Source: Fidelibacterota bacterium (GTDB taxonomy: Bacteria > Fidelibacterota > UBA8477 > JABMPR01). From it: a stretch of 64,000 bases of DNA. The notes below the pieces were generated by a model that saw only the letters and a list, made by a program, of their open reading frames with translations, was not told where the DNA came from and ran no database searches. This document shows positions 1 to 64,000 of this stretch, one piece after another (the first letter of the stretch is position 1; each line of letters begins with the position of its first letter). The position numbers and the translations under genes were made by a program. The stretch is from the NCBI GenBank assembly GCA_018673925.1, contig JABHBL010000022.1, forward strand, positions 304,006 to 368,005, given 5' to 3'.

Positions 1-369
1 AATTATTAATACGGGCCAGAGCACATGACCCATGGCCAGGGCTATTCCAGCAAAAACGCCTGCTATAGGTCCAACAATACCGAATAATAACAGAACACCG
101 GCAATGACCATAATAACTCCCCAAAACCTATTTGAATAGGTTTCTGGAGTAACATCTGCCTCTGGCTGCACTTCTTCATCCCCAAGTTCTGGACTTTTGG
201 GTATAATTAACATAGCGATGAGATAGGCTACAATTCCAGTGCCCCCAAATACTACAAGGACCACCCACATCAGACGGATGATAACCGGGTCTACATTGAA
301 ATATTCTCCAATGCCTCCACAGACACCTTCAAATACTTTATCTTTTTCGGATTTATATAGTCTATTCAT
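1..369 (-). CDS. PspC-domain protein, 3' end truncated by window edge
   Basis: Minus-strand reading from ATG at 369: MNRLYKSEKDKVFEGVCGGIGEYFNVDPVIIRLMWVVLVVFGGTGIVAYLIAMLIIP..., typical PspC domain; no stop before position 1, so absent from the ORF track. Confidence 0.85.
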   Translation of the reverse strand, partial: MNRLYKSEKDKVFEGVCGGIGEYFNVDPVIIRLMWVVLVVFGGTGIVAYLIAMLIIPKSPELGDEEVQPEADVTPETYSNRFWGVIMVIAGVLLLFGIVGPIAGVFAGIALAMGHVLWPVLII

Positions 370-376
370 ATCGCCC

Positions 377-1063
377 TCAATTCCCTCGTTTTCCTTGCAT
401 ATTTCGATCAATCTCATGAACCGATCCATGTACCAATGGCACAAATCTTACAGGATCTTTTCTTTTCCTTAAAATATGGCCATCTTTTTTTGTGCAAATC
501 CACACATATTGATCTGCTTTTCCCTCTGGCGCAACCAGAATGCCCCCCTCTTTCAAGCTTTCAAAGATATGTTCGGGTATCCTTGGCGGGCTGGCCCATA
601 GTATGATACGATCATAAACTATACCCTCCTTTAAATGTTCCCAGGCGCTACCATGCATGAGATCTATATTGAGTAGCTCCATTTGATTGATCACCGTTCT
701 GGAATCTTCTAGCAACTCTCCATATACTTCCATGGCAGTCACGTGCTGACACAACTTTGACATTATCGCAGTGGCATACCCGCTACCGCTGCCTATTTCA
801 AGGACGCGGTAATTTTGATGGAGACCAAGATAGCCCAACATAAGAGCCACAACATAGGGTTGGCTGATTGTTTGTCCTGATTTTATGGGGAGTGGTTGAT
901 CCACATATGCATCACCTGGATTTATATGAGGAACAAACAGATGTCTGGGAATTTCTTTGAAAGCATCCAGAATAGCAGGATCAACAATGCCCCTTCTCAT
1001 GAGCTGATTTGATACCATTTCCTGCCGGAGATCCTGTGTGTCTTCATTCTCTGTGATTCCCAT
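377..1063 (-). CDS. pcm: Protein-L-isoaspartate O-methyltransferase
   Basis: 228 aa; MVSNQLMRRGIVDPAILDAFKEIPRHLFVP and VLEIGSGSGYATAIMSKL SAM-binding motif. Confidence 0.93.
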   Translation of the reverse strand: MGITENEDTQDLRQEMVSNQLMRRGIVDPAILDAFKEIPRHLFVPHINPGDAYVDQPLPIKSGQTISQPYVVALMLGYLGLHQNYRVLEIGSGSGYATAIMSKLCQHVTAMEVYGELLEDSRTVINQMELLNIDLMHGSAWEHLKEGIVYDRIILWASPPRIPEHIFESLKEGGILVAPEGKADQYVWICTKKDGHILRKRKDPVRFVPLVHGSVHEIDRNMQGKRGN

Positions 1064-1208
1064 GGTCGCAATTTAATCGTTTTCCTTAACCAAGCATTAA
1101 CTTATCGAAAAACATTAATTTCTGGCCTTGGTTCAATTATATTTTGAGATATTTCCAACGTCAGGGCCAAAGCAGATCAGTACCATATAATATGGGGAGA
1201 TTTTACAC

Positions 1209-1505
1209 ATGGATATTGGAAAACAATTGAGACTTGTGCGCGAAGCGCATCAGATTCTACAAAAAGATCTCGCAGCGAGCGCTGGTCTGGATAAAAGCTA
1301 TATCAGCAAACTTGAGCGTGGTTTAGCGGATCCAACCTTTTCGACCCTCTCAAAAATTTCAAAGGCTTACAATCTCTCGGTTGCCCACATGCTCAATTAT
1401 GGGAGTGAGGAAACATTCAGCCTGGATATTGATGCTGCCCTTGATGCCCTCAAAACGCTTAAGTACAACATGGTGAATGTTGAGATAAATATTAAGCCAC
1501 TATAA
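1209..1505 (+). CDS. XRE-family helix-turn-helix regulator
   Basis: GKQLRLVREAHQILQKDLAASAGLDKSYISKLERGLADPTFSTLSKIS HTH_3 pattern. Confidence 0.9.
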   Translation: MDIGKQLRLVREAHQILQKDLAASAGLDKSYISKLERGLADPTFSTLSKISKAYNLSVAHMLNYGSEETFSLDIDAALDALKTLKYNMVNVEINIKPL

Positions 1506-1585
1506 ATAGAGGAGGCAGACCACCGAAGCAGCCTGCCTGTTCTATGCAATCATATAGATTTGTCAAATAACTTTCTATCAAATAT

Positions 1586-1954
1586 CTATTCGTAACGGAA
1601 CTCAAATGGAAGCGCATAGGTTAATGCTACAGGAATTCCGTTTTGCATGGCAGGATTCCATTGTGTATTCATAACGGCAGTAGCAGCAGAATTGTCAAAA
1701 TTGGCTCCACCACTCCTGGCAACCTGGATATTTGAGACCTTCCCCTCAGCATCAACATGAAAAGTCAAGATTACATCCGCATCGTTTCCCACCAGACGAT
1801 GAAAAGTTGGATAAATAATATTTCGCTCCAATGCTTCCATCCCACCAACTGGCATGGGTTGGCAACAATTCGCGTCAGATTTTGGCTCTGCTGTCAATTG
1901 TGCTGCTCCGAGTAAAAGAACCAGAACAGTTAAAGTAAGTTTAGTTTTGCTCAT
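1586..1954 (-). CDS. TonB C-terminal-domain protein with signal peptide
   Basis: Start refined to MSKTKLTLTVLVLLLGAAQLTA; YPTFHRLVGNDADVILTFHVDAEGKVSNIQVARSGG...NTQWNPAMQNGIPV resembles TonB_C. Confidence 0.75.
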   Translation of the reverse strand: MSKTKLTLTVLVLLLGAAQLTAEPKSDANCCQPMPVGGMEALERNIIYPTFHRLVGNDADVILTFHVDAEGKVSNIQVARSGGANFDNSAATAVMNTQWNPAMQNGIPVALTYALPFEFRYE

Positions 1955-2286
1955 GAGACACTCCCCTTCCATTGTTATTATCTCATTCATCATGGAATAT
2001 CCTTTCACAAGCGATATGCCAACCGTTTGATACAAGTTATATCTTACTGTATATATTAGAATAAGAGTACATAACAAATCTCTGCGTGAAGTAAATTATT
2101 ATGACCATATGATCTGACCCCATATCGATATGATATGGTTGTTTAAGATATTTTTCTAACTGAGGGGTCAATTTTTTAGTAAACAACTCTGGAAGAGATA
2201 TTTAGAGGGAAAAATAGTTTGCCCCGCCATTGACGAGATTTATATTCACGCCGCTTTTAAGCCATCTCTGATGGCAGACAGCTCAT

Positions 2287-2359
2287 GCGAGAGTAGCTCA
2301 GTTGGTAGAGCTCCACGTTGCCAACGTGGTTGTCGCCGGTTCGAGTCCGGTCTCTCGCT
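2287..2359 (+). tRNA. tRNA-Gly(GCC)
   Basis: Cloverleaf GCGAGAG...CTCTCGC acceptor; anticodon arm CCACG-TTGCCAA-CGTGG; T arm CCGGTTCGAGTCCGG; CCA not encoded. Confidence 0.96.
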
Positions 2360-2362
2360 CAC

Positions 2363-2398
2363 AAAAAAAAGAGGCTGAAAATTTCAGCCTCTTTTTTT
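2363..2398. terminator. Bidirectional Rho-independent terminator
   Basis: AAAAAAAAGAGGCTGAAA/TTTCAGCCTCTTTTTTT between tRNA-Gly (+) and the convergent minus-strand gene. Confidence 0.9.
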
Positions 2399-2419
2399 AT
2401 CATCAATTTTAGATATTTG

Positions 2420-3571
2420 TTAATGCCCTTTGTGATTATCCTTTTCTTTAGTCTTTTTTTCTTCAGGCATGTAATCCTTTACTATGAGCGCTACCTCAGG
2501 GGTATCTTCGATTTTTTCATTTAGGGGAATCGGTTCCAGAAAGTAGCTATTCTTCAGTTTCTTGATTAGATCGACATTCGTTTCACGTTCATCGCGAAGG
2601 CGGGTTATTAACTTTAATCTGTTTTCATCACCTGCAAAGTGTTCTTCGAGAGTCATACCCTCCTCAATCCCTTTGGCCATGGCATTGAGACGATTATCTG
2701 CAAATTTGATACGCGTATACTGAGAGGACACATTCTTCATTTGACTTATTGGGTCAACATTCCTGATCCTTAGTATACCTGCATACTTTCCTTGTTTACC
2801 GATACGAATGATGGTAGTACCATCCTGCTGTTTAGGATTTCTTTGAAGGGATCCAGATTTAGACCGGATGAGAAAATCGATGCCTTTAACCTCTGCAGTT
2901 AAAGTTCTTTCCAATTTATCATCTACATTGGCCATTAAAAAAACCAGATCAACTTTGTCCTTGATTTCATCAATTGCTTTTTGAGCAGCTTCAACTGGCT
3001 CTGAAAAAGTAAATTCCTTTACTCTATGATCACCCTTTGTCACTCCAACAAAACCAAGCGTCTGGTCCTGGGTTTCAATAATTGCATATGGTTCGAACAG
3101 AAATTCATCCGTACTTGCATCTTGAGTATTCGCTGATATGAATGGAAAACGAGCTGTTTTCTCCATTTCCAAAATAAAATCAAGACCTGCAGCGAGATCA
3201 TTGGTACCCACATTCATGACCTGACATTCCATCACATTATAGGATGAGATGATTGCCTGGGCAGTTTCCTTTAAACGTTCACTTTGATCCTCTGCAATAT
3301 AGGGGTACTTGAACAGTGCATCTCCGGCATCCACCAGATAGACTGCCTCTGTTTCTGCAAGTCCCTTCATAATCGTATGCTTCCTGGCAAGACCGCCAAG
3401 TGGATTAGATCGTCAGCCGCAGGGACCAACTTCCCCATTATTGCTGGCTGCTACCATGAGGGTGAACTCATTTGCATTATATGTGGGATTTGTAGTCTCA
3501 CTTTTACAACCCACTGCAACGAGTGCGATGAGCAGGAGCATCAATCCTGATTGTTTAACGAGTAGTTTCAT
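2420..3571 (-). CDS. Candidate selenoprotein: lipoprotein, metallophosphatase/5'-nucleotidase-like, with in-frame TGA (Sec53)
   Basis: ORF 2420..3370 extends in the same frame through TGA (3413..3415) to ATG 3571: MKLLVKQSGLMLLLIALVAVGCKSETTNPTYNANEFTLMVAASNNGEVGPCG-U-RSNPLGGLARKHTIMKGL...; lipobox upstream; bSECIS-like hairpin downstream. Confidence 0.85.
3383..3400 (-). promoter_or_regulatory. Candidate bacterial SECIS hairpin
   Basis: UGA-CGAUCUAAUCCA-CUUGGC-GGUCUU-GCCAGG; 6-bp stem (one G-U), 6-nt loop containing GGUCU starting 19 nt after the UGA. Confidence 0.8.
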
Positions 3572-3584
3572 TATTATTCCTGAT

Positions 3585-4892
3585 TCAAACTTTATTCATA
3601 AGTGCTTCAATTTCAGATATCTCTTTAGGAACGGCAGCGGTGAGGTTTTTGTTCCCAGACTCCGTGATGACAATATCGTCTTCAATTCGTATCCCAATTC
3701 CTCTGAATTTTTCAGGTGCTTTGGATTTTGAATTGACATAAATGCCAGGTTCCACAGTAAAAACCATGCCTGGTTTAAGCTCGATGGATTCACCATCAGC
3801 CATGTAGTTGCCCATATCATGGACATCCAGCCCCAGCCAATGGCCTGTATTATGCATGAAATAGTCCTGATAAGTCTTATTTTCGATAACTTCATCAGCA
3901 GTTCCATCCAACAATCCAATTTCTATCATCCCCTCAACCAGGAGTCTCAAATCCATTTTGTGAAGCTCCTTAAAGGTGACTCCAGGTTTTGAAGCTTCAA
4001 TTACTGCCTTCTGGGCTTTAAGAACTACACCATAAATGGCTTTTTGTGCTTCCGAGAATTTTCCATTTGCAGGAAAGGATCTGGTGATGTCTGCAGCATA
4101 CATGTCATATTCGGCCGCGGCATCAATGAGAATCATGTCCCCATCTACAATTTGGTCACGATTTTTTATATAATGAAGCACTGTCGCATTGTCTCCAGCT
4201 CCAACGATGGATGTATAGGCGGGTCCCGCACTTCCCTCGTGAACAAAGTGACTTTCCAGGACAGCCTGAAGTTGATATTCATACATGCCAGGTGAGCAGA
4301 CTTCCATGGCTTTTGAATGAGCATCTGCTGAGATATCCGCAGCTCTCTGTAAAAGTTTTATTTCGTGTTCATCTTTAATCAGTCGCATTCCATGAGTAAT
4401 AGAGCCAACTGATTCAAGCCCTACTGGACCTCCGCCGTTGCGTTGTACTTCTTTACGGACCTGACCTACGAGGTCAAGCATCTTGTACTGGTGAACCTTA
4501 TCATGATTCAGGTTGGTGTAAACTTTGGACGAGGTCTTCATAGCTGCCAGTGAAGCTGTTTCGAATTCTGCAATATCCAGAGCCTGATCAGCTTTATACT
4601 TGGCCACCGTTTCATCAAAACTGAGTCTCCAGCCAGTCCATACTTCTTTTTTAGGATCCTGGGGAAGCACAAACATGGTGAAGGGATTATCCTTGTTATT
4701 GGGATCAATAATACAAGCTGCACCGGGCTCCGTATATCCTGTGAGATAAAAGAAGTCGGAATCCTGTCTGTAGGGGTATTCAGTATCGTTTGTGCGAATT
4801 TGCTCGGGTGCTCCTTTTAGGATAGCCACACCCTTGCCCATAAGATTTATTAAATTTTGTCTGCGTCTATTGTAAATGTCACTATTAAACAT
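3585..4892 (-). CDS. pepP: Xaa-Pro aminopeptidase (M24B, AMP_N domain)
   Basis: 435 aa; RRQNLINLMGKGVAILKGAPEQIRTNDTEYPYRQDSDFFYLTG; metal ligands DAAAEYDMYAADITRSFPANG, HNTGHWLGLDVHD, PGMVFTVEPGIY. Confidence 0.93.
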   Translation of the reverse strand: MFNSDIYNRRRQNLINLMGKGVAILKGAPEQIRTNDTEYPYRQDSDFFYLTGYTEPGAACIIDPNNKDNPFTMFVLPQDPKKEVWTGWRLSFDETVAKYKADQALDIAEFETASLAAMKTSSKVYTNLNHDKVHQYKMLDLVGQVRKEVQRNGGGPVGLESVGSITHGMRLIKDEHEIKLLQRAADISADAHSKAMEVCSPGMYEYQLQAVLESHFVHEGSAGPAYTSIVGAGDNATVLHYIKNRDQIVDGDMILIDAAAEYDMYAADITRSFPANGKFSEAQKAIYGVVLKAQKAVIEASKPGVTFKELHKMDLRLLVEGMIEIGLLDGTADEVIENKTYQDYFMHNTGHWLGLDVHDMGNYMADGESIELKPGMVFTVEPGIYVNSKSKAPEKFRGIGIRIEDDIVITESGNKNLTAAVPKEISEIEALMNKV

Positions 4893-5089
4893 AATGCTTC
4901 AATGCTCCTTCTATAAGACAAAGAAAATAAATTGAGTGACCTCTCTGAACAAGGTACAACTTTATCGATTCCTGATTCCCTGGGAAGCATGTTTCAGGAG
5001 TATTCCCTGGCTATTCCAATTGGTTTCACCCGCGCTCCTCTTTAGATTGAATAGTTATGAACGCATCAATTGAAGGAATTTTCACATAA

Positions 5090-7009
5090 ATGAGTACCCA
5101 CTTCTCAGAGTCACTTAAATCCCTAACCCGCTACCAGCGTTATCAAAGTCGAGTCGTAAACATCGGCGATATTCCAATGGGTGGCAACCATCCCATTCGA
5201 ATTCAATCTATGACAAACACGAACACAATGGATACTCAAGCCACTGTTGACCAAACGATTCGTCTGGTAGATGCTGGTTGTGAATATGTCAGAATTACTG
5301 CCCCAAGTGTCAAAGAAGCCCAAAATCTGGGTGTCATCAAAGCCGAACTTAAAAAGCGTGGGTATACAGTTCCCATCATCGCAGATATTCATTTTGTTCC
5401 GCGCGCAGCAGAGGAAGCTGCCAAACTCGTCGAAAAGGTGAGGGTGAATCCAGGTAATTATGTGGATCGCAAAAGATTTGAGGAACTGGAATATAATCAA
5501 AGCGAGTACCAGGCCGAATTGGATCGCATTGAGAACAGATTTACACCCCTTGTGAAATTGTGCCGTGAAGCGGGTACGGCGATGCGCATCGGCTCCAACC
5601 ACGGATCACTTTCGGACAGAATTCTCAGCCACTATGGTGATACCCCTCAGGGTATGGTTGAGTCAGCCATGGAATTTGTGCGAATCTGCGCAGCAAATCA
5701 ATACCATGAGCTGGTCATCTCCATGAAGGCCAGCAACACCCGCATCATGATCCAGGCTTACCGCCTGTTGGTACACCAGATGAATCAGGAAGGATTTAAC
5801 TATCCCCTTCATCTGGGAGTAACAGAAGCAGGTGATGGTGATGATGCCAGGATCAAATCATCATTGGGAATTGGGTCTCTCCTGCGAGATGGTCTGGGTG
5901 ACACAATCAGAGTATCACTCACGGAAGCACCAGAAGCAGAAATTCCGGTGGCACTTTCAATCGTAAAATCTATTGAAAGTCTTCCACAACACCATGAGAT
6001 TGAGACACTATCTAACCTCCCAATCAATTTGTTTGAATACCGACGTAGAGAAACCCAAGCGAACGTTATAATTGGATCCGACAATGTCCCAGTTGTCATT
6101 GCTGACCTATCTGAGATGAGGAAGATCAACGAGGAGTTACTTACATCAGCCGGATATTATTTTGATTTATTAAGCAATTCCTGGAAGCGGGGTGATCAAG
6201 GTGCAGATATTCTCTATTTCGGTGAAAACAATCCAGATATTCAGCTTTCAGATAATACGCTAAGACTCTATGATTCAGATATATGGAGTGGTTTACCCTC
6301 GGTAGACAACTGTTATCCATTGTATACCTTGGAATCGTATTCATCCGCCTTGGTAAAACACAATATTGCCAACTTCATTGCCATCGACACAAGGACTTCA
6401 ATTGATGATCTACCTAAAGATTCGAATATTGTCTGGCTGCTCAGTTCAGACAATGAACATCAAATTGCCGATTTGCGAAGATTCATCCTTGAGTTATCAA
6501 ACGAGGGTTTCCGGCAACCCGTTATCCTTATGAATCGAATGACAGATCAACACCGTGAGGAATTTTTGCTTTCAGCAGCTGCTGAAATCGGTTCCATTCT
6601 AAACGATGGTCTGGCAGACGGAGTATGGATGCGGTCAAATCAGCTTGAGTTAAAAGATTTGAATGAAATTGCGTTTGGAGTATTACAGGCTAGCAGAAGC
6701 CGTATGACCAGGACTGAATACATTGCTTGTCCCTCCTGCGGTAGAACGCTTTTTGATCTTGAGGAAGTAACTGCTCAAATCCGTGAACGTACCAGTCATT
6801 TAAAAGGGGTTAAGATTGGAATCATGGGTTGTATTGTGAATGGCCCCGGTGAAATGGCTGATGCTGATTTTGGTTATGTAGGTACGGGACCCGGAAAGGT
6901 GTCTTTATATCGTGGACAGATGGTGGTTCGCCCTCATGTTCCGCAAACTGAGGCTGTGGATTCTTTGATTGACCTGATAAAAAGTGAAGGGTACTGGGTC
7001 GACCCCTAA
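5090..7009 (+). CDS. ispG: 4-hydroxy-3-methylbut-2-enyl diphosphate synthase, long (insert-containing) form
   Basis: 639 aa; N-terminal TIM barrel (GGNHPIRIQSMTNTNT) and C-terminal Fe-S motif CPSCGRTLFD...GIMGCIVNGPGEMADADFGYVG with a large central insert. Confidence 0.95.
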   Translation: MSTHFSESLKSLTRYQRYQSRVVNIGDIPMGGNHPIRIQSMTNTNTMDTQATVDQTIRLVDAGCEYVRITAPSVKEAQNLGVIKAELKKRGYTVPIIADIHFVPRAAEEAAKLVEKVRVNPGNYVDRKRFEELEYNQSEYQAELDRIENRFTPLVKLCREAGTAMRIGSNHGSLSDRILSHYGDTPQGMVESAMEFVRICAANQYHELVISMKASNTRIMIQAYRLLVHQMNQEGFNYPLHLGVTEAGDGDDARIKSSLGIGSLLRDGLGDTIRVSLTEAPEAEIPVALSIVKSIESLPQHHEIETLSNLPINLFEYRRRETQANVIIGSDNVPVVIADLSEMRKINEELLTSAGYYFDLLSNSWKRGDQGADILYFGENNPDIQLSDNTLRLYDSDIWSGLPSVDNCYPLYTLESYSSALVKHNIANFIAIDTRTSIDDLPKDSNIVWLLSSDNEHQIADLRRFILELSNEGFRQPVILMNRMTDQHREEFLLSAAAEIGSILNDGLADGVWMRSNQLELKDLNEIAFGVLQASRSRMTRTEYIACPSCGRTLFDLEEVTAQIRERTSHLKGVKIGIMGCIVNGPGEMADADFGYVGTGPGKVSLYRGQMVVRPHVPQTEAVDSLIDLIKSEGYWVDP

Positions 7010-7144
7010 TTTGCTCCATTTTTATGAGGAATGGGGTGCGTATTGCCTGAAGAAGATGTCACCCTTCTCACATATTTTTTTGTATACTGTATTTGAATCT
7101 TAGCTTAGATTTAGCGTATTATAAACAAACCACTAGGAAATTCT

Positions 7145-8008
7145 ATGAGGAACACTCTTTTTTGCGTCGCAGTTTTCACATTATCCCTGTTCCAGCTGTC
7201 CTTTGCTCAAGATTCTAGAAACCTTGATACTGCAGAAGAGCATGTAGCATTTGCTCAAAGTATATATTGGTCCGCGCTTACCCCCTCGGAAAAACAGACA
7301 TTTTTATTCGCATATATTTCCAGCGCCTATGAGATGCGCAAACTCGTTAACTCAACTATTGCAACCTCTCCCCGAAACACGCATCAGTTTAATGAGGAAA
7401 TTGATAATCTATTCATGATCTGGCAAAATTTGTTAGTCATGGAAGATAATGGCGATGCTGCCATGGATGAATTCATGGGCTGGATAGATCTCTATTTTGA
7501 AATCGACTCCAACAAGTCAACTCCATTTATAAATGCTATTAAATATGCTCATCAAAAAATTAAATCAGAAGATAAGTCAGTATTGGAATTGTTCTGGGGC
7601 AAAACGACTGCACCTGACTCTCGACTTCCTAAGGATGAGGTTTTGGAGCAAAAGGCAATTGAGCGTAAAATCGCAGCCTCTGAAGCGCGAAAGAGTGTTG
7701 ATTCAGCAGTAGAAATCGATCCTCCTATGGCATATAAGCCCTTGGGAGCCTCCCCTACAACAGCTTTTGTCCTGACTGATGAAGAACTGAGAATAATTGC
7801 TCTTGCTGTTGAAACAGAATGTCTAAACAAGAATCAGCCAGATGCCTTACAAGATCCCGTCAGGCTTGAGTCTCTCGCCCGAAAACACGGTTTTGAGAGT
7901 ATGTCCGCTTTCAATCTCAAATTTTCACACGCTCAATCAAATGCAGAGCGCTGGAAATACATGAATAAACTCATTATAGAACAGGCTTTTGATCAGAACT
8001 GTATGTAG
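7145..8008 (+). CDS. Hypothetical exported protein
   Basis: 287 aa with signal peptide MRNTLFCVAVFTLSLFQLSFAQ; no recognised domain. Confidence 0.65.
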   Translation: MRNTLFCVAVFTLSLFQLSFAQDSRNLDTAEEHVAFAQSIYWSALTPSEKQTFLFAYISSAYEMRKLVNSTIATSPRNTHQFNEEIDNLFMIWQNLLVMEDNGDAAMDEFMGWIDLYFEIDSNKSTPFINAIKYAHQKIKSEDKSVLELFWGKTTAPDSRLPKDEVLEQKAIERKIAASEARKSVDSAVEIDPPMAYKPLGASPTTAFVLTDEELRIIALAVETECLNKNQPDALQDPVRLESLARKHGFESMSAFNLKFSHAQSNAERWKYMNKLIIEQAFDQNCM

Positions 8009-8145
8009 AGTCCTGTTTGTCATCTTGACCTAGAGAATAAGTCCAGCTAACCAGGTACATTCTCCACAGCTTCACCCTATAACCGTATCCCCATAAGAAG
8101 GTTTTCAAACCTTTCATATTGTCATTCTTCAAAAAGGAGTTTGCT

Positions 8146-9681
8146 ATGCTGGCACGCGTATTAAGCAGTTCATTAATTGGAATAGATCCCTATCTCGTCG
8201 AGGTCGAGGTGAATGTCGAGGGCCACGCCTTTCGTTACTCAACTGTTGGATTACCAGAATTGGCGGTAAGAGAAAGTAAGGACAGGGTAATTTCGGCCAT
8301 CAAAAATAGCGGCTTCAGGTTCCCACCTAAGGCATACACAATAAATCTGGCTCCTGCTGACATTAAAAAAGAGGGGTCTGCATTTGATCTCCCCATCGCC
8401 ATCGGGATTCTGGCTGCTTTGGGAATCGTCATCCATGAAGACCTCGACGACTATGTACTTATGGGAGAATTGTCACTGGATGGTACTCTACGCGGCGTAA
8501 AAGGGGCTCTACCATCAGCTGTAGGTGTACATGAGGCTGAGATGAAGGGACTCATTCTACCTGCTCAGAATGCCCGTGAGGCAGCCGTGACTGGAAATAT
8601 TGATGTTATTCCTGTGAATACCTTGTTGGAAGCCATCCGTTTTCTAAATGGTGAGCAAGTTATTGAACCAGTAGAAGTCAATGCAGAACATTTGTTTTCA
8701 GAAGCACAGTGCTATCCAGTGGATCTGGCAGATGTGAGAGGCCAAGCTCATGTGAAGCGGGCTCTTGAAGTAGCTGCAGCAGGTGGTCACAATGTCCTCA
8801 TGATCGGTCCTCCTGGATCAGGGAAAACCATGCTGGCTAAACGATTCCCAACTATTCTTCCTCAAATGACTCTGGATGAAGCCTTGGAAACCACCAAGAT
8901 TCATTCCATTGCAGGTATGGTCAAAACCGAAGGACTGGTTGCCACTCGACCTTTCAGATCACCTCATCATACCATTTCAGATGCTGCTTTGGTTGGTGGC
9001 GGACGTATTCCACGTCCAGGAGAAGTGAGTCTGGCCCATCATGGCGTATTATTCCTAGATGAGCTGCCTGAGTTTCAGAAAAATGTACTGGAGGTGTTAC
9101 GCCAGCCACTTGAAAATACAGAAGTCACCATCAGTCGTGCCAGCATGAGTCTCACCTACCCTGCCAATTTTATCCTTCTGAGTGCCATGAACCCCTGCCC
9201 CTGCGGTTATAGCAGCGACCCACGCCATGAATGCACCTGCAGTAGTGTCGGTATTCAGAAGTATATGGCTAGAATCTCTGGTCCGCTTCTGGATCGGATT
9301 GATCTTCATATAGAAGTCCCAGCCATTCCTTTTGAAGAACTATCCAGTAAACAAGATGGAGAATCGTCATTTGAGGTAAGAAAGCGTGTACAACTAGCCA
9401 GAGATAATCAAATCAAACGCTTTGCAAATGAGCCACATATTCATTCTAATGCTGATATGCCACCTAAAATGATCCGAGGACTCTGCAAAGTAGATGGTGA
9501 GTCAGCTTCCTTGCTAAAGTCGGCTATCACCAACCTCGGATTGAGTGCCAGAGCCTATGATCGTATTCTTAAGGTTTCAAGGACAATAGCTGATCTATCA
9601 GAATGTTCTGAAATTCGAGTTGAGCATATATCTGAAGCCATTCAGTACCGTACCCTGGATAGACAATTATGGATGGTGTGA
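8146..9681 (+). CDS. comM: YifB/ComM-family Mg-chelatase-like AAA ATPase
   Basis: GPPGSGKTMLAKRFPTILP Walker A, FRSPHHTISDAALVGGG, LDELPEFQKNVLEVLRQPLE; start refined by aaggag upstream of ATG 8146. Confidence 0.95.
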   Translation: MLARVLSSSLIGIDPYLVEVEVNVEGHAFRYSTVGLPELAVRESKDRVISAIKNSGFRFPPKAYTINLAPADIKKEGSAFDLPIAIGILAALGIVIHEDLDDYVLMGELSLDGTLRGVKGALPSAVGVHEAEMKGLILPAQNAREAAVTGNIDVIPVNTLLEAIRFLNGEQVIEPVEVNAEHLFSEAQCYPVDLADVRGQAHVKRALEVAAAGGHNVLMIGPPGSGKTMLAKRFPTILPQMTLDEALETTKIHSIAGMVKTEGLVATRPFRSPHHTISDAALVGGGRIPRPGEVSLAHHGVLFLDELPEFQKNVLEVLRQPLENTEVTISRASMSLTYPANFILLSAMNPCPCGYSSDPRHECTCSSVGIQKYMARISGPLLDRIDLHIEVPAIPFEELSSKQDGESSFEVRKRVQLARDNQIKRFANEPHIHSNADMPPKMIRGLCKVDGESASLLKSAITNLGLSARAYDRILKVSRTIADLSECSEIRVEHISEAIQYRTLDRQLWMV

Positions 9682-10036
9682 TGAGGGATTGGACTCAGAA
9701 AGGGCGATTGTTAGTCAGGATGTATCATCGGAGGTACATGTTGTTTTTGGGATTGCTGTAATTTGCTGTGGGACAGACTGTTACGGAATACTGCCGAGGG
9801 ATACATAATCCCATGATTGAGATAAATCAACCACTTTTAAAGTCAAAGTGAGCATTCATTGCACATGTAAAAGCTGAAGCCTCCTCAAATCCTTTGCCAT
9901 GAAGCGATCATAGATATTAACAAACGGATTAGTTATCCTCCTGTTCGTAAGATAGTTTTGAGCACGCCTAGTGATTTGCCTAGATTATAGCGAATTCCAT
10001 TCTAATCGTGTGTGGATTGAAAAAGAATGATATAGG

Positions 10037-10738
10037 TCAACTTACGGTCTCGTTCTTTCCACCCTTTAGGAACAGCCAGATCATTATAGCCATTTCACCG
10101 ATGAGACAGGGGCCCATGAAGATGGTCCAGAGGATTTCAGGATACGCGGGAAATAGTTTCCCTACACTATCCATGAGGTATCCAATAGCAGCTATAAACA
10201 GAAGAATGCTGAAGATCTTTGGAATAAAACCGGATTTGAGTACCAGATATCCCAGAAGTGCCAGATGGAAGCTGAAAAAGAATAGACCAAGCTCAAAGCC
10301 AGCATTGAATCCATCAAAGAGAAGCAAGAGTAGACCTTGGGATTCAGGCACTCCAAAGCCAGTGAGAATGCTGTTTCCACTTGAGATAACGGAAATTAGA
10401 ATGAGATTCATCAATGCGCTGCCGAAGATGGCATCGTGTATAAGCATTAACCATGCAGAAAGTAGAGCGATACTCCTGTTTACATCTCTGAAGAACACAT
10501 AGACCGCCCAGGCTCTGACAATATCACCAAGAATGACAATCAGCCAACTGACGATACCTACGCGAAACAAACCCGCGGAGGCAGTGAGATTATTGGAGGT
10601 GCTGACAGCATCCCCCGGTACAATCAATCCATTCACAAATCCACCAGAGAAAATGGCACCACCAAATGAGAGTAGAAAACCTATCCCGGCTACCAATGCA
10701 GCTTGCCTTTTTGATACATCATGTTTTATTAAATTCAT
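10037..10738 (-). CDS. DUF4386-type multi-pass membrane protein
   Basis: 233 aa hydrophobic; RQAALVAGIGFLLSFGGAIFSGGFV...VVILGDIVRAWAVYVFFRDVN-like organisation. Confidence 0.65.
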   Translation of the reverse strand: MNLIKHDVSKRQAALVAGIGFLLSFGGAIFSGGFVNGLIVPGDAVSTSNNLTASAGLFRVGIVSWLIVILGDIVRAWAVYVFFRDVNRSIALLSAWLMLIHDAIFGSALMNLILISVISSGNSILTGFGVPESQGLLLLLFDGFNAGFELGLFFFSFHLALLGYLVLKSGFIPKIFSILLFIAAIGYLMDSVGKLFPAYPEILWTIFMGPCLIGEMAIMIWLFLKGGKNETVS

Positions 10739-11022
10739 GTCATGCCCTCCAGAGTTTCAGATAGTGAAAGCTATTTCCTCATCTAACCAGCTATTAAGAA
10801 CTCACGGTCCCTACATCAGCGTAATACTTGATACCTACAATTGTTCGTAGCACTAATTATTGATAAGTTCCTTTGCAAAAATCATGCTAAGAACTTGGGC
10901 ATCAAAAAATAGAAAGTCACACTACCCAGATTCGTCACGGGTACACACATAGAGTACACGGCAGAACACGCATGCCTGCATCTCACTGATACACAGTCAC
11001 TTACAGAATCAGAATTGGGAAT

Positions 11023-14000
11023 TTAAAATCCCTTGTTGTTTGCGATCAGCATTATTGGTTGCGTTTTACCAATCTGTCGTGAAGGTTTCACCTTATCAAG
11101 GAACTCTATATGCTTGACTGTCAGAGAGATGGCCCCAAAGTCCTCCTCTACAAGGCCGCGTAAAAGATAGGGACGTGCATTGCTGAGCATGCGACAAAAC
11201 TTCCGATACACTTCAGGGAAAAACACGGTTTCGTAGATGGCTGTGGTATCCTCAAAGCTAATGAACTCCATGGGCTCATCATTCTTTGTGTGAACTACTT
11301 TCCCCGTAATGAGCCAGCCAATAACGGGAATCTCCTTCCCAACATACTTCCTAAGATCGCAGGCCCGTACATAAGCCAGATGCTGCAGCAGCTTCGCATA
11401 TAGACTCAAAGGGTGGCGTGAGATAAGAAAACCCAGGACATCAGCTTCATGAATGAGCATTGTTTTTTCAGAATATGCTCCTGTGTCAGGGATGTAGTAG
11501 CTGTCACGTTCGTTTAGATCCAACAGAGACGCTGGTTTATCCCGTCGTTGTTGGCTGGCTCTGGCCTGATACAGCTGCCACATGAGTCCGGGTCGGGCTT
11601 CTATACCCTCTACACCGTCAAAAGAACCTGCTTTGATGAGAATACGTACATCAGATTGATCCAACTCAGGCATACGTCTCAAGAAACTCTCAAATGAGCG
11701 AAAACGGCCATTTGTCTCCCGCTCAGCAACGATGTACTCCAGTGCGGTTCGTTTGATTCCCTTCAGTTGCATAAACCCTATCTGCACCCAGTCATTCAGA
11801 CCAGTATGTCGTATCTCTGAGTTATTGATACTGGGGAGCAGGACTTTCAAACCAAGACGACGCGCCTCCGAGTAATAGCCAAAAGTAGAGTAGTATCCAC
11901 CCAGATTGGTCATGACGGAGGCGATAAACTCCGCCGGATAGTGAGCTTTCAGATAGGCTGACTTGAATGAGACCAAAGCATATGAGGCAGAATGGGGCTT
12001 ACAAAAGGAATACCCTGAAAAGGACATGATCATTTCCCAGAGGGTTTCGATGATGCTATCTTCTACCCCATTCTCACGTGCTCCATTAACAAATTTCTCA
12101 CAATAATCACGGAGCTTAGCCTCTTTGTGTTTCTTGGACATGACCTTGCGCAATTCGTTGCCTTCATCGGCATCGAAACCGGCCAGACGCATAGCAACTC
12201 GCGTGACATCTTCCTGGTAAACCATTATCCCATAGGTCTCTTTGAGGGTTTCATCAAGTAAGGGGTGAAGTGGATCATAGTCACCACCATGGAGACGGCG
12301 GACAAACTCTCTGATCCATTTGTTGGCTGCCGGTCGGATAATACTGGAGGCAATGACCAGGTTTTCATAGTCACCCGTTTGCATCTTACTCAGCAGTTGA
12401 CGAGTAGCCGGGGACTCTACATAGAAACAGCCCATGGTGCGGGCAGTACGGATGAGCTCCTGGGTTCGTAAATCTTCCAGGGGGTTTAGTTTCCAATATG
12501 GGATATCCACACCATAATGCTCATGTACATCGGCCAGAATATCCCGAATGACAGCCAGAGAGCGATTTCCCAGGAGATCAATCTTGATCAGCCCAAAGTC
12601 CTCTGCCTGATCTTTCTCCCACTGGATGATCTGAACGCCTTTGGGAGCACGCTGAATCGGTACATAGCTACGGATTTCATGGGGTGTCAGGACAACTCCC
12701 CCGGGATGGACGCTCAGGTGTCTGGGAAATCCAGCAAGGTAGAAGCCATTACGGATTATCTCTGGCCAGGGGTCCTTGAGATCAAGATCGCTGAGCAAGG
12801 GATTGGTGGCTAGCTCCTCAAATGGGTCACTGACATACCATAAATGGGACAGACGCTTGGTTACAATACCTATCTCACTCTCAGTCAGTCCATATACCTT
12901 AGCTACTTCTCGAATAGCAGCCCGCGCCTTGAAGGTCACATGGTTACAGATCATGGCTGAATGGGAGTCACCGTAGGTATCAAAGGTATACTGCAAAATC
13001 TCGTCTCGAGTATCCCAGGGGAAATCCACATCAATATCTGGCGGGTCCTTGCGCCCGGGAGACAGGAAGCGTTCAAAGAAGAGATTGTGGCGGATGGGAT
13101 CGACATGGGTGATTTTCAATGTATAGGCGACAATACTGGCTGCAGCACTCCCCCGTCCACATGTGATGGGTGATTGCTTGACGATATCCTGAACTGTGAG
13201 GAAGTAATTAGAGAAGCGTTTCTCTTTAACAGTCTTCAACTCATGCTCAATGCGGTCTCGGATACGATCTGTCATATTGCCATAGCGCTCCTGAGCACCC
13301 AGATAGACACGATTTTTTAGTTCCTGGTAATCCCTGCTATCATTGGAGTCAGGAAAAATGAAGTTGTCCAGCGGTGGTCTCCACTGGCATTTTGCAGCAA
13401 TTTCCATGGTACGATCCAGGGCCTCCTCTGCAAAGGGCAGTACATCGAGCGTTTCTGCCGGACTATGGAGATAATTATCAGTGGGAATGAGTTCTTCTTC
13501 AGGCAAGCGTGACAGTTTGGTGTTCAGATTGATGGCGCGCATAATGCGATGGAGCTGATGTCCCCGAGGTGAGCCCATGTATGCAGGGATGTTAGCCACA
13601 CATGGAAAACCTTTCTCACGAGCCCAGTGGTACAAGCTGTAACTGCCTGATTTCAGGGAGACATACACATCCTCGGACTGGTATGCCTCCAGTAAATCAC
13701 GGCTCTGGGTCAGCATGACCAATCCTTCCAACCGTCCAGTGAGATGTTTGAGCAGATCGAAGCTTTCTTCAGCATCATGGCGCTGGCTGATCAGGCGACA
13801 AAGGTTGGAATAGCCTGTGATGTTTTTGACCAGCAGAACAGCCTTGCGCTTCTGCGCATCATCTAATGTTGCCCCAACGATCATATCCAGACCACGCTCT
13901 AGGGCTGTCTGATAAAGGAAGATCATGCCATAGAGATTATTGGTATCAGCAATGGCAAATTGGGTATAGCCCTTCTTGATCATGAAATCGCATAGATGCT

Positions 14001-14058
14001 TTGGGGAAAGGGTTCCCCTGAGTAAAGAGTAATGGCTATGGACTTCGAGAGGGATCAT
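11023..14058 (-). CDS. dnaE2: DNA polymerase III alpha subunit, DnaE2/ImuC type
   Basis: 1011 aa; PHP domain EVHSHYSLLRG; catalytic PDIDVDFPWDTRDE; VHPGGVVLTP; located in a lexA-linked operon with an ImuB-like protein. Confidence 0.9.
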   Translation of the reverse strand: MIPLEVHSHYSLLRGTLSPKHLCDFMIKKGYTQFAIADTNNLYGMIFLYQTALERGLDMIVGATLDDAQKRKAVLLVKNITGYSNLCRLISQRHDAEESFDLLKHLTGRLEGLVMLTQSRDLLEAYQSEDVYVSLKSGSYSLYHWAREKGFPCVANIPAYMGSPRGHQLHRIMRAINLNTKLSRLPEEELIPTDNYLHSPAETLDVLPFAEEALDRTMEIAAKCQWRPPLDNFIFPDSNDSRDYQELKNRVYLGAQERYGNMTDRIRDRIEHELKTVKEKRFSNYFLTVQDIVKQSPITCGRGSAAASIVAYTLKITHVDPIRHNLFFERFLSPGRKDPPDIDVDFPWDTRDEILQYTFDTYGDSHSAMICNHVTFKARAAIREVAKVYGLTESEIGIVTKRLSHLWYVSDPFEELATNPLLSDLDLKDPWPEIIRNGFYLAGFPRHLSVHPGGVVLTPHEIRSYVPIQRAPKGVQIIQWEKDQAEDFGLIKIDLLGNRSLAVIRDILADVHEHYGVDIPYWKLNPLEDLRTQELIRTARTMGCFYVESPATRQLLSKMQTGDYENLVIASSIIRPAANKWIREFVRRLHGGDYDPLHPLLDETLKETYGIMVYQEDVTRVAMRLAGFDADEGNELRKVMSKKHKEAKLRDYCEKFVNGARENGVEDSIIETLWEMIMSFSGYSFCKPHSASYALVSFKSAYLKAHYPAEFIASVMTNLGGYYSTFGYYSEARRLGLKVLLPSINNSEIRHTGLNDWVQIGFMQLKGIKRTALEYIVAERETNGRFRSFESFLRRMPELDQSDVRILIKAGSFDGVEGIEARPGLMWQLYQARASQQRRDKPASLLDLNERDSYYIPDTGAYSEKTMLIHEADVLGFLISRHPLSLYAKLLQHLAYVRACDLRKYVGKEIPVIGWLITGKVVHTKNDEPMEFISFEDTTAIYETVFFPEVYRKFCRMLSNARPYLLRGLVEEDFGAISLTVKHIEFLDKVKPSRQIGKTQPIMLIANNKGF

Positions 14059-14059
14059 T

Positions 14060-14486
14060 TAATTACGAATTACAAATTACGAATTTGATTTTTCATAGTG
14101 CGTTGAATACTGCCAAGGATCTTCAATAGCTCACTGCAATCTTCCAAAAGGGATTTAGACTGAGTTGGACTCAAATACCCGCTATCCTGCATAAGGCGAA
14201 GCCAGTAATGTGTCTCGCGTGCTTCCTTATATGAAATTGATAGCTTTGCCTGGAAATCTTTTTGTGATTGACCACCAATCGCTTCTTCCACATTTGCCCC
14301 GATAGATGTACCACTTTTCACTAGCTGTTTCGAAAGTACATACTCTTGTTTTTCTTTCACCAGGTACTGGTAAAGCTTCACGATTCTCACTGCAAATGCA
14401 TAGCTTTTTGTCTGAACTACATTGTTTTGCTTCATAGTCATTCCTAATTCCTAATTCCTAATTTGTAATTTCTTAGGGGGATCATT
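14060..14486. mobile_element. Putative mobile four-helix-bundle (IVP) cassette with TIRs and 9-bp target duplication
   Basis: GGGATCATT at 14051..14059 and 14478..14486; AATTACAAATTACGAATT (14068..14085) is inverted as AATTACAAATTAGGAATT (14453..14470, rc), 17/18 match; removing the insert restores an ATGA stop/start overlap. Confidence 0.7.
14070..14441 (-). CDS. Four helix bundle protein (23S rRNA intervening-sequence type)
   Basis: 123 aa; LSKQLVKSGTSIGANVEEAIGGQSQKDFQAKLSISYKEARETHYWLRLM signature. Confidence 0.88.
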   Translation of the reverse strand: MTMKQNNVVQTKSYAFAVRIVKLYQYLVKEKQEYVLSKQLVKSGTSIGANVEEAIGGQSQKDFQAKLSISYKEARETHYWLRLMQDSGYLSPTQSKSLLEDCSELLKILGSIQRTMKNQIRNL

Positions 14487-14856
14487 GTAGTCCGCCCTCA
14501 GGATGTGGCCGGATGGATCTCTGGTAGGCAATCAATTTTGGTCGCAAAGCATCATAGCCTCGTTCAAAGCGTTTTACCTCGGCCTCCTGCAGGTACTTGA
14601 GTTCCCTGGCAACCAACAATTGGGCATAAATCTCATTCAGAGCCCCCAGAGCAACATCTACGGCGTGCTGGCGGTCTTTGGTTGTGCGTCTAGAGGTTCC
14701 CTCAGCCAGAATAGCCGGGATACTCACTGCAGCTCGTTGAAGCTGGGCGGTCATACCCATACGTTCTTTATCCGGGAATTGTGAGGTAATGGTATAGATA
14801 TATTTGGCCATAAGTATTGCACGTTGGAAAACATCCAACCCCTTGAAGGTTGCCAT
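14482..14856 (-). CDS. Four helix bundle protein (IVP/Avd-like), mutasome operon member
   Basis: 124 aa; FPDKERMGMTAQLQRAAVSIPAILAEGTSRRTTKDRQHAVDVALGALNEIYAQLLVA; 2 nt after the imuB-like stop. Confidence 0.88.
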   Translation of the reverse strand: MATFKGLDVFQRAILMAKYIYTITSQFPDKERMGMTAQLQRAAVSIPAILAEGTSRRTTKDRQHAVDVALGALNEIYAQLLVARELKYLQEAEVKRFERGYDALRPKLIAYQRSIRPHPEGGLQ

Positions 14857-14858
14857 CG

Positions 14859-16091
14859 CTATGCCCTGACTGGGCTGTGTATGATATCGTTCCCAGTGTT
14901 CAGGACAATGGGCTCTGTGAGTCCAAATCGTATGACAGGGTAACCATGTCGGGCACGCAGCTTGTCCATGGCCTGGTGCAATTCGCCATGTTTGGCAGCA
15001 TCAGGATCAATCACCTTGGAAAAAAGACTGATCTGTTGGGCGGCCTGTATGAGGTTCTCAAAACCGATGGAGAGATAGCGAACCCGAGTACGTCGCTCAA
15101 AGAGTTGCTCAAAGATTTTCTGGGTATGATAGAACATGAGATATTCTTTATGCGTTGCTTCAGGTAGACGCACTGTACGTGTGGCAATCTTGCTGTCGGA
15201 ATAACGGCAAAAGATACGAAAGCTGTTGACCTTCTTGTTCTTCTGGCGCAAGCGGGTGCAGCCATTCTCAATGAGATAATAGACAACTCCCATAATCAAT
15301 TGGTCATCGTTGCTATCCTCACTGAAGGTATACTCCTCTTTTATCTCCAGACGCTGCTCTGGGGGCATTACAGGGCTTAGATCAATACCCAGAGCCTTCT
15401 GATGTAAGGTCAGAGCATTCTTGCCAATGACCAGAATCAACTTATTGATGGGAACTGCTGCCAACATACCAATGCTGGTCAGGTTCAACTCCTCCAGAAG
15501 CACCTGATCGGTGGTGTGACCAATACCTGGCAACATCTTGAGTTCCAGGGGATCCAGGAAGGTGCGCTCGTTGCCAGGTAAAACATCAAAAAGCTCAGCA
15601 TATTGGCGGATGTAGCGTGCTGCCACTGATGAAACCAGCTTGTTTGCAGAAATACCAATACTTGAAGTCAGGCGGAATGATTCACGGATATCCTTATGAA
15701 TACGATAGGCACTGTCCTTAATGCGTCCCAGCAAGCGTGTGGTACCCGTCATATCAATGGCAACCTGTCCATAGCGGATGGGCTCAACATAGGGTGAATA
15801 ACGGGAAACCTGACTGGTAATGGCGTTCATTGCGCGCTGGTAAAGTTCCGGATTGGAATCCACCACGATAAGACGATGCTCCAGTTTGAGTGCCTGTCCA
15901 AGAAGCATGCCCCGATGGATGCCTTCCTGGCGGGCTTCCCTGGAAGCTGATAATATGATTGCCCGTCCTCCAGATCCAGATGCCACCACCACAGGTCGAT
16001 CGCGATAGCTGCTATGGACAGCCTGCTCAACCGTAGCCGGGAATGATGGAACTTCTATGTGTAGAACATCTTTCATGGTCAAAAGTCCCAA
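14859..16091 (-). CDS. Y-family DNA polymerase homolog, catalytically degenerate (ImuB-like)
   Basis: 410 aa; palm/finger/HhH layout (YSPYVEPIRYGQVAIDMTG, LPGIGHTTDQVL); catalytic D/DE positions replaced; QISLF clamp-like motif near C-terminus. Confidence 0.85.
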   Translation of the reverse strand: MGLLTMKDVLHIEVPSFPATVEQAVHSSYRDRPVVVASGSGGRAIILSASREARQEGIHRGMLLGQALKLEHRLIVVDSNPELYQRAMNAITSQVSRYSPYVEPIRYGQVAIDMTGTTRLLGRIKDSAYRIHKDIRESFRLTSSIGISANKLVSSVAARYIRQYAELFDVLPGNERTFLDPLELKMLPGIGHTTDQVLLEELNLTSIGMLAAVPINKLILVIGKNALTLHQKALGIDLSPVMPPEQRLEIKEEYTFSEDSNDDQLIMGVVYYLIENGCTRLRQKNKKVNSFRIFCRYSDSKIATRTVRLPEATHKEYLMFYHTQKIFEQLFERRTRVRYLSIGFENLIQAAQQISLFSKVIDPDAAKHGELHQAMDKLRARHGYPVIRFGLTEPIVLNTGNDIIHSPVRA

Positions 16092-16191
16092 AGTCGAAGG
16101 TCAAAGGATGAAAAGCAGAAGGTAGAAGTCAGGAGTCAGGAGTCAGGGAACAGAATTTCTGGAGAATATCCTATTCCAAACTCGAGGATGC

Positions 16192-16398
16192 CTAACCGGC
16201 AAGGCGGCTGGTAGTGGCGATCTCATAGTGAATCACAGGAGCTGCTGGACGGACAGGCCTGGTTTGTTTCTTCGGTGCAGGGACAGTGGCCGAAAGTCCA
16301 GCTACTCCATGGGATACTGACGACAATACAGCTCTGGTTCTTCCCCGGGGACCACGAAACAGGCTGGAGGCGGGCTGAGGTATTGAATTGTATCGCAT
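16192..16398 (-). CDS. Small basic/proline-rich ORF between lexA and imuB-like gene
   Basis: 68 aa; AAAAGGATCACAT-ATG places an RBS ~7 nt upstream; fits operon spacing. Confidence 0.5.
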   Translation of the reverse strand: MRYNSIPQPASSLFRGPRGRTRAVLSSVSHGVAGLSATVPAPKKQTRPVRPAAPVIHYEIATTSRLAG

Positions 16399-16436
16399 AT
16401 GTGATCCTTTTGAATGTTCGCTATTCTTAGTACTTA

Positions 16437-17045
16437 CTACGCTTGATATTGCCGAAGGAGACCAACAACAACACCCTTGAGGGCAAAGTCATCATCTTCT
16501 TCCACCAGGATGGGCTGATACTGGCCGGAACTGTTACAGGGACGTAGTGTGACCCCACCAGGATGCAGGTCCAGCTTTTTGACTGTGGCCTCTCCGTTGA
16601 TGGTGGCGACTACAATCTGGCCGCTTTCAGCTTTGGGTTGGGGTTTTACAATGATGACATCACCATCTTCAATATTGGCATCCATCATAGAATCTCCACG
16701 AACCCGTAATGCAAAATTATTGGTTCCTTTGAGAAGGTAGCGTGGCACTTCCACAGGTTCAGGAATCTCAATCGCCTCAATGGGGATACCAGCAGTGACC
16801 TGTCCCAGGATATCCAGAACAACCGTCTCTCCTACCAGACCAGTCAGCCGAATATTGCGGGCAGCATTGCTCTTATTAAAAGAGATATAGCCCCTTTCAC
16901 GCAGAATGTTCAGTTTCTTCTGGATAGAGAAATTGGAATTCAATCCAAAGAATTCCCGTATCTCAGAAATAGTTGGCGCCATCTGGTGGCTCTGAATGAA
17001 CTGTGAGATGTATTCGTAGAGTTCGCGTTGCTTTTTGGTTAGCAT
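16437..17045 (-). CDS. lexA: LexA repressor
   Basis: 202 aa; LTKKQRELYEYI N-terminus, VTAGIP cleavage site, GDSMMDANIEDGD catalytic Ser, GEATVKKL catalytic Lys. Confidence 0.95.
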   Translation of the reverse strand: MLTKKQRELYEYISQFIQSHQMAPTISEIREFFGLNSNFSIQKKLNILRERGYISFNKSNAARNIRLTGLVGETVVLDILGQVTAGIPIEAIEIPEPVEVPRYLLKGTNNFALRVRGDSMMDANIEDGDVIIVKPQPKAESGQIVVATINGEATVKKLDLHPGGVTLRPCNSSGQYQPILVEEDDDFALKGVVVGLLRQYQA

Positions 17046-17257
17046 GCTCTTGCTCCATGGGTGACATCAACATATATGTTTGTGCTCTGTGTCTCACTAT
17101 ATCGTGCAACAGTAGCCAAAGCATCAGATTGGAGAAATCTATGATCAACAGTCTTCTCTGCCATTGCAGTAGGAGTAATGTCCACAAGATCAAACACTTC
17201 TATGGCATGCTGGATTAATCGTTCTCCATGCCCAAAGTTTCTATGGTTCTGATGCAT
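17039..17257 (-). CDS. Small ORF overlapping the lexA start (possible leader gene)
   Basis: 72 aa from MHQNHRN; RBS GGAGAAG upstream; stop overlaps the lexA ATG by 7 nt; downstream of a good promoter. Confidence 0.4.
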   Translation of the reverse strand: MHQNHRNFGHGERLIQHAIEVFDLVDITPTAMAEKTVDHRFLQSDALATVARYSETQSTNIYVDVTHGARAC

Positions 17258-17296
17258 TTTCTTCTCCGCTTTCCATTCAGTTTTTTTCATGGATCC

Positions 17297-17325
17297 AATA
17301 TAGGTGTACAAAAGGTGTATATCAA
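17297..17325 (-). promoter_or_regulatory. Sigma70-like promoter for the lexA/mutasome operon with candidate LexA operator
   Basis: TTGATA-N17-TATATT on minus strand; spacer is TACACC-TTTTG-TACACC (direct repeat, 11-bp period). Confidence 0.65.
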
Positions 17326-17348
17326 GTAAATGATGTATTTTTATACAA

Positions 17349-17382
17349 AAAAAAGCCCCGCAGAAGATGCGAGGCTTATTAA
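17349..17382 (-). terminator. Rho-independent terminator
   Basis: Minus strand AAGCCTCGCA-TCTTC-TGCGGGGCTT-TTTTTT downstream of 17401..17988. Confidence 0.85.
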
Positions 17383-17400
17383 AACGTGTGTGACAAAGGC

Positions 17401-17988
17401 TTACTTGAATTCGATAGAAACAATCCGTCCATTCATATCAAACACAGCGACACCATTATCATAGAGCCAAACCTGGTTTGTTTCATCTACAATATATCTC
17501 TCAATGGGATCACCATACTGACGATAGATGCGTTCCTGATCAGAGCCTTTGATCAAAATAGGTGGCGCAGTCTCATTACTACCATTGCCATTGTCATCAG
17601 CAGCAGAAAGCCCATATTCTTTAACCATGGCCAATTCCTGCTCCATAGCTTCCAGGTTGAGGACAATAGAGTCCAATTGAGCTACCATACCTGGAGGCAT
17701 ACCTTTTCCACTGGAATTAACGGCTTTTTTCAGGATCTTGATCTGTTTCACGATGACAGGAATCTGTTTGCCCAGCTTACCCTGATTTTTCTTGAGGGTG
17801 GCAACATCCTTTTCAAGCGCTTTAATCTTTGAGATGGCCATCTTCTGGAATTTATCATTCTTATCAAACAGTGTTTTAAGCTTTTGATCCACTTCCGTGT
17901 TAGCGGCATTGGATGAACAATTCCATACGAACATCGAAATCATAGCAAGTGTTAATAATATTTTCAGTGACTTCATCATTTTTCCCAT
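17401..17988 (-). CDS. Coiled-coil lipoprotein, hypothetical
   Basis: Signal peptide with lipobox-like FVWNC; long heptad-rich KxLEKDVATLKKNQGKLGKQI segment. Confidence 0.7.
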   Translation of the reverse strand: MGKMMKSLKILLTLAMISMFVWNCSSNAANTEVDQKLKTLFDKNDKFQKMAISKIKALEKDVATLKKNQGKLGKQIPVIVKQIKILKKAVNSSGKGMPPGMVAQLDSIVLNLEAMEQELAMVKEYGLSAADDNGNGSNETAPPILIKGSDQERIYRQYGDPIERYIVDETNQVWLYDNGVAVFDMNGRIVSIEFK

Positions 17989-18029
17989 CTTAATGAATGC
18001 ATTAACTCTGGTTGACTAAACCAAAATAG

Positions 18030-18629
18030 CTATAAATCCTGTAATGCCTCGATTTTTTTAATGAGCTCTGCCCGCCCCTCATTGGTGGAGACATCAGCAA
18101 CAAAGTCCTCATCCAGATTCTGGACCCATCCTAACGCAGCAGCAAAATCTCCGGCTGCATAATTTGCAGCCGCCAGCATGATGGTGATTTCAGCATAATC
18201 AATGCGCCAGTTATGGGTAAATTCAAACACAGGTCGAAATTCGATAATCTCTTCCCCCCTGGAAATAGCCCTGACATAATCACCAGTTACATGATAGCTC
18301 AAAGCAATACCAGCTAACATTTCAAAGCGAACCTGGCTGCTATCGATGGTGATTAGATCAAGACCACTATTAAAGAAGGTAATGGCCGTATCGGGGCTAT
18401 TAAATTCGATATAACACCATCCGGCACCATTATAACCATCAATGTATTGGGTGTCCATAACCAGACCTTCCTGAAAATGGGCCAACGCACTCACGAAATC
18501 ACGCTCCGCATACAAGGTCCAGCCATACTCTACAAAATCATCAACTTCAGGATCGATTTTCTCACGGCATCCAAACAGGCCTACGAGTAGGATCAGCGCA
18601 AACAACCATTTTATTATATTCATCTTCAC
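18030..18629 (-). CDS. TPR lipoprotein
   Basis: LLVGLFGCREK lipobox; TPR-like repeats YGWTLYAERDFVSALAHFQEGL / GAGWCYIEFNSPDTAITFFNSGL. Confidence 0.75.
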   Translation of the reverse strand: MKMNIIKWLFALILLVGLFGCREKIDPEVDDFVEYGWTLYAERDFVSALAHFQEGLVMDTQYIDGYNGAGWCYIEFNSPDTAITFFNSGLDLITIDSSQVRFEMLAGIALSYHVTGDYVRAISRGEEIIEFRPVFEFTHNWRIDYAEITIMLAAANYAAGDFAAALGWVQNLDEDFVADVSTNEGRAELIKKIEALQDL

Positions 18630-18634
18630 ACCTC

Positions 18635-21600
18635 CTACCTTAGAACCAGCATTTTGACAGTTTTCGCATAGCCCTTGCCCGTCATGAGTCGGGCAAAGTA
18701 AAGACCACTACTTACCTGTTTGCCCTGGTCATCCAGGCCATTCCAGATAATAGAGTAACTGCCAGGCTGCATTTGAGTTTCCATGAGAGTCCGAACTTCC
18801 TGACCCCTGATATTGTAGACACTAAATCTAATATCCTGATTTAAACCATCCAGAAAGCCTATATCAAAATCAATCGTCGTTGTAGGATTAAAGGGATTGG
18901 GGTAGTTCTGCGACAATTGGCTCTTCTCAGGGACAATAATGGTTCGTGGTCCTAATTTAAAGGAACCCATTGTGGCAGCCCAGGCCCTGACCCGTTCTCC
19001 ATCTGAGACCGACGCCAATTCAACATAATCTCCGGCTATATCCTGGATGTAGATAGCTTGATCATTTGTCAGTGCCGGCATACTCACCAATACAGGTTCA
19101 GCGAGAACCACACCATCTGTGAGCACTTTGTAGCGTGCATCATCGTTAGCACTTAACATTGAATCCAATACTGCAATTCGAGTTGATTTAGCAGCACTGT
19201 TTGAGCTACCCTTTATTTCAAATTGCTCATCAGGACTGCGCGCTAACCATCCAGATCCACGTTTAATCAGGCTAACGGTGACATTGACTGTTATGGTTGT
19301 GTCTCCAACCCAGTTCTCAGCGTATACCTCAAAAGCGTTGAGACCTTCAGTAGAAACTTCTACAACAGCTACATAACTGAAAGTATCAATAGTTGTAAGC
19401 TCAACTTCCAGTCCTGAATGCGTAACCGAAAGTGAATCAATCATACCCAGGCTATCTACAATCATCATTTCATAATATGAGGGGTATGCCCTGTTTTTAT
19501 AAAATGCGACAACAGGTGCTGGAACATCAAAAATATCCAAGGACACCTTGACAGTAATTGTATCCTGGAGGGGATCATTTGTCAGAAGCCGGAATTGACC
19601 ACCATATCCACCTACAGTAAATGCAGCTGGACTGATATTAATAGCAATAACGGCACTACTGTCATATTCAATGGTATCAGCCTCAATTGGCAGACTTATC
19701 CATGCTGGTGCATCCAAAAGTGACCATCGTAAATCAGTCAAACCAAGATTGCTCAGGGTAAAGGATGTGTCAATTTCAGTCAGTCGCGCAATATTAACAG
19801 CGATGCTATCAGTGTTTAACACTGCAAAGGCAGAGGATGTTGTCACATGAAAGGTATCTGCAACAGCTGAAGTATCAGCCTGATCCAATGCACGAACATA
19901 CCACTCTATAATACTGGATGGAAAATCCATCACTGAGACATCAACAGTGATTGACGTGTCCCCAGTTGCAAGCATGGTATCATAGTCAGCACCTTCAAGG
20001 CTGAGTCGATAGGTAACTGGGTTGTCCTCTATATCAAACGCTGTGGTCCAGGAAAATGTCAATAAGAGACTATCACTAGGACTCAATTGGGTTGAATCAG
20101 CTGGCAACAGTAGTGTTACTGGTTCAGGCGCATCATTGACCTGCAGCACTTCAATTACATACTGGGTAGTGTCTGCTTCTCCCAGGTGGTCCCTAACCCG
20201 GACAATAAGTGTGTCTAACCCAACATCTGCATTCAATGGGGTCCATGAAATCATTCCAGTCAGGGAATCAATTTCCGCACTATCTGGATATTGGATCATG
20301 GAGTAGAATAATGAATCTCCACTGATCGTCTCAAGATCCAGATCTGTAGCCGGGAGGATAAAGTTATACAAAGTATCCTCCTGAATACTAGTATCTGCTA
20401 TGGCTAGAAACTCGGGAGGTGAATTTATTACAAATTGGAAGATATCCACACTGGTTGGATTTTGATAGTTATAAGCACTATCAATGGCCATAACTTCGAC
20501 CTGATAATCAATTCGATTATCCAGAGAATCACCTGGCAGAACCACCTGCCAAGAACCATTCTCCATAAATGTAAATTGAGTCATACTATCAGCTTGCCAA
20601 TCCGAGGTGATGTCATTCCACCACAGAGAATCTGACATTCTCTTGATATTTACCCAGACACTATCTACTCCCGAAAGTTCATCGCTGGCAATACCTGTAA
20701 TGGATGAGTCAGCATTCCACTCCCCAATATGGTAAAATGGGTCCAGGTTAAGCGCATTCAGAGGCCGTATCAAATCTGCTACTACGCCCTGTGTGGAAAT
20801 AGTATCAGAAATATTGCCAGCTGAATCAAGACTGCGGACATTGATAAAGAAACTATCGGCGTGTACGAAAGTCCCAAATGTATCAATCATGACCGTATCT
20901 AAAGTGAGGTCATACCAATTGACCTCATCTGCCAGACCAGCTGAGCTACCAATGGAATATTCGTATCTAAGAATATCAGATACTGGATCTGCAAAACCAT
21001 CCCAGGCCGCGGCGAGGGTATCATCAGCATTCACAAAGCCATTCATATAGGTGGCCGATGGAATAAAATGACCCGTATCAGGAGCAGTTTGATCAATGAC
21101 AAATACGGTATCTATACGTGTGCTGGTCGTGGAATTTCCGAATGCATCAATGATATCAACTTCCATGACAATAATTGCACCATCCGAAAAATCTCCAGGG
21201 CTGGCTACAATGCCTTCGATTTCTGCGGCCGTATAGCTTAATTGTCGATCGATGAAGGCTGTGATTTCAGTCGTATCGCCGAGAACAATAAAATTTTCAG
21301 CTTGCCAGGTACTGAGATGGATCCAGCTGTAAACAATACCATCAATCAGCGAGTTATCAGTGTCATCAATAGGTACTGTCATGTCAAGACCAGTACTATA
21401 TGAGTTCCAATATCCTTCAACAACGTTGCTACCCGATGTCGAGTAGGTATCGATGGTTATCTCACCTGGAACCACGCGATCCACAAATAATTCAAAAATA
21501 CTACGATTACCTTGTGTCTCATTCCCAGCATTGTCGCGCAAAGTTACTGTTGTCAGGAATGTGATATCATTATCAAAACCTGCTAAAGTATCTATGCTGG

Positions 21601-24600
21601 TTGAATCCAGGGTTACAATTTGGACCGTATCCAGATCTGTAATACTAATGAGCGTGTCCAGCGTCAACCAGCCAGAGCCCATATCAAATTGAGGAATGAT
21701 ATAGCCTGAGGACAATGTTGGATCATCAGCAATGGGTACATGGATTGTGATGCCTGCGTTTGTTGAATTGAATGCATTCACAACTATATTCCCATTGTAT
21801 GCCATCACCGTATCAACGTCAGCCACAGCGGGTCCAGCAATATCAAGGAATAGTGAGTCAGTGATCATCGATCCGGCAGTTTGATTGCCAGCTCTATCCG
21901 TCATCACAATTCGAGTATAAACATATTCACCATCACTGTTATCATAGTTTGCTAAATTCTGAATATCCACAGCTTCAACAATAATCGTCGTATCTGTATT
22001 CACTGTAAATATGGGAATATTACTCAGCACAAAACTTGGGCTGCCAACTTCAGTAATTTGCATGGTTACATCAGCATAGCCATTTACCATAGTGGAATCA
22101 TCTGGGATGCTCAGAGTCAATGCCAGTGAATCAGAGTTTGCATTCCAGGTGTTTTCTGGAAGGTTTTCACCATAAATGGAATCAAGAACTGCTGTGAAGT
22201 TAGCAGGTGGCGTAACATCAATCTCCAGTAGTGTAAGACTGGTATCATAAACGGTTGCATTCCCAGCTTGATCAAGTACAAATGCCTGGAATTCCAGGAA
22301 TTTGCCACTTCCAAAGTTGGTTAAGTTTACAATTTCAGTCGAATCAATGGTGATTATGTGTGTCGGATCAACAGTTTGAAGGGTATCTATTTTCAGAAAT
22401 GTCTCAAATGGGAATGGAATCACGCGCCCCATACAAAAGACCTCGCCTCCAAGCATGGACAAATCAGTATCATCCAATGGAACGATGATATTGACCTGGT
22501 TATTCTCCAGCATCCAATATCCTGGAGAAATTGTCCCTCCTGAGGTAGTAACAATTCCTGTAGAATTATCAGCATGGGGTATTTGATCTACAACTGTGAC
22601 TGGTTGTCCAACTGGACTACTTGTCGTGTTCCCTGCAACATCAGTGAGGATGGCATCAAATTCAAGCGTTTGAACCGTACCCCAGTCTATCAATGCTTCA
22701 AGGGTATCCCGTGGAACCGAAATAGTGATATCTTCCAGAGTGGTAACGGATACCGGTGACATGACATCCTCCTGGAGATTTACTCCCACGCGCAGCTGGA
22801 GCTCTCCCCCAATAAGGGTATTGTCACCATCCGGTAAATTAATGGTTACCTCGATACTATCATTTGTGAGGTTAAAGTAATTGTCCCGGATAGTACCGCC
22901 TGTAGCCAGCATAGTTTCCAGATCAAATGCACCTGGAGCCGTGTAATCGACAATGAGTGAATAAAGGGGTGTACTTTCAGTCACATTTCCCGCTCTATCA
23001 GTAAGAACTGGCGTAAATCTGAGCGTATCCCCATCGTTGAACAGAAGTGTATTCAGATCAGCTGCTGAAAGATTCATCGTAAGTGTTGAACCGATATCTC
23101 CTTCAACAAGGATTGAATCAAAACCAGATTCGGCAAACGGTGTACCTCCTCCAATTCTGGATCTAAGATCAAAGAGGCCCCCAATCATACTGCTGTCATT
23201 TGGAATCTCTGCAGTAATAGTATACTGGGTGTTTGTTGCATTCCAACGTGCTGTATTGTACTCAATGCCACCACTGGCAGCATAAGTCCCTTCAGTAATC
23301 AAATCTGGATAGGTAACATCTATCTGTAAAGTTGTTTCACTCGTATTGCCTAAAGTTTGATTGCCAGGCATGTCTGTAATCACACCGCGAATTTGAATGG
23401 AATCACCGATGGCAAAATTTGGCAATGCTTCCACTTGTGCTGCACTCAATGTGATTGTAATAGGATCTGCTGTTGAAATCGTAACCGTGCCACCAATGTT
23501 CACAAATGGATTTTCATCAACACGCCCCTGTAGTCGAGCACTTCCACTGATGAGCGATCCATCAAAAGCCGAAATGGGCAAGGTTACTCGAATAGAATCT
23601 GTGGTTGCATTGTAATAACCTGAAACGACAGGATCACCTACAACTACTATATCTCCAGTATCTATAGTATCTGGGACCACACCATCAATGTGCAGATCAA
23701 AATCAGAAAGTATGGTTCCTTCAGTAGGAATTGCCAAATCAACTGGATTTCCAACAATATTGGCCAACGTACCAGTCCCGCTTACTCTAATTTCAAAGAC
23801 AGATAATACGTCCACCGAATCACCTGGCAACACTTCATACGAGAAGGTCGCCTGAGATGTATTGTTTATGGAACCAGCAGCTATGCCAACAACACGGTTG
23901 GTATCACCGGTTTCCAGGCTTACAAGCAGTGAATCTGTATCCAGGCTAACACTCTCTTCGAAAGTGACGATGATATCAATCGCATCCCCGATCTTATAGA
24001 ACGCATCTGAAGTGCTTGTGGTGGTGATATTGAGAATGACCGGATTATCACCATAGAGGTTAATACTCCGTACATCAAGATTTGCACCATCTGGAATACT
24101 GAGATCGGCAAGATTACCTGCCAGATCATATACTGCATCGGAAGTTGTAGTGACACTATCAATACTCAGTGGAGCTGCATTATCCTCAGCTGCTACCATA
24201 AAATTAAAGGAAAGTGTATCTGATTCATCGATGCTGTTTGTATCCAGAACACGAGCTGAATTTGTATTCAAATACGTGTAAAGTGTTGCACCACTCATGT
24301 TCACAGGCTCTGAAAAATTCACTCTCACATTAACATTATCATTGATGCCATAGTTGCCATCAGCGTTGAGAGACGTAATATTGTCAATAACTGGAATATC
24401 CCGATCCACATAAAATGTATCTGTACTTGCAGCAGAGCTTAATTTCTCGTTGCCTGCATAATCCTCAATAAGAGCTGTGATGTGATAAACTTTATCGTCA
24501 TCAAAGGACGTATGAGACTCGACTTCACTTTGGTTCAATGGAATAATCACCGCATCTCCGATGTCTCCAGATCCAATGGTGTAGGAACTTCCCAAAGTTT

Positions 24601-27600
24601 GTCTGCCTGATATTGAGGCAAAATAGCCCTGAACATAAACGCGACCTCCAACCAGAGATTGATCATCTCCAATATCAAAGGCGATGTTCATTAGGGTATC
24701 CGAGCCATTCCAATAACCTGAGGTAGGATTAGTACCATTAATTGTAATAGCGCCCACGGTAAAATCTGCAGGGGCATTACCATCAACAATAATAGCTGCA
24801 TTATCAGCCAGGTTTGAATCGGCGGGAAGGGTGGTTAGCACAACTGCATTACCACCAATATCAATAATATCACCACCGTCCACTCCAATACCTGTGACTG
24901 TTAAATCAAGACTGGAATCACCTGCAGCTACTGTTAATGTGGCTGTGGCCTCTCCACTGGATATAACTGTCGCATCTATGATCTGATCAACACCATCACC
25001 TGTATCCAGTGTAATCTGCAATTCACTACCTGTTGAGAAACTCACATTCTCACTAAAGCGAACCGTAATGTCTAGACTCTCACCGATACCAAGTGTATCA
25101 GCTGCGGTTTCGGCATAGATACTCTGGATAAAAGGAACTTCACCATCTACTGTCAGAGCGCTGTTGTCTGACAGGTTTTCACCTGTTGGTATGCTTGATA
25201 AATCTGCAGTATTACCTGCAGAATCTTGTAATGTCGCTGCTGATGTTGATACAGAGTTTACATCTAAATCTGTACTATACTCATCTGCTGAAACTGTATA
25301 AGACATAATGACTGAGTCAGTCAATGCAAAGCTGGTCAGAGTTATTACAGCATCATCTACAACATCTCCTGTCTCCAGCTCGGTGCGTAATGTACCACCC
25401 CCAACTAACTTGACATCTTCATTGAAAGTCAATGTGATGGTTGCATTATCGCCAATACCAAGGGTATCAACCGAGGGGTCTGAAAATATGGATGTTATCG
25501 TAGGTGATAGCTGATCAATATCGAAACTACTGGCACTCTCTGTACCGGAAGTACTGTTTCCAGCATTATCTGTGAGAACTGCAGTGAAATGCAATTCCGC
25601 ACCATTAGCAAAACTTGATATACCTTCAACTGCACTGGAATCAAGGGTTACATCCAGTGGACTTCCATAGGCCACCAGTTCTACTGGATCACCTATATCC
25701 TCAGGTGTATTACTCCCTATATAGCCTTGAAGTTGAACGGTTCCACCATCCAATGAAGGATCATTCTTGATGGGAACACTCACAGAGATACCACTGTTAT
25801 CCTGATTCCAATATCCAGCAACTACATTGGGACCGGTAATCGTTACTGCACCTACTGTAAAAGCTATCGGAGCTATTCCATCTACCTTGATAGCTGCATT
25901 ATCAGCCAGATTGGAATCTGCTGGAAGGGTGAAAATAGAACTATTTCCACCAGCATCAACCAGACTACCAGCATTCATCTCTAAACTTATTACTGTAAGA
26001 TCCAAACTGGAATCACCAACAGATACTGTATAACTGGCCATCATCTCAGTTCCGCTAATACTTGTCGCAGAAATGACTTGGTCGGTGTCCCCGGTCTCTA
26101 GAGTTATATTTAATGAATCACCACCAGAAAAACTCACATTTTCATTGAATCGAACTGTAATATCAACAATCTCACCCACACCTGCGGTATCGGTTGCGGT
26201 ACTTGCATAAATACTTTGGATAACGGGAGCTGCTCCATCGATAACCAGGTTACTATTATCAACCAAATTTTCACCTGGAGGCAATGTGGATAAATCAGCC
26301 TCATTTCCAGCCGAATCCTGCAGGGTTGCTCCCGAGGTTGACACTAAAATTACGTCCAAATCTGCGCTGGATTCACCTGCAGATACTTCGTAGGAAAAAT
26401 TTACCACATCTGTGAGTGAAAAACTACTCAACGTAGCAACCGCATCAGCAACTAGTTCACCAGTCTCAAGTGTCGTTCTTAATGTACCAGCACCTATTAA
26501 TTTTACCTCCTCATTAAAAGTCAAAGTGATAGTTGCCGAATTCCCAATTCCCAGCGTATCGTCAGACGGACTTGATGTAATACCTGAAATGGTGGGAGAA
26601 GTTTGATCTATTGTGTAACTGATGGCACTGGGACCACCCTGTTTACTATTGCCTGCATTATCTGTGATGATAGCAGAAATGTGAAATATTTTGCTATCCG
26701 AAAACCCTGGTATCCCCTCAACAAAACTAGAATCAAGCAACACATCAAGAGTATCTCCAACAGTTTCTAGAGTCACAGCATCGCCAATTGACTCAGCAGT
26801 ATTCGTTCCTGTATAACCCTGCAATTGAATGGTACCCCCATCAAGGGAAGGATCATTATTAACGGGGACTCGAACAGATATACCACTATTATCCTGATTC
26901 CAATATTGAGGAACCACATTGGGACCGGTAATTGTAAATGGACCGACAGTAAATGAAGCCGGATATTCACCGTCAATTACTAGTTCATCTTCACCATTAG
27001 CAACATCAAGATCAGTCACGCCAGTAAGGGTTAATCTATTAGTCACACTATTTCCACCATCATCCTTCAACGTGGCACTGTCTGTCAATGACAGGCTGTC
27101 CACCGATAAATCGGTGGATTGATCAGTTTCAGAAATTGTATAAGTGGCAGTCACAGAGTTCCCACTAGGATTACTCACATCAACCGGGGTTGTAACACCA
27201 TTTAAATAGAGTTTGAGCGATCCAGAACCAGCAAGTTCTACCTCATCAGTAAAATTTATAGTGATGTCGATTTGGTCCCCAATTCCCAGTATTCCACTAG
27301 GCTGTGAAGAAGAAAAGGATTTAATGAGAGGTGCAATTCCATCAATGTGGAGATTACTATTACTGGCTAAAGGGATTGAGCCAAGTCGGCTCACATTTGC
27401 ATCATTACCTGCAAGGTCTCGGAGCGATCCAAATGCGATCAAAACTGAATCCACATCCAAATCCCCAATACTATCACCTTCAACAACTGTGTAAGTCCCA
27501 GACGGAGAGTCATCATTGGAAAAACTTCCAATACTCACATCTGTGGGGACACCTGTTAGATCAATATCAATCTGACCATCCAGTGTAACTGCTTCATCAA

Positions 27601-28486
27601 ATTCGATGCTAATTGATGGTGTCGCATCAATACCAAAGGTTCCAAAAACCGGAGTAGAGGTAAATCCATCGATTGTAGGAGCAGTTTGATCAACGTTAAG
27701 CGTTGAGGAACTAGCACTTACAATTGTTGAATTTCCAGCATAGTCCGTAATAATGGAAGCAATTTTTAATACCTCACCATCGGTAAAACCGCCAATGCTT
27801 TCTATTCGTGTATTACTTACAGTAACTAATTGATCGTCATTTGGATATATGTTTAATGTAGTAGGAGAGCTGATCGTATCATCTATTGTGGCTGTTGCGC
27901 CAAAATAACCCAGAATTTGAATGGTGCCATCTTCTAAGGAAGCATCTGCATCTATATCGGTATAAACCTTTATGCCAGTACTGGTTGAGTTCCAATACCC
28001 AGCTTTTATCACTGACCCAGTTGTAAGTACCGAATCTGGGCTAATATCTGCAGGTGCAGTTTCATCAAATTGAAATGGTGGATCTAAAGCCAGTAGAGTT
28101 AACGGTGCATTGTTAGATTGCTTAAACTGTACTTTAAATTGAAGAGTGTTACCTGCAGAAGTGAATCCAGATAATGCTTGCAGTTCAGCATCAGTATAAG
28201 TTACGGTTATGGATGAATCAGTACTAGTTGAAAAATCAACGGCCAACAATGTTGATGACTGGAAACCATTTGAGAATAACTGAATTTGATATTTCCCAAT
28301 CAATGTATCTCCTGGCACAGTAAAACTAAAGGTTCCACCCGTATTGCCAGCATTCCAGCGGTCGCTCACAACGGTTCCGCCCGTTGGGGCAAAAGTCTGT
28401 CCCATGACAAGAGAACCCATTAATAAGAAGAAAATGAGACCTCGCTCAAATATTCTAACAACGCCAGTTTTTGCTGAATTCTTCAT
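18635..28486 (-). CDS. Giant Ig-like repeat surface protein with C-terminal T9SS-type/FlgD-like sorting domain
   Basis: 3283 aa; signal peptide; repeating [Y]WN..GI...LxGGxxxLQGY and GI(G)D..TITLTFNExVxL modules; cadherin-like stretch; C-terminus SQNYPNPFNPTTTIDFDIG...SSGLYFARLMTGKGYAKTVKMLVLR. Confidence 0.9.
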   Translation of the reverse strand: MKNSAKTGVVRIFERGLIFFLLMGSLVMGQTFAPTGGTVVSDRWNAGNTGGTFSFTVPGDTLIGKYQIQLFSNGFQSSTLLAVDFSTSTDSSITVTYTDAELQALSGFTSAGNTLQFKVQFKQSNNAPLTLLALDPPFQFDETAPADISPDSVLTTGSVIKAGYWNSTSTGIKVYTDIDADASLEDGTIQILGYFGATATIDDTISSPTTLNIYPNDDQLVTVSNTRIESIGGFTDGEVLKIASIITDYAGNSTIVSASSSTLNVDQTAPTIDGFTSTPVFGTFGIDATPSISIEFDEAVTLDGQIDIDLTGVPTDVSIGSFSNDDSPSGTYTVVEGDSIGDLDVDSVLIAFGSLRDLAGNDANVSRLGSIPLASNSNLHIDGIAPLIKSFSSSQPSGILGIGDQIDITINFTDEVELAGSGSLKLYLNGVTTPVDVSNPSGNSVTATYTISETDQSTDLSVDSLSLTDSATLKDDGGNSVTNRLTLTGVTDLDVANGEDELVIDGEYPASFTVGPFTITGPNVVPQYWNQDNSGISVRVPVNNDPSLDGGTIQLQGYTGTNTAESIGDAVTLETVGDTLDVLLDSSFVEGIPGFSDSKIFHISAIITDNAGNSKQGGPSAISYTIDQTSPTISGITSSPSDDTLGIGNSATITLTFNEEVKLIGAGTLRTTLETGELVADAVATLSSFSLTDVVNFSYEVSAGESSADLDVILVSTSGATLQDSAGNEADLSTLPPGENLVDNSNLVIDGAAPVIQSIYASTATDTAGVGEIVDITVRFNENVSFSGGDSLNITLETGDTDQVISATSISGTEMMASYTVSVGDSSLDLTVISLEMNAGSLVDAGGNSSIFTLPADSNLADNAAIKVDGIAPIAFTVGAVTITGPNVVAGYWNQDNSGISVSVPIKNDPSLDGGTVQLQGYIGSNTPEDIGDPVELVAYGSPLDVTLDSSAVEGISSFANGAELHFTAVLTDNAGNSTSGTESASSFDIDQLSPTITSIFSDPSVDTLGIGDNATITLTFNEDVKLVGGGTLRTELETGDVVDDAVITLTSFALTDSVIMSYTVSADEYSTDLDVNSVSTSAATLQDSAGNTADLSSIPTGENLSDNSALTVDGEVPFIQSIYAETAADTLGIGESLDITVRFSENVSFSTGSELQITLDTGDGVDQIIDATVISSGEATATLTVAAGDSSLDLTVTGIGVDGGDIIDIGGNAVVLTTLPADSNLADNAAIIVDGNAPADFTVGAITINGTNPTSGYWNGSDTLMNIAFDIGDDQSLVGGRVYVQGYFASISGRQTLGSSYTIGSGDIGDAVIIPLNQSEVESHTSFDDDKVYHITALIEDYAGNEKLSSAASTDTFYVDRDIPVIDNITSLNADGNYGINDNVNVRVNFSEPVNMSGATLYTYLNTNSARVLDTNSIDESDTLSFNFMVAAEDNAAPLSIDSVTTTSDAVYDLAGNLADLSIPDGANLDVRSINLYGDNPVILNITTTSTSDAFYKIGDAIDIIVTFEESVSLDTDSLLVSLETGDTNRVVGIAAGSINNTSQATFSYEVLPGDSVDVLSVFEIRVSGTGTLANIVGNPVDLAIPTEGTILSDFDLHIDGVVPDTIDTGDIVVVGDPVVSGYYNATTDSIRVTLPISAFDGSLISGSARLQGRVDENPFVNIGGTVTISTADPITITLSAAQVEALPNFAIGDSIQIRGVITDMPGNQTLGNTSETTLQIDVTYPDLITEGTYAASGGIEYNTARWNATNTQYTITAEIPNDSSMIGGLFDLRSRIGGGTPFAESGFDSILVEGDIGSTLTMNLSAADLNTLLFNDGDTLRFTPVLTDRAGNVTESTPLYSLIVDYTAPGAFDLETMLATGGTIRDNYFNLTNDSIEVTINLPDGDNTLIGGELQLRVGVNLQEDVMSPVSVTTLEDITISVPRDTLEALIDWGTVQTLEFDAILTDVAGNTTSSPVGQPVTVVDQIPHADNSTGIVTTSGGTISPGYWMLENNQVNIIVPLDDTDLSMLGGEVFCMGRVIPFPFETFLKIDTLQTVDPTHIITIDSTEIVNLTNFGSGKFLEFQAFVLDQAGNATVYDTSLTLLEIDVTPPANFTAVLDSIYGENLPENTWNANSDSLALTLSIPDDSTMVNGYADVTMQITEVGSPSFVLSNIPIFTVNTDTTIIVEAVDIQNLANYDNSDGEYVYTRIVMTDRAGNQTAGSMITDSLFLDIAGPAVADVDTVMAYNGNIVVNAFNSTNAGITIHVPIADDPTLSSGYIIPQFDMGSGWLTLDTLISITDLDTVQIVTLDSTSIDTLAGFDNDITFLTTVTLRDNAGNETQGNRSIFELFVDRVVPGEITIDTYSTSGSNVVEGYWNSYSTGLDMTVPIDDTDNSLIDGIVYSWIHLSTWQAENFIVLGDTTEITAFIDRQLSYTAAEIEGIVASPGDFSDGAIIVMEVDIIDAFGNSTTSTRIDTVFVIDQTAPDTGHFIPSATYMNGFVNADDTLAAAWDGFADPVSDILRYEYSIGSSAGLADEVNWYDLTLDTVMIDTFGTFVHADSFFINVRSLDSAGNISDTISTQGVVADLIRPLNALNLDPFYHIGEWNADSSITGIASDELSGVDSVWVNIKRMSDSLWWNDITSDWQADSMTQFTFMENGSWQVVLPGDSLDNRIDYQVEVMAIDSAYNYQNPTSVDIFQFVINSPPEFLAIADTSIQEDTLYNFILPATDLDLETISGDSLFYSMIQYPDSAEIDSLTGMISWTPLNADVGLDTLIVRVRDHLGEADTTQYVIEVLQVNDAPEPVTLLLPADSTQLSPSDSLLLTFSWTTAFDIEDNPVTYRLSLEGADYDTMLATGDTSITVDVSVMDFPSSIIEWYVRALDQADTSAVADTFHVTTSSAFAVLNTDSIAVNIARLTEIDTSFTLSNLGLTDLRWSLLDAPAWISLPIEADTIEYDSSAVIAINISPAAFTVGGYGGQFRLLTNDPLQDTITVKVSLDIFDVPAPVVAFYKNRAYPSYYEMMIVDSLGMIDSLSVTHSGLEVELTTIDTFSYVAVVEVSTEGLNAFEVYAENWVGDTTITVNVTVSLIKRGSGWLARSPDEQFEIKGSSNSAAKSTRIAVLDSMLSANDDARYKVLTDGVVLAEPVLVSMPALTNDQAIYIQDIAGDYVELASVSDGERVRAWAATMGSFKLGPRTIIVPEKSQLSQNYPNPFNPTTTIDFDIGFLDGLNQDIRFSVYNIRGQEVRTLMETQMQPGSYSIIWNGLDDQGKQVSSGLYFARLMTGKGYAKTVKMLVLR

Positions 28487-28517
28487 AATTGCATTCTCTA
28501 TTTTCTTTTCAAATTAT

Positions 28518-29270
28518 TTACAGTTCCAGTCCGATTGAGAGACGCATCTCTGCCCACCATACCGGTCCCAAAGTATCTAAATCAGTTATAAGAACCCCGC
28601 GAGTGCCCACGCGGAGAAATGAGTTTCTCGTTGGCCTGAACCGATAGCCCAATTCAACCAAACTGCCCATATTTGATTCCCAGAAACCAAAACCAAAGGC
28701 AGCACTTGACTGATCCCCAATAGCCGAAGCCTGGATTGTATATGATATTCCTGAAAAGGAGCCACCCTCGGGAAAAGTATTCTCAAAGCTAAAAGTAGAT
28801 GCCTCAAACAGGAAGTATAAGGGTATACTTTCTACATAAACTACATAGGGTAGTTTTATAGCCATACCGCCATCAATATAGGAATACCATGATTCAAGAG
28901 CTCCAGCAACAGCAAAGGGTGAAGCCATATTGAATGACAGGTATGACCCGTTCAATCTGCTATTCTTAAACATTCCAACTGCTGGTCCTTGTACTTCTGT
29001 TCGTTTCGTGGCCTTTTTCTTCTCTGCAACAACTTCCGCTGGTTCAGGTTCAGCTTGCACATCCTCTTCACTACCATATAATTCTTTTACAAGGGCATCG
29101 TAGTCATAGTCCGTATTGCCTGAGCCATCCTGACCATCACCAAAGACCATTGATGTATCCTGTCCCCCGTCTTCGCCTTGCTCAGCTGTATCTTGAGCCA
29201 GAACTGGAGTAACTAGCATCAAGATGATGCCAAGCGTCAGGAGGGTCCATATTTTAAGCCATTTCAACAT
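28518..29270 (-). CDS. Putative outer-membrane beta-barrel protein with acidic N-terminal linker
   Basis: 250 aa; signal peptide; acidic Gly/Asp linker; beta-rich C-terminal domain paralogous to the next gene. Confidence 0.6.
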   Translation of the reverse strand: MLKWLKIWTLLTLGIILMLVTPVLAQDTAEQGEDGGQDTSMVFGDGQDGSGNTDYDYDALVKELYGSEEDVQAEPEPAEVVAEKKKATKRTEVQGPAVGMFKNSRLNGSYLSFNMASPFAVAGALESWYSYIDGGMAIKLPYVVYVESIPLYFLFEASTFSFENTFPEGGSFSGISYTIQASAIGDQSSAAFGFGFWESNMGSLVELGYRFRPTRNSFLRVGTRGVLITDLDTLGPVWWAEMRLSIGLEL

Positions 29271-29302
29271 ACCAAGTTTTCTTCTAGCTCAATTTTCCTG
29301 GA

Positions 29303-30184
29303 TTACCAAAACTTTACGCCAGTTGTTAACCTGGGTTCCAACCACCAGATTGAACCAATGGGATCAATGTTATAGGCCCAGTTCCAGCGATACCCAGCAG
29401 AGAAGAACAGGGAATGGAATTGATATGTGTATCCAAGCCCAGCCATGACACCAAAAGTTGGTGTATACATACCGAGACCAAATTCAAGCTCAGCACCATA
29501 AATTTCAGCTCTTGCCATAGGCATGATGGAAAAACCCTTGAATTTTCCTCCAGCGGGAAAGGAATTCACAAACTTGAAGCTGGAAATATCTATAGAGAAG
29601 GAAAGCTCCACAGGATCGAAGGTGAAATGCCAGGGTAATTCACTTGTCAAGGATACGTCCATAAAGGAATACCAGGTATCTAATGCGTCAGGGACCATCT
29701 GCGGTGAATAAATGGAGAGCGTGAATCCAGTATCTTCAAAAATGGTACCCTCAACGTATTTGCCAAGATCAAGAGGATGATCAGCAACTTCTTCTAAAAC
29801 ACTTCCATCGCCTGTCCTGGTTATGAGGCTCTCGTAGTCCTCTTCTGTATCCAGACCCCATTCATCCACTTCAGCTGAGTCTGTCTCAGCCTGGGAAGCT
29901 GTATCCTCTTCAGTTTCTTCATCATCCCCGAAATCACCAAAAAAGTCGTCTTCTCCACCTGCTTCTGTTTCAGAGTCGGTCTCATCTTCAGTTTCAAAGG
30001 AGAAGTCATCTCCACCAAGATCAAATTCATCACCAAATAGGAGGCTATCACCTTCAGAATCACCAAATAGATCTTCTTCCTGGGCATAGAGACCCGGTGA
30101 TAATACGGTTAGAACCAACAGTCCCACTGTGATCATCATAAACCTTAAAGCCTGACATCTAAAATTGCTGAAATACAAAAGCAT
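29303..30184 (-). CDS. Putative outer-membrane beta-barrel protein with acidic N-terminal linker (paralog)
   Basis: 293 aa; signal peptide; Asp/Glu-rich linker; NSFPAGGKFKGFSI...IGSIWWLEPRLTTGVKFW matches NTFPEGGSFSGISY...LGPVWWAEMRLSIGLEL of 28518..29270. Confidence 0.6.
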   Translation of the reverse strand: MLLYFSNFRCQALRFMMITVGLLVLTVLSPGLYAQEEDLFGDSEGDSLLFGDEFDLGGDDFSFETEDETDSETEAGGEDDFFGDFGDDEETEEDTASQAETDSAEVDEWGLDTEEDYESLITRTGDGSVLEEVADHPLDLGKYVEGTIFEDTGFTLSIYSPQMVPDALDTWYSFMDVSLTSELPWHFTFDPVELSFSIDISSFKFVNSFPAGGKFKGFSIMPMARAEIYGAELEFGLGMYTPTFGVMAGLGYTYQFHSLFFSAGYRWNWAYNIDPIGSIWWLEPRLTTGVKFW

Positions 30185-30457
30185 AATACTCTGTACCCTT
30201 TAATTGGTCTGTAGACCATTTTTTATTAATCATGAAATTTATGATAACTCATGTTTGAAACAAGTCTTTACGTGTAGATGTGATCTAGGAAACACCTTGT
30301 CTATCAAGCGCTAATCTTGGATTGCTTCAAGGAGATTTTTGCCAATGTATGGGTCAGTCATTTGATAAACATTTAATCGACCTGATATTTAGCTTTTGTG
30401 AATGGATAGTACGGAAATATATTGCCAGCCGCTTGAACAATCAGGCATTTGATAAAT

Positions 30458-30542
30458 GGAGAGGTGGCCGAGTGGCTTAAGGCGCACGCTTGGAAAGCGT
30501 GTGTGCGGCAACGTACCGTGAGTTCGAATCTCACTCTCTCCG
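30458..30542 (+). tRNA. tRNA-Ser(GGA)
   Basis: GGAGAGGTGGCCGAGTGGCTTAAGGCGCACGCTTGGAAAGCGTGTGTGCGGCAACGTACCGTGAGTTCGAATCTCACTCTCTCCG; long variable arm; anticodon loop TTGGAAA. Confidence 0.96.
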
Positions 30543-30665
30543 CACCCATTGTATGGAATCATATATTCGAACTACAACAGTAGTGCAGATTTGCACGATG
30601 GTTCGAAACGTAATGAAGTGGAGTAAGACGAGGGCAAAGCCCGCTGTCAATCTCACTCTCTCCGC
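30527..30665 (+). repeat. 17-bp direct repeat of tRNA-Ser 3' end bracketing a 105-bp segment
   Basis: AATCTCACTCTCTCCGC at 30527..30543 and 30649..30665. Confidence 0.9.
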
Positions 30666-30672
30666 TCAAAAC

Positions 30673-30704
30673 AAAAAAGACCCTGCAAAAGCGGGGTCTT
30701 TTTT
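30673..30704 (+). terminator. Rho-independent terminator
   Basis: AAAAAAGACCCTGC-AAAA-GCGGGGTCTTTTTT. Confidence 0.9.
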
Positions 30705-30737
30705 ATATCTTTCAAACACCAGACTGATGTCGTGTGC

Positions 30738-31520
30738 CTATGAACCCGGCTTTAGGGGTTTTAACCAACTCTCCAATATCTTGCCATCGCCAGCGATATT
30801 AATCATTTGTTGCTGGAGGATCTCCAATGGTGCCAATGGATTTGCAAATATTTTCCCAAGGAACAATGGTTTGCTGTCATGCAGATATACACCGAGCCGA
30901 GGAATAAAGCTTCCACCCCATTTGGGTAACCCAGTAAGCGGATAGGATATGGCAACTTTCGTATAGCCCGCTTCTTCGATCTGAATCAAAAGATCTGAAT
31001 TCCAGGCATTAAAAGGTGGGCAAAATGTTGTGACTTCGCTACCGATCTGATCTTCAATATGTTTTTTGGAGCTAACCAATTCATCCTGAATTTTTTTATG
31101 ATCCATTGCAATGAGACGACGATGTGTTTTTCCATGAGAGCCAATCTCCCACCCCTGCTCATGCAAGTTTCGAAGTTCAGACCAATTCATGTGACTGACC
31201 TGTTTGTTCTCAGGAAAATAATCCCAGCTGTTCTTCTTACCCACATAGTCCGTGATGGCAAACACAGTAGCCAGGCCACCAACCTCATCCAGCACGGGTG
31301 CTGCAAATTCATTGATGCAGGAATAACCATCATCGAAAGTGATCATTATCTGATTTAAGGTTGGATCATAATTCTTAATGCTGGAAAATGAAAAACCCAG
31401 ACGCCGGAGTTCCAGCATCTGGGTCCTAAATTGTTGCGGTGTAGTTGTTGTTACTCCCCACTCAAATTTTTCAGAGACCTTGTGATATACCAGGCCCCTG
31501 TTATAAACAGGGAATGACAA
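30738..31520 (-). CDS. Polysaccharide deacetylase family protein
   Basis: MITFDDGYSCINEFAAPVLDEVG, EIGSHGKTHRRL, TFCPPFNAWN. Confidence 0.9.
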   Translation of the reverse strand: MSFPVYNRGLVYHKVSEKFEWGVTTTTPQQFRTQMLELRRLGFSFSSIKNYDPTLNQIMITFDDGYSCINEFAAPVLDEVGGLATVFAITDYVGKKNSWDYFPENKQVSHMNWSELRNLHEQGWEIGSHGKTHRRLIAMDHKKIQDELVSSKKHIEDQIGSEVTTFCPPFNAWNSDLLIQIEEAGYTKVAISYPLTGLPKWGGSFIPRLGVYLHDSKPLFLGKIFANPLAPLEILQQQMINIAGDGKILESWLKPLKPGS

Positions 31521-31523
31521 AAT

Positions 31524-32639
31524 TTAGCTCAAGACCTGATCTAAAGGAGTATACTCCAGGCCAAATGCTTCGGCAACAGCCTCGCAGGTGACTTTGCCAT
31601 CAATCATGTTTAGACCAAGAGCAAAACCATCATCAGCATTAAGCGCTGCTTCGACTCCATTGTTGGCCAGTTTTATAATATATGGCAAGGTTGCATTTGT
31701 TAAGGCAATTGTCGAAGTATATGGAACGGCGCCTGGCATATTGGCAACACAATAGTGAACCACACCATCAACAACAAAAGTTGGATCTTCGTGAGTTGTT
31801 GGTTTGCAGGTTTCCACACAACCACCCTGATCAACGGCAACATCAACAATAACTGAACCCTTTTTCATAAGACTTAGCATATCGCGAGTAATTAGCCGTG
31901 GAGCTTTTGCTCCTGGCAGAAGGACAGCTCCAACAACCAGGTCAACTTCAGGCAATAGTTCACGAATGTTGGCTGGTGAAGAATAAATTGTAGTAACATT
32001 TTTTGGCATAAAGTCATCCAAATCACGAAGACGATCCAGGTTAATATCCATGATGTAAACCTGAGCGCCCATGCCGGCTGCAATTTTTGTAGCATGGGTA
32101 CCAACGATACCACCGCCCAAGACCATAACGGTTCCAGGCTTCACTCCAGGAACTCCACCTAAGAGCACTCCGCGCCCACCACTCTTATGCTCGAGGAAAC
32201 GTGCGCCTTCCTGTGTAGCCATTCGTCCAGCAACTTCGCTCATAGGCTCTAATAAAGGCAGATTTCCAGCTTTATTCTCTACAGTTTCATAGGCGACAGC
32301 CCAGGCGTTAGTCTCAAGAAATCCTTTTGTGAGTGCTTCATCTGCGGCAAAGTGAAAATAGGTAAAGACTATCTGCCCAGGTCTGGTTCGAGCAATTTCA
32401 ACTGCCTGTGGCTCTTTTACCTTAACAATCATGTCAGCATCTGCCCAGATTTTATCAACATCGGGCTCTATAACAGCACCAGATTTGATATACATCTCAT
32501 TGGTAAAGCCACTGTTGATACCACCATTGTCTTCTACGATGACTTTGTGACCATTGGCAACCAACGATTCAACTCCACCGGGAGTCATTGCAATACGATT
32601 CTCATTCGTTTTTATTTCTTTGGGTACTCCGACGATCAT
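31524..32639 (-). CDS. ald: Alanine dehydrogenase
   Basis: MIVGVPKEIKTNENRIAMTPGGVESLVANGHKVIVE...VVDGVVHYCVANMPGAVPYTSTIALTNATLPY. Confidence 0.96.
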   Translation of the reverse strand: MIVGVPKEIKTNENRIAMTPGGVESLVANGHKVIVEDNGGINSGFTNEMYIKSGAVIEPDVDKIWADADMIVKVKEPQAVEIARTRPGQIVFTYFHFAADEALTKGFLETNAWAVAYETVENKAGNLPLLEPMSEVAGRMATQEGARFLEHKSGGRGVLLGGVPGVKPGTVMVLGGGIVGTHATKIAAGMGAQVYIMDINLDRLRDLDDFMPKNVTTIYSSPANIRELLPEVDLVVGAVLLPGAKAPRLITRDMLSLMKKGSVIVDVAVDQGGCVETCKPTTHEDPTFVVDGVVHYCVANMPGAVPYTSTIALTNATLPYIIKLANNGVEAALNADDGFALGLNMIDGKVTCEAVAEAFGLEYTPLDQVLS

Positions 32640-32723
32640 ATTCGCCTCCTATGATAATACTTGGACGGTTGTGCATGTCCACGCTCGAAAACCTCGAACT
32701 CGAACTCCCCTTGGGACGGTCCT

Positions 32724-33965
32724 CTAGACTGCGCTAGCCGGCTCCAAAATGCTAGTAAAAAACCTATCGGGATTGAACAATTCTCGTGCCAAGACTTGAA
32801 TTCTTTCCACATCAATCGCTTCAATCTTTTTAAGAAATTTATCTAAACCGATATTCTCACCATAATATATCTGCTGGCGACCCAGACGCATCATACGTCT
32901 CTCCATGGATTCATCACCCATGACTATTCCTGATTTGTATTGTGCCTTGACCATTTCAAGTTCGGCATCACTCACAGGGTCTTTGACCATTTTTTCAAGC
33001 TCAGTAAGGGTTAATTCAACTGCGAGATCGCGTTTTGCTGGATCTGTCGCTAGATATACCCCAAAAGATCCTGTATCTCGGTAGAGGTTGATAAAAGAAA
33101 ATATTTGATAGGCAACACCATGGGCTTCTCTAATATTTTGAAATAATCTGGAACTCATTCCCCCACTCAGGATGGAATTAAGTACGGCTATATCATAACG
33201 CCGTTCATCAAAAACGGAAAAAATGGGTAAGCCAGTTATAAGATGACTTTGTTGAATATCCTTGGTTCGGATTTCCTTACCAGGGATGTAACTAGTTGTA
33301 TCAATAGACTCAAATTGATTGGCACCTGATCCAGGACGATCATATCTCTCTTCAATCAACTTTACGAGTGCCTCATGATCCACAAAACCAGCAGCCACGA
33401 TTATCGTGTTTTCGGGGCTATAGTTTTGATCCAGATATGCTGTCAAAGCTTCAGGTGTAAAGCCCTTAATAGATGTCTCATTTCCCAAAATGGGTTTCCC
33501 AATAGAGTTATCAGGATAAAGGAATCTTTCAAAAGTATCAAAGGCTAATTCTTCTGGAACATCTTTGCTATCGCGTAATTCATCCAAAACAACGGATTTC
33601 TCACGTTCTATTTCAGCTGTAGGAAAAGTAGGATGAAGCAGTAAATCTGAGAGCACATCAACTGCCTCCTCCAGATACTCACTGAGAAATCTGGCATGAT
33701 AGCAGGTATACTCCTTGGTGGTAAAGGCGTTGAGGTGTCCACCCACGCTCTCCAGAGATGAAGCTATTTCAAAGGTAGACCGATTTTTGGTGCCCTTAAA
33801 AACAGTATGCTCCAGGAAATGTGAGATACCAGCCAGGGGCTCGGGTTCATAACGACTCCCTGCTCGCACCCAGATGCCTAAAGCCACCGAACGGACTGTG
33901 TCCACCGTTTCAGTAACGATGGTCAGTCCGTTCGATAGTGTCGTTTGCTTACGAAGTGAGGTCAC
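32724..33965 (-). CDS. M16-family zinc metallopeptidase
   Basis: GISHFLEHTVFKGTKNRS (HxxEH) and typical M16 architecture. Confidence 0.93.
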   Translation of the reverse strand: MTSLRKQTTLSNGLTIVTETVDTVRSVALGIWVRAGSRYEPEPLAGISHFLEHTVFKGTKNRSTFEIASSLESVGGHLNAFTTKEYTCYHARFLSEYLEEAVDVLSDLLLHPTFPTAEIEREKSVVLDELRDSKDVPEELAFDTFERFLYPDNSIGKPILGNETSIKGFTPEALTAYLDQNYSPENTIIVAAGFVDHEALVKLIEERYDRPGSGANQFESIDTTSYIPGKEIRTKDIQQSHLITGLPIFSVFDERRYDIAVLNSILSGGMSSRLFQNIREAHGVAYQIFSFINLYRDTGSFGVYLATDPAKRDLAVELTLTELEKMVKDPVSDAELEMVKAQYKSGIVMGDESMERRMMRLGRQQIYYGENIGLDKFLKKIEAIDVERIQVLARELFNPDRFFTSILEPASAV

Positions 33966-33974
33966 TTCAGCAAT

Positions 33975-36170
33975 TTACCGACGATTGTTGTCCCGACGAG
34001 GTCCGCGATCTCTACCGCCACGATCCCTACCACCACCGCGATTATTATCACGCTGTGGGCGAGGTCTCTTGGGTGGTTCAACCCAACCTTCAGGTTTTTC
34101 GAGAAGTGCTTTGCGGCTCAGATTGTAGCGTCCACTGTCGTCAACTTCCATCAATTTTACTCTGACGGTGTCACCAACATTAAGAACATCTTCAACCTTT
34201 TCTACGCGAGCATATTCCAGATCACTGATATGGACCAGTCCCTGTTTGCCAGGTAGAAATTCACAAAAAGCACCAAATGACATTAAGCGTACTACTTTGG
34301 CTTCAAACTCTTCACCAGCTACTGGTACACGGACGATTCCGTTAATACGTTCAGCAGCGGCTTCAGCACCTTCAGCAGTTTCTGCAAAGACAAATACAAT
34401 ACCCTCCTGGTCGATCTCGACAGTTGCGCCGGTATCAGCCTGGATGGCTTTGATGATTTTGCCTTGTGGTCCAATGACATCACCAATCTGATCAGGTTTG
34501 ATTCTGATTGTGATGAATCTGGGAGCATGTGGAGAAAGTTCTTCACGTGCAGCAGGCATAGCAGCTTCCATGATGTCAATGATGTGCTCGCGACCTTCTT
34601 TGGCCTGAATCAAGGCTTCGGTCATGAGTTTAGCACTGATACCCTCGATTTTGAGGTCCATCTGGATAGCGTTGATACCATCTTTTGTTCCTGTGACCTT
34701 GAAATCCATATCACCGTAATGATCTTCATCTCCAAGGATATCAGAAAGGACAGAAAAGCGTTTTCCATCACTGATGAGTCCCATAGCGATTCCAGCAACT
34801 GTTTTCTTGGTTGGAACACCAGCATCCATAAGAGCTAATGAACCACCACAGACACTTGCCATGGAAGATGAGCCGTTTGACTCAAGAATCTCGGATACGA
34901 GACGTACGGTATATGGGAAGTCTTCCTTACCAGGAAGGAAAGGTTTCAGACTACGCTCTGCCAGGTTTCCGTGACCAATTTCACGACGACCAGTAAAACC
35001 GATACGTCCAGTCTCACCCACACAATAAGGTGGGAAGTTATAATGTAGATAGAATGACTTTTTATAGTCCTGATCCACATTGTCGATGATTTGTTCATCT
35101 AACTTGGTACCTAGTGTTGTGACTACCAATGCCTGGGTTTCACCTCTGGTAAACAGAGCTGAACCATGAACACGTGGCAAGACACCGACTTCTGCAGTGA
35201 TTTGACGGATTTCTTTCAATCCACGACCATCAACACGTTCACCTTTGGCCATAATTCTTTCACGAATGTTGGCTTTTAGACGATTGCCAAAAACTTCTCC
35301 AACTACCTTGAGGTGATCTGGATAAGTTTCTTCATACTTGGCAATGAGTTCTTCTTTTGCAGCATCACGGGCATCTTGTCGTTCTGACTTCAAAACAATT
35401 GAATTCAATGCCGTCAGGGCAGCCTCATCAATAGCGGAGTCCACATCAGCAACGATGGCTTCTTTGGTCTCATCAACTTTGAGTTCGCGTTTTACTGGCT
35501 TTATCTCATCGATGATACTTTGCTGGAAAGCGACAACTTCTGCGATATATTTCTGGGCAAAGACAAGTGCTTCAACCATAACTTCTTCAGATACTTCGTC
35601 AGCTTCACCTTCAACCATAACCACATCAGTGGCAGTACCAGTAATGGTAATATCCATTTCTGATTCTTCAGCCTGAGCATAGGTTGGGTTAAGAATGAGT
35701 TCTCCGTCGATACGACCGACATGCACTGAAGCTACAGGGCCATTCCAGGGGATATCTGAGATAGACAGGGCAAATGAGGCACCAATAGTACCCAATGAGT
35801 CAGCTGTGTTCTCACCGTCACTTGAAACGACAGTTATCATAACCTGAGTTTCATTGTTAAAACTTTCAGGGAAAAGTGGACGAATAGGTCTATCCGTCAT
35901 ACGAGAACTGAGAATTTCCTTCTCAGAAGGTCGTGCTTCTCTCTTGAAAAAGCCACCGGGGATTTTACCACCAGCATATGCTTTTTCTCTATATTCGACT
36001 TGCAGTGGGAAAAAATCCCTGCTATTGTCTTCACGCTTTGATGCAGTTGCTGCCACCAGTACAGTGGTTTCACCATACATGGCGACTACGGAACCACCAG
36101 CTTGTCTGGCCATGCGACCTGTTTCAAGACTAAGCGTACGTCCGCCCAGCATCATTTCTTTTTTAATCAA
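33975..36170 (-). CDS. pnp: Polyribonucleotide nucleotidyltransferase
   Basis: 731 aa; FFPLQVEYREKAYAGGKIPGGFFKREARPSEKEIL; KH and S1 domains; RGG/RDRGG-rich tail. Confidence 0.97.
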   Translation of the reverse strand: MIKKEMMLGGRTLSLETGRMARQAGGSVVAMYGETTVLVAATASKREDNSRDFFPLQVEYREKAYAGGKIPGGFFKREARPSEKEILSSRMTDRPIRPLFPESFNNETQVMITVVSSDGENTADSLGTIGASFALSISDIPWNGPVASVHVGRIDGELILNPTYAQAEESEMDITITGTATDVVMVEGEADEVSEEVMVEALVFAQKYIAEVVAFQQSIIDEIKPVKRELKVDETKEAIVADVDSAIDEAALTALNSIVLKSERQDARDAAKEELIAKYEETYPDHLKVVGEVFGNRLKANIRERIMAKGERVDGRGLKEIRQITAEVGVLPRVHGSALFTRGETQALVVTTLGTKLDEQIIDNVDQDYKKSFYLHYNFPPYCVGETGRIGFTGRREIGHGNLAERSLKPFLPGKEDFPYTVRLVSEILESNGSSSMASVCGGSLALMDAGVPTKKTVAGIAMGLISDGKRFSVLSDILGDEDHYGDMDFKVTGTKDGINAIQMDLKIEGISAKLMTEALIQAKEGREHIIDIMEAAMPAAREELSPHAPRFITIRIKPDQIGDVIGPQGKIIKAIQADTGATVEIDQEGIVFVFAETAEGAEAAAERINGIVRVPVAGEEFEAKVVRLMSFGAFCEFLPGKQGLVHISDLEYARVEKVEDVLNVGDTVRVKLMEVDDSGRYNLSRKALLEKPEGWVEPPKRPRPQRDNNRGGGRDRGGRDRGPRRDNNRR

Positions 36171-36184
36171 AATATCTCCAATTC

Positions 36185-36454
36185 CTATTTACGTATACCA
36201 AGCTTCGTAATTAAAGCTTTGTATTCAGCTGCATCACTTTTCTGGATGTAGCGTAGCAGGCGGCGACGTTGCCCAACCATTTTGAGCAAGCCGCGGCGGC
36301 TGTGGTGGTCTTTCTTGTAGGCTTTCAAGTGCTCTGTCAGATTTCTAATCTGAGTCGTGAGAATGGCAACCTGGACGCTTGTTGATCCGGTATCCTTCTC
36401 ATTTTCGCCATATTCTTTGACGAGAGCAGCCTTTTCTTCATTTGTTATTGACAT
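36185..36454 (-). CDS. rpsO: 30S ribosomal protein S15
   Basis: [49 protein letters not shown]. Confidence 0.97.
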
Positions 36455-36464
36455 GTGTCCTCCT

Positions 36465-37424
36465 TCAGACATCCCGATAATTTTCGATTATCGCTATACA
36501 CGTTTTTTTATCATTTTCTAATTGTTTTATTAAATCATCCACACTGGAAAATTTCTTTTCATCTCTTAATTTTTGTAAGAACTCAAGAATCACATCTTGA
36601 TCATACAAATTTTCTTTCCCCTCTGGAATATTAAAGAGATTCACTTCTATTGTGATCTCCTTACCATTCTTAAAAGTTGGGCGAACCCCAACATTACACA
36701 TTCCAAAACTGGAAAATGCATCCGTCTTGACCCGGGCAAGATACACGCCCTTGTTTGGTATCAACTTATTTTCCGCATGCGGATCAATGTTCGCAGTTGG
36801 AAAATTAAGACTCTGTCCCCTCTCATCACCATGCACAACAGTGCCAAATATTGTGTAGGCATGCCCTAACATGGCATTGGCAAGATCCAAACGATCAGAT
36901 TGGATGTGATCCCTGATAAGTGTGCTGCTTACTGGCAGATTCTCATTATTAATGGGACCCACAACACTGACATTATAACCCTTATTCTCACCTCGTTGCT
37001 CGAGCCATTTAGCATCTCCAGCACGGTTATGACCAAAACGATGATCATATCCCACCACAACATGCTTGACTCCAAGCGTATCCTCAAGGACGGTCTTGGC
37101 AAACTCATCGGCAATCATACTTGAAAACCCACGATTAAAGTCAAGTACCAGGAGAAAATCAACTGGAGCATATCGCTCAATAAGAGATGCTCTTTCTTCG
37201 ATACCTGTCAATAAGCGAATGGGTCTAAGATCACTATCCCTCAACAATTCCTGAGGATGAGGATGAAATGTGATGACCACTGATGGCAATCCGCGTTCCT
37301 GTGCCTCAGAAATGCATCTTTCAATCAAGGACTGATGACCACGATGAATACCATCAAAGCTTCCGATGGTAGCCACGCAACCGTTCAGCTCAGGAAAATC
37401 TTCTAAGCAGCGGACGATTTCCAT
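36465..37424 (-). CDS. ribF: Bifunctional riboflavin kinase/FAD synthetase
   Basis: [37 protein letters not shown]. Confidence 0.95.
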
Positions 37425-38071
37425 TTTTCAATAAACTCTGGTATGCTCAAGGCATCCTCTATGCGATAGTCACCTATCGCCGTTCTTTTCAATTCTTTAA
37501 CATGAGCCAGTGTACCAAGTTTTTGGGCGATATCCTCAGCCAAAACTCTTATATAGGTCCCGCGACCGCATTTGACACAAATATTTATTTGATCGCTTGT
37601 CCATGATTTAAGCTCGATGTCATATATGGTTATCATGGATGGCTTACGCTCCACAACCTTACCCTTGCGAGCCAACTTGTACAGCTTCTGACCATCAACT
37701 TTTTTCGCTGAATACATGGGTGGAATCTGTTGAATCTCACCCTTGAATTCTGACAGAGCTTCAAGAATCATAGCTTCTGATAATTCCGGTACAGGTGCGG
37801 TTTCAACAACAGCTCCAGTTCTATCTCCAGTATCAGTCTGATTTCCCAGAAGGATCTCAGCATCATAGGTCTTGGGCATATCCATGAATTCATTTTGACG
37901 TTTGGTATTTTTACCGGTTAAAACGATAAGCACACCCGTGGCAAAGGGATCCAGAGTACCGGCATGACCAACCTTCTTGATTCTGGTTGTATAGCGTACT
38001 TTTCGTACGACGTCAAAACTGGTCCAATCCATTGGTTTATCAATATTGATGATATGCTCATTGGAGATCAT
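37403..38071 (-). CDS. truB: tRNA pseudouridine(55) synthase
   Basis: IDKPMDWTSFDVVRKVR, KVGHAGTLDPFATGVL. Confidence 0.96.
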   Translation of the reverse strand: MISNEHIINIDKPMDWTSFDVVRKVRYTTRIKKVGHAGTLDPFATGVLIVLTGKNTKRQNEFMDMPKTYDAEILLGNQTDTGDRTGAVVETAPVPELSEAMILEALSEFKGEIQQIPPMYSAKKVDGQKLYKLARKGKVVERKPSMITIYDIELKSWTSDQINICVKCGRGTYIRVLAEDIAQKLGTLAHVKELKRTAIGDYRIEDALSIPEFIEKWKSSAA

Positions 38072-38403
38072 AAATCTTTCATCACCCGATTCATTTTATC
38101 GGCGTAACCTAGTGAATCATCAATAAAGAACTTGAGTTCAGGGACATATTTGAGTGGGACTTCTTTGCCAACGTGAAAGCGGACCCGACCATTATGTTGT
38201 TCTAAGGTTTTAAAAGTAAAAGCTACATCCTCTTCACTTCCATATATAGAGAAGTAGACATAAGATATTTTCAGATCAGGGGTCATTTTTGCTTTGGTGA
38301 CAGAAACAAAGCCCGGTGTAGCATTTGCCAGGTTTAATATCAGATATTCAGCCACGGCTGCTCTGATGGCCTCTGCGACCCGCTGTTGTCTTGCAATACC
38401 CAT
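38068..38403 (-). CDS. rbfA: Ribosome-binding factor A
   Basis: 111 aa; RQQRVAEAIRAAVAEYLILN; between truB and infB; ATGA overlap with truB. Confidence 0.9.
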   Translation of the reverse strand: MGIARQQRVAEAIRAAVAEYLILNLANATPGFVSVTKAKMTPDLKISYVYFSIYGSEEDVAFTFKTLEQHNGRVRFHVGKEVPLKYVPELKFFIDDSLGYADKMNRVMKDL

Positions 38404-38425
38404 TTACTTCACTTTATCCGAGGGG

Positions 38426-40978
38426 TCACTTTTTCTTTGCAGAAGATTCCAATTTGCGCTTGATAATTTCTTCTGAGTAGAATTCCATCACATCACCGAC
38501 TTTAATTTTGCTAAAGTCCTTCAATGAAATTCCACATTCATTACCTTCCATGACTTCTTTGACTTCATCCTTGAAACGTTTGAGCGCATTCAACTCTCCG
38601 TTGAATAACGTCTCCCCTTCACGAATGAGTCGAACTTTGGCATTTCGGCGAACAACACCCTCTGTAACCATAGATCCGGCAATGATACCAATTTTTGGAA
38701 TTTTGAAAAGGTCTGTGACTTCAGCTTTTCCAATTTCATTCTCAACCACATCAGGCTCAAGCAAGCCTTCCAGGGCTTGAAAGACATCATCAACAGCTGC
38801 ATAGATTACATCATAGTAACGAATTTCAACGTCATCGGCTTTGGCCAGAAGCTTGGCATTGCTATCGGCAGTCACATTAAAACCTACAATGATTGCCTCA
38901 GAAGCTGCTGCAAGCAGTACATCAGATTCTTTAATCATTCCGATTCCACGGTGAATAATGCGTACTGCAACTTCACTGGTGGACATTTTCATAAATGAAT
39001 CAGCCAACGCTTCAATGGAACCATCCACATCACCCTTAATAAGGAGAGGAACTTCTTTTACCTTTCCTTCAGATATCTGCAGAGAAATTTGATCAAGTGT
39101 CGTATGACGCATACGCTTGAAATCTTGTTCTCTACGTAGGGAACGACGTTGTTCACTGACCTCACGTGCCTCTTTGTCATTTTTCATGACAATCAGGTTA
39201 TCACCTGCACGTGGGACATCACTAAAACCAAGAATTTCTACTGGAGTAGATGGTCCGGCGCTTTTAATTCTTTTGCCGTGATCATCTTTTAGTGCCCGAA
39301 CGCGACCAGAGTAATCTCCACAAACGAAGGGATCTCCAATTTTGATAGTTCCTCTGCTCACCAGCACGGTTGCCAACGCTCCGACACCCTTATCAAGTTT
39401 CGATTCAACCACTATTCCACGAGCTTTACCCGAAGGATTAGCCTTTAGATCAAGGACTTCAGCTTCAAGTGCGACGGTTTCGAGCAATTCATCAATGTTG
39501 GTTCCCATCTTCGCAGAAATCTCAACATCTGGAATTTTTCCACCCCAACTCTCAACCAGCATGTCACGCTCTGAAAGTTCGCGTCGAACACGTTCGGCAT
39601 CTGCACCCTGAACATCCATCTTATTGATGGCAAATACAATGGGGACACCGGCAGCCTTGGCATGGTCAATGGCTTCAATGGTTTGAGGCATCACAGCATC
39701 ATCAGCTGCGACGATAATAATAACGATATCTGTGACTTGTGCTCCACGGGCACGCATAGCTGTAAAGGCTTCGTGACCAGGCGTATCCAGGAAGGTGATC
39801 AGTTTATCATCACCAACAGACACTGAGTAGGCGCCAATATGCTGGGTAATACCCCCTGCTTCACCAGAGATAACATTGGCCTCGCGGATATAATCCAGCA
39901 AGGAAGTTTTACCATGATCAACGTGGCCCATAATGGTCACCACAGGTGGACGAGGTTTTAGATCCGCTTCATCAACTTCTTCGAGAGCAATCTCTTCATC
40001 CATGGTTGTAACGGTATTGTCTTCAAAGACGACTGCAATTTCAAATTCTTCTGCAAGAAGTTCAATGGTGTCCTTATCAATTCTCTGATTGATGGTCACC
40101 ATCATGCCCATATCCATACACTTGCTGATGATATCAGCAACGTCGATTTCTACGAGATCGGCAAAATCATGAACAGAAACAAACTCGGAAACTCGATAAG
40201 CTTGATCTTCCGTCATTTCTTCCTGTTTTCCATCTCTACGACGTTTACGCTTTTTACCTGTATCAAGGGAAGTCATGACCTTTTTAATAGAGGCATCAAC
40301 TTCCTTCTGATCAAAGGTACGGCGTTTTTTAACAGGTTTGCCCTTACCCTTAGGGGCAGTTGCTTTCACAACATGCTTAATCTTACGCTCAATTTTCTTG
40401 GCGATAATTTTATCTTTGGTGGATTCTTCTGTCTTTTTATCAGGATCCTCACCAGGACGCAAAATAGTAGGCTTGGCAGCCTTCTTTGCACTCTTCTGTC
40501 GTTCCAGTTCTTCGCGCTCTTTGGTGGCTTGTGCTTCAGCAAGTTTGCGATTTTCTTCTTCTTCAATATCTCGCTTGGCTTTGGCAATGGCTTCTTTGCG
40601 ATCTTCTTCTGCTTTGCGCTTGGCATCTTCGATTTCTTGACGACGTTGCTCTTCAGCATCTCGCCTTGAACGATCTTCATCCTCACGAGCCTGTTTTTCT
40701 TCATCAGCCTTGCGGATACGTTCTTCTTCTTCTATACGACGCTGCTCTTCAAGGGCTCTGCGATCAACTTCTTTCTGATCCAATTCGATTTGATAGAGAT
40801 CAGAAGCAAAGTTTTTGAGAATAAGATTGTGTGTCTCTTCGTCAACAGGGCTCATATGATTGGTTACATCAAGTCCCTGATCCTTGAGAAAAGTCACTAT
40901 CTCACTATGAGAGATATTAATCTGCTTCGCAATTTGGTATATTCGTTTTGGTTTATCCAATCGTTCCTCTTTCCTCAT
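38426..40978 (-). CDS. infB: Translation initiation factor IF-2
   Basis: 850 aa; PPVVTIMGHVDHGKTSLLDYIR; DTPGHEAFTAMRARGA; charged N-terminal extension. Confidence 0.97.
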   Translation of the reverse strand: MRKEERLDKPKRIYQIAKQINISHSEIVTFLKDQGLDVTNHMSPVDEETHNLILKNFASDLYQIELDQKEVDRRALEEQRRIEEEERIRKADEEKQAREDEDRSRRDAEEQRRQEIEDAKRKAEEDRKEAIAKAKRDIEEEENRKLAEAQATKEREELERQKSAKKAAKPTILRPGEDPDKKTEESTKDKIIAKKIERKIKHVVKATAPKGKGKPVKKRRTFDQKEVDASIKKVMTSLDTGKKRKRRRDGKQEEMTEDQAYRVSEFVSVHDFADLVEIDVADIISKCMDMGMMVTINQRIDKDTIELLAEEFEIAVVFEDNTVTTMDEEIALEEVDEADLKPRPPVVTIMGHVDHGKTSLLDYIREANVISGEAGGITQHIGAYSVSVGDDKLITFLDTPGHEAFTAMRARGAQVTDIVIIIVAADDAVMPQTIEAIDHAKAAGVPIVFAINKMDVQGADAERVRRELSERDMLVESWGGKIPDVEISAKMGTNIDELLETVALEAEVLDLKANPSGKARGIVVESKLDKGVGALATVLVSRGTIKIGDPFVCGDYSGRVRALKDDHGKRIKSAGPSTPVEILGFSDVPRAGDNLIVMKNDKEAREVSEQRRSLRREQDFKRMRHTTLDQISLQISEGKVKEVPLLIKGDVDGSIEALADSFMKMSTSEVAVRIIHRGIGMIKESDVLLAAASEAIIVGFNVTADSNAKLLAKADDVEIRYYDVIYAAVDDVFQALEGLLEPDVVENEIGKAEVTDLFKIPKIGIIAGSMVTEGVVRRNAKVRLIREGETLFNGELNALKRFKDEVKEVMEGNECGISLKDFSKIKVGDVMEFYSEEIIKRKLESSAKKK

Positions 40979-41049
40979 CCCTTTTAAGCAGAAACACCTC
41001 AGCCCTGCAAAACCGGAGACATTCTAAAACTGTTTCCAGTAGCAGCTAC

Positions 41050-42342
41050 CTAAGCTTTTTCCTCATCAGAGTTGTCTACTTCTACGACCTCTTCGATGAC
41101 TTCAACTTTTACTTCAACTTTATCCATCAGTGCGGCCATGAACTCGTCTAGTGATTTCTCTCCGAGACCCTTCAAGCTTAGCAAGGCTTCCTTGCTGGTA
41201 TTGACAACTTCATTCACCGTGTCAATGCCATTTTCAGCAAGAATTGAGACAACACGCTTGGGAAGACCCTCGACCTCTTCGAGATATACTTCGACCACAA
41301 CTGGTCCTTCAACCTCACTACGAGATTTTGCGTCGATCTCAAAACCAGTCACTTTGGATGCGAGTCGGACATTTTGCCCGTTCTTACCAATTGCGATGGA
41401 AATGTCTTCAGCTTCAAACAATGCCAAAGCTCTATGGTTTTCATAATCAATGGTCACACGATAGGGCTTGGCCGGAGACAGTGCACGAGTAACCAGCAAT
41501 TGTGGTTCTGACGTGTAATTGATGATATCAATTTTTTCACCGTTCAATTCGCGAACAATAACCTGGATTCGGCTACCCTTCATACCCACACAAGCACCCA
41601 CAGCATCAATACGTTTGTCATGAGACTCAACAATAATCTTGGTACGATCACCTGGTTCTCTGAAGAGTGTGCGGATGTCAATGATACCATCTTCAATCTC
41701 TGGTACTTCATTCTTAAACAATTTGTGTAGGAAGCTTGGGTCGGCACGTGAAATGATAATTTCTGGACCGCGTTTATCAGAGCGAACCTCTTTAATGATA
41801 GCACGGACACTGTCACCGCGACGATAACGTTCGCTGTATATCTGCTCTTCACGGGGCATCTTGAGCTCAGCTTTGTCAATATTCACAAAGAGGGCATCGC
41901 GACGAATCTGATGAATCTCACCAATAATGATTTCACCAACGCGGCTTGAGTAGTCACGATAAATCTGATCGCGTTCAAATTCCTGAATTTTCTGAGCCAT
42001 AACGTGACGGGCAAAGGTAATCAGGCGGCGTCCAAAGGTTGCAGGATCCACAACATCGATAAAGGGGTCGCCAATTTCAAGATCGGGAGCGATTTCCTGA
42101 GCGGTCTTGACATCTACTTCAAAATCGGGATCATCGACAACTTCAACGACCTCTTTTTCCTGGTAGATTTCAATCTCACCCTTATCCATGTTGACGATTA
42201 CATCAAAGTTGTCAACGTTTCCATATTTCTTCTGAATCAAAGCTTCAAAGATTTCTTTAATGATATCAGCCAACTCTTTACGGTCAATATCCTTATCCTT
42301 TGCCAGCTGGATAAACGATTCAATGATAATTTTACTGATCAA
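41050..42342 (-). CDS. nusA: Transcription termination/antitermination factor NusA
   Basis: S1/KH layout; RREEQIYSERYRRGDSVRA-type segment; GPEIIISRADPSFLHKLFKNEVPEIEDG. Confidence 0.95.
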   Translation of the reverse strand: MISKIIIESFIQLAKDKDIDRKELADIIKEIFEALIQKKYGNVDNFDVIVNMDKGEIEIYQEKEVVEVVDDPDFEVDVKTAQEIAPDLEIGDPFIDVVDPATFGRRLITFARHVMAQKIQEFERDQIYRDYSSRVGEIIIGEIHQIRRDALFVNIDKAELKMPREEQIYSERYRRGDSVRAIIKEVRSDKRGPEIIISRADPSFLHKLFKNEVPEIEDGIIDIRTLFREPGDRTKIIVESHDKRIDAVGACVGMKGSRIQVIVRELNGEKIDIINYTSEPQLLVTRALSPAKPYRVTIDYENHRALALFEAEDISIAIGKNGQNVRLASKVTGFEIDAKSRSEVEGPVVVEVYLEEVEGLPKRVVSILAENGIDTVNEVVNTSKEALLSLKGLGEKSLDEFMAALMDKVEVKVEVIEEVVEVDNSDEEKA

Positions 42343-42358
42343 GGGGTCAATCCTCCTT

Positions 42359-42814
42359 CTACCATCGCATATTTACTTTGCCTTGAATGACATCAACCAT
42401 ATTCAAGACCATCTCTTCATCATCTACTTTGAGAGTAAGTGATTCATCAGTGGCCGATACGATCTCGCCATCCAGGGGGTTTTGCATCGCTTCAGAGCGA
42501 TGTTCAATTTTCATAGAGTGCCCAGACAATCTATTAAAATGACGGGCCAATTTTACCGGGAAGCTCGCACCGGGTGAGGTGACTTCGACAGAAACCTTCT
42601 CAATATCTAATCCGGGGAGTATAAGATTATTATGAATGGATCGATTAACACGAGCCAATTGGTCAATGGTGATACCGGAATCACTGTCACACTTTGCAAT
42701 GAGCTGGAAACCACCCCGTGATGCATTCAATGTTACATCAACGAGGAAAATGTCCTCAGCACCTTCAAAGCAATGCTCTATTCCGGCTTTTATTTCTTCA
42801 TCGGTCCAATTCAC
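42359..42814 (-). CDS. rimP: Ribosome maturation factor RimP
   Basis: 151 aa upstream of nusA; VEVTSPGASFPVKLARHFNRLSGH. Confidence 0.88.
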   Translation of the reverse strand: MNWTDEEIKAGIEHCFEGAEDIFLVDVTLNASRGGFQLIAKCDSDSGITIDQLARVNRSIHNNLILPGLDIEKVSVEVTSPGASFPVKLARHFNRLSGHSMKIEHRSEAMQNPLDGEIVSATDESLTLKVDDEEMVLNMVDVIQGKVNMRW

Positions 42815-42920
42815 TTCGCGTCTTCATACCCTTTACAAATAAACAAAGTGGGTCATTCAACCCACTTTGCGGGCGAAATATATTCGGGGAGAGCCCTGAT
42901 TGCAAGTTCAATAATTGCAA

Positions 42921-43589
42921 TTATTTCTCCAACACTTTGCCTTCTAAATATTTCACCTGTTCCAGGAATTTTCCTGTCGGTTTTTCATCTAAAAGTTCTT
43001 TTACAATTTTATCGGCGCTGGCGACATTTCCATCAGCGATATATGCATATCCAGCTTGTAGCATGGCATACTCAGAAACGACACCTTCTTTTAAAGCACC
43101 AACCTCACCATAAAGTGAAGCAGCATCGGCATAATTAGCTTCTTTTTCAAGGATATATGCCAATTTCAATGTTCCAGCCAGCATGAGCTGTTTGTCTGAG
43201 CTATTTGCCATTGTTGTAAACAGATCTCTGGCACCATCCAGATCATTGGCCTGCAGTTTGGCAACACCTAGTTGGTAGGTAGCCTGGGATATAGCAGAGT
43301 TGTCACCATATTCATCAACGACACGCTCAAGTTCAGCGAGAACATTGTCATCCATTCCAGTAACGGCAGCTATCGTGGCTTTTGTACTGGCCAGCATGGC
43401 TTCGCTTCGAGTGGTTTCCAGATTATTCATCCATCCCCATGCTAATACAATGATAACGGCTACAGCTACAACCCCTGTTAAGATCTGTTTGCTATTTTCC
43501 TCGTAGAACTGTTGTCCTTTCTCCAGGGTATCCAGCAATGGATCATGCTTTAATTCTTTTTTTGTTAGTTTCTTTTTTGGCGTCAACAT
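42921..43589 (-). CDS. Membrane-anchored TPR protein (YfgM-like)
   Basis: Charged N-terminus, one TM helix (ILTGVVAVAVIIVLAWGWM), TPR-like C-terminus. Confidence 0.7.
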   Translation of the reverse strand: MLTPKKKLTKKELKHDPLLDTLEKGQQFYEENSKQILTGVVAVAVIIVLAWGWMNNLETTRSEAMLASTKATIAAVTGMDDNVLAELERVVDEYGDNSAISQATYQLGVAKLQANDLDGARDLFTTMANSSDKQLMLAGTLKLAYILEKEANYADAASLYGEVGALKEGVVSEYAMLQAGYAYIADGNVASADKIVKELLDEKPTGKFLEQVKYLEGKVLEK

Positions 43590-43660
43590 CGGATATCATA
43601 TCCCTTCAAAATTACTATTGTCAATAATGAACCCCGGCTCCCGCCTCATGGGTTTTTTCG

Positions 43661-43734
43661 TACCCCTGAGGTGATTCGAACACCTGACCTACGCTTTAGG
43701 AAAGCGTTGCTCTATCCTGCTGAGCTACAGGGGC
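43661..43734 (-). tRNA. tRNA-Arg(CCT)
   Basis: GCCCCTGTAGCTCAGCAGGATAGAGCAACGCTTTCCTAAAGCGTAGGTCAGGTGTTCGAATCACCTCAGGGGTA; anticodon loop TTCCTAA. Confidence 0.95.
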
Positions 43735-43825
43735 ATCATGGTTTAAAAAAGCACGCCAATATAAACGAGCATACAGGGGCACAAAAGGGATTTACTGGTA
43801 AAGATTAAACAGTTCAGAATAAACA

Positions 43826-43850
43826 AAAGACCGGTTAAAACCGGCCTTTT
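43826..43850. terminator. Rho-independent terminator
   Basis: AAAGACCGGTT-AA-AACCGGCCTTTT downstream of the minus-strand 43878 gene. Confidence 0.75.
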
Positions 43851-43877
43851 GGAAAAAATGTATCTTAGCTGTGGCGA

Positions 43878-44579
43878 TCAGGTTCTAATCTCTAAACCTC
43901 CAAATGCCACAGTACAGTTCAATGTAATGTTCGTGGCACCTTCCGCCCCGCCCTTGGATTTGTCCTCAACCCCACCAAATATAGGGGTTCCAGTGACGAT
44001 GACATTCCAGTCTTCAGGTACTCGAATCTCTGCTCCGCCAAACAAAGCAGTTACGTTTACCACACAGCCAGTTTCAATGGCTTTTGCATCGGTGAGATCA
44101 ATTTCTACTCCCCCAAAAAGGGCCATTACATTGGCTCCCTTAAAGGCCTGGCTGTGAATCTTCTTTTCAACACCCCCAAATATGGCAGTGGCATTGATAA
44201 AATCATCATCCTCTGATGTGACTGTTGAAAAGGATAGACCGGGCTTCCCTTTTGATTTAAGAAGCATGGATACACCTACATAAAGAATAGCCAGTGGCCA
44301 TAGTTTAAAGATGCTCCCCCAATTAATAAAATCCAGAGTCGCAGAAAGCAGAACGAGACCAACTATAAACAGAATTGATCCGTTGCGGCGATCATCACTC
44401 TTGAGTTTTAAGAATCCTGCTACGATGAGGATAACAGGCCACCACTCGCTCAAAAAATGACCGAGATGCATAATATTCAGACTTTGTAAAAGAAAGATGG
44501 CGCCGATGGCGATGATAACAATAGCAATCCACGATTGCTGGTTACTTTTCCCAGGTAACTTTTCGGTCATTTTATTCAA
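43878..44579 (-). CDS. LiaF-like membrane protein (DUF5668 plus cell-wall-active antibiotics response domain)
   Basis: 233 aa; four TM helices then TAIFGGVEKKI/NVMALFGGVEIDL/NVTALFGGAEIRV repeats. Confidence 0.85.
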   Translation of the reverse strand: MNKMTEKLPGKSNQQSWIAIVIIAIGAIFLLQSLNIMHLGHFLSEWWPVILIVAGFLKLKSDDRRNGSILFIVGLVLLSATLDFINWGSIFKLWPLAILYVGVSMLLKSKGKPGLSFSTVTSEDDDFINATAIFGGVEKKIHSQAFKGANVMALFGGVEIDLTDAKAIETGCVVNVTALFGGAEIRVPEDWNVIVTGTPIFGGVEDKSKGGAEGATNITLNCTVAFGGLEIRT

Positions 44580-44627
44580 CTCCTATATTCAAATATGTGA
44601 TTTGTAAAAATACGTTCAAAACTTGTT

Positions 44628-45440
44628 TTAGCCCAACGGTATTTTAAGCGAAATAACAAAATTTGACCCGTTCCCTCGGCTTTGAAGGGTAATGCTGTTT
44701 TGATTGTCATCTACTCCGAATCGTTTTAGCTCTGAGCGAGTGACCGTCCAGGCAATCAAAGAGCCTGTTATGGCCCCAGCAAGGATATCCGTAAAATAGT
44801 GCATATCCCCTGCAACCCTCAAATACGCAGTGAGACCTGCAACTCCCAGTAGCCCTGACCATATGGCTGATTCGTATTGTGGATAGGAACGACTCAAAAT
44901 CATGGAATTTGCAACAGCCTGTGAGAAGGCAACGCTACTATGGCCGCTGAAAAACGATGTGAAATCTTTGGAGCCTTCAGAGCTACGTGTACCAAAATAG
45001 TGATAGGGGCGCTCTCTGGCTGCACCGATCTTCACGAGACTGGTCATGATGCTGTTTGCAGCAAACACACGTGCATTGATCAATAAGGCTAGCTCCTTAT
45101 CCTCCGCCAGCATGGGTCCCCAGAGGAGACTTGACATGCTAAATCCATAAATCAGTCTATCACTCCAGGTTCTGGCCCCATCTTGTTTGTTAAGGCCAGC
45201 CCATAATTTATCTCGCATATATCTATCCAAGGAATTGGGAGAATCAAATCGAGGCTTCTCTGGAACAAAATGTTTTTTTCCATAAAGTTCAAGTCCAATA
45301 GCTAACCCCATCTCTGACCCTGAGATGAGCCAGTCTCTGTTAGAAATTTTTTGTGAATAACTCAAATTGGTTTGCAGGAGAATGACTGCAAGGATGAGAA
45401 ATATTCTAATTCGGGATTTGATGCGAGCTCTCCGATTCAA
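44628..45440 (-). CDS. PAP2-superfamily phosphatase
   Basis: GAARERPYHYFG, FFSGHSSVAFSQA, RVAGDMHYFTDILAG. Confidence 0.85.
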   Translation of the reverse strand: MNRRARIKSRIRIFLILAVILLQTNLSYSQKISNRDWLISGSEMGLAIGLELYGKKHFVPEKPRFDSPNSLDRYMRDKLWAGLNKQDGARTWSDRLIYGFSMSSLLWGPMLAEDKELALLINARVFAANSIMTSLVKIGAARERPYHYFGTRSSEGSKDFTSFFSGHSSVAFSQAVANSMILSRSYPQYESAIWSGLLGVAGLTAYLRVAGDMHYFTDILAGAITGSLIAWTVTRSELKRFGVDDNQNSITLQSRGNGSNFVISLKIPLG

Positions 45441-45454
45441 TGGGCTGAATTCAT

Positions 45455-46306
45455 CTATTTAAGCAGAACATCCATCATGATTTTATGTCCACCACTCAGA
45501 AGGGTAGGATCAAACATAAGTGCTCCCTCCAGACTGGATTGACACTCACATTTTTGCTGATGATCATGATTTTGGATGGTGTGTTTGAGCAATCCCAGCG
45601 CACTTTCCAAACTTTCACTATATCGCTTAAGTAGCTGAGGCACAGTCACATGCTGGCTAGGGTCATCCATCCAACAATCGTAGTCCGTGGGGATGGCTAC
45701 AGTAGAGTAACACATCTGTGCCTCCCTGGCCAGAAAGGCTTCTGGTATATTCGTCATACCCACTAAATCACATCCAGCTGAATCCCGTAAAAAGAAACTT
45801 TCAGCCCGGGTTCCCAAACGAGGACCATCCACACAACCATAGGTCAAATTATCATGAATGGGTAATTTCAAAGTCTGACCAGAACTAAATATCTGATTCC
45901 GCAGTGTGCTGCAAACTGGTTCAGCTGACGTAATGTGAGCTACCAATCCATCTCCAAAAAAACTCTTGGGACGTCCATCTTTTACAAAATCAAAATATTG
46001 TGAGGGTAGAGCAAACTCGCCTGGTTTGATTTCCTCTCGAAGGCTTCCTGTTGCTGAAAAAGATATAATTCTTTTGACTCCCACCGATTTGAGAGCCCAA
46101 ATATTTGCTCGATAATTGACTTCAGAGGGTAATAGCTGATGAGATTCACCATGACGTGGCAAAAACACAATGTCCTCTTCCCCTACTTTCCCAAATGAAA
46201 GTTTAGCAGATGGTTCTCCAAAGGGGGTTCCAACAATCCTGCTATCAAGAACTTCCATCCAATCAACCTGGTACAATCCTGTACCACCGATAATCCCCAG
46301 CATCAA
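45455..46306 (-). CDS. mtnP: S-methyl-5'-thioadenosine phosphorylase
   Basis: LGIIGGTGLYQVDWM; FLPRHGESHQLLPSEVNYRANIWALKSVGV; GPRLGTRAES. Confidence 0.93.
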   Translation of the reverse strand: MMLGIIGGTGLYQVDWMEVLDSRIVGTPFGEPSAKLSFGKVGEEDIVFLPRHGESHQLLPSEVNYRANIWALKSVGVKRIISFSATGSLREEIKPGEFALPSQYFDFVKDGRPKSFFGDGLVAHITSAEPVCSTLRNQIFSSGQTLKLPIHDNLTYGCVDGPRLGTRAESFFLRDSAGCDLVGMTNIPEAFLAREAQMCYSTVAIPTDYDCWMDDPSQHVTVPQLLKRYSESLESALGLLKHTIQNHDHQQKCECQSSLEGALMFDPTLLSGGHKIMMDVLLK

Positions 46307-46412
46307 TTATTCTCCCATAATTCGGAACAGAAAGTTGAGATTAATTCACAGGTTTAATCTAATCTCGAAACGATTGAGTAGTATCTTTTTCCCAACCAGT
46401 GGGGCTTTACAC

Positions 46413-46703
46413 CTAGTTTATGGCTTCTAATGAAGACATTGAGGATAATCGAGAATGAAAGGTTTCTGCAGAGAAGGAGCCTAGAAACCAAAGCTTGTTA
46501 TTGACCCAAATGGAGGGTGTAATCCCTCCTAAGGTTTGTCGATTGGCGCCGCTATCTGCAATATCTACCACACTCAGGACCATTTCAGGGTACTGTTCAC
46601 GGCTTTGAAGCAATGACTTCAACGTCTCATAACTGAAGTTGCATCCATCACGGATTATGATTTCTACATTGATTTGATCTGAATCGGTATTGATGTTTTC
46701 CAT
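46413..46703 (-). CDS. Thioredoxin-fold-like small protein, hypothetical
   Basis: 96 aa; EIIIRDGCNFSYETLKSLL...VDIADSGANRQTLGGITPSIWVNNKLWFLGSF; cis-Pro-like TPS. Confidence 0.5.
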   Translation of the reverse strand: MENINTDSDQINVEIIIRDGCNFSYETLKSLLQSREQYPEMVLSVVDIADSGANRQTLGGITPSIWVNNKLWFLGSFSAETFHSRLSSMSSLEAIN

Positions 46704-46774
46704 GGCTGAATCTAGACAGCCCCTGGAAGTAGGACTGTCATATTGCTGACATGTTGGTGGAAGCTCGCTACAAC

Positions 46775-47458
46775 TCAGGATTCAAGCTGGTCTAGCTCAC
46801 CCTTAAGCTGGAGAAATCTTCGGGAGAATTTTATCACATCTTGTTCAGCCAATTCGTTTAAGACCTGATTTACAGTCTGTCTGGCCGTGGCTGTGAGATC
46901 TGCTATCTCCTGATGAGTAAGAAATGGTCGCACCATCCAACCATCTACCATCTTTTTTCCAAATGTTTCTACATAGCGGTGCAGGAATGAAGTAATCCTC
47001 TGACTGGCATTTTTGAACACTAAATCCTCAACGTGGGCTTGAATCTTACGTAAGCGCCAGCCAATGAACTTGTTAACACTCATCGTCAGATTGGGACTTT
47101 TCTCCATGAGATCCTGAAAATCTCGTTTGTCCATCGCACAGACAATGGCGTCCTCAACTACTTCAGCAATATTGTCATGAGTATCCTGCCCCAGGATGGC
47201 GCTCTCCCCAAATATTTCACCAGGTCCTAAAAGTTGAAGCGTAGTCGTTTTACCATCTTCAGATAGTCTGTAAATCTTAATTTTTCCCGCTTTGAGAAAA
47301 TAAATTGTATTTGATGCGTCCTCGGGGAAATAGATAATTTCTTTTTTTGAATTGTTTTGCATGGATGTATTCTCAGCAAGCTCCATCATCATCTTGGGAC
47401 TCATACCATCAAACATATTGAAATTCTGCAAATACCATAATTTGGTTTTTTCAGCCAT
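46775..47458 (-). CDS. Crp/Fnr-family transcriptional regulator
   Basis: cNMP-binding domain (LKAGKIKIYRLSEDGKTTTLQLLGPGEIFGE) and C-terminal HTH_Crp (LTHQEIADLTATARQTVNQVLNELAEQDVI). Confidence 0.93.
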   Translation of the reverse strand: MAEKTKLWYLQNFNMFDGMSPKMMMELAENTSMQNNSKKEIIYFPEDASNTIYFLKAGKIKIYRLSEDGKTTTLQLLGPGEIFGESAILGQDTHDNIAEVVEDAIVCAMDKRDFQDLMEKSPNLTMSVNKFIGWRLRKIQAHVEDLVFKNASQRITSFLHRYVETFGKKMVDGWMVRPFLTHQEIADLTATARQTVNQVLNELAEQDVIKFSRRFLQLKGELDQLES

Positions 47459-47604
47459 GATCTATTTATCTCCTACTTTCTATGGGGAATCAAGTCCAAC
47501 AACAGTCACTATCCGTCACAGATTATCAATTTCAACAATTTGATTCCTTGTTGGCAGTATAATAGTTGAACGATCTATTTATTCAAACTGATAGTTGGCA
47601 AAGC

Positions 47605-47634
47605 AGAAACGGCTCCACTATGGGAGCCGTTTCT
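47605..47634. terminator. Perfect 12-bp hairpin at 3' end of the tyrosine phenol-lyase gene
   Basis: AGAAACGGCTCC-ACTATG-GGAGCCGTTTCT; no long U tract. Confidence 0.6.
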
Positions 47635-47658
47635 ATCACATATTTGTTTGATTCAGAA

Positions 47659-49104
<1,446 letters not shown>

Positions 49105-49266
49105 TCAAGTGCTTGCACCCACCATCTCGTAATCAGAGCTGGATTAAGGGATAGTTTCTAAATCCAGCTCGATGAAATACCAAGCAAGAAGCGTTCCATG
49201 AATTTTGATGGTTGAAGTGTATGTATAAGGGTGGGAGTTCTTAAGCGGGATGGTTCTCCAAATGAG

Positions 49267-49767
49267 CTACAAGATGGGCATATCTGACGAGGCCAGTGGA
49301 AAAGGGATGCTAATAGTCGCATCATCCAGGTAGAGCATATAGATGGAACTGGCGGGCAGAGTCTCTCGTTTCATTGATATCCCGGTAAAATATTGAATTT
49401 GATCCGCACTCACATCAAGTATGATACTGGGTATTCGTGTGCCATCATTCAATTCTATTACATCGCCAAGTGCGTCAGGATCTTTTCCTTTTAAGAGAGA
49501 GTGTAAATCTAGATTCATATTGGTCTCCAGGTATTGAACATTGCTTCGACTGACTATTTGCATGGAAGCGTCCCCATGATTATGAAAGTAGTAATAGGTG
49601 TCGTCGGAGGAAATCAACCGACCCTGTATAGGTTCTTCATCAAGATCAACAAACTCTATTGACATATCTTCATTTTCACTGCCATCTACGTAGTCGAGAT
49701 TTGCAGGTTTTGCTGAAACAGTTGCAGAGGTGAGAACAAGAGCAAGTAAGTATTTGAGTGTTTTCAT
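49267..49767 (-). CDS. Hypothetical exported protein
   Basis: 166 aa with signal peptide MKTLKYLLALVLTSATVSAKPA. Confidence 0.6.
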   Translation of the reverse strand: MKTLKYLLALVLTSATVSAKPANLDYVDGSENEDMSIEFVDLDEEPIQGRLISSDDTYYYFHNHGDASMQIVSRSNVQYLETNMNLDLHSLLKGKDPDALGDVIELNDGTRIPSIILDVSADQIQYFTGISMKRETLPASSIYMLYLDDATISIPFPLASSDMPIL

Positions 49768-49956
49768 GGCTACATCCTTTCAGGCAGACCTGTTTTGGTC
49801 CGACTGTAAACATGTTAGCCTATCAGGTGAGACACCTCAATCAGGCTTAACCTAGTGTTTGGGGTGGATTTACCCTATAGATGAATATCTTTAAAATGGA
49901 AATTTGCCGAGAATATTCAGGAAAAGACTATGCTCGTGGACAGTATTAGATGCAAC

Positions 49957-49998
49957 AATCCCCTTCCACAATGATCCCTTTTATAGTGGAAGGGGATT
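49957..49998. terminator. Strong 13-bp intergenic hairpin
   Basis: AATCCCCTTCCAC-N16-GTGGAAGGGGATT downstream of the symporter gene; no clear U tract. Confidence 0.55.
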
Positions 49999-50039
49999 TG
50001 AATATATTTCTAATTTCTTTAGTGCTTCAACTTATGGAA

Positions 50040-51605
50040 TTACCACCAAATTGTGTACAGCACTGATAAAATTGCAAAGATTCCTATTGCACCTACATTG
50101 AAAACTGTATCTGTATGAAAGAGATCCTTGTCAATTTTGATAGCCTTGGCAGAAACACCTTTCTTCTCAATCAAAGTAATGATCACAACGATTGCGCTGA
50201 GGATTAAAAAGACCACTCCCATGCGATTCAAGAAAGGCAGGGCTGGTATAAAGAATTTTATGGCCAGGGATAAAGGAATAGTCAATACGGCTGCCCACAC
50301 TGCTGAATTTGCTGTTGCCTTTTTCCAGAATAAACCAAAAATGAATATGGCAAAGATACCGGGGCTTATAAATCCAGTGAACTCTTGAATAAATTGGAAA
50401 GCTTGCTCCAGGCTTGATAAAGAAGGAGCAATAATGACTGCAACAATTAGAGCAACTGCGCTTGTCACACGACCAATAAACACTAAACGTTCTTCAGAAG
50501 CATCCTTGTTAATTATCTGCTTGTAAATATCCATTGAGAATATGGTAGCTGTACTATTAACCATTGAGCTCAAAGATGAAACGATGGCTGCAATCAATGC
50601 CGCGAAAGCCAGACCTTTCAAGCCAGTAGGTACAAAAGTACTTAGGAGCCATGGATAGGCCTCATCAGGCTTGGCTAAATCTGCACTTAACGCATAGGCA
50701 ACTATGCCAGGAATTACAACAATGAGAGGGGTCAATATCTTGAGATATCCACCAAACATGAGTCCACGCTGGGCTTCTTTGATAGATTTGGCAGCTAAAG
50801 CCCTCTGAATGATGTACTGGTTACAACCCCAGTAAAAGAAATGCGCCATCCACATACCACCTAACAAGACGCCAAGTCCAGGCAATTCTGCGTAGTTTGG
50901 ATTTGATTTATCCAGAATCATATCAAATTTTTCAGGTACCTTGGCCATGAGATCACTAAATCCAGCAAAGGCCCCCTGGCCACCACTTACTTGATCGAGA
51001 GCGAAATATGTAGTAACCAAACCACCTATAATAAGAATGAGAACTTGTACCACATCTGTCCAAACAACAGCTTTTAACCCACCATAAATAGTATATAGAG
51101 CAGAGAACAATGCCAGTCCTGCAATACCCCAAATAAGTGGTACGCCGAGGATAGTTCTTAATGCTAGGGCTCCCAAATAAAGTACTGATGTCAAATTGAC
51201 AAAGACATATAGTAGAAGCCAGAATACAGCAAGACCAGTCCTTACGCGACTATCATATCTGATTTCCAGCAATTGAGGCATGGTATAGATACCCTCTTTA
51301 AGAAAGATGGGTAAAAAGTATTTGGCCACCACGATCAGCGTGATGGCAGCAGTCCATTCGTAGGTTGCTATACCCAGGCCAATGACATAGCCTGAACCGG
51401 ACATCCCGATATACTGTTCTGCGGATATATTGGCCGCAATGAGCGAAAAACCAATAGCCCACCAGGGCAAGGCTTTACTAGCGAGGAAATAGTCGCTTGA
51501 GTTTTTTTTGTGACCCTTTTTCTCCCTGGAAACATACAGTCCCAAACCTACAATGAAGACGATGTAACTGATAAAAACAACATAATCCAATGTTGAAAAA
51601 TGCAT
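50040..51605 (-). CDS. Sodium:solute symporter (SSS family, SGLT-like)
   Basis: 521 aa, many TM helices; SEQYIGMSGSGYVIGLGIATYEW; WMAHFFYWGCNQYIIQRALAAKS. Confidence 0.92.
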   Translation of the reverse strand: MHFSTLDYVVFISYIVFIVGLGLYVSREKKGHKKNSSDYFLASKALPWWAIGFSLIAANISAEQYIGMSGSGYVIGLGIATYEWTAAITLIVVAKYFLPIFLKEGIYTMPQLLEIRYDSRVRTGLAVFWLLLYVFVNLTSVLYLGALALRTILGVPLIWGIAGLALFSALYTIYGGLKAVVWTDVVQVLILIIGGLVTTYFALDQVSGGQGAFAGFSDLMAKVPEKFDMILDKSNPNYAELPGLGVLLGGMWMAHFFYWGCNQYIIQRALAAKSIKEAQRGLMFGGYLKILTPLIVVIPGIVAYALSADLAKPDEAYPWLLSTFVPTGLKGLAFAALIAAIVSSLSSMVNSTATIFSMDIYKQIINKDASEERLVFIGRVTSAVALIVAVIIAPSLSSLEQAFQFIQEFTGFISPGIFAIFIFGLFWKKATANSAVWAAVLTIPLSLAIKFFIPALPFLNRMGVVFLILSAIVVIITLIEKKGVSAKAIKIDKDLFHTDTVFNVGAIGIFAILSVLYTIWW

Positions 51606-51937
51606 GCATTAACCCTTTTCGTTTTATTTAATACTTTAGTGACTGAGATACTGATTAATCAGTCGGTACGCATCAATAATACATGGATTCAATTATTGAT
51701 TTATAATTCTAACTTTACGTATGACAAATATCAGGCCACAACGATGATGGTCTTGATTAGACCTTTTGAATTGATAAAAGCTTAATTTATTATCATTTTC
51801 ATAAAATTGATTATCAATATGAATAGCTAGCTAACTGATTGGCCAGATCATATGTAATTGGAAGTTAACAATGCAGATCTATTCTTGTTAACTGGGAGGA
51901 TTTGCACCCGTTAAAATAATTGATTTAGGTTTAAAAT

Positions 51938-52360
51938 TCAGCCGGTTGTTACTCGATCAACCACCGCCATTAAATCTTCAGTATTGAAGGGCTTATTGAT
52001 TGAATCATCTGCTCCAAGAATCATAGCTTCCTTTAAATAGGAATCAACATATCCAGTCATAGCGATTATTTTCACAGTTTTGGATTGTTTTCTAATTTTT
52101 CTTATGGTTTCAATGCCCTCGACACGTGGCATGACGATATCAGTAATCACAAAATCTGTTGGATTGCTTTCAAACATAGCTATCCCCTCGCGACCATCAC
52201 TGGCTGTGAGGACATCATAACCCTGTTCAACAAAAAATGTGACTAAGACATCCCTGATGGATTTCTCATCATCAACAATTAGTATCGTTTTGGCATGATC
52301 ACTCTGTAATGGCAACTCTGACTCTCTCTGCTCTAATTTCAACATTCTAAACGGTTTCAT
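51938..52360 (-). CDS. Single-domain response regulator (CheY-like)
   Basis: TILIVDDEKSIRDVLV...DFVITDIVMPRVEG...MTGY...KPF; start uncertain within the longer ORF (to 52438). Confidence 0.88.
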   Translation of the reverse strand: MKPFRMLKLEQRESELPLQSDHAKTILIVDDEKSIRDVLVTFFVEQGYDVLTASDGREGIAMFESNPTDFVITDIVMPRVEGIETIRKIRKQSKTVKIIAMTGYVDSYLKEAMILGADDSINKPFNTEDLMAVVDRVTTG

Positions 52361-52485
52361 AATTACTCTTATTTGCGGAGCTTTGAAAGGACTTAATCTT
52401 ATCTCTAGGAAGTGGCTAATCTTCAAATCACGTGCCAAACTTAATTTTTGCTTGCATTATAGATGATTAAGTCAAAGTTTGGCGC

Positions 52486-53859
52486 ATGGTCTCCATCCAT
52501 ATTATTGACGATGACGCCGAGATCAGAGAGGTTCTCAGGGAACTCTTTGAATCGGACGACTATGAAGTATCCACCTTCAACTCAGCTGAAGATGCCCACC
52601 CATACATTCTCCGTGAAAATCCGGATCTGATCCTTTTAGATATTGGTCTACCGGGTATGGATGGCCTCACCTATCTCGAGAAGTTGAAAAATGAATTTGA
52701 AGACGTGGAAGTCATCATGATTACGGGTCAAGCAGATCTTCGGTCGGCGATTCGGGCCATTAAGCTGGGTGCTATGGATTACATTCGAAAACCAATTGAT
52801 CCAGATGAGTTGAAGATCCAGGTCAACCACGCCATTGATCGTCGCAAAAAAAGGGAACAACTGAATTATCTTCAGGTTAAAAGTAATTTACAGTTTGGTG
52901 ATATCGTGGGTACCAGTCAACCCATGGAAAAAGTTTATCAGTTTATCTATCAGGTCGCTGAATCTTCAAAGACAACGGTGCTTATACGCGGTGAGACTGG
53001 CACTGGCAAAGGACTGGTGGCACGGTCAATTCATAATCAGAGTCCCCGAGCAAAAAACCCATTTATTGAGGTGAATTGCTCTGCGATTCAACCAAGCCTC
53101 CTGGAATCAGAATTATTCGGTCATGAGGCTGGAGCCTTCACCGATGCAAAGAATAGAAAAAAAGGTCTGCTGGAGCTGGCCCATGATGGGACATTCTTTC
53201 TGGATGAGGTTGGTGATATGAACCTGGCCTCGCAGTCCAAGCTTTTGAAGGTCCTGGAAGAGAAAACTTTTCGGCGTGTCGGAGGGACAAAAGAGATTAA
53301 AATTGATGCCCGCATCATTAGTGCGTCATCCCGGGACCTGATGCAGCTGGTGGAGGAAAAAACGTTTAGGGCCGATCTGTATTACCGCCTTAATGTTGCT
53401 TCTGTTCGGCTTCCTGCCCTTCGAGATCGTAATGATGACATCCTGATCCTGGCTAATTACTTCCTTGAGGTATTCAATAAGGAATTTAACCGAAATATCA
53501 GAAGTATTTCCCCAGAAGCACTGAAAATGCTGACGAGGCATCCCTGGGTTGGGAATGTCAGGGAGATACGAAATGTCATGGAGCGTGCAGTATTGTTCGA
53601 ACAGAGCGATGTGCTTTCATCGCAGAACATTAGCCTTCAACCAATCAGCCCGAACGAAAACGCTTCTTTGAGCATTGATGTGGATCTCAATCAGGATTTT
53701 CAGCTTCCTGAAGCAGGAATTTCTCTGGAGGAACTTGAACAGTATTTATTGAAACAAGCGCTTGAACGATCTGGAGGTAATAAGACCAAGGCTGCCGCGC
53801 TACTGGGTCTTAGCCGAGAGACGATGAAATACCGTTTGAAAAAATTCAAACTTTCTTAA
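52486..53859 (+). CDS. Sigma-54-dependent (NtrC-type) response regulator
   Basis: REC domain, AAA+ (GETGTGKGLVARSIH, ELFGHEAGAFTDA), Fis-type HTH (NKTKAAALLGLSRETMKYRLKKF). Confidence 0.95.
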   Translation: MVSIHIIDDDAEIREVLRELFESDDYEVSTFNSAEDAHPYILRENPDLILLDIGLPGMDGLTYLEKLKNEFEDVEVIMITGQADLRSAIRAIKLGAMDYIRKPIDPDELKIQVNHAIDRRKKREQLNYLQVKSNLQFGDIVGTSQPMEKVYQFIYQVAESSKTTVLIRGETGTGKGLVARSIHNQSPRAKNPFIEVNCSAIQPSLLESELFGHEAGAFTDAKNRKKGLLELAHDGTFFLDEVGDMNLASQSKLLKVLEEKTFRRVGGTKEIKIDARIISASSRDLMQLVEEKTFRADLYYRLNVASVRLPALRDRNDDILILANYFLEVFNKEFNRNIRSISPEALKMLTRHPWVGNVREIRNVMERAVLFEQSDVLSSQNISLQPISPNENASLSIDVDLNQDFQLPEAGISLEELEQYLLKQALERSGGNKTKAAALLGLSRETMKYRLKKFKLS

Positions 53860-53898
53860 CAGACTACTATTGAGCGCGTTGACCTAGTAGAATTGTGA

Positions 53899-54642
53899 AT
53901 GAGTGGGATTATGCAAGACATCAATAAAAGTAGCGAACTAGATCAGATTGACCTTGAGGCTTATGAGGAATTGATGGAGTTGGTCTTCGCCTATACAGCT
54001 ACAGCACATGATTTTGGCTTTACCCACAAGATGAACAATCGTTTCACATCACTTTCAATGAACGCGTCCTTTTTAAAGCAAGCTCTTGAGAATAAAAACT
54101 ACGAAAAGGCTATAGCAAAGGCCACTCAGGTGTCCGAGTCAATCAACAACTTGGTAAAATTTTCTCAAGACCTTATGAGTACGAACCTGATAAAGGCTGA
54201 AAACCAGTTGCTCGAGGTTCCCAGCATGATATCTGATGTAATGGGAAAGCTCCTAAAACTTCCCACATTCACAGGTCTTGAAGTCAAACAGGACCTTTCC
54301 CCTGAATTGATTAATACCACCTCTAATCCAGGAGTCATCTGGATTTTTCTATACACCTTCTTGAAACATGCGAAGCGATATGAGATCAAGGGTCCCATTC
54401 TCATTAGTACTATTTATGACAAAGAGCAGAATCAGTATATTATTAAAACGGATGTAAACCAGATTGTGAAGATATCTGGTGCAAAATCAGGAGAATCAGG
54501 TCTGGTATTTCCGTCTGCAGGTGAAATGCCTTTCCGGTATCTCGCTAGAGTAATCCGCAATGTTTCCACAAAATTCGAATTGATCCATCGCGCAGAGCGC
54601 CCTTTGAGTCTAGAACTCAAACTCAATCTATCACTTCACTAG
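53899..54642 (+). CDS. Degenerate sensor-kinase-like protein
   Basis: DHp-like AHDFGFTHKMNNRFTSLSMNASFL followed by a HATPase-like fold without recognisable N and G boxes; directly downstream of the NtrC-type gene. Confidence 0.6.
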   Translation: MSGIMQDINKSSELDQIDLEAYEELMELVFAYTATAHDFGFTHKMNNRFTSLSMNASFLKQALENKNYEKAIAKATQVSESINNLVKFSQDLMSTNLIKAENQLLEVPSMISDVMGKLLKLPTFTGLEVKQDLSPELINTTSNPGVIWIFLYTFLKHAKRYEIKGPILISTIYDKEQNQYIIKTDVNQIVKISGAKSGESGLVFPSAGEMPFRYLARVIRNVSTKFELIHRAERPLSLELKLNLSLH

Positions 54643-55197
54643 ATTCTGGTTCATATAAACCGGTTTTTTTCACCCTATTTGGTTCATATAAACCTTTTAT
54701 TTCTTGTCAATTAATCCCACGTTTCCAAACAGAGTTACTGGTCAAGGCTCATGAAGAAGATTTAATAAATAATTTATCGGGGATTCTACCATTCCTCGAT
54801 AGAACAGCATAAAGCATTAAATTACAGCCTAGTAAACAGCATCCCCTCTTATCAATGGCTTATAAACCAAGAATAAATCTCCCTGATTTCTGCCCCTTTT
54901 GGCTTCTGCAATAGCTCTAAGTATCAGACTGGCATGAAAATTGGCTTGCTATACTCAGCCTAATCATAGTATCTTGTGTCTATTGCTTAAAGTTTTGCAT
55001 TAAGAAACTCGTGGAAATACTTTTGATTCGGCGGAGTACACTTGTAGAAGTACATCTTCGAAATTAGAAAGAATTCGCGATTGTGGAGTCTTGACACTAT
55101 CGCATATGGGGAAAATGAAATTTGCTACACTCGTTAACAATAAGGAGAATTTGTTAGCGATTAATTATATGGTAAATGTTTAGGAAGGAATTGTCTC

Positions 55198-55818
55198 ATG
55201 AAACAAGGAAATTGGTTGCGGATTACAGTACTGATCCTCGCGGTTTCAGTACTCCATTTCTGCTCTGTAAATCCGTTAGCACCAGAGGTTGATGGTGGAA
55301 TGTCATTGGAGAATGGAATACCGCTAGATCAGATCACCTGGGCAAAATGGAACCCAGAAGTTATTGCTGAACTTGAAGCAGAGCTAGATGGAGCGTTGCC
55401 TCGAAGAGCTCGAGGATTTGAATCCAAGAAAATACGTAATCACGAAGGTGGAACTGTCGGTGGCAGGAAGACATTTGGTAATGTAGTTGAGGTGCCCGAA
55501 TATGCCTTCGATGAGAATAAATTAGATATAAGTGTTCGTGTACTCAACATGGACAGAGGTGGACAGTCTGGTGCTGGTGTAGAATTTTTACCAAGCAGAA
55601 ACTATGATGCCGATATGAATATTACCCTCAGTTGGGATTTTCTCGATGTAGAAGACGACGACTGGGAAACGCTTAACCTACAGCCCTACTATAGTGAAGA
55701 CCAAGGTGTAACGTGGTCCCCTGTAGAAGCGTATAGTGTTGATGGTGATAATAGAACTATCAATTTTTCTATTGATCATTTCACACAGTATGGGTGGGCT
55801 CTGGACGAGGATGATTAA
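55198..55818 (+). CDS. Exported lipoprotein with ZU5-like C-terminal region, hypothetical
   Basis: Signal peptide with C at LHFC; GNVVEVPEYAFDENKLDISVRV...NFSIDHFTQYGWAL. Confidence 0.6.
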   Translation: MKQGNWLRITVLILAVSVLHFCSVNPLAPEVDGGMSLENGIPLDQITWAKWNPEVIAELEAELDGALPRRARGFESKKIRNHEGGTVGGRKTFGNVVEVPEYAFDENKLDISVRVLNMDRGGQSGAGVEFLPSRNYDADMNITLSWDFLDVEDDDWETLNLQPYYSEDQGVTWSPVEAYSVDGDNRTINFSIDHFTQYGWALDEDD

Positions 55819-55886
55819 GAGAGCCATAAAACGTGTCAAACTATTTACTACTATGCAAACACACATAAATAAAGAAGACATAAATT

Positions 55887-57125
55887 ATGGGTGACAAAAA
55901 TTTACAATCATTCTTAAGTGCCGTTCACAAGCTGGCAGTTGAAAGATGTGGGCAAGATTTTGCCGACTATCTGATTCGTCTGCGTAGCGAACGTGAAAGG
56001 CTCCTAAAGAAGAGTTGGAAGAAAACCACCCCTGAGAATCTGGGGAGTAAGAGTGAAGTTTTCCGCGAGATCGACTTTGATACGATCCAACTTCATTCCT
56101 CCAAGTTCCTGGACGAAAGGCAGTATCTTGAGCTGCTCTACGAAATTGCGAAGATTGCCATCCCCTATGGCCAATTTCATAAGGCTCAACAACTACTTCT
56201 ACTTTTGAAGGATCATCGCGATTTATTAAAGGATGATCATTTCGCCGTACAGGTCCACCAGCGTCTGGGTGATATTTCTTTCTATCTATCAGATTTCAAT
56301 ACAAGCTTAACAGAATATGAGCTTTGTATGGATTATTATAAAAAGCTCAAGAATCCTCAACGACTTGCCAGGATCATGCTTTCAATTAGTGTTGTTCTTG
56401 TTGAGAAGGGTGAGGTCGAAAAGGCTGAGAACCTGATGCAGGAGGCCAAAGCACTGGCCACAGAGTATCAACTCAACAAAGTGTTGATTAAAATCAACAT
56501 GAACCTTGGCAATATTTACCATATGAAGGGATCCTATGACGATTCATTGAACCACTTGAAGCAAACTTTAGAACTTCTTGGTGAAAATGATGATAGTTCC
56601 CTTAGAGCCAGAATTCTGCACAACATCGGGCTTGCCTACAAGGCCAAGCACGAGGATACGAAAGCATTGGACATCTTTAACGAGAGTATCGATCTTTCTA
56701 CTACTGCAGAAAACAACTATATGAAGAGCCTCACTTACCTGGAAAAATCTGAAATATTGTATCGCAATGATGATCTGTCAGCTGGAACAGCACTGGCTAC
56801 ATCTGCTTTTCAGGCATTTTCACAGTTTGGTGACCGCCTCAGTATGGGTGAAACCTACAAGATCCTTGGTATGATTTCTGGAAAACGGAAGAAATACCGA
56901 ACTGCACAGGCATTCCTGGAAAACAGTCTTAGAATATGTCGAGACCATAACAAACCCTTGAATGTTGGTCAAACACAGGTCGAGCTAGCCCATCTCTTTG
57001 TTGATCAGGGAGAAACTGGAAAAGCTATAGACCTACTAAAAGATGCTAAAGCGAGTTTCGTGGATATGCATGCATTGGATAGAGTCACTGAAGTTGAGGG
57101 AGAGCTATCTGCCTTAACGAAGTAA
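55887..57125 (+). CDS. Tetratricopeptide repeat protein
   Basis: 412 aa; multiple TPRs (ILHNIGLAYKAKHEDTKALDIFNESIDLS etc.). Confidence 0.85.
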   Translation: MGDKNLQSFLSAVHKLAVERCGQDFADYLIRLRSERERLLKKSWKKTTPENLGSKSEVFREIDFDTIQLHSSKFLDERQYLELLYEIAKIAIPYGQFHKAQQLLLLLKDHRDLLKDDHFAVQVHQRLGDISFYLSDFNTSLTEYELCMDYYKKLKNPQRLARIMLSISVVLVEKGEVEKAENLMQEAKALATEYQLNKVLIKINMNLGNIYHMKGSYDDSLNHLKQTLELLGENDDSSLRARILHNIGLAYKAKHEDTKALDIFNESIDLSTTAENNYMKSLTYLEKSEILYRNDDLSAGTALATSAFQAFSQFGDRLSMGETYKILGMISGKRKKYRTAQAFLENSLRICRDHNKPLNVGQTQVELAHLFVDQGETGKAIDLLKDAKASFVDMHALDRVTEVEGELSALTK

Positions 57126-57131
57126 CGTTCC

Positions 57132-57321
57132 AAGCTGTACCTGCGGAAACGGCAATTAGTTAGCAGTTATCAGACCTACCCCAAGCGCGATATCGTGTTT
57201 CGGGTGGGTCTGCAGGTTTCAGCTTCAACTTGTATTCTATCAGCTTCGGCAAGGTAATCTCTTGCTTAATAATATTAAAAAGTCAAATTATCCAATGATC
57301 AGACTGCTAACATGCAGTCTG
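57132..57321 (+). promoter_or_regulatory. Structured intergenic RNA / candidate switching leader upstream of hybrid kinase
   Basis: AAGCTG...CAGCTT and ACCTGC...GCAGGT outer stems, near-perfect 42-nt hairpin 57171..57212, 8-bp hairpin 57300..57321, and 9-nt GTTAGCAGT (57159..57167) complementary to ACTGCTAAC (57303..57311). Confidence 0.5.
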
Positions 57322-57344
57322 TTTAACCATTTATAAGGTAGGCA

Positions 57345-58811
57345 ATGGAGCCTCAAGACAACAAACTAAGCTTTCAGGATGTCCTGGATCATTTGACGGA
57401 TATGATCGCCTTAACGGATAAAGATTATCGCATCATTGATGCAAATCGATCGGCCAATATCATTATTGGGCAGGGAAATGAGCTTGCCGGTCAAAAATGT
57501 CATAAGGTGATTCATGATAAGGATACTCCCTGCGACAACTGTCCCTTACCCGAATCCCTGGAATCAGGGAGCCTGATAAACTCTAATTATTTTGATGAGC
57601 GCTACGGAGAATTCTTTGAAGAACGCACCCATCCAATTGTTGACGAAGATGATCAGTTTAAAGGATTCATTATCAGTGTGCGCAACATTAGTGATATTCG
57701 TGCCGCTGAAGATGAATCTGCTCAGTCCAGAAGACTAGCGTCCATTGGCAAATTAACGGCAGGGGCAGCACACGACTTTAATAATGTCATGGCAGAGCTA
57801 ATGGGTCAGATTCGATCCATTAAAAAAACAGCTGTGGATCCAACACTGATAAAGCAGTTAGAAATACTTGAAGGGTCAACCAGAACGGGGTCTGACACCA
57901 TTCGACGAATGCTTGATTTTGCCAGTGGTGGTCGGGTCACTGAAAAGGAGAATTTGGAAACAGCTGGTCTCATGCAAAACGTAGTCTATATGACTCAAGC
58001 CAGATGGATGGAAGTAGAACAAAAAGAAGGCATCATAATTTCAACTATTAGTGATTTTGAACCTGAATTGTACATAGCAGGTAGTAAATCTGAAATTATC
58101 AATGCCGTTACCAATCTGATTTTTAATGGAGTTGATGCCATGCCTGATGGTGGCGTTCTCACCCTTTCTACTTCTGAACAAAATGGCAAAGTTTTTATTA
58201 GCGTCCAGGATACAGGAACCGGCATGACTGAAGAGGTACGTAATCGTATTTTTGATCCCTTCTTCAGCACAAAGGGTAGTTCTGGTACTGGCCTTGGTTT
58301 GAGTGAGGTTTATGGAACCATCAAACGGCATGATGGGGAGATTCTGGTTGAAAGTGAAGTCGGTGTTGGAACAAAGATCAGCCTCGTTTTCGATAGGGTT
58401 GAAGCCATGTCAGTGGAACTACCAGTTCAAGCCATCGAGGTCCCTCCTATCAGAATCCTGGCTGTGGATGACAATGAATTCATTACAGAGATGCTTACCG
58501 AACTACTTACAGATGAAGGGCATACCGTTGCTACCTACACGTCCACAACTGAGGCATACGCCGAATTTACAAAGAATGATTATGATTTAGTTATCACCGA
58601 TATGGAAATGCCTGAAATGGGTGGTAGGGAGTTTGCAGAATTGATTAAATCAAAACGACCAGATATGCCCATTTTGCTGTTGTCAGGATGGCCGATATTC
58701 CTTGAGGAAGAACCAAACCTGGCAGAATTCATTGATTTCGCCCTGGCTAAACCCTTTACAGTCGAAGATATTCAAAATGTAATTTTACAGGCTCTAAGGC
58801 TAGGCGACTAA
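57345..58811 (+). CDS. Hybrid sensor histidine kinase (PAS-HisKA-HATPase-REC)
   Basis: AAHDFNNVMAELMGQI, NGVDAMPDGG, DTGTGM, GTGLGLSEVYGTIKRH, C-terminal REC ILAVDDNEFITEML. Confidence 0.93.
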   Translation: MEPQDNKLSFQDVLDHLTDMIALTDKDYRIIDANRSANIIIGQGNELAGQKCHKVIHDKDTPCDNCPLPESLESGSLINSNYFDERYGEFFEERTHPIVDEDDQFKGFIISVRNISDIRAAEDESAQSRRLASIGKLTAGAAHDFNNVMAELMGQIRSIKKTAVDPTLIKQLEILEGSTRTGSDTIRRMLDFASGGRVTEKENLETAGLMQNVVYMTQARWMEVEQKEGIIISTISDFEPELYIAGSKSEIINAVTNLIFNGVDAMPDGGVLTLSTSEQNGKVFISVQDTGTGMTEEVRNRIFDPFFSTKGSSGTGLGLSEVYGTIKRHDGEILVESEVGVGTKISLVFDRVEAMSVELPVQAIEVPPIRILAVDDNEFITEMLTELLTDEGHTVATYTSTTEAYAEFTKNDYDLVITDMEMPEMGGREFAELIKSKRPDMPILLLSGWPIFLEEEPNLAEFIDFALAKPFTVEDIQNVILQALRLGD

Positions 58812-58813
58812 TT

Positions 58814-59938
58814 TTACTCATTTTTAACTAATTTTATCATTTCAGAACCAGCCAGGAGGAAGGCACCTCCACCATAGGCATGGGTATCATCAAAGGTGAC
58901 ATCTCTGGGATCCATGCCAATATCCTGTACCCAACCAATCTTGCCATCTCCATGAACGGCACGATTTAGAGCAGACCAGCCATTTTCAACAATTGGCTGA
59001 TAGTCATCTTTTTCCAGATAGCCTTGATTAATCCCCCAGGCCAAGGCATAAACAATAAATCCACTGCCACTGCTCTCCGGGTTAGGATATTCCTCAGAAT
59101 CCAGAAGACTTGAGCGCCAGAAGCCATCAGCGCCCTGTAGGTCTTTCAATGAAAAGGCCAGTGTCTTGAATAATTCTACATATGATTCGCGTTGTTTATC
59201 CTTTTCAGGCAGGTTGGCAATTATTCGTGGTAAGCCTGCGATAACCCAACCGTTTCCCCTCGACCAAAACACCTTTTCACCATTCTTGGAGCGTCTATAG
59301 AAATAGCGCTGATCACGGAAAAATAAACCATCATTACGATCAAAAAGATATTCAGCAGTGTCCCAATACATCTGATGTAAATACCTGTGATACTTCTTAT
59401 TACCAGTCACTGTACCTAGCTGAGCTAATGTGGGAGGTGACATAAATAGAGCATCACACCACCACCAGTCCTCTCTACCAGGCAAAGGTTTGGCTATTAA
59501 TTGGTCATAAACGCTTTTCACAGCCTTCAGGTGGCTTTTATTCTTGGTTTTAGTGTATAGACTCAGGTACACCGATCCACAGGCGTGATCATCGGCATGA
59601 CGTAACCTAGGACCCAGCGTATAATTGTTTGACTCGGCCCATGTGGAAGCTTTGGCGTAGTAAAAATCGTCTTGAGTTGCATTATATGCGGCCACAACAC
59701 CGATGTAGAATGAAGCCGGAACCCATCCATTCGAGTAGTCCCGATTGGTACTACTATGGTGACTGGGATTCTCAAATTGATATTGAGCGACGCTCCTCAT
59801 CTGGACTTTGATATCATCTACTTTGTCGATCTGATCCCGACTGAGATAGTTTTGTCCCACCACCGTTGAAAGTGTCAGAACGAAACATACCATCCGGATG
59901 CAATTCCTTTTGATACATAGTTCAAGTTGGTCAATCAT
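58814..59938 (-). CDS. Glycoside hydrolase family 88/105 (unsaturated rhamnogalacturonyl hydrolase-like)
   Basis: WWWCDALFMSPPTLAQLG, FWSRGNGWVIAGL, DGFWRSSLLDSEEYPNPESSGSGFIVYALAWGIN. Confidence 0.88.
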   Translation of the reverse strand: MIDQLELCIKRNCIRMVCFVLTLSTVVGQNYLSRDQIDKVDDIKVQMRSVAQYQFENPSHHSSTNRDYSNGWVPASFYIGVVAAYNATQDDFYYAKASTWAESNNYTLGPRLRHADDHACGSVYLSLYTKTKNKSHLKAVKSVYDQLIAKPLPGREDWWWCDALFMSPPTLAQLGTVTGNKKYHRYLHQMYWDTAEYLFDRNDGLFFRDQRYFYRRSKNGEKVFWSRGNGWVIAGLPRIIANLPEKDKQRESYVELFKTLAFSLKDLQGADGFWRSSLLDSEEYPNPESSGSGFIVYALAWGINQGYLEKDDYQPIVENGWSALNRAVHGDGKIGWVQDIGMDPRDVTFDDTHAYGGGAFLLAGSEMIKLVKNE

Positions 59939-60666
59939 GTTTTGCTACTTATTTTATTCAAACAAATTAACTCATATTCTTCAGTCCCATGTAAATGCCT
60001 GATCATAGCTTCACTGGCACCACCACCATCCTGATCACGAATTGCTTTTAGAAGCTGCTCATAGGACTCAATCGCTTCGCTCTTGGCCGCATCAACCTTT
60101 TTGTATACAATTGTCCTGATGGAAGGTATCAATCTAAGGATTGGTGCCATCTGAAGTACTATGATTGGATTTTTTGCGGCCTCACAAATTGTGAGATGGA
60201 AATTTTGATCAAACTCACTTTGTTGATCTGCATTTTGATTGTCATTTTTCATAAAGTCGGAAAGATTATCCTCCAATTTCTTAACATCTATCTCATCACG
60301 ATTAGCTGCAGCCAACCAAGCAATTTGCGGCTCAAACATTTTTCTTAGCTCTTGAACTTTTAGTATAAGGGCATCATCAAGGTTCATTTGCAGATATTGA
60401 CTCATAGGTTTCACAACATTGGTCAAATTGTATTCACTTACATAAATTCCACTCCCCTTGCGGATAGATATCAACCCCTGAATACTCAACATTTGCAAAG
60501 CCTCTCGTAAAGCAGTCCGACTCACACCAAACATTTCACACATTTCTTTTTCAGTTGGCAGTTTATCACCTGGAACAAATTTCTTTTGGAGAATGGATTC
60601 CTCAATCTCACTTTGAATTTTGCTGCTCAGCGTTTCTGTGTTGCCCACCCTCGAAAATGTGTACAT
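59935..60666 (-). CDS. FadR-type GntR-family transcriptional regulator
   Basis: FVPGDKLPTEKEMCEMFGVSRTALREALQMLSIQGLISIRKGSGIYV; FCD-like C-terminal; ATGA overlap with the hydrolase gene. Confidence 0.93.
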   Translation of the reverse strand: MYTFSRVGNTETLSSKIQSEIEESILQKKFVPGDKLPTEKEMCEMFGVSRTALREALQMLSIQGLISIRKGSGIYVSEYNLTNVVKPMSQYLQMNLDDALILKVQELRKMFEPQIAWLAAANRDEIDVKKLEDNLSDFMKNDNQNADQQSEFDQNFHLTICEAAKNPIIVLQMAPILRLIPSIRTIVYKKVDAAKSEAIESYEQLLKAIRDQDGGGASEAMIRHLHGTEEYELICLNKISSKT

Positions 60667-60782
60667 TTCTTATTCTCCAGAATTATTGGTCTGATTTCAA
60701 TTCTAACAAATCTGATGTGATCATATGGGCAATTATCTTTGACATGGTGACATCCTTTACTCAATTGTGTCATAATATGCGG

Positions 60783-60803
60783 GACAAATAATTTGTCATA
60801 CAA
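60783..60803. promoter_or_regulatory. Candidate GntR/FadR-type operator
   Basis: GACAAAT-A-ATTTGTC palindrome overlapping TTGTCATACAA, which fits TNGTNNNACNA. Confidence 0.6.
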
Positions 60804-60897
60804 ATCTAAAATAGAACGTGTTTTGCCAGAATAAAAGAGTTGAAAAATATTTGGATAGAGAAATCACCTCTACCATCAAGAGGATATTATGTTCCTG

Positions 60898-61272
60898 CTA
60901 AGCTTTGATATGCTTTTCCAAAGAGGCAATCAATTCGCCGCTCATGATAGGCTTTGTGAAATATTCTACTGCTCCTGCTTCCAACGCCTCTTCTCGTATA
61001 TGTGGGAAAGCGTGTGCGGTAAGTACAATACACTTTGGATTCACAGGATATTTTTCACACACATGTTTTATCAAATCTATACCGTTTTCTCCACCAGGAA
61101 GTGAAATGTCAACAATAGCCACCTGAAATTCATTGTTTGAGAGCACCTTTTTTGCTTCTGCTACGGTTGCAACGACCTCAAGATCAAAGCGTTCTTCAAG
61201 AATGATGGTATAGTATTGCTGAGATGAAATGTCGTCTTCAACAATGAGTACTCTGGATTGCTCTTTATCCAT
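60898..61272 (-). CDS. Single-domain response regulator
   Basis: VLIVEDDISSQQYYTIIL...VAIVDISLPGGENG...LTAHAF...KPI; overlaps the kinase stop. Confidence 0.88.
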   Translation of the reverse strand: MDKEQSRVLIVEDDISSQQYYTIILEERFDLEVVATVAEAKKVLSNNEFQVAIVDISLPGGENGIDLIKHVCEKYPVNPKCIVLTAHAFPHIREEALEAGAVEYFTKPIMSGELIASLEKHIKA

Positions 61273-63388
61273 GATTTTCATCCTTATATTTTGGGAATGT
61301 GAGTCTAAATGTCGTGCCGACATTTTTCTCAGTTTCCAGAACCAAAATCACATCATTTAGATCAAGAAATTGCTTTGTGATTGCTAATCCTAAACCAACT
61401 CCCTGGTACTCTTTGGTAAATCCTTCACTTTCTTGAGTATAGGGTTCAAATACTCGCTGTTTGTAATCCTCTGATATACCGATGCCAGTATCACTGATAG
61501 AAAGTGTTACCTGCTCCTCTATCACTTCCAAAGTGAAAGTGACGCCACCTTTTTCTGTGTACTTGATGGCATTGTCGGTCAGATTGCCAATCGCTGAATT
61601 GATGCAGTTTATATCTACAAACACCTTGGCAGGTAGTTCTGATTCTACGATATCAAGGGAAAGGTTCTTTTTCTTGGCCACAACCCTGAAATTATTTACG
61701 ATTAAACCTGTCATCTGATTCAAATTTACAACCTCTTTATGAATAGAAACAGTACCGGATTTGAGGATGGACATGTTTAGAATGGAGTCCACAGTGTGCA
61801 TCAACCTTTCGCTTGAGTCAGTGATATAGTCAAAAATGACCTTGTCCTTGACCTGGATATCATTTGAATATCTCTGCTTAAATAGATCTGAAAAACCAAG
61901 AATACTGTTCAGCGGAGTTCGGATCTCATGAGAAATATTGGCAATGAACTGATCTTTCACTTCATTGGCTTGTTTTGCTTCTAGTAAGGCATTCTCCTTT
62001 TCTACTTCAGCTTCCTTGTTCTCTGTAATATCCTGGATGGCTCCATACAACCGAACAGCCTTACCATTCTTGATCTCTACCTCCCCTATGGTACGTACCC
62101 ATCTAGATTCATCACCAGCAATGATGAAGGGGAGCTCTATATCATATGGTCTGTGTTCTTCGATAGCCTCGTCTACTAGGGATTGAATGACGGGCCGCAC
62201 TTCAGACGGGTAAAATGTCATTCCTTCCTCAACTGAAGGCTTTGGATCATCAGGTGTTAAACCATGAATTCTATACGTTTCATCTGTGAAGCTGGAGTCC
62301 CCCGTTTCTAAATTCACTTCCCAGCCCCCTATTTTTGTCAACCTTGCCGTGTTCTCTATTAATTCCTGCTGATTGCGTAATATTGCTTCTGAACGAAGAC
62401 GCTCTGTGATGTCAGAGACAGTTGATTCTATCTCCAGGACATGGCCTTCCTCATCCTTTTTAGCTATGATAGAAACCAGAACATGAACCAATGAGCTATC
62501 TTTTTTAATGAGGTCAATTTTCATGTTATCAATAAACCCCTCAGTCATTAATCTTTCGAATATTGCTGCTCGTGCCTTGGGGTCAGCATATAAATCAATT
62601 GCTTGAGACCCGATCAATTCACTCGGGCGCTCATAACCAAGCATAGCCGCGAAACTGGGATTGACGTATAATAGCTCTCCTTCTGCACTTCCAATGCTGA
62701 CTCCTTCACGCATATTGTGGATTAAATTTGCATATTTTTGTTCACTATTTTTAAAGGTGTGTATGGTCGAGCGTAACACAAAATATGCCGAGCCTGAAAA
62801 TAGAATAATTGAAAGTATGAGCAATACCATTGAGGTGGTCTGCTGCTCCTGAGATTCTCGTAGAAATTGCATGGCTTTATTATCAGCAAAATCAATCATG
62901 GGATCAATGGCATCAAAAATTTTATTCATGTGATCTGCCCCCTTGCCAGTAGTCACCTGGAGTGCAGCGATATATGAACCAGTCTTGTTAAGGTCGATGA
63001 CTTCATCTCGAATGAGTTCAGACCCCTTTAAGAGTGCAATTGCGTGATCTATTTGATTTCGGTCTCCCAGATATTTATCATAAATAATTAAAAAATCTGT
63101 CTGTATATGCTCTTCATGTTCCTCGAGAGCAGACATGGCAACTTCCAATGCCTCAGGAGTATGAGCGATAGCCACATCCTTGATGGCTCGGTGCATGGCA
63201 TTAATATGTGATTCTATCTCCAATAGAGCCTTACTAACCGCCAGGGGATGATTATACATATCATCCGTTAGTTGTGAGAGTTTGTTCATTTGTCTGAATG
63301 CAAAGCCACCCTGGAGAAGAACAATCAATACAATCAGTATTACACCAAGCCGAATTTTTGAATTTGGAGTTAATTTTCTAATTTTCAT
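61265..63388 (-). CDS. Membrane PAS-domain sensor histidine kinase
   Basis: Two TM segments, two PAS domains, NISHEIRTPLNSILGFSDLF, DNAIKYTEKGG, DTGIGI, GVGLGLAIT. Confidence 0.94.
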   Translation of the reverse strand: MKIRKLTPNSKIRLGVILIVLIVLLQGGFAFRQMNKLSQLTDDMYNHPLAVSKALLEIESHINAMHRAIKDVAIAHTPEALEVAMSALEEHEEHIQTDFLIIYDKYLGDRNQIDHAIALLKGSELIRDEVIDLNKTGSYIAALQVTTGKGADHMNKIFDAIDPMIDFADNKAMQFLRESQEQQTTSMVLLILSIILFSGSAYFVLRSTIHTFKNSEQKYANLIHNMREGVSIGSAEGELLYVNPSFAAMLGYERPSELIGSQAIDLYADPKARAAIFERLMTEGFIDNMKIDLIKKDSSLVHVLVSIIAKKDEEGHVLEIESTVSDITERLRSEAILRNQQELIENTARLTKIGGWEVNLETGDSSFTDETYRIHGLTPDDPKPSVEEGMTFYPSEVRPVIQSLVDEAIEEHRPYDIELPFIIAGDESRWVRTIGEVEIKNGKAVRLYGAIQDITENKEAEVEKENALLEAKQANEVKDQFIANISHEIRTPLNSILGFSDLFKQRYSNDIQVKDKVIFDYITDSSERLMHTVDSILNMSILKSGTVSIHKEVVNLNQMTGLIVNNFRVVAKKKNLSLDIVESELPAKVFVDINCINSAIGNLTDNAIKYTEKGGVTFTLEVIEEQVTLSISDTGIGISEDYKQRVFEPYTQESEGFTKEYQGVGLGLAITKQFLDLNDVILVLETEKNVGTTFRLTFPKYKDENHG

Positions 63389-63824
63389 TTTTATCCACCA
63401 TTGATTCGGTTAATAATCGATTATCTGAAAGACTCCAGATTGCCTGCCCCCTAGATAGACTATAATTAAAAAATTCGTTTGGGCGCTACGTTCACCACGC
63501 TCAATCTACGTTAGTTGTATTTGTTCAGGTTTCAAGTTTACGGTTATAAAAACATAAACAAGGAAATAATTGATGGGAGCATGCATATCTGAATCATTTC
63601 TCATTCTACTTTCCCGTGGTCCACTTCATCTTTCTGGATGATGAAAGTTTAATCTTTGTTCTATGTTTCTTGTCAACATAAATCAATCCATTGTCTTTGT
63701 GGATGACATATACAAACCACTGCACTTTCTGCATGATATCTTGACCTATTGTATGCGATTATTGTTTTTTCAGCTAATTGTTTGGTGTTAGCTAATCGTA
63801 GCACACGAAGTGTACGAAGATTAG

Positions 63825-63865
63825 TACGCCCGGCAGGAGTCGAACCTGCGGCCTTCGGTACCGGA
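63825..63865 (-). pseudogene. 3' half of a tRNA-Arg(CCG)-like gene (putative att site)
   Basis: Minus strand CCGGTACCGAAGGCCGCAGGTTCGACTCCTGCCGGGCGTA: anticodon-loop 3' half, T arm and 3' acceptor strand; no matching 5' half (ACGCCCG/GCGCCCG) follows up to 64000. Confidence 0.75.
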
Positions 63866-64000
63866 ATCATCAGACTGGTCTCTGATTATGGCTCTATGTA
63901 TGGGTTTAGAGCATGCCGGTGACGGACCTTCCCCGTAAGTTCCCCAAATAATGCATTTCCCCGTTGAATCTTTATTCAACGTAATTCACCAGGGCATTGA

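Follow-up and report, generated by a model that had tools for sequence, protein, structure and literature searches.

A four-helix-bundle gene between inverted heptad arrays: a probable instance of a widespread type of minimal mobile cassette

Results

The imuB–dnaE2 locus and its cassette

In the window, by which we mean the whole stretch of 64,000 nucleotides analysed here, two small genes of the same protein family lie between an imuB-like and a dnaE2-like polymerase gene (Table 1). The second of these, gene B, scores well above the curated profile cut-offs of the PF05635/TIGR02436 four-helix-bundle (4HB) family, both for the Pfam profile PF05635 (E = 6e-29, 100.7 bits, cut-off 33.8) and for the NCBIfam profile TIGR02436 (2.5e-31, 108.1 bits, cut-off 24). 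A preliminary description of this DNA had proposed that a second four-helix-bundle protein was encoded here and that it was akin to the proteins of 23S rRNA intervening sequences (IVSs), and membership of this family bears out both statements.

Table 1 Features of the imuB–dnaE2 locus in the window
Feature	Position	Strand	Remarks
dnaE2-like polymerase gene	11023..14058	-	Next gene downstream of the cassette; assigned from its length, sequence and context
Direct repeat, copy 1 (GGGATCATT)	14051..14059		Possible target duplication; contains the dnaE2 start codon
3' heptad arm	14060..14085	-	Sense-strand unit AATTCGT/AATTTGT; holds the final codons and stop of gene B
Gene B	14070..14441	-	123-aa 4HB protein, PF05635/TIGR02436; nearest solved structure 2RLD
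5' heptad arm	about 14440..14471	-	Unit AATTAGG, three times, after one AATTACA
Direct repeat, copy 2 (GGGATCATT)	14478..14486		Overlaps the gene A stop
Gene A	14482..14856	-	124-aa 4HB protein, nearest solved structure 2GSC; heptads lost at the window
imuB-like Y-family polymerase gene	14859..16091	-	IMS domains; upstream of gene A

The same description had reported inverted ends of 17/18 bp, and these are exact at the sites given (AATTACAAATTACGAATT, 14068-14085, against AATTACAAATTAGGAATT, 14453-14470 on the minus strand), but both are better read as tandem repeats with a unit of 7 bp: in the sense direction the start array consists of AATTACA, three successive AATTAGG units and AATG, while the end array consists of AATTCGT, AATTTGT, AATTCGT and AATTAA. 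The 5' array reaches the start of gene B, for which its AGG motifs could provide a ribosome-binding site, and the last codons and stop of the gene do fall inside the opposite arm, as had been stated. When the cassette is folded in silico, the 3' arm is predicted to pair with the 5' arm through 5-6 base pairs plus one mismatch per heptad. No transposase was found among the open reading frames and translations of the cassette, no reverse transcriptase among the open reading frames around it, and no match to it in E. coli genomes. The nonanucleotide direct repeats noted earlier at the two edges are present as described, whereas the heptad arrays, and the cassette nature of gene A itself, had escaped the first reading. 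Elsewhere in the window (18635-28486), an open reading frame of 3283 aa, which contains numerous Ig-like segments resembling one another and closes with a sorting-type C terminus, has the look of a giant surface protein.

Occupied and empty sites in related genomes

Empty orthologous imuB/dnaE2 sites, which the preliminary description had suggested looking for, were found in four relatives of the same genus (G018, G009, G013 and G004). These have the order imuB-A-dnaE2 with a gene A approximately 95-97% identical to that of the window, and gene B is absent from all four; it was therefore inserted, in keeping with the earlier proposal of a non-autonomous cassette that encodes no transposase. 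The detail of the junction differs from what had been predicted, namely an ATGA stop/start overlap: the relatives instead read CCAATGAY-ATGATCCC, with the TGA of gene A ending one base ahead of the dnaE2 ATG. The left flank at the window, CAATGATCCCCCTAAG, resembles dnaE2 codons 1-6 of the relatives (ATGATCCCCCTCGAAG), and a real duplication of approximately 9-16 bp is therefore favoured, although partial coincidence is possible because the ATGAT tandem is already present in three of the four empty relatives. The 9-bp repeat may accordingly represent one real duplication or be partly coincidental, having arisen either by target duplication and a subsequent 5-bp change or from 5 pre-existing bp and a further 4 bp.

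Gene A is itself a cassette of this kind, older and without its former heptads at the window, since it is flanked by inverted heptads in G012, G011 and G015 (of the GTTAGGG/GTTAGGA/GTTAGAA type) and is missing, together with gene B, from the locus in G014. A B-like cassette, 89% identical over residues 2-118, lies directly between imuB and dnaE2 in G002, where A is lacking; this would be either a separate event at that junction of the operon or the one insertion with A lost afterwards. Genes resembling RAYT/Y1 transposases are also seen at the imuB-dnaE2 junction in five relatives of the genus (L044, L047, L049, L052 and L057), their position relative to A being variable; a RAYT-like gene separates imuB from A in G013 and G004.

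A period of seven around 4HB genes

Protein similarity was the only criterion by which loci with 4HB genes were chosen; 29 came from relative genomes and 80 from named genomes of many phyla. Their 150-bp flanks were scored for self-match at each offset from 2 to 20, with a threshold of at least 9 at offset 7. Period-7 runs were present in 65% of 55 flanks and 61% of 156 flanks, as opposed to 0.9% of 216 and of 977 control segments drawn from the same loci, and the only raised offsets were 7 and its double, 14. Around the Y1/RAYT genes of the same genomes no heptads were detected (0 of 40 flanks), and 40 of 178 4HB genes are without them. The unit is nearly always 7 bp long, a few cassettes having one of 8 bp. 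Cassettes with an 8-bp unit (GAGTTTTT) are located between hypF and hypC at four loci (L182, L183, L185 and L191), where the C terminus of the 4HB protein reads NYLRK or nearly so, as does that of hypF in empty relatives; possibly these endings are captured target sequence.

Heptad-flanked 4HB genes also occur on finished, named plasmids of Nostoc, Calothrix, Euhalothece, Planktothrix, Pseudanabaena, Bernardetia and Treponema, and the arrangement is therefore no assembly artefact. The gene is enclosed by (AATTCGC)n and (GCGAATT)n on a plasmid of Nostoc flagelliforme, by (AATTCGT)4 and (ACGAATT)4 in Nostoc sp. C052, by GTAGGGA and TCCCTAC in Nostoc edaphicum and by GGGTGTA and TACACCC in Calothrix, while the Euhalothece cassette has a long ACTGGTC array and that of Bernardetia a GATTAGT array. 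Plasmid relatives of the Xanthomonas XCC0516 protein have heptads other than GGGAATC.

The window's own genome (G000) contains AATTACG arrays of up to nine units (C63:74185-74251, C26:6969-7000 and C88:70846-70891), and its PF05635 matches are confined to contigs C34 and C27. At two of its loci (L005 and L008) heptad arrays have no adjacent 4HB gene, and these are possible scars of lost cassettes. A truncated third 4HB gene (C27:477-641, L011), preceded by CAATTAG heptads, adjoins an open reading frame resembling Rpn/PD-(D/E)XK transposases.

Coupling between the two ends, and between spelling and protein

The 5' unit corresponds to the reverse complement of the 3' unit, at a mean distance of 1.27 of 7 positions compared with 2.36 when loci are shuffled, and the predicted arm-to-arm duplex energy is -43.6 kcal/mol against about -32 kcal/mol for mismatched loci, a difference that holds outside the B clade. 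Such complementarity fits inverted repeats in DNA as well as a stem in RNA. The arms are inverted, their sequence being shared within protein clades only, and the spelling of the heptad tracks the protein clade across phyla. In the set of 108 loci whose arrays are strong, pairs of proteins with at least 60% identity, mostly from different genera or phyla, have units that differ at approximately 1 of 7 positions, whereas the units of proteins less than 50% identical differ at approximately 2.6-3. The Mantel correlation of spelling with protein identity is r = -0.62, and r = -0.28 outside the B clade, with none of 1000 permutations as low in either case. We infer that this coupling is the trace to be expected from a protein that recognises the unit; common descent could partly contribute. 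In the protein tree, which includes gene A (row L012) and leaves gene B of the window outside, phyla are mixed on supported branches, an observation whose weight is limited by the short alignments and the metagenome bins.

Copies, sites and target duplication

The single-contig chromosome of G036 holds two copies (L155 and L156) that are 97% identical over 727 bp at unrelated sites, their homology stopping about at the heptads, and four copies in G025 (L162-L165) are 97-99% identical. PF05635 matches number 16 in the one 2.8-Mb chromosome of G036 and nine in G025. The mobility that had been claimed from a single locus is borne out by such near-identical copies within related genomes, which show that the class has moved recently, by copying within genomes. 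Both heptad arms of both G036 copies contain a 24-bp perfect palindrome, AGCGGCAGGACGTGTCCTGCCGCT. One convergent gene pair carries a 94%-identical cassette in opposite orientations in G036 (L024) and G047 (L026), as if the cassette could invert through its arms. In Nostoc sp. C052 a cassette is present on plasmid pC052_A, and the 96.7%-identical segment of pC052_D holds in its place approximately 200 bp that look like an HNH-type open reading frame. Further gene-end sites in the genus are filled in some species and empty in others; sites common within a genus are mostly vertically inherited, and the copies are not all independent.

The site of L156 is empty in G026, where a single heptad-like GAGAGTT is found, and has an array of another spelling in G056; in L156 itself the stop codons of both neighbours are supplied by the heptad, which is one of several such cases. 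Among the 70 named loci with both neighbours known, the two neighbours are co-directional with the 4HB gene in 55, with a median spacing of 35 nt after the stop of the upstream gene and 34 nt before the start of the following one. These figures show a preference for the sense orientation between co-directional genes. A 4HB cassette also lies between cas2 and cas1, in opposite orientation to both, on pANACY.01 of Anabaena cylindrica (L310) and in Nostoc sp. TCL26-01 (L311), and at L014 (G039) a B-like cassette sits within the 3' end of a coding region, approximately 50 bp of that gene's end being repeated in diverged form on its far side.

The target duplication that the preliminary description had read from the 9-bp repeat stands for the window at most. 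Flanking direct repeats outside the arrays show no excess in 125 related loci, and no target duplication is present at the two insertions with informative empty relatives, L156 and L313 of Nostoc, the latter of which replaces approximately 200 bp. A 9-bp target duplication is therefore not a feature of the class.

Discussion

Taken together, the locus is probably best understood as a minimal mobile cassette of a widespread class, in which a single PF05635 4HB gene is carried between inverted arrays of a short tandem unit. As to how such a cassette might move, we favour a model in which host functions insert a folded single strand with the protein bound to it. In this tentative model, the 4HB protein, which is a pentamer in solved relatives, would recognise the heptad spelling of its own cassette, and the two arms would fold back in single-stranded DNA or RNA to give, around the gene, a stem whose pitch is 7 nt. 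At the level of the mRNA, the stem could make the cassette tolerable inside operons, as in the 23S IVSs with their RNase III-cut stems, while the stem with its bound protein, in DNA or RNA, could serve as the substrate for insertion at gene ends. The insertion machinery would be supplied in trans, probably by host repair or else by a recombinase, and insertion would often cost some target DNA without a fixed duplication. Solo heptad arrays may be the remnants of decayed cassettes. A bolder statement, which we consider possible but would not yet call probable, is that one 4HB protein reads a clade-specific heptad code at both ends and, with neither a conventional transposase nor a reverse transcriptase, directs the insertion of its own gene at gene ends, the 23S rRNA IVSs and many unexplained heptamer repeats being the members and scars of this process.

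Other enzymes could be envisaged. Single-strand Y1/HUH transposases of the RAYT family might recognise the fold-back and leave no duplication, and the numbers of 4HB and Y1 genes do correlate (rho = 0.66), the same imuB-dnaE2 junction contains RAYT-like genes in five relatives and a palindrome lies in both arms of L155 and L156. However, DDE transposases correlate just as strongly as Y1 at the genus level (0.74 for each), as might reflect general mobile-element load, RAYT genes lack heptads in all 40 flanks and no common tetranucleotide target was established; because of the equal DDE correlation and the missing heptads, we regard this as only a minor rival and unlikely. Reverse transcription in trans, whereby the 4HB protein, like its homologue Avd, would hand a hairpin RNA to a reverse transcriptase for target-primed synthesis, seems if anything a little less probable. 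It draws on the relationship of PF05635 to Avd of diversity-generating retroelements (PMC10053308), a below-cut-off match of gene A to NF033474, the sense-oriented insertions within transcription units and two RVT_1 open reading frames in the window's own genome, by their look of group II intron type. It is disfavoured by the absence of any RVT_1 match from G036 and G025, despite their many cassettes and near-identical copies, and over 60 genomes the numbers of 4HB genes and reverse transcriptases are uncorrelated (rho = 0.05).

The inverted ends and 9-bp direct repeat at the window would by themselves suggest a MITE-like DNA element moved by a cut-and-paste transposase in trans with a 9-bp duplication. 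Against this, there is no excess of duplications in the 125 loci, L156 and L313 were inserted without one, with loss of target DNA at L313, and end sequences differ wholly between clades under a constant 7-bp period, which makes such an element distinctly improbable. That there is no mobile class at all, and that ordinary small operon genes attract heptad microsatellites and are gained and lost through vertical inheritance and deletion, would accommodate the arrays found without a 4HB gene and the many sites shared vertically in the genus. It is very hard to reconcile with near-identical copies at unrelated sites of one genome whose homology ends about at the arrays, with a plasmid pair of 96.7% identity in which just one partner bears the cassette, and with arms that are inverted and complementary, and we give it hardly any credence.

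The most interesting part of the finding is the heptad code. To our knowledge, PF05635/TIGR02436 proteins, although widely distributed and often present in many copies, have no known function; as cargo of mobile cassettes with a protein-specific repeat code, their scattered distribution would be explained. The class would also offer an origin for 23S rRNA IVSs, and may be where the abundant 7-bp repeats found close to stop codons in several phyla come from. The heptad code and the 4HB protein constitute a directly testable system of protein-nucleic acid recognition; should the cassette move without any conventional recombinase, this would be a novel mode of DNA movement.

Comparison with known systems

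Among open-licence papers we found none that links heptads, 4HB genes and insertion between protein genes outside rRNA, but the cassettes share individual features with several families of elements. Like MITEs and REP/RAYT elements, they are small, have inverted ends and carry no transposase. Unlike these, their ends are arrays with a clade-specific spelling, their cargo is a 4HB gene and a target duplication of constant length, as in MITEs, is not seen, the one 9-bp case being at the window; nor does the window cassette have the Y1 transposase gene and REP palindromes of REP/RAYT systems, whose RAYT genes are in turn without heptads. With diversity-generating retroelements the cassettes share a four-helix-bundle protein related to Avd, as the weak NF033474 match of gene A also indicates (PMC10053308), but no reverse transcriptase, template or variable repeat was seen at the window locus, and some cassette-rich genomes have no RVT_1 match.

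The closest resemblance is to the 23S IVSs (S23p/IVP) of Leptospira and Coxiella, in which a PF05635 gene is likewise the sole cargo of an element of approximately 430 nt with pairing ends and a sporadic, horizontal distribution. The terminal complementarity typical of IVSs is found in the cassettes as a predicted stem around the reading frame with a 7-nt pitch, matched duplexes having lower energies than mismatched ones. In contrast to the IVSs, the window cassette sits between protein genes, gene A and dnaE2, outside any 23S rRNA gene, and its reading frame is intact and follows AGG heptads that form a candidate ribosome-binding site, with arrays at both ends that in the class have many spellings. 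In Coxiella, three tandem heptamers, GACAGAT, directly precede the S23p open reading frame, their number differing from strain to strain, and the first of them is where RNase III cleaves (PMC4990558). These heptamers match the 5' anatomy of the cassettes and therefore suggest that the 23S IVSs are rRNA-resident members of the class, that is, cassettes that have landed in rRNA.

Heptamer repeats near stop codons, of no known origin, have moreover been reported in Xanthomonas (GGGAATC) and Nostoc (GGGGAYT) (PMC4692102), and intergenic TAACTGA heptamers in Beggiatoaceae (PMC4679880). Together with the cyanobacterial STRRs, these resemble the cassette arms in being 7-bp tandem units near stops between aligned genes, some of them in inverted pairs, and differ in that the available portions of both sources describe them without a link to a 4HB gene (PMC4692102, PMC4679880). 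We predict that such repeats, those of Xanthomonas and Beggiatoaceae included, may be cassette remnants.

Follow-up and report, generated by a model that had tools for sequence, protein, structure and literature searches.

A probably domesticated four-helix-bundle gene of the intervening-sequence type between imuB and dnaE2 in a lineage of Neomarinimicrobiota

A four-helix-bundle (4HB) gene, fhb1, lies between an imuB-like gene and dnaE2 in a lexA-led operon of a Ca. Neomarinimicrobiota MAG, which represents uncultured marine bacteria. From the window, i.e. the whole 64,000-nucleotide stretch of DNA analysed here, and from related genomes, we consider it probable (about two chances in three) that fhb1 is a settled, domesticated 4HB gene of the intervening-sequence (IVS) type that occupies an insertion hot slot and encodes a functional protein which is optional for the mutasome, with RecA likely in the role of ImuA. 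An earlier note had seen in its product a mutasome component, perhaps an adaptor in ImuA's place; both proposals are disfavoured by the comparison with relatives.

Operon layout and identity of the four-helix-bundle genes

The genes are arranged in the order lexA-orf68-imuB-fhb1-fhb2-dnaE2, with a conserved small ORF ahead of lexA (Table 1). This confirms the order described previously, with the refinement that two 4HB genes precede dnaE2. The latter encodes the second DnaE of the genome, the other being located at G000:C69 and 30% identical. The genome contains a single exact match to the motif TACACC-N5-TACACC, which is also the sole exact match in the window, and the motif was not found near recA; judging from the sequence it is a likely candidate for a local operator of LexA, and fhb1 is probably LexA-controlled. 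The small ORF orf90 has a conserved ERLIQHAIEVFDLVDI core and is possibly an SOS-induced small protein, while orf68, conserved across the genus, carries an RGPRGRTR motif at its N-terminus and a variable C-terminus and matched no known family in Pfam and NCBIfam profile searches. Elsewhere in the window, an ORF of 3283 aa (18635-28486, minus strand) contains repeated Ig-like/cadherin-like segments and a secretion-type tail at the C-terminus.

Table 1. Features of the operon in the window, with RAYT-like copies at the loci of relatives
Feature	Position	Strand	Basis
Putative LexA operator TACACC-N5-TACACC, upstream of orf90/lexA	17303..17319	-	identical in 9 genus genomes
orf90, conserved small ORF overlapping the lexA start	17039..17311	-	ORF call; 8-genome alignment
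lexA	16437..17045	-	TIGR00498 162 bits, above cut-off
orf68, genus-conserved small protein	16192..16398	-	aligned in 14 genomes
imuB-like; Y-family protein, catalytically dead, with a clamp-like QISLF and a C-terminal motif resembling the RecA N-terminus	14859..16076	-	PF00817/PF11799
fhb1, four-helix-bundle gene of PF05635; type A, no inverted repeats at its flanks	14482..14856	-	profiles, survey, structure model
Left 12-bp duplication copy AATGATCCCCCT, vestigial dnaE2 start overlapping the fhb1 stop	14475..14486	-	sequence
Heptamer-like repeats (AATTAGG)n upstream of fhb2	14442..14471	-	sequence
fhb2, second PF05635 gene, repeat-flanked	14070..14441	-	profiles; close copy at same place in G002, related copies elsewhere
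Heptamer-like repeats (AATTCGT)n downstream of fhb2, inverted versus the upstream set	14060..14085	-	sequence
Right 12-bp duplication copy AATGATCCCTCT, holds dnaE2 start codon	14048..14059	-	sequence
dnaE2	11023..14058	-	PF07733/PF17657
RAYT-like copies	L066:1862-2461; L067:2286-2876; L063 about 4700-5290; L072:3211-3840		

Members of the widespread S23/IVP family are known above all from inserts in rRNA. With 124 aa and an ATG start, fhb1 is a real ORF, and it matches both PF05635 (23S_rRNA_IVP; 94.6 bits against a cut-off of 33.8, E 5e-27) and the TIGR02436 four helix bundle model (83.4 bits against 24), whereas its scores against the bAvd (16.8, cut-off 40) and Avd (31.4, cut-off 80) models are sub-threshold. 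An AF2 model built with 22 sequences (pLDDT 91.8) predicts four helices at residues 8-24, 35-53, 59-85 and 91-114, and most closely resembles 2gsc (X. campestris XCC0516; TM 0.84-0.95) as well as 2rld, the same two PDB entries that the sequence profile picks out; Avd follows after these (4dwl, TM 0.74/0.85). The IVP/Avd-like fold suggested earlier is thereby borne out, the Avd part of it in structure only.

The junctions are tight on both sides. The imuB stop at 14859 and the fhb1 start at 14856 leave a spacing of 2 nt, so the coordinates agree with the coupling claimed before. At the other end, the TGA of fhb1 overlaps the ATG of ATG ATC CCC CTA, which duplicates the beginning of dnaE2 (MIPL). 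The 12-mer AATGATCCC[C/T]CT, which includes the dnaE2 start, occurs on either side of fhb2, and in G018 and G009, which have no fhb2, the gap between fhb1 and dnaE2 is 1 nt; together these observations support the ancestral ATGA overlap of fhb1 and dnaE2 that had been postulated. Because both the duplication and inverted AATTAGG/AATTCGT heptamer-like repeats frame fhb2, this second gene most probably entered at the dnaE2 start when fhb1 was already in place. G002 carries a close fhb2 (88-89% identity) at the same site without fhb1.

Occurrence in relatives and the absence of ImuA

Among the 15 imuB-bearing relatives in the genus, MAGs in which single absences may be assembly errors and in which most junctions read are continuous, fhb1 is intact in nine and truncated in one, and in the remaining five its site is empty or taken by a Y1/RAYT-like gene or another 4HB. 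The copies fall into type A (G000, G007, G018, G009, G013 and G004; 95-97% identical to the window copy) and type B (G012, G011, G015 and G005; 63-66%). The claim that fhb1 is a component of the mutasome finds no support in this survey, which turned up the very situation that the earlier note had named as a refutation, the operon in relatives that lack the gene: imuB and dnaE2 are adjacent in G014 (L075), a RAYT-like gene fills the gap in G001 (L072), G017 (L077) and G003 (whose contig ends inside the RAYT-like gene), G002 (L076) has fhb2 alone, and in the sister genus G019 (L078) lexA, imuB and dnaE2 are directly coupled. In G016 a truncated type B copy is directly followed by an open dnaE2. 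The other loci of the phylum lack fhb1 and any 4HB, except for a distant 4HB between lexA and imuB in G084.

The operon slot is repeatedly invaded by small modules, namely fhb2, RAYT-like genes and PD-(D/E)XK genes. RAYT-like genes are also found beside fhb1, before it in G013 and G004 and after it in G007. G003 and G017 have a different 4HB between lexA and orf68, and junctions are filled by PF13366 (PD-(D/E)XK) genes in G039 (two), G061 and G096. Against a null that is uniform (about 0.95 gene per kb), rough and set after seeing the data, the two lexA-imuB-dnaE2 junctions of 26 genomes outside the genus hold five 4HB/PF13366 genes versus 0.16 expected (P about 7e-7; P 2e-5 when the four genomes are counted), and at least three 4HB events within the genus compare with 0.07 expected (P about 5e-5). 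The closest copies of the RAYT-like (Y1 transposase) subfamily all lie in the imuB-dnaE2 gap, at differing positions relative to fhb1. Three members of the genus (G003:C1:114254, G011:C30:43113 and G012:C47:142994) also have PF13366 genes at a distance of about 1 kb from the recA match, possibly another association with SOS genes.

The earlier description of the operon as ImuA-less holds: NF033429 scored above its cut-off in 0 of 100 genomes, the sub-threshold matches being RecA-sized frames in most, i.e. RecA only. Catalytic residues are missing from the imuB product (HIEVPSFP/RYGQVAID versus HLDLDAFF/SIDEAYLD in DinB), so that an inactive Y-family protein is coupled to DnaE2 with no ImuA detected in the genome, and fhb1 itself encodes a four-helix bundle and not a RecA-like fold. 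In species with and without fhb1 alike, ImuB contains QISLF along with a stretch similar to the N-terminus of RecA; its LHQAMDKLRARHGYPVIRFG resembles LAVSQIERQFGAGAVMRLG of the RecA from the same genome, as judged by eye and without statistics. Such operons have precedents, since PolY-DnaE2 operons that lack ImuA and have a RecA-like motif have been described and RecA proposed for ImuA's place (Timinskas and Venclovas 2019, PMC6511836). Those operons share with the present one lexA, an inactive Y-family protein, here with a seemingly RecA-like motif, and DnaE2, and neither ImuA nor a standalone ImuB-C is seen; the genus studied here differs by extra small genes inside the operon (orf68, 4HB, RAYT). 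Since ImuA is undetected phylum-wide irrespective of 4HB genes, the seemingly RecA-like motif is present with or without fhb1 and ImuA-less variants have been published, the absence of ImuA is unrelated to fhb1. By the motif in ImuB, RecA rather than fhb1 probably takes ImuA's place.

Relatives elsewhere, flanking repeats and selection

When 84,980 species genomes of GTDB were scanned with fhb1, matches were obtained at the imuB-dnaE2 locus alone, with peptide patterns that reach close relatives only. The next-best matches within the phylum (121-147 bits) are located between MoxR-like and DUF58 genes, names that rest on reading of the sequences and not on profile search. This MoxR-4HB-DUF58 order is found in seven genomes, the G171 contig begins at the 4HB ahead of DUF58, and G032, G039, G033 and G028 are among the genomes in which the MoxR-like gene directly adjoins DUF58. 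The 4HBs of these operons in other Neomarinimicrobiota (L170-L177) are the closest relatives of fhb1 (39-49% identity, alignment A2) and likewise sit between two neighbouring genes with similar repeat flanks, albeit in a different host operon.

Several of the MoxR-DUF58 4HBs have flanks of the GTTAGGA/CCTAACA type, as does type B fhb1, and a similar GTTAGAA-like sequence is present at the imuB 3' end of G014 and G001, which lack fhb1. The upstream and downstream flanks complement each other with a median score of 13.5 in 41 4HB genes of the phylum versus 7.0 in 83 control ORFs (maximum 10.0), and 68% of the 41 beat all 50 shuffles; fhb2 of G002 scores 27.5. The window copy of fhb1 scores 7.0 (p about 0.3), like a control and without terminal inverted repeats, and by the same measure the other type A copies have no inverted flanks either; type B scores are borderline (p 0.02-0.09), with none in G005. 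That fhb1 might be an actively mobile copy finds no support, given that it has no inverted flanks and that the scan met its close relatives at the imuB-dnaE2 locus alone.

The elements most akin to fhb1 are the IVS of 23S rRNA genes with their S23p/IVP proteins (PF05635; 2gsc, 2rld), of which that of Coxiella bears inverted repeats at its ends and tandem heptamers ahead of the S23p ORF (PMC4990558). Protein family and fold are shared, as are the patchy presence and, around the relatives of fhb1 in the phylum, the inverted flanks and short tandem repeats. However, fhb1 lies between imuB and dnaE2 of an SOS operon and not inside a 23S rRNA gene. Flanks are absent from the window copy, and its ORF is subject to strong purifying selection whereas that of Coxiella is decaying. 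A search of open-access papers found nothing relevant on 4HB genes with imuB or on repeat-flanked 4HB genes outside rRNA.

Pairs of type A fhb1 have dN/dS values of 0.01-0.07, similar to imuB and dnaE2, which agrees with the previous view of fhb1 as a functional gene under selection. The fhb1 protein is used, and the constraint is a family trait: dN/dS is 0.023 for fhb2, 0.04-0.06 for the MoxR-DUF58 4HBs and 0.19-0.39 for RAYTs. As fhb2, which has kept its flanks, and the MoxR-DUF58 4HBs are equally constrained, selection on fhb1 is not mutasome-specific, and purifying selection was discarded as proof of a role there. Furthermore, although G012 has type B, both the imuB and the dnaE2 tree place it with G013 inside the type A species; alleles have therefore been exchanged at the fhb1 slot.

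Origin of fhb1 and competing explanations

We envisage the ancestor of fhb1 as a small element of the S23/IVP (23S-rRNA-intervening-sequence-protein) family with inverted heptamer-like flanks, which would have entered the junction of the coupled imuB and dnaE2 genes in an ancestor within the Neomarinimicrobiota genus. The lineage of the window would then have lost the flanks, of which remnants stay in type B copies. A site between coupled genes presumably leaves the operon readable, so that such elements may persist. Co-transcribed under LexA, fhb1 would give rise to a four-helix ring of five subunits, like that of 2gsc, which probably binds nucleic acid, most likely the RNA of its own operon. 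The mutasome would work without it, RecA most likely replacing ImuA through the RecA-like motif of ImuB.

The most serious competitor, which we nevertheless regard as unlikely, is that this clade has taken fhb1 into service as an SOS-induced accessory of ImuB and DnaE2, structural or RNA/DNA-binding, neither ancestral nor a replacement of ImuA. The very low dN/dS and the loss of flanks across several species could also reflect such a recruitment, and the 2-nt spacing, the 1-nt/ATGA junctions and the confinement of close relatives to this locus in the pattern scan point the same way. A further weakness of the preferred reading is that no target duplication was seen to mark the first (type B) insertion. 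Against recruitment, dN/dS is just as low in repeat-flanked fhb2 and in the 4HBs at MoxR-DUF58, dnaE2 is still open in sister species with an absent or truncated fhb1, and the A/B swap in G012 is accompanied by no evident change in ImuB.

Far less credible is fhb1 as an adaptor that stands between ImuB and DnaE2 in place of ImuA. No ImuA was found in the operon or the genome and fhb1 is tightly coupled, but relatives without both ImuA and fhb1 keep imuB-dnaE2 intact, the seemingly RecA-like motif of ImuB occurs regardless of fhb1 as in the described ImuA-less systems, and the closest 4HBs reside in the MoxR-DUF58 operon; presence and absence across relatives largely refute this replacement. 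We give similarly little credence to an Avd-type partnership with a reverse transcriptase, as in diversity-generating retroelements (DGRs). The four-helix-bundle fold is indeed that of Avd/bAvd (4dwl, 8ub7), but both models score far under their cut-offs and the only PF00078 (RVT_1) match of the genome is on another contig, C55; on the scores and the lack of a linked reverse transcriptase this partnership was rejected as well.

The domesticated IVS-type 4HB remains our preferred reading. More tentatively, IVS-type 4HB genes may form a class of mobile units that settle between translationally coupled genes (imuB-dnaE2, MoxR-DUF58) and leave operons unbroken, with a preference for SOS operons and a capacity to be domesticated as SOS-induced nucleic-acid-binding proteins, fhb1 being one such copy. 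Operon coupling alone is a poor ground for inferring functional partnership, and the type A, type B, truncated and absent states of fhb1 provide natural before/after pairs for probing the function of the 4HB protein. Overall, the S23/IVP family is encountered here in protein operons, flanked by repeats; it recurs in a DNA-damage operon and in some cases has settled under strong selection.
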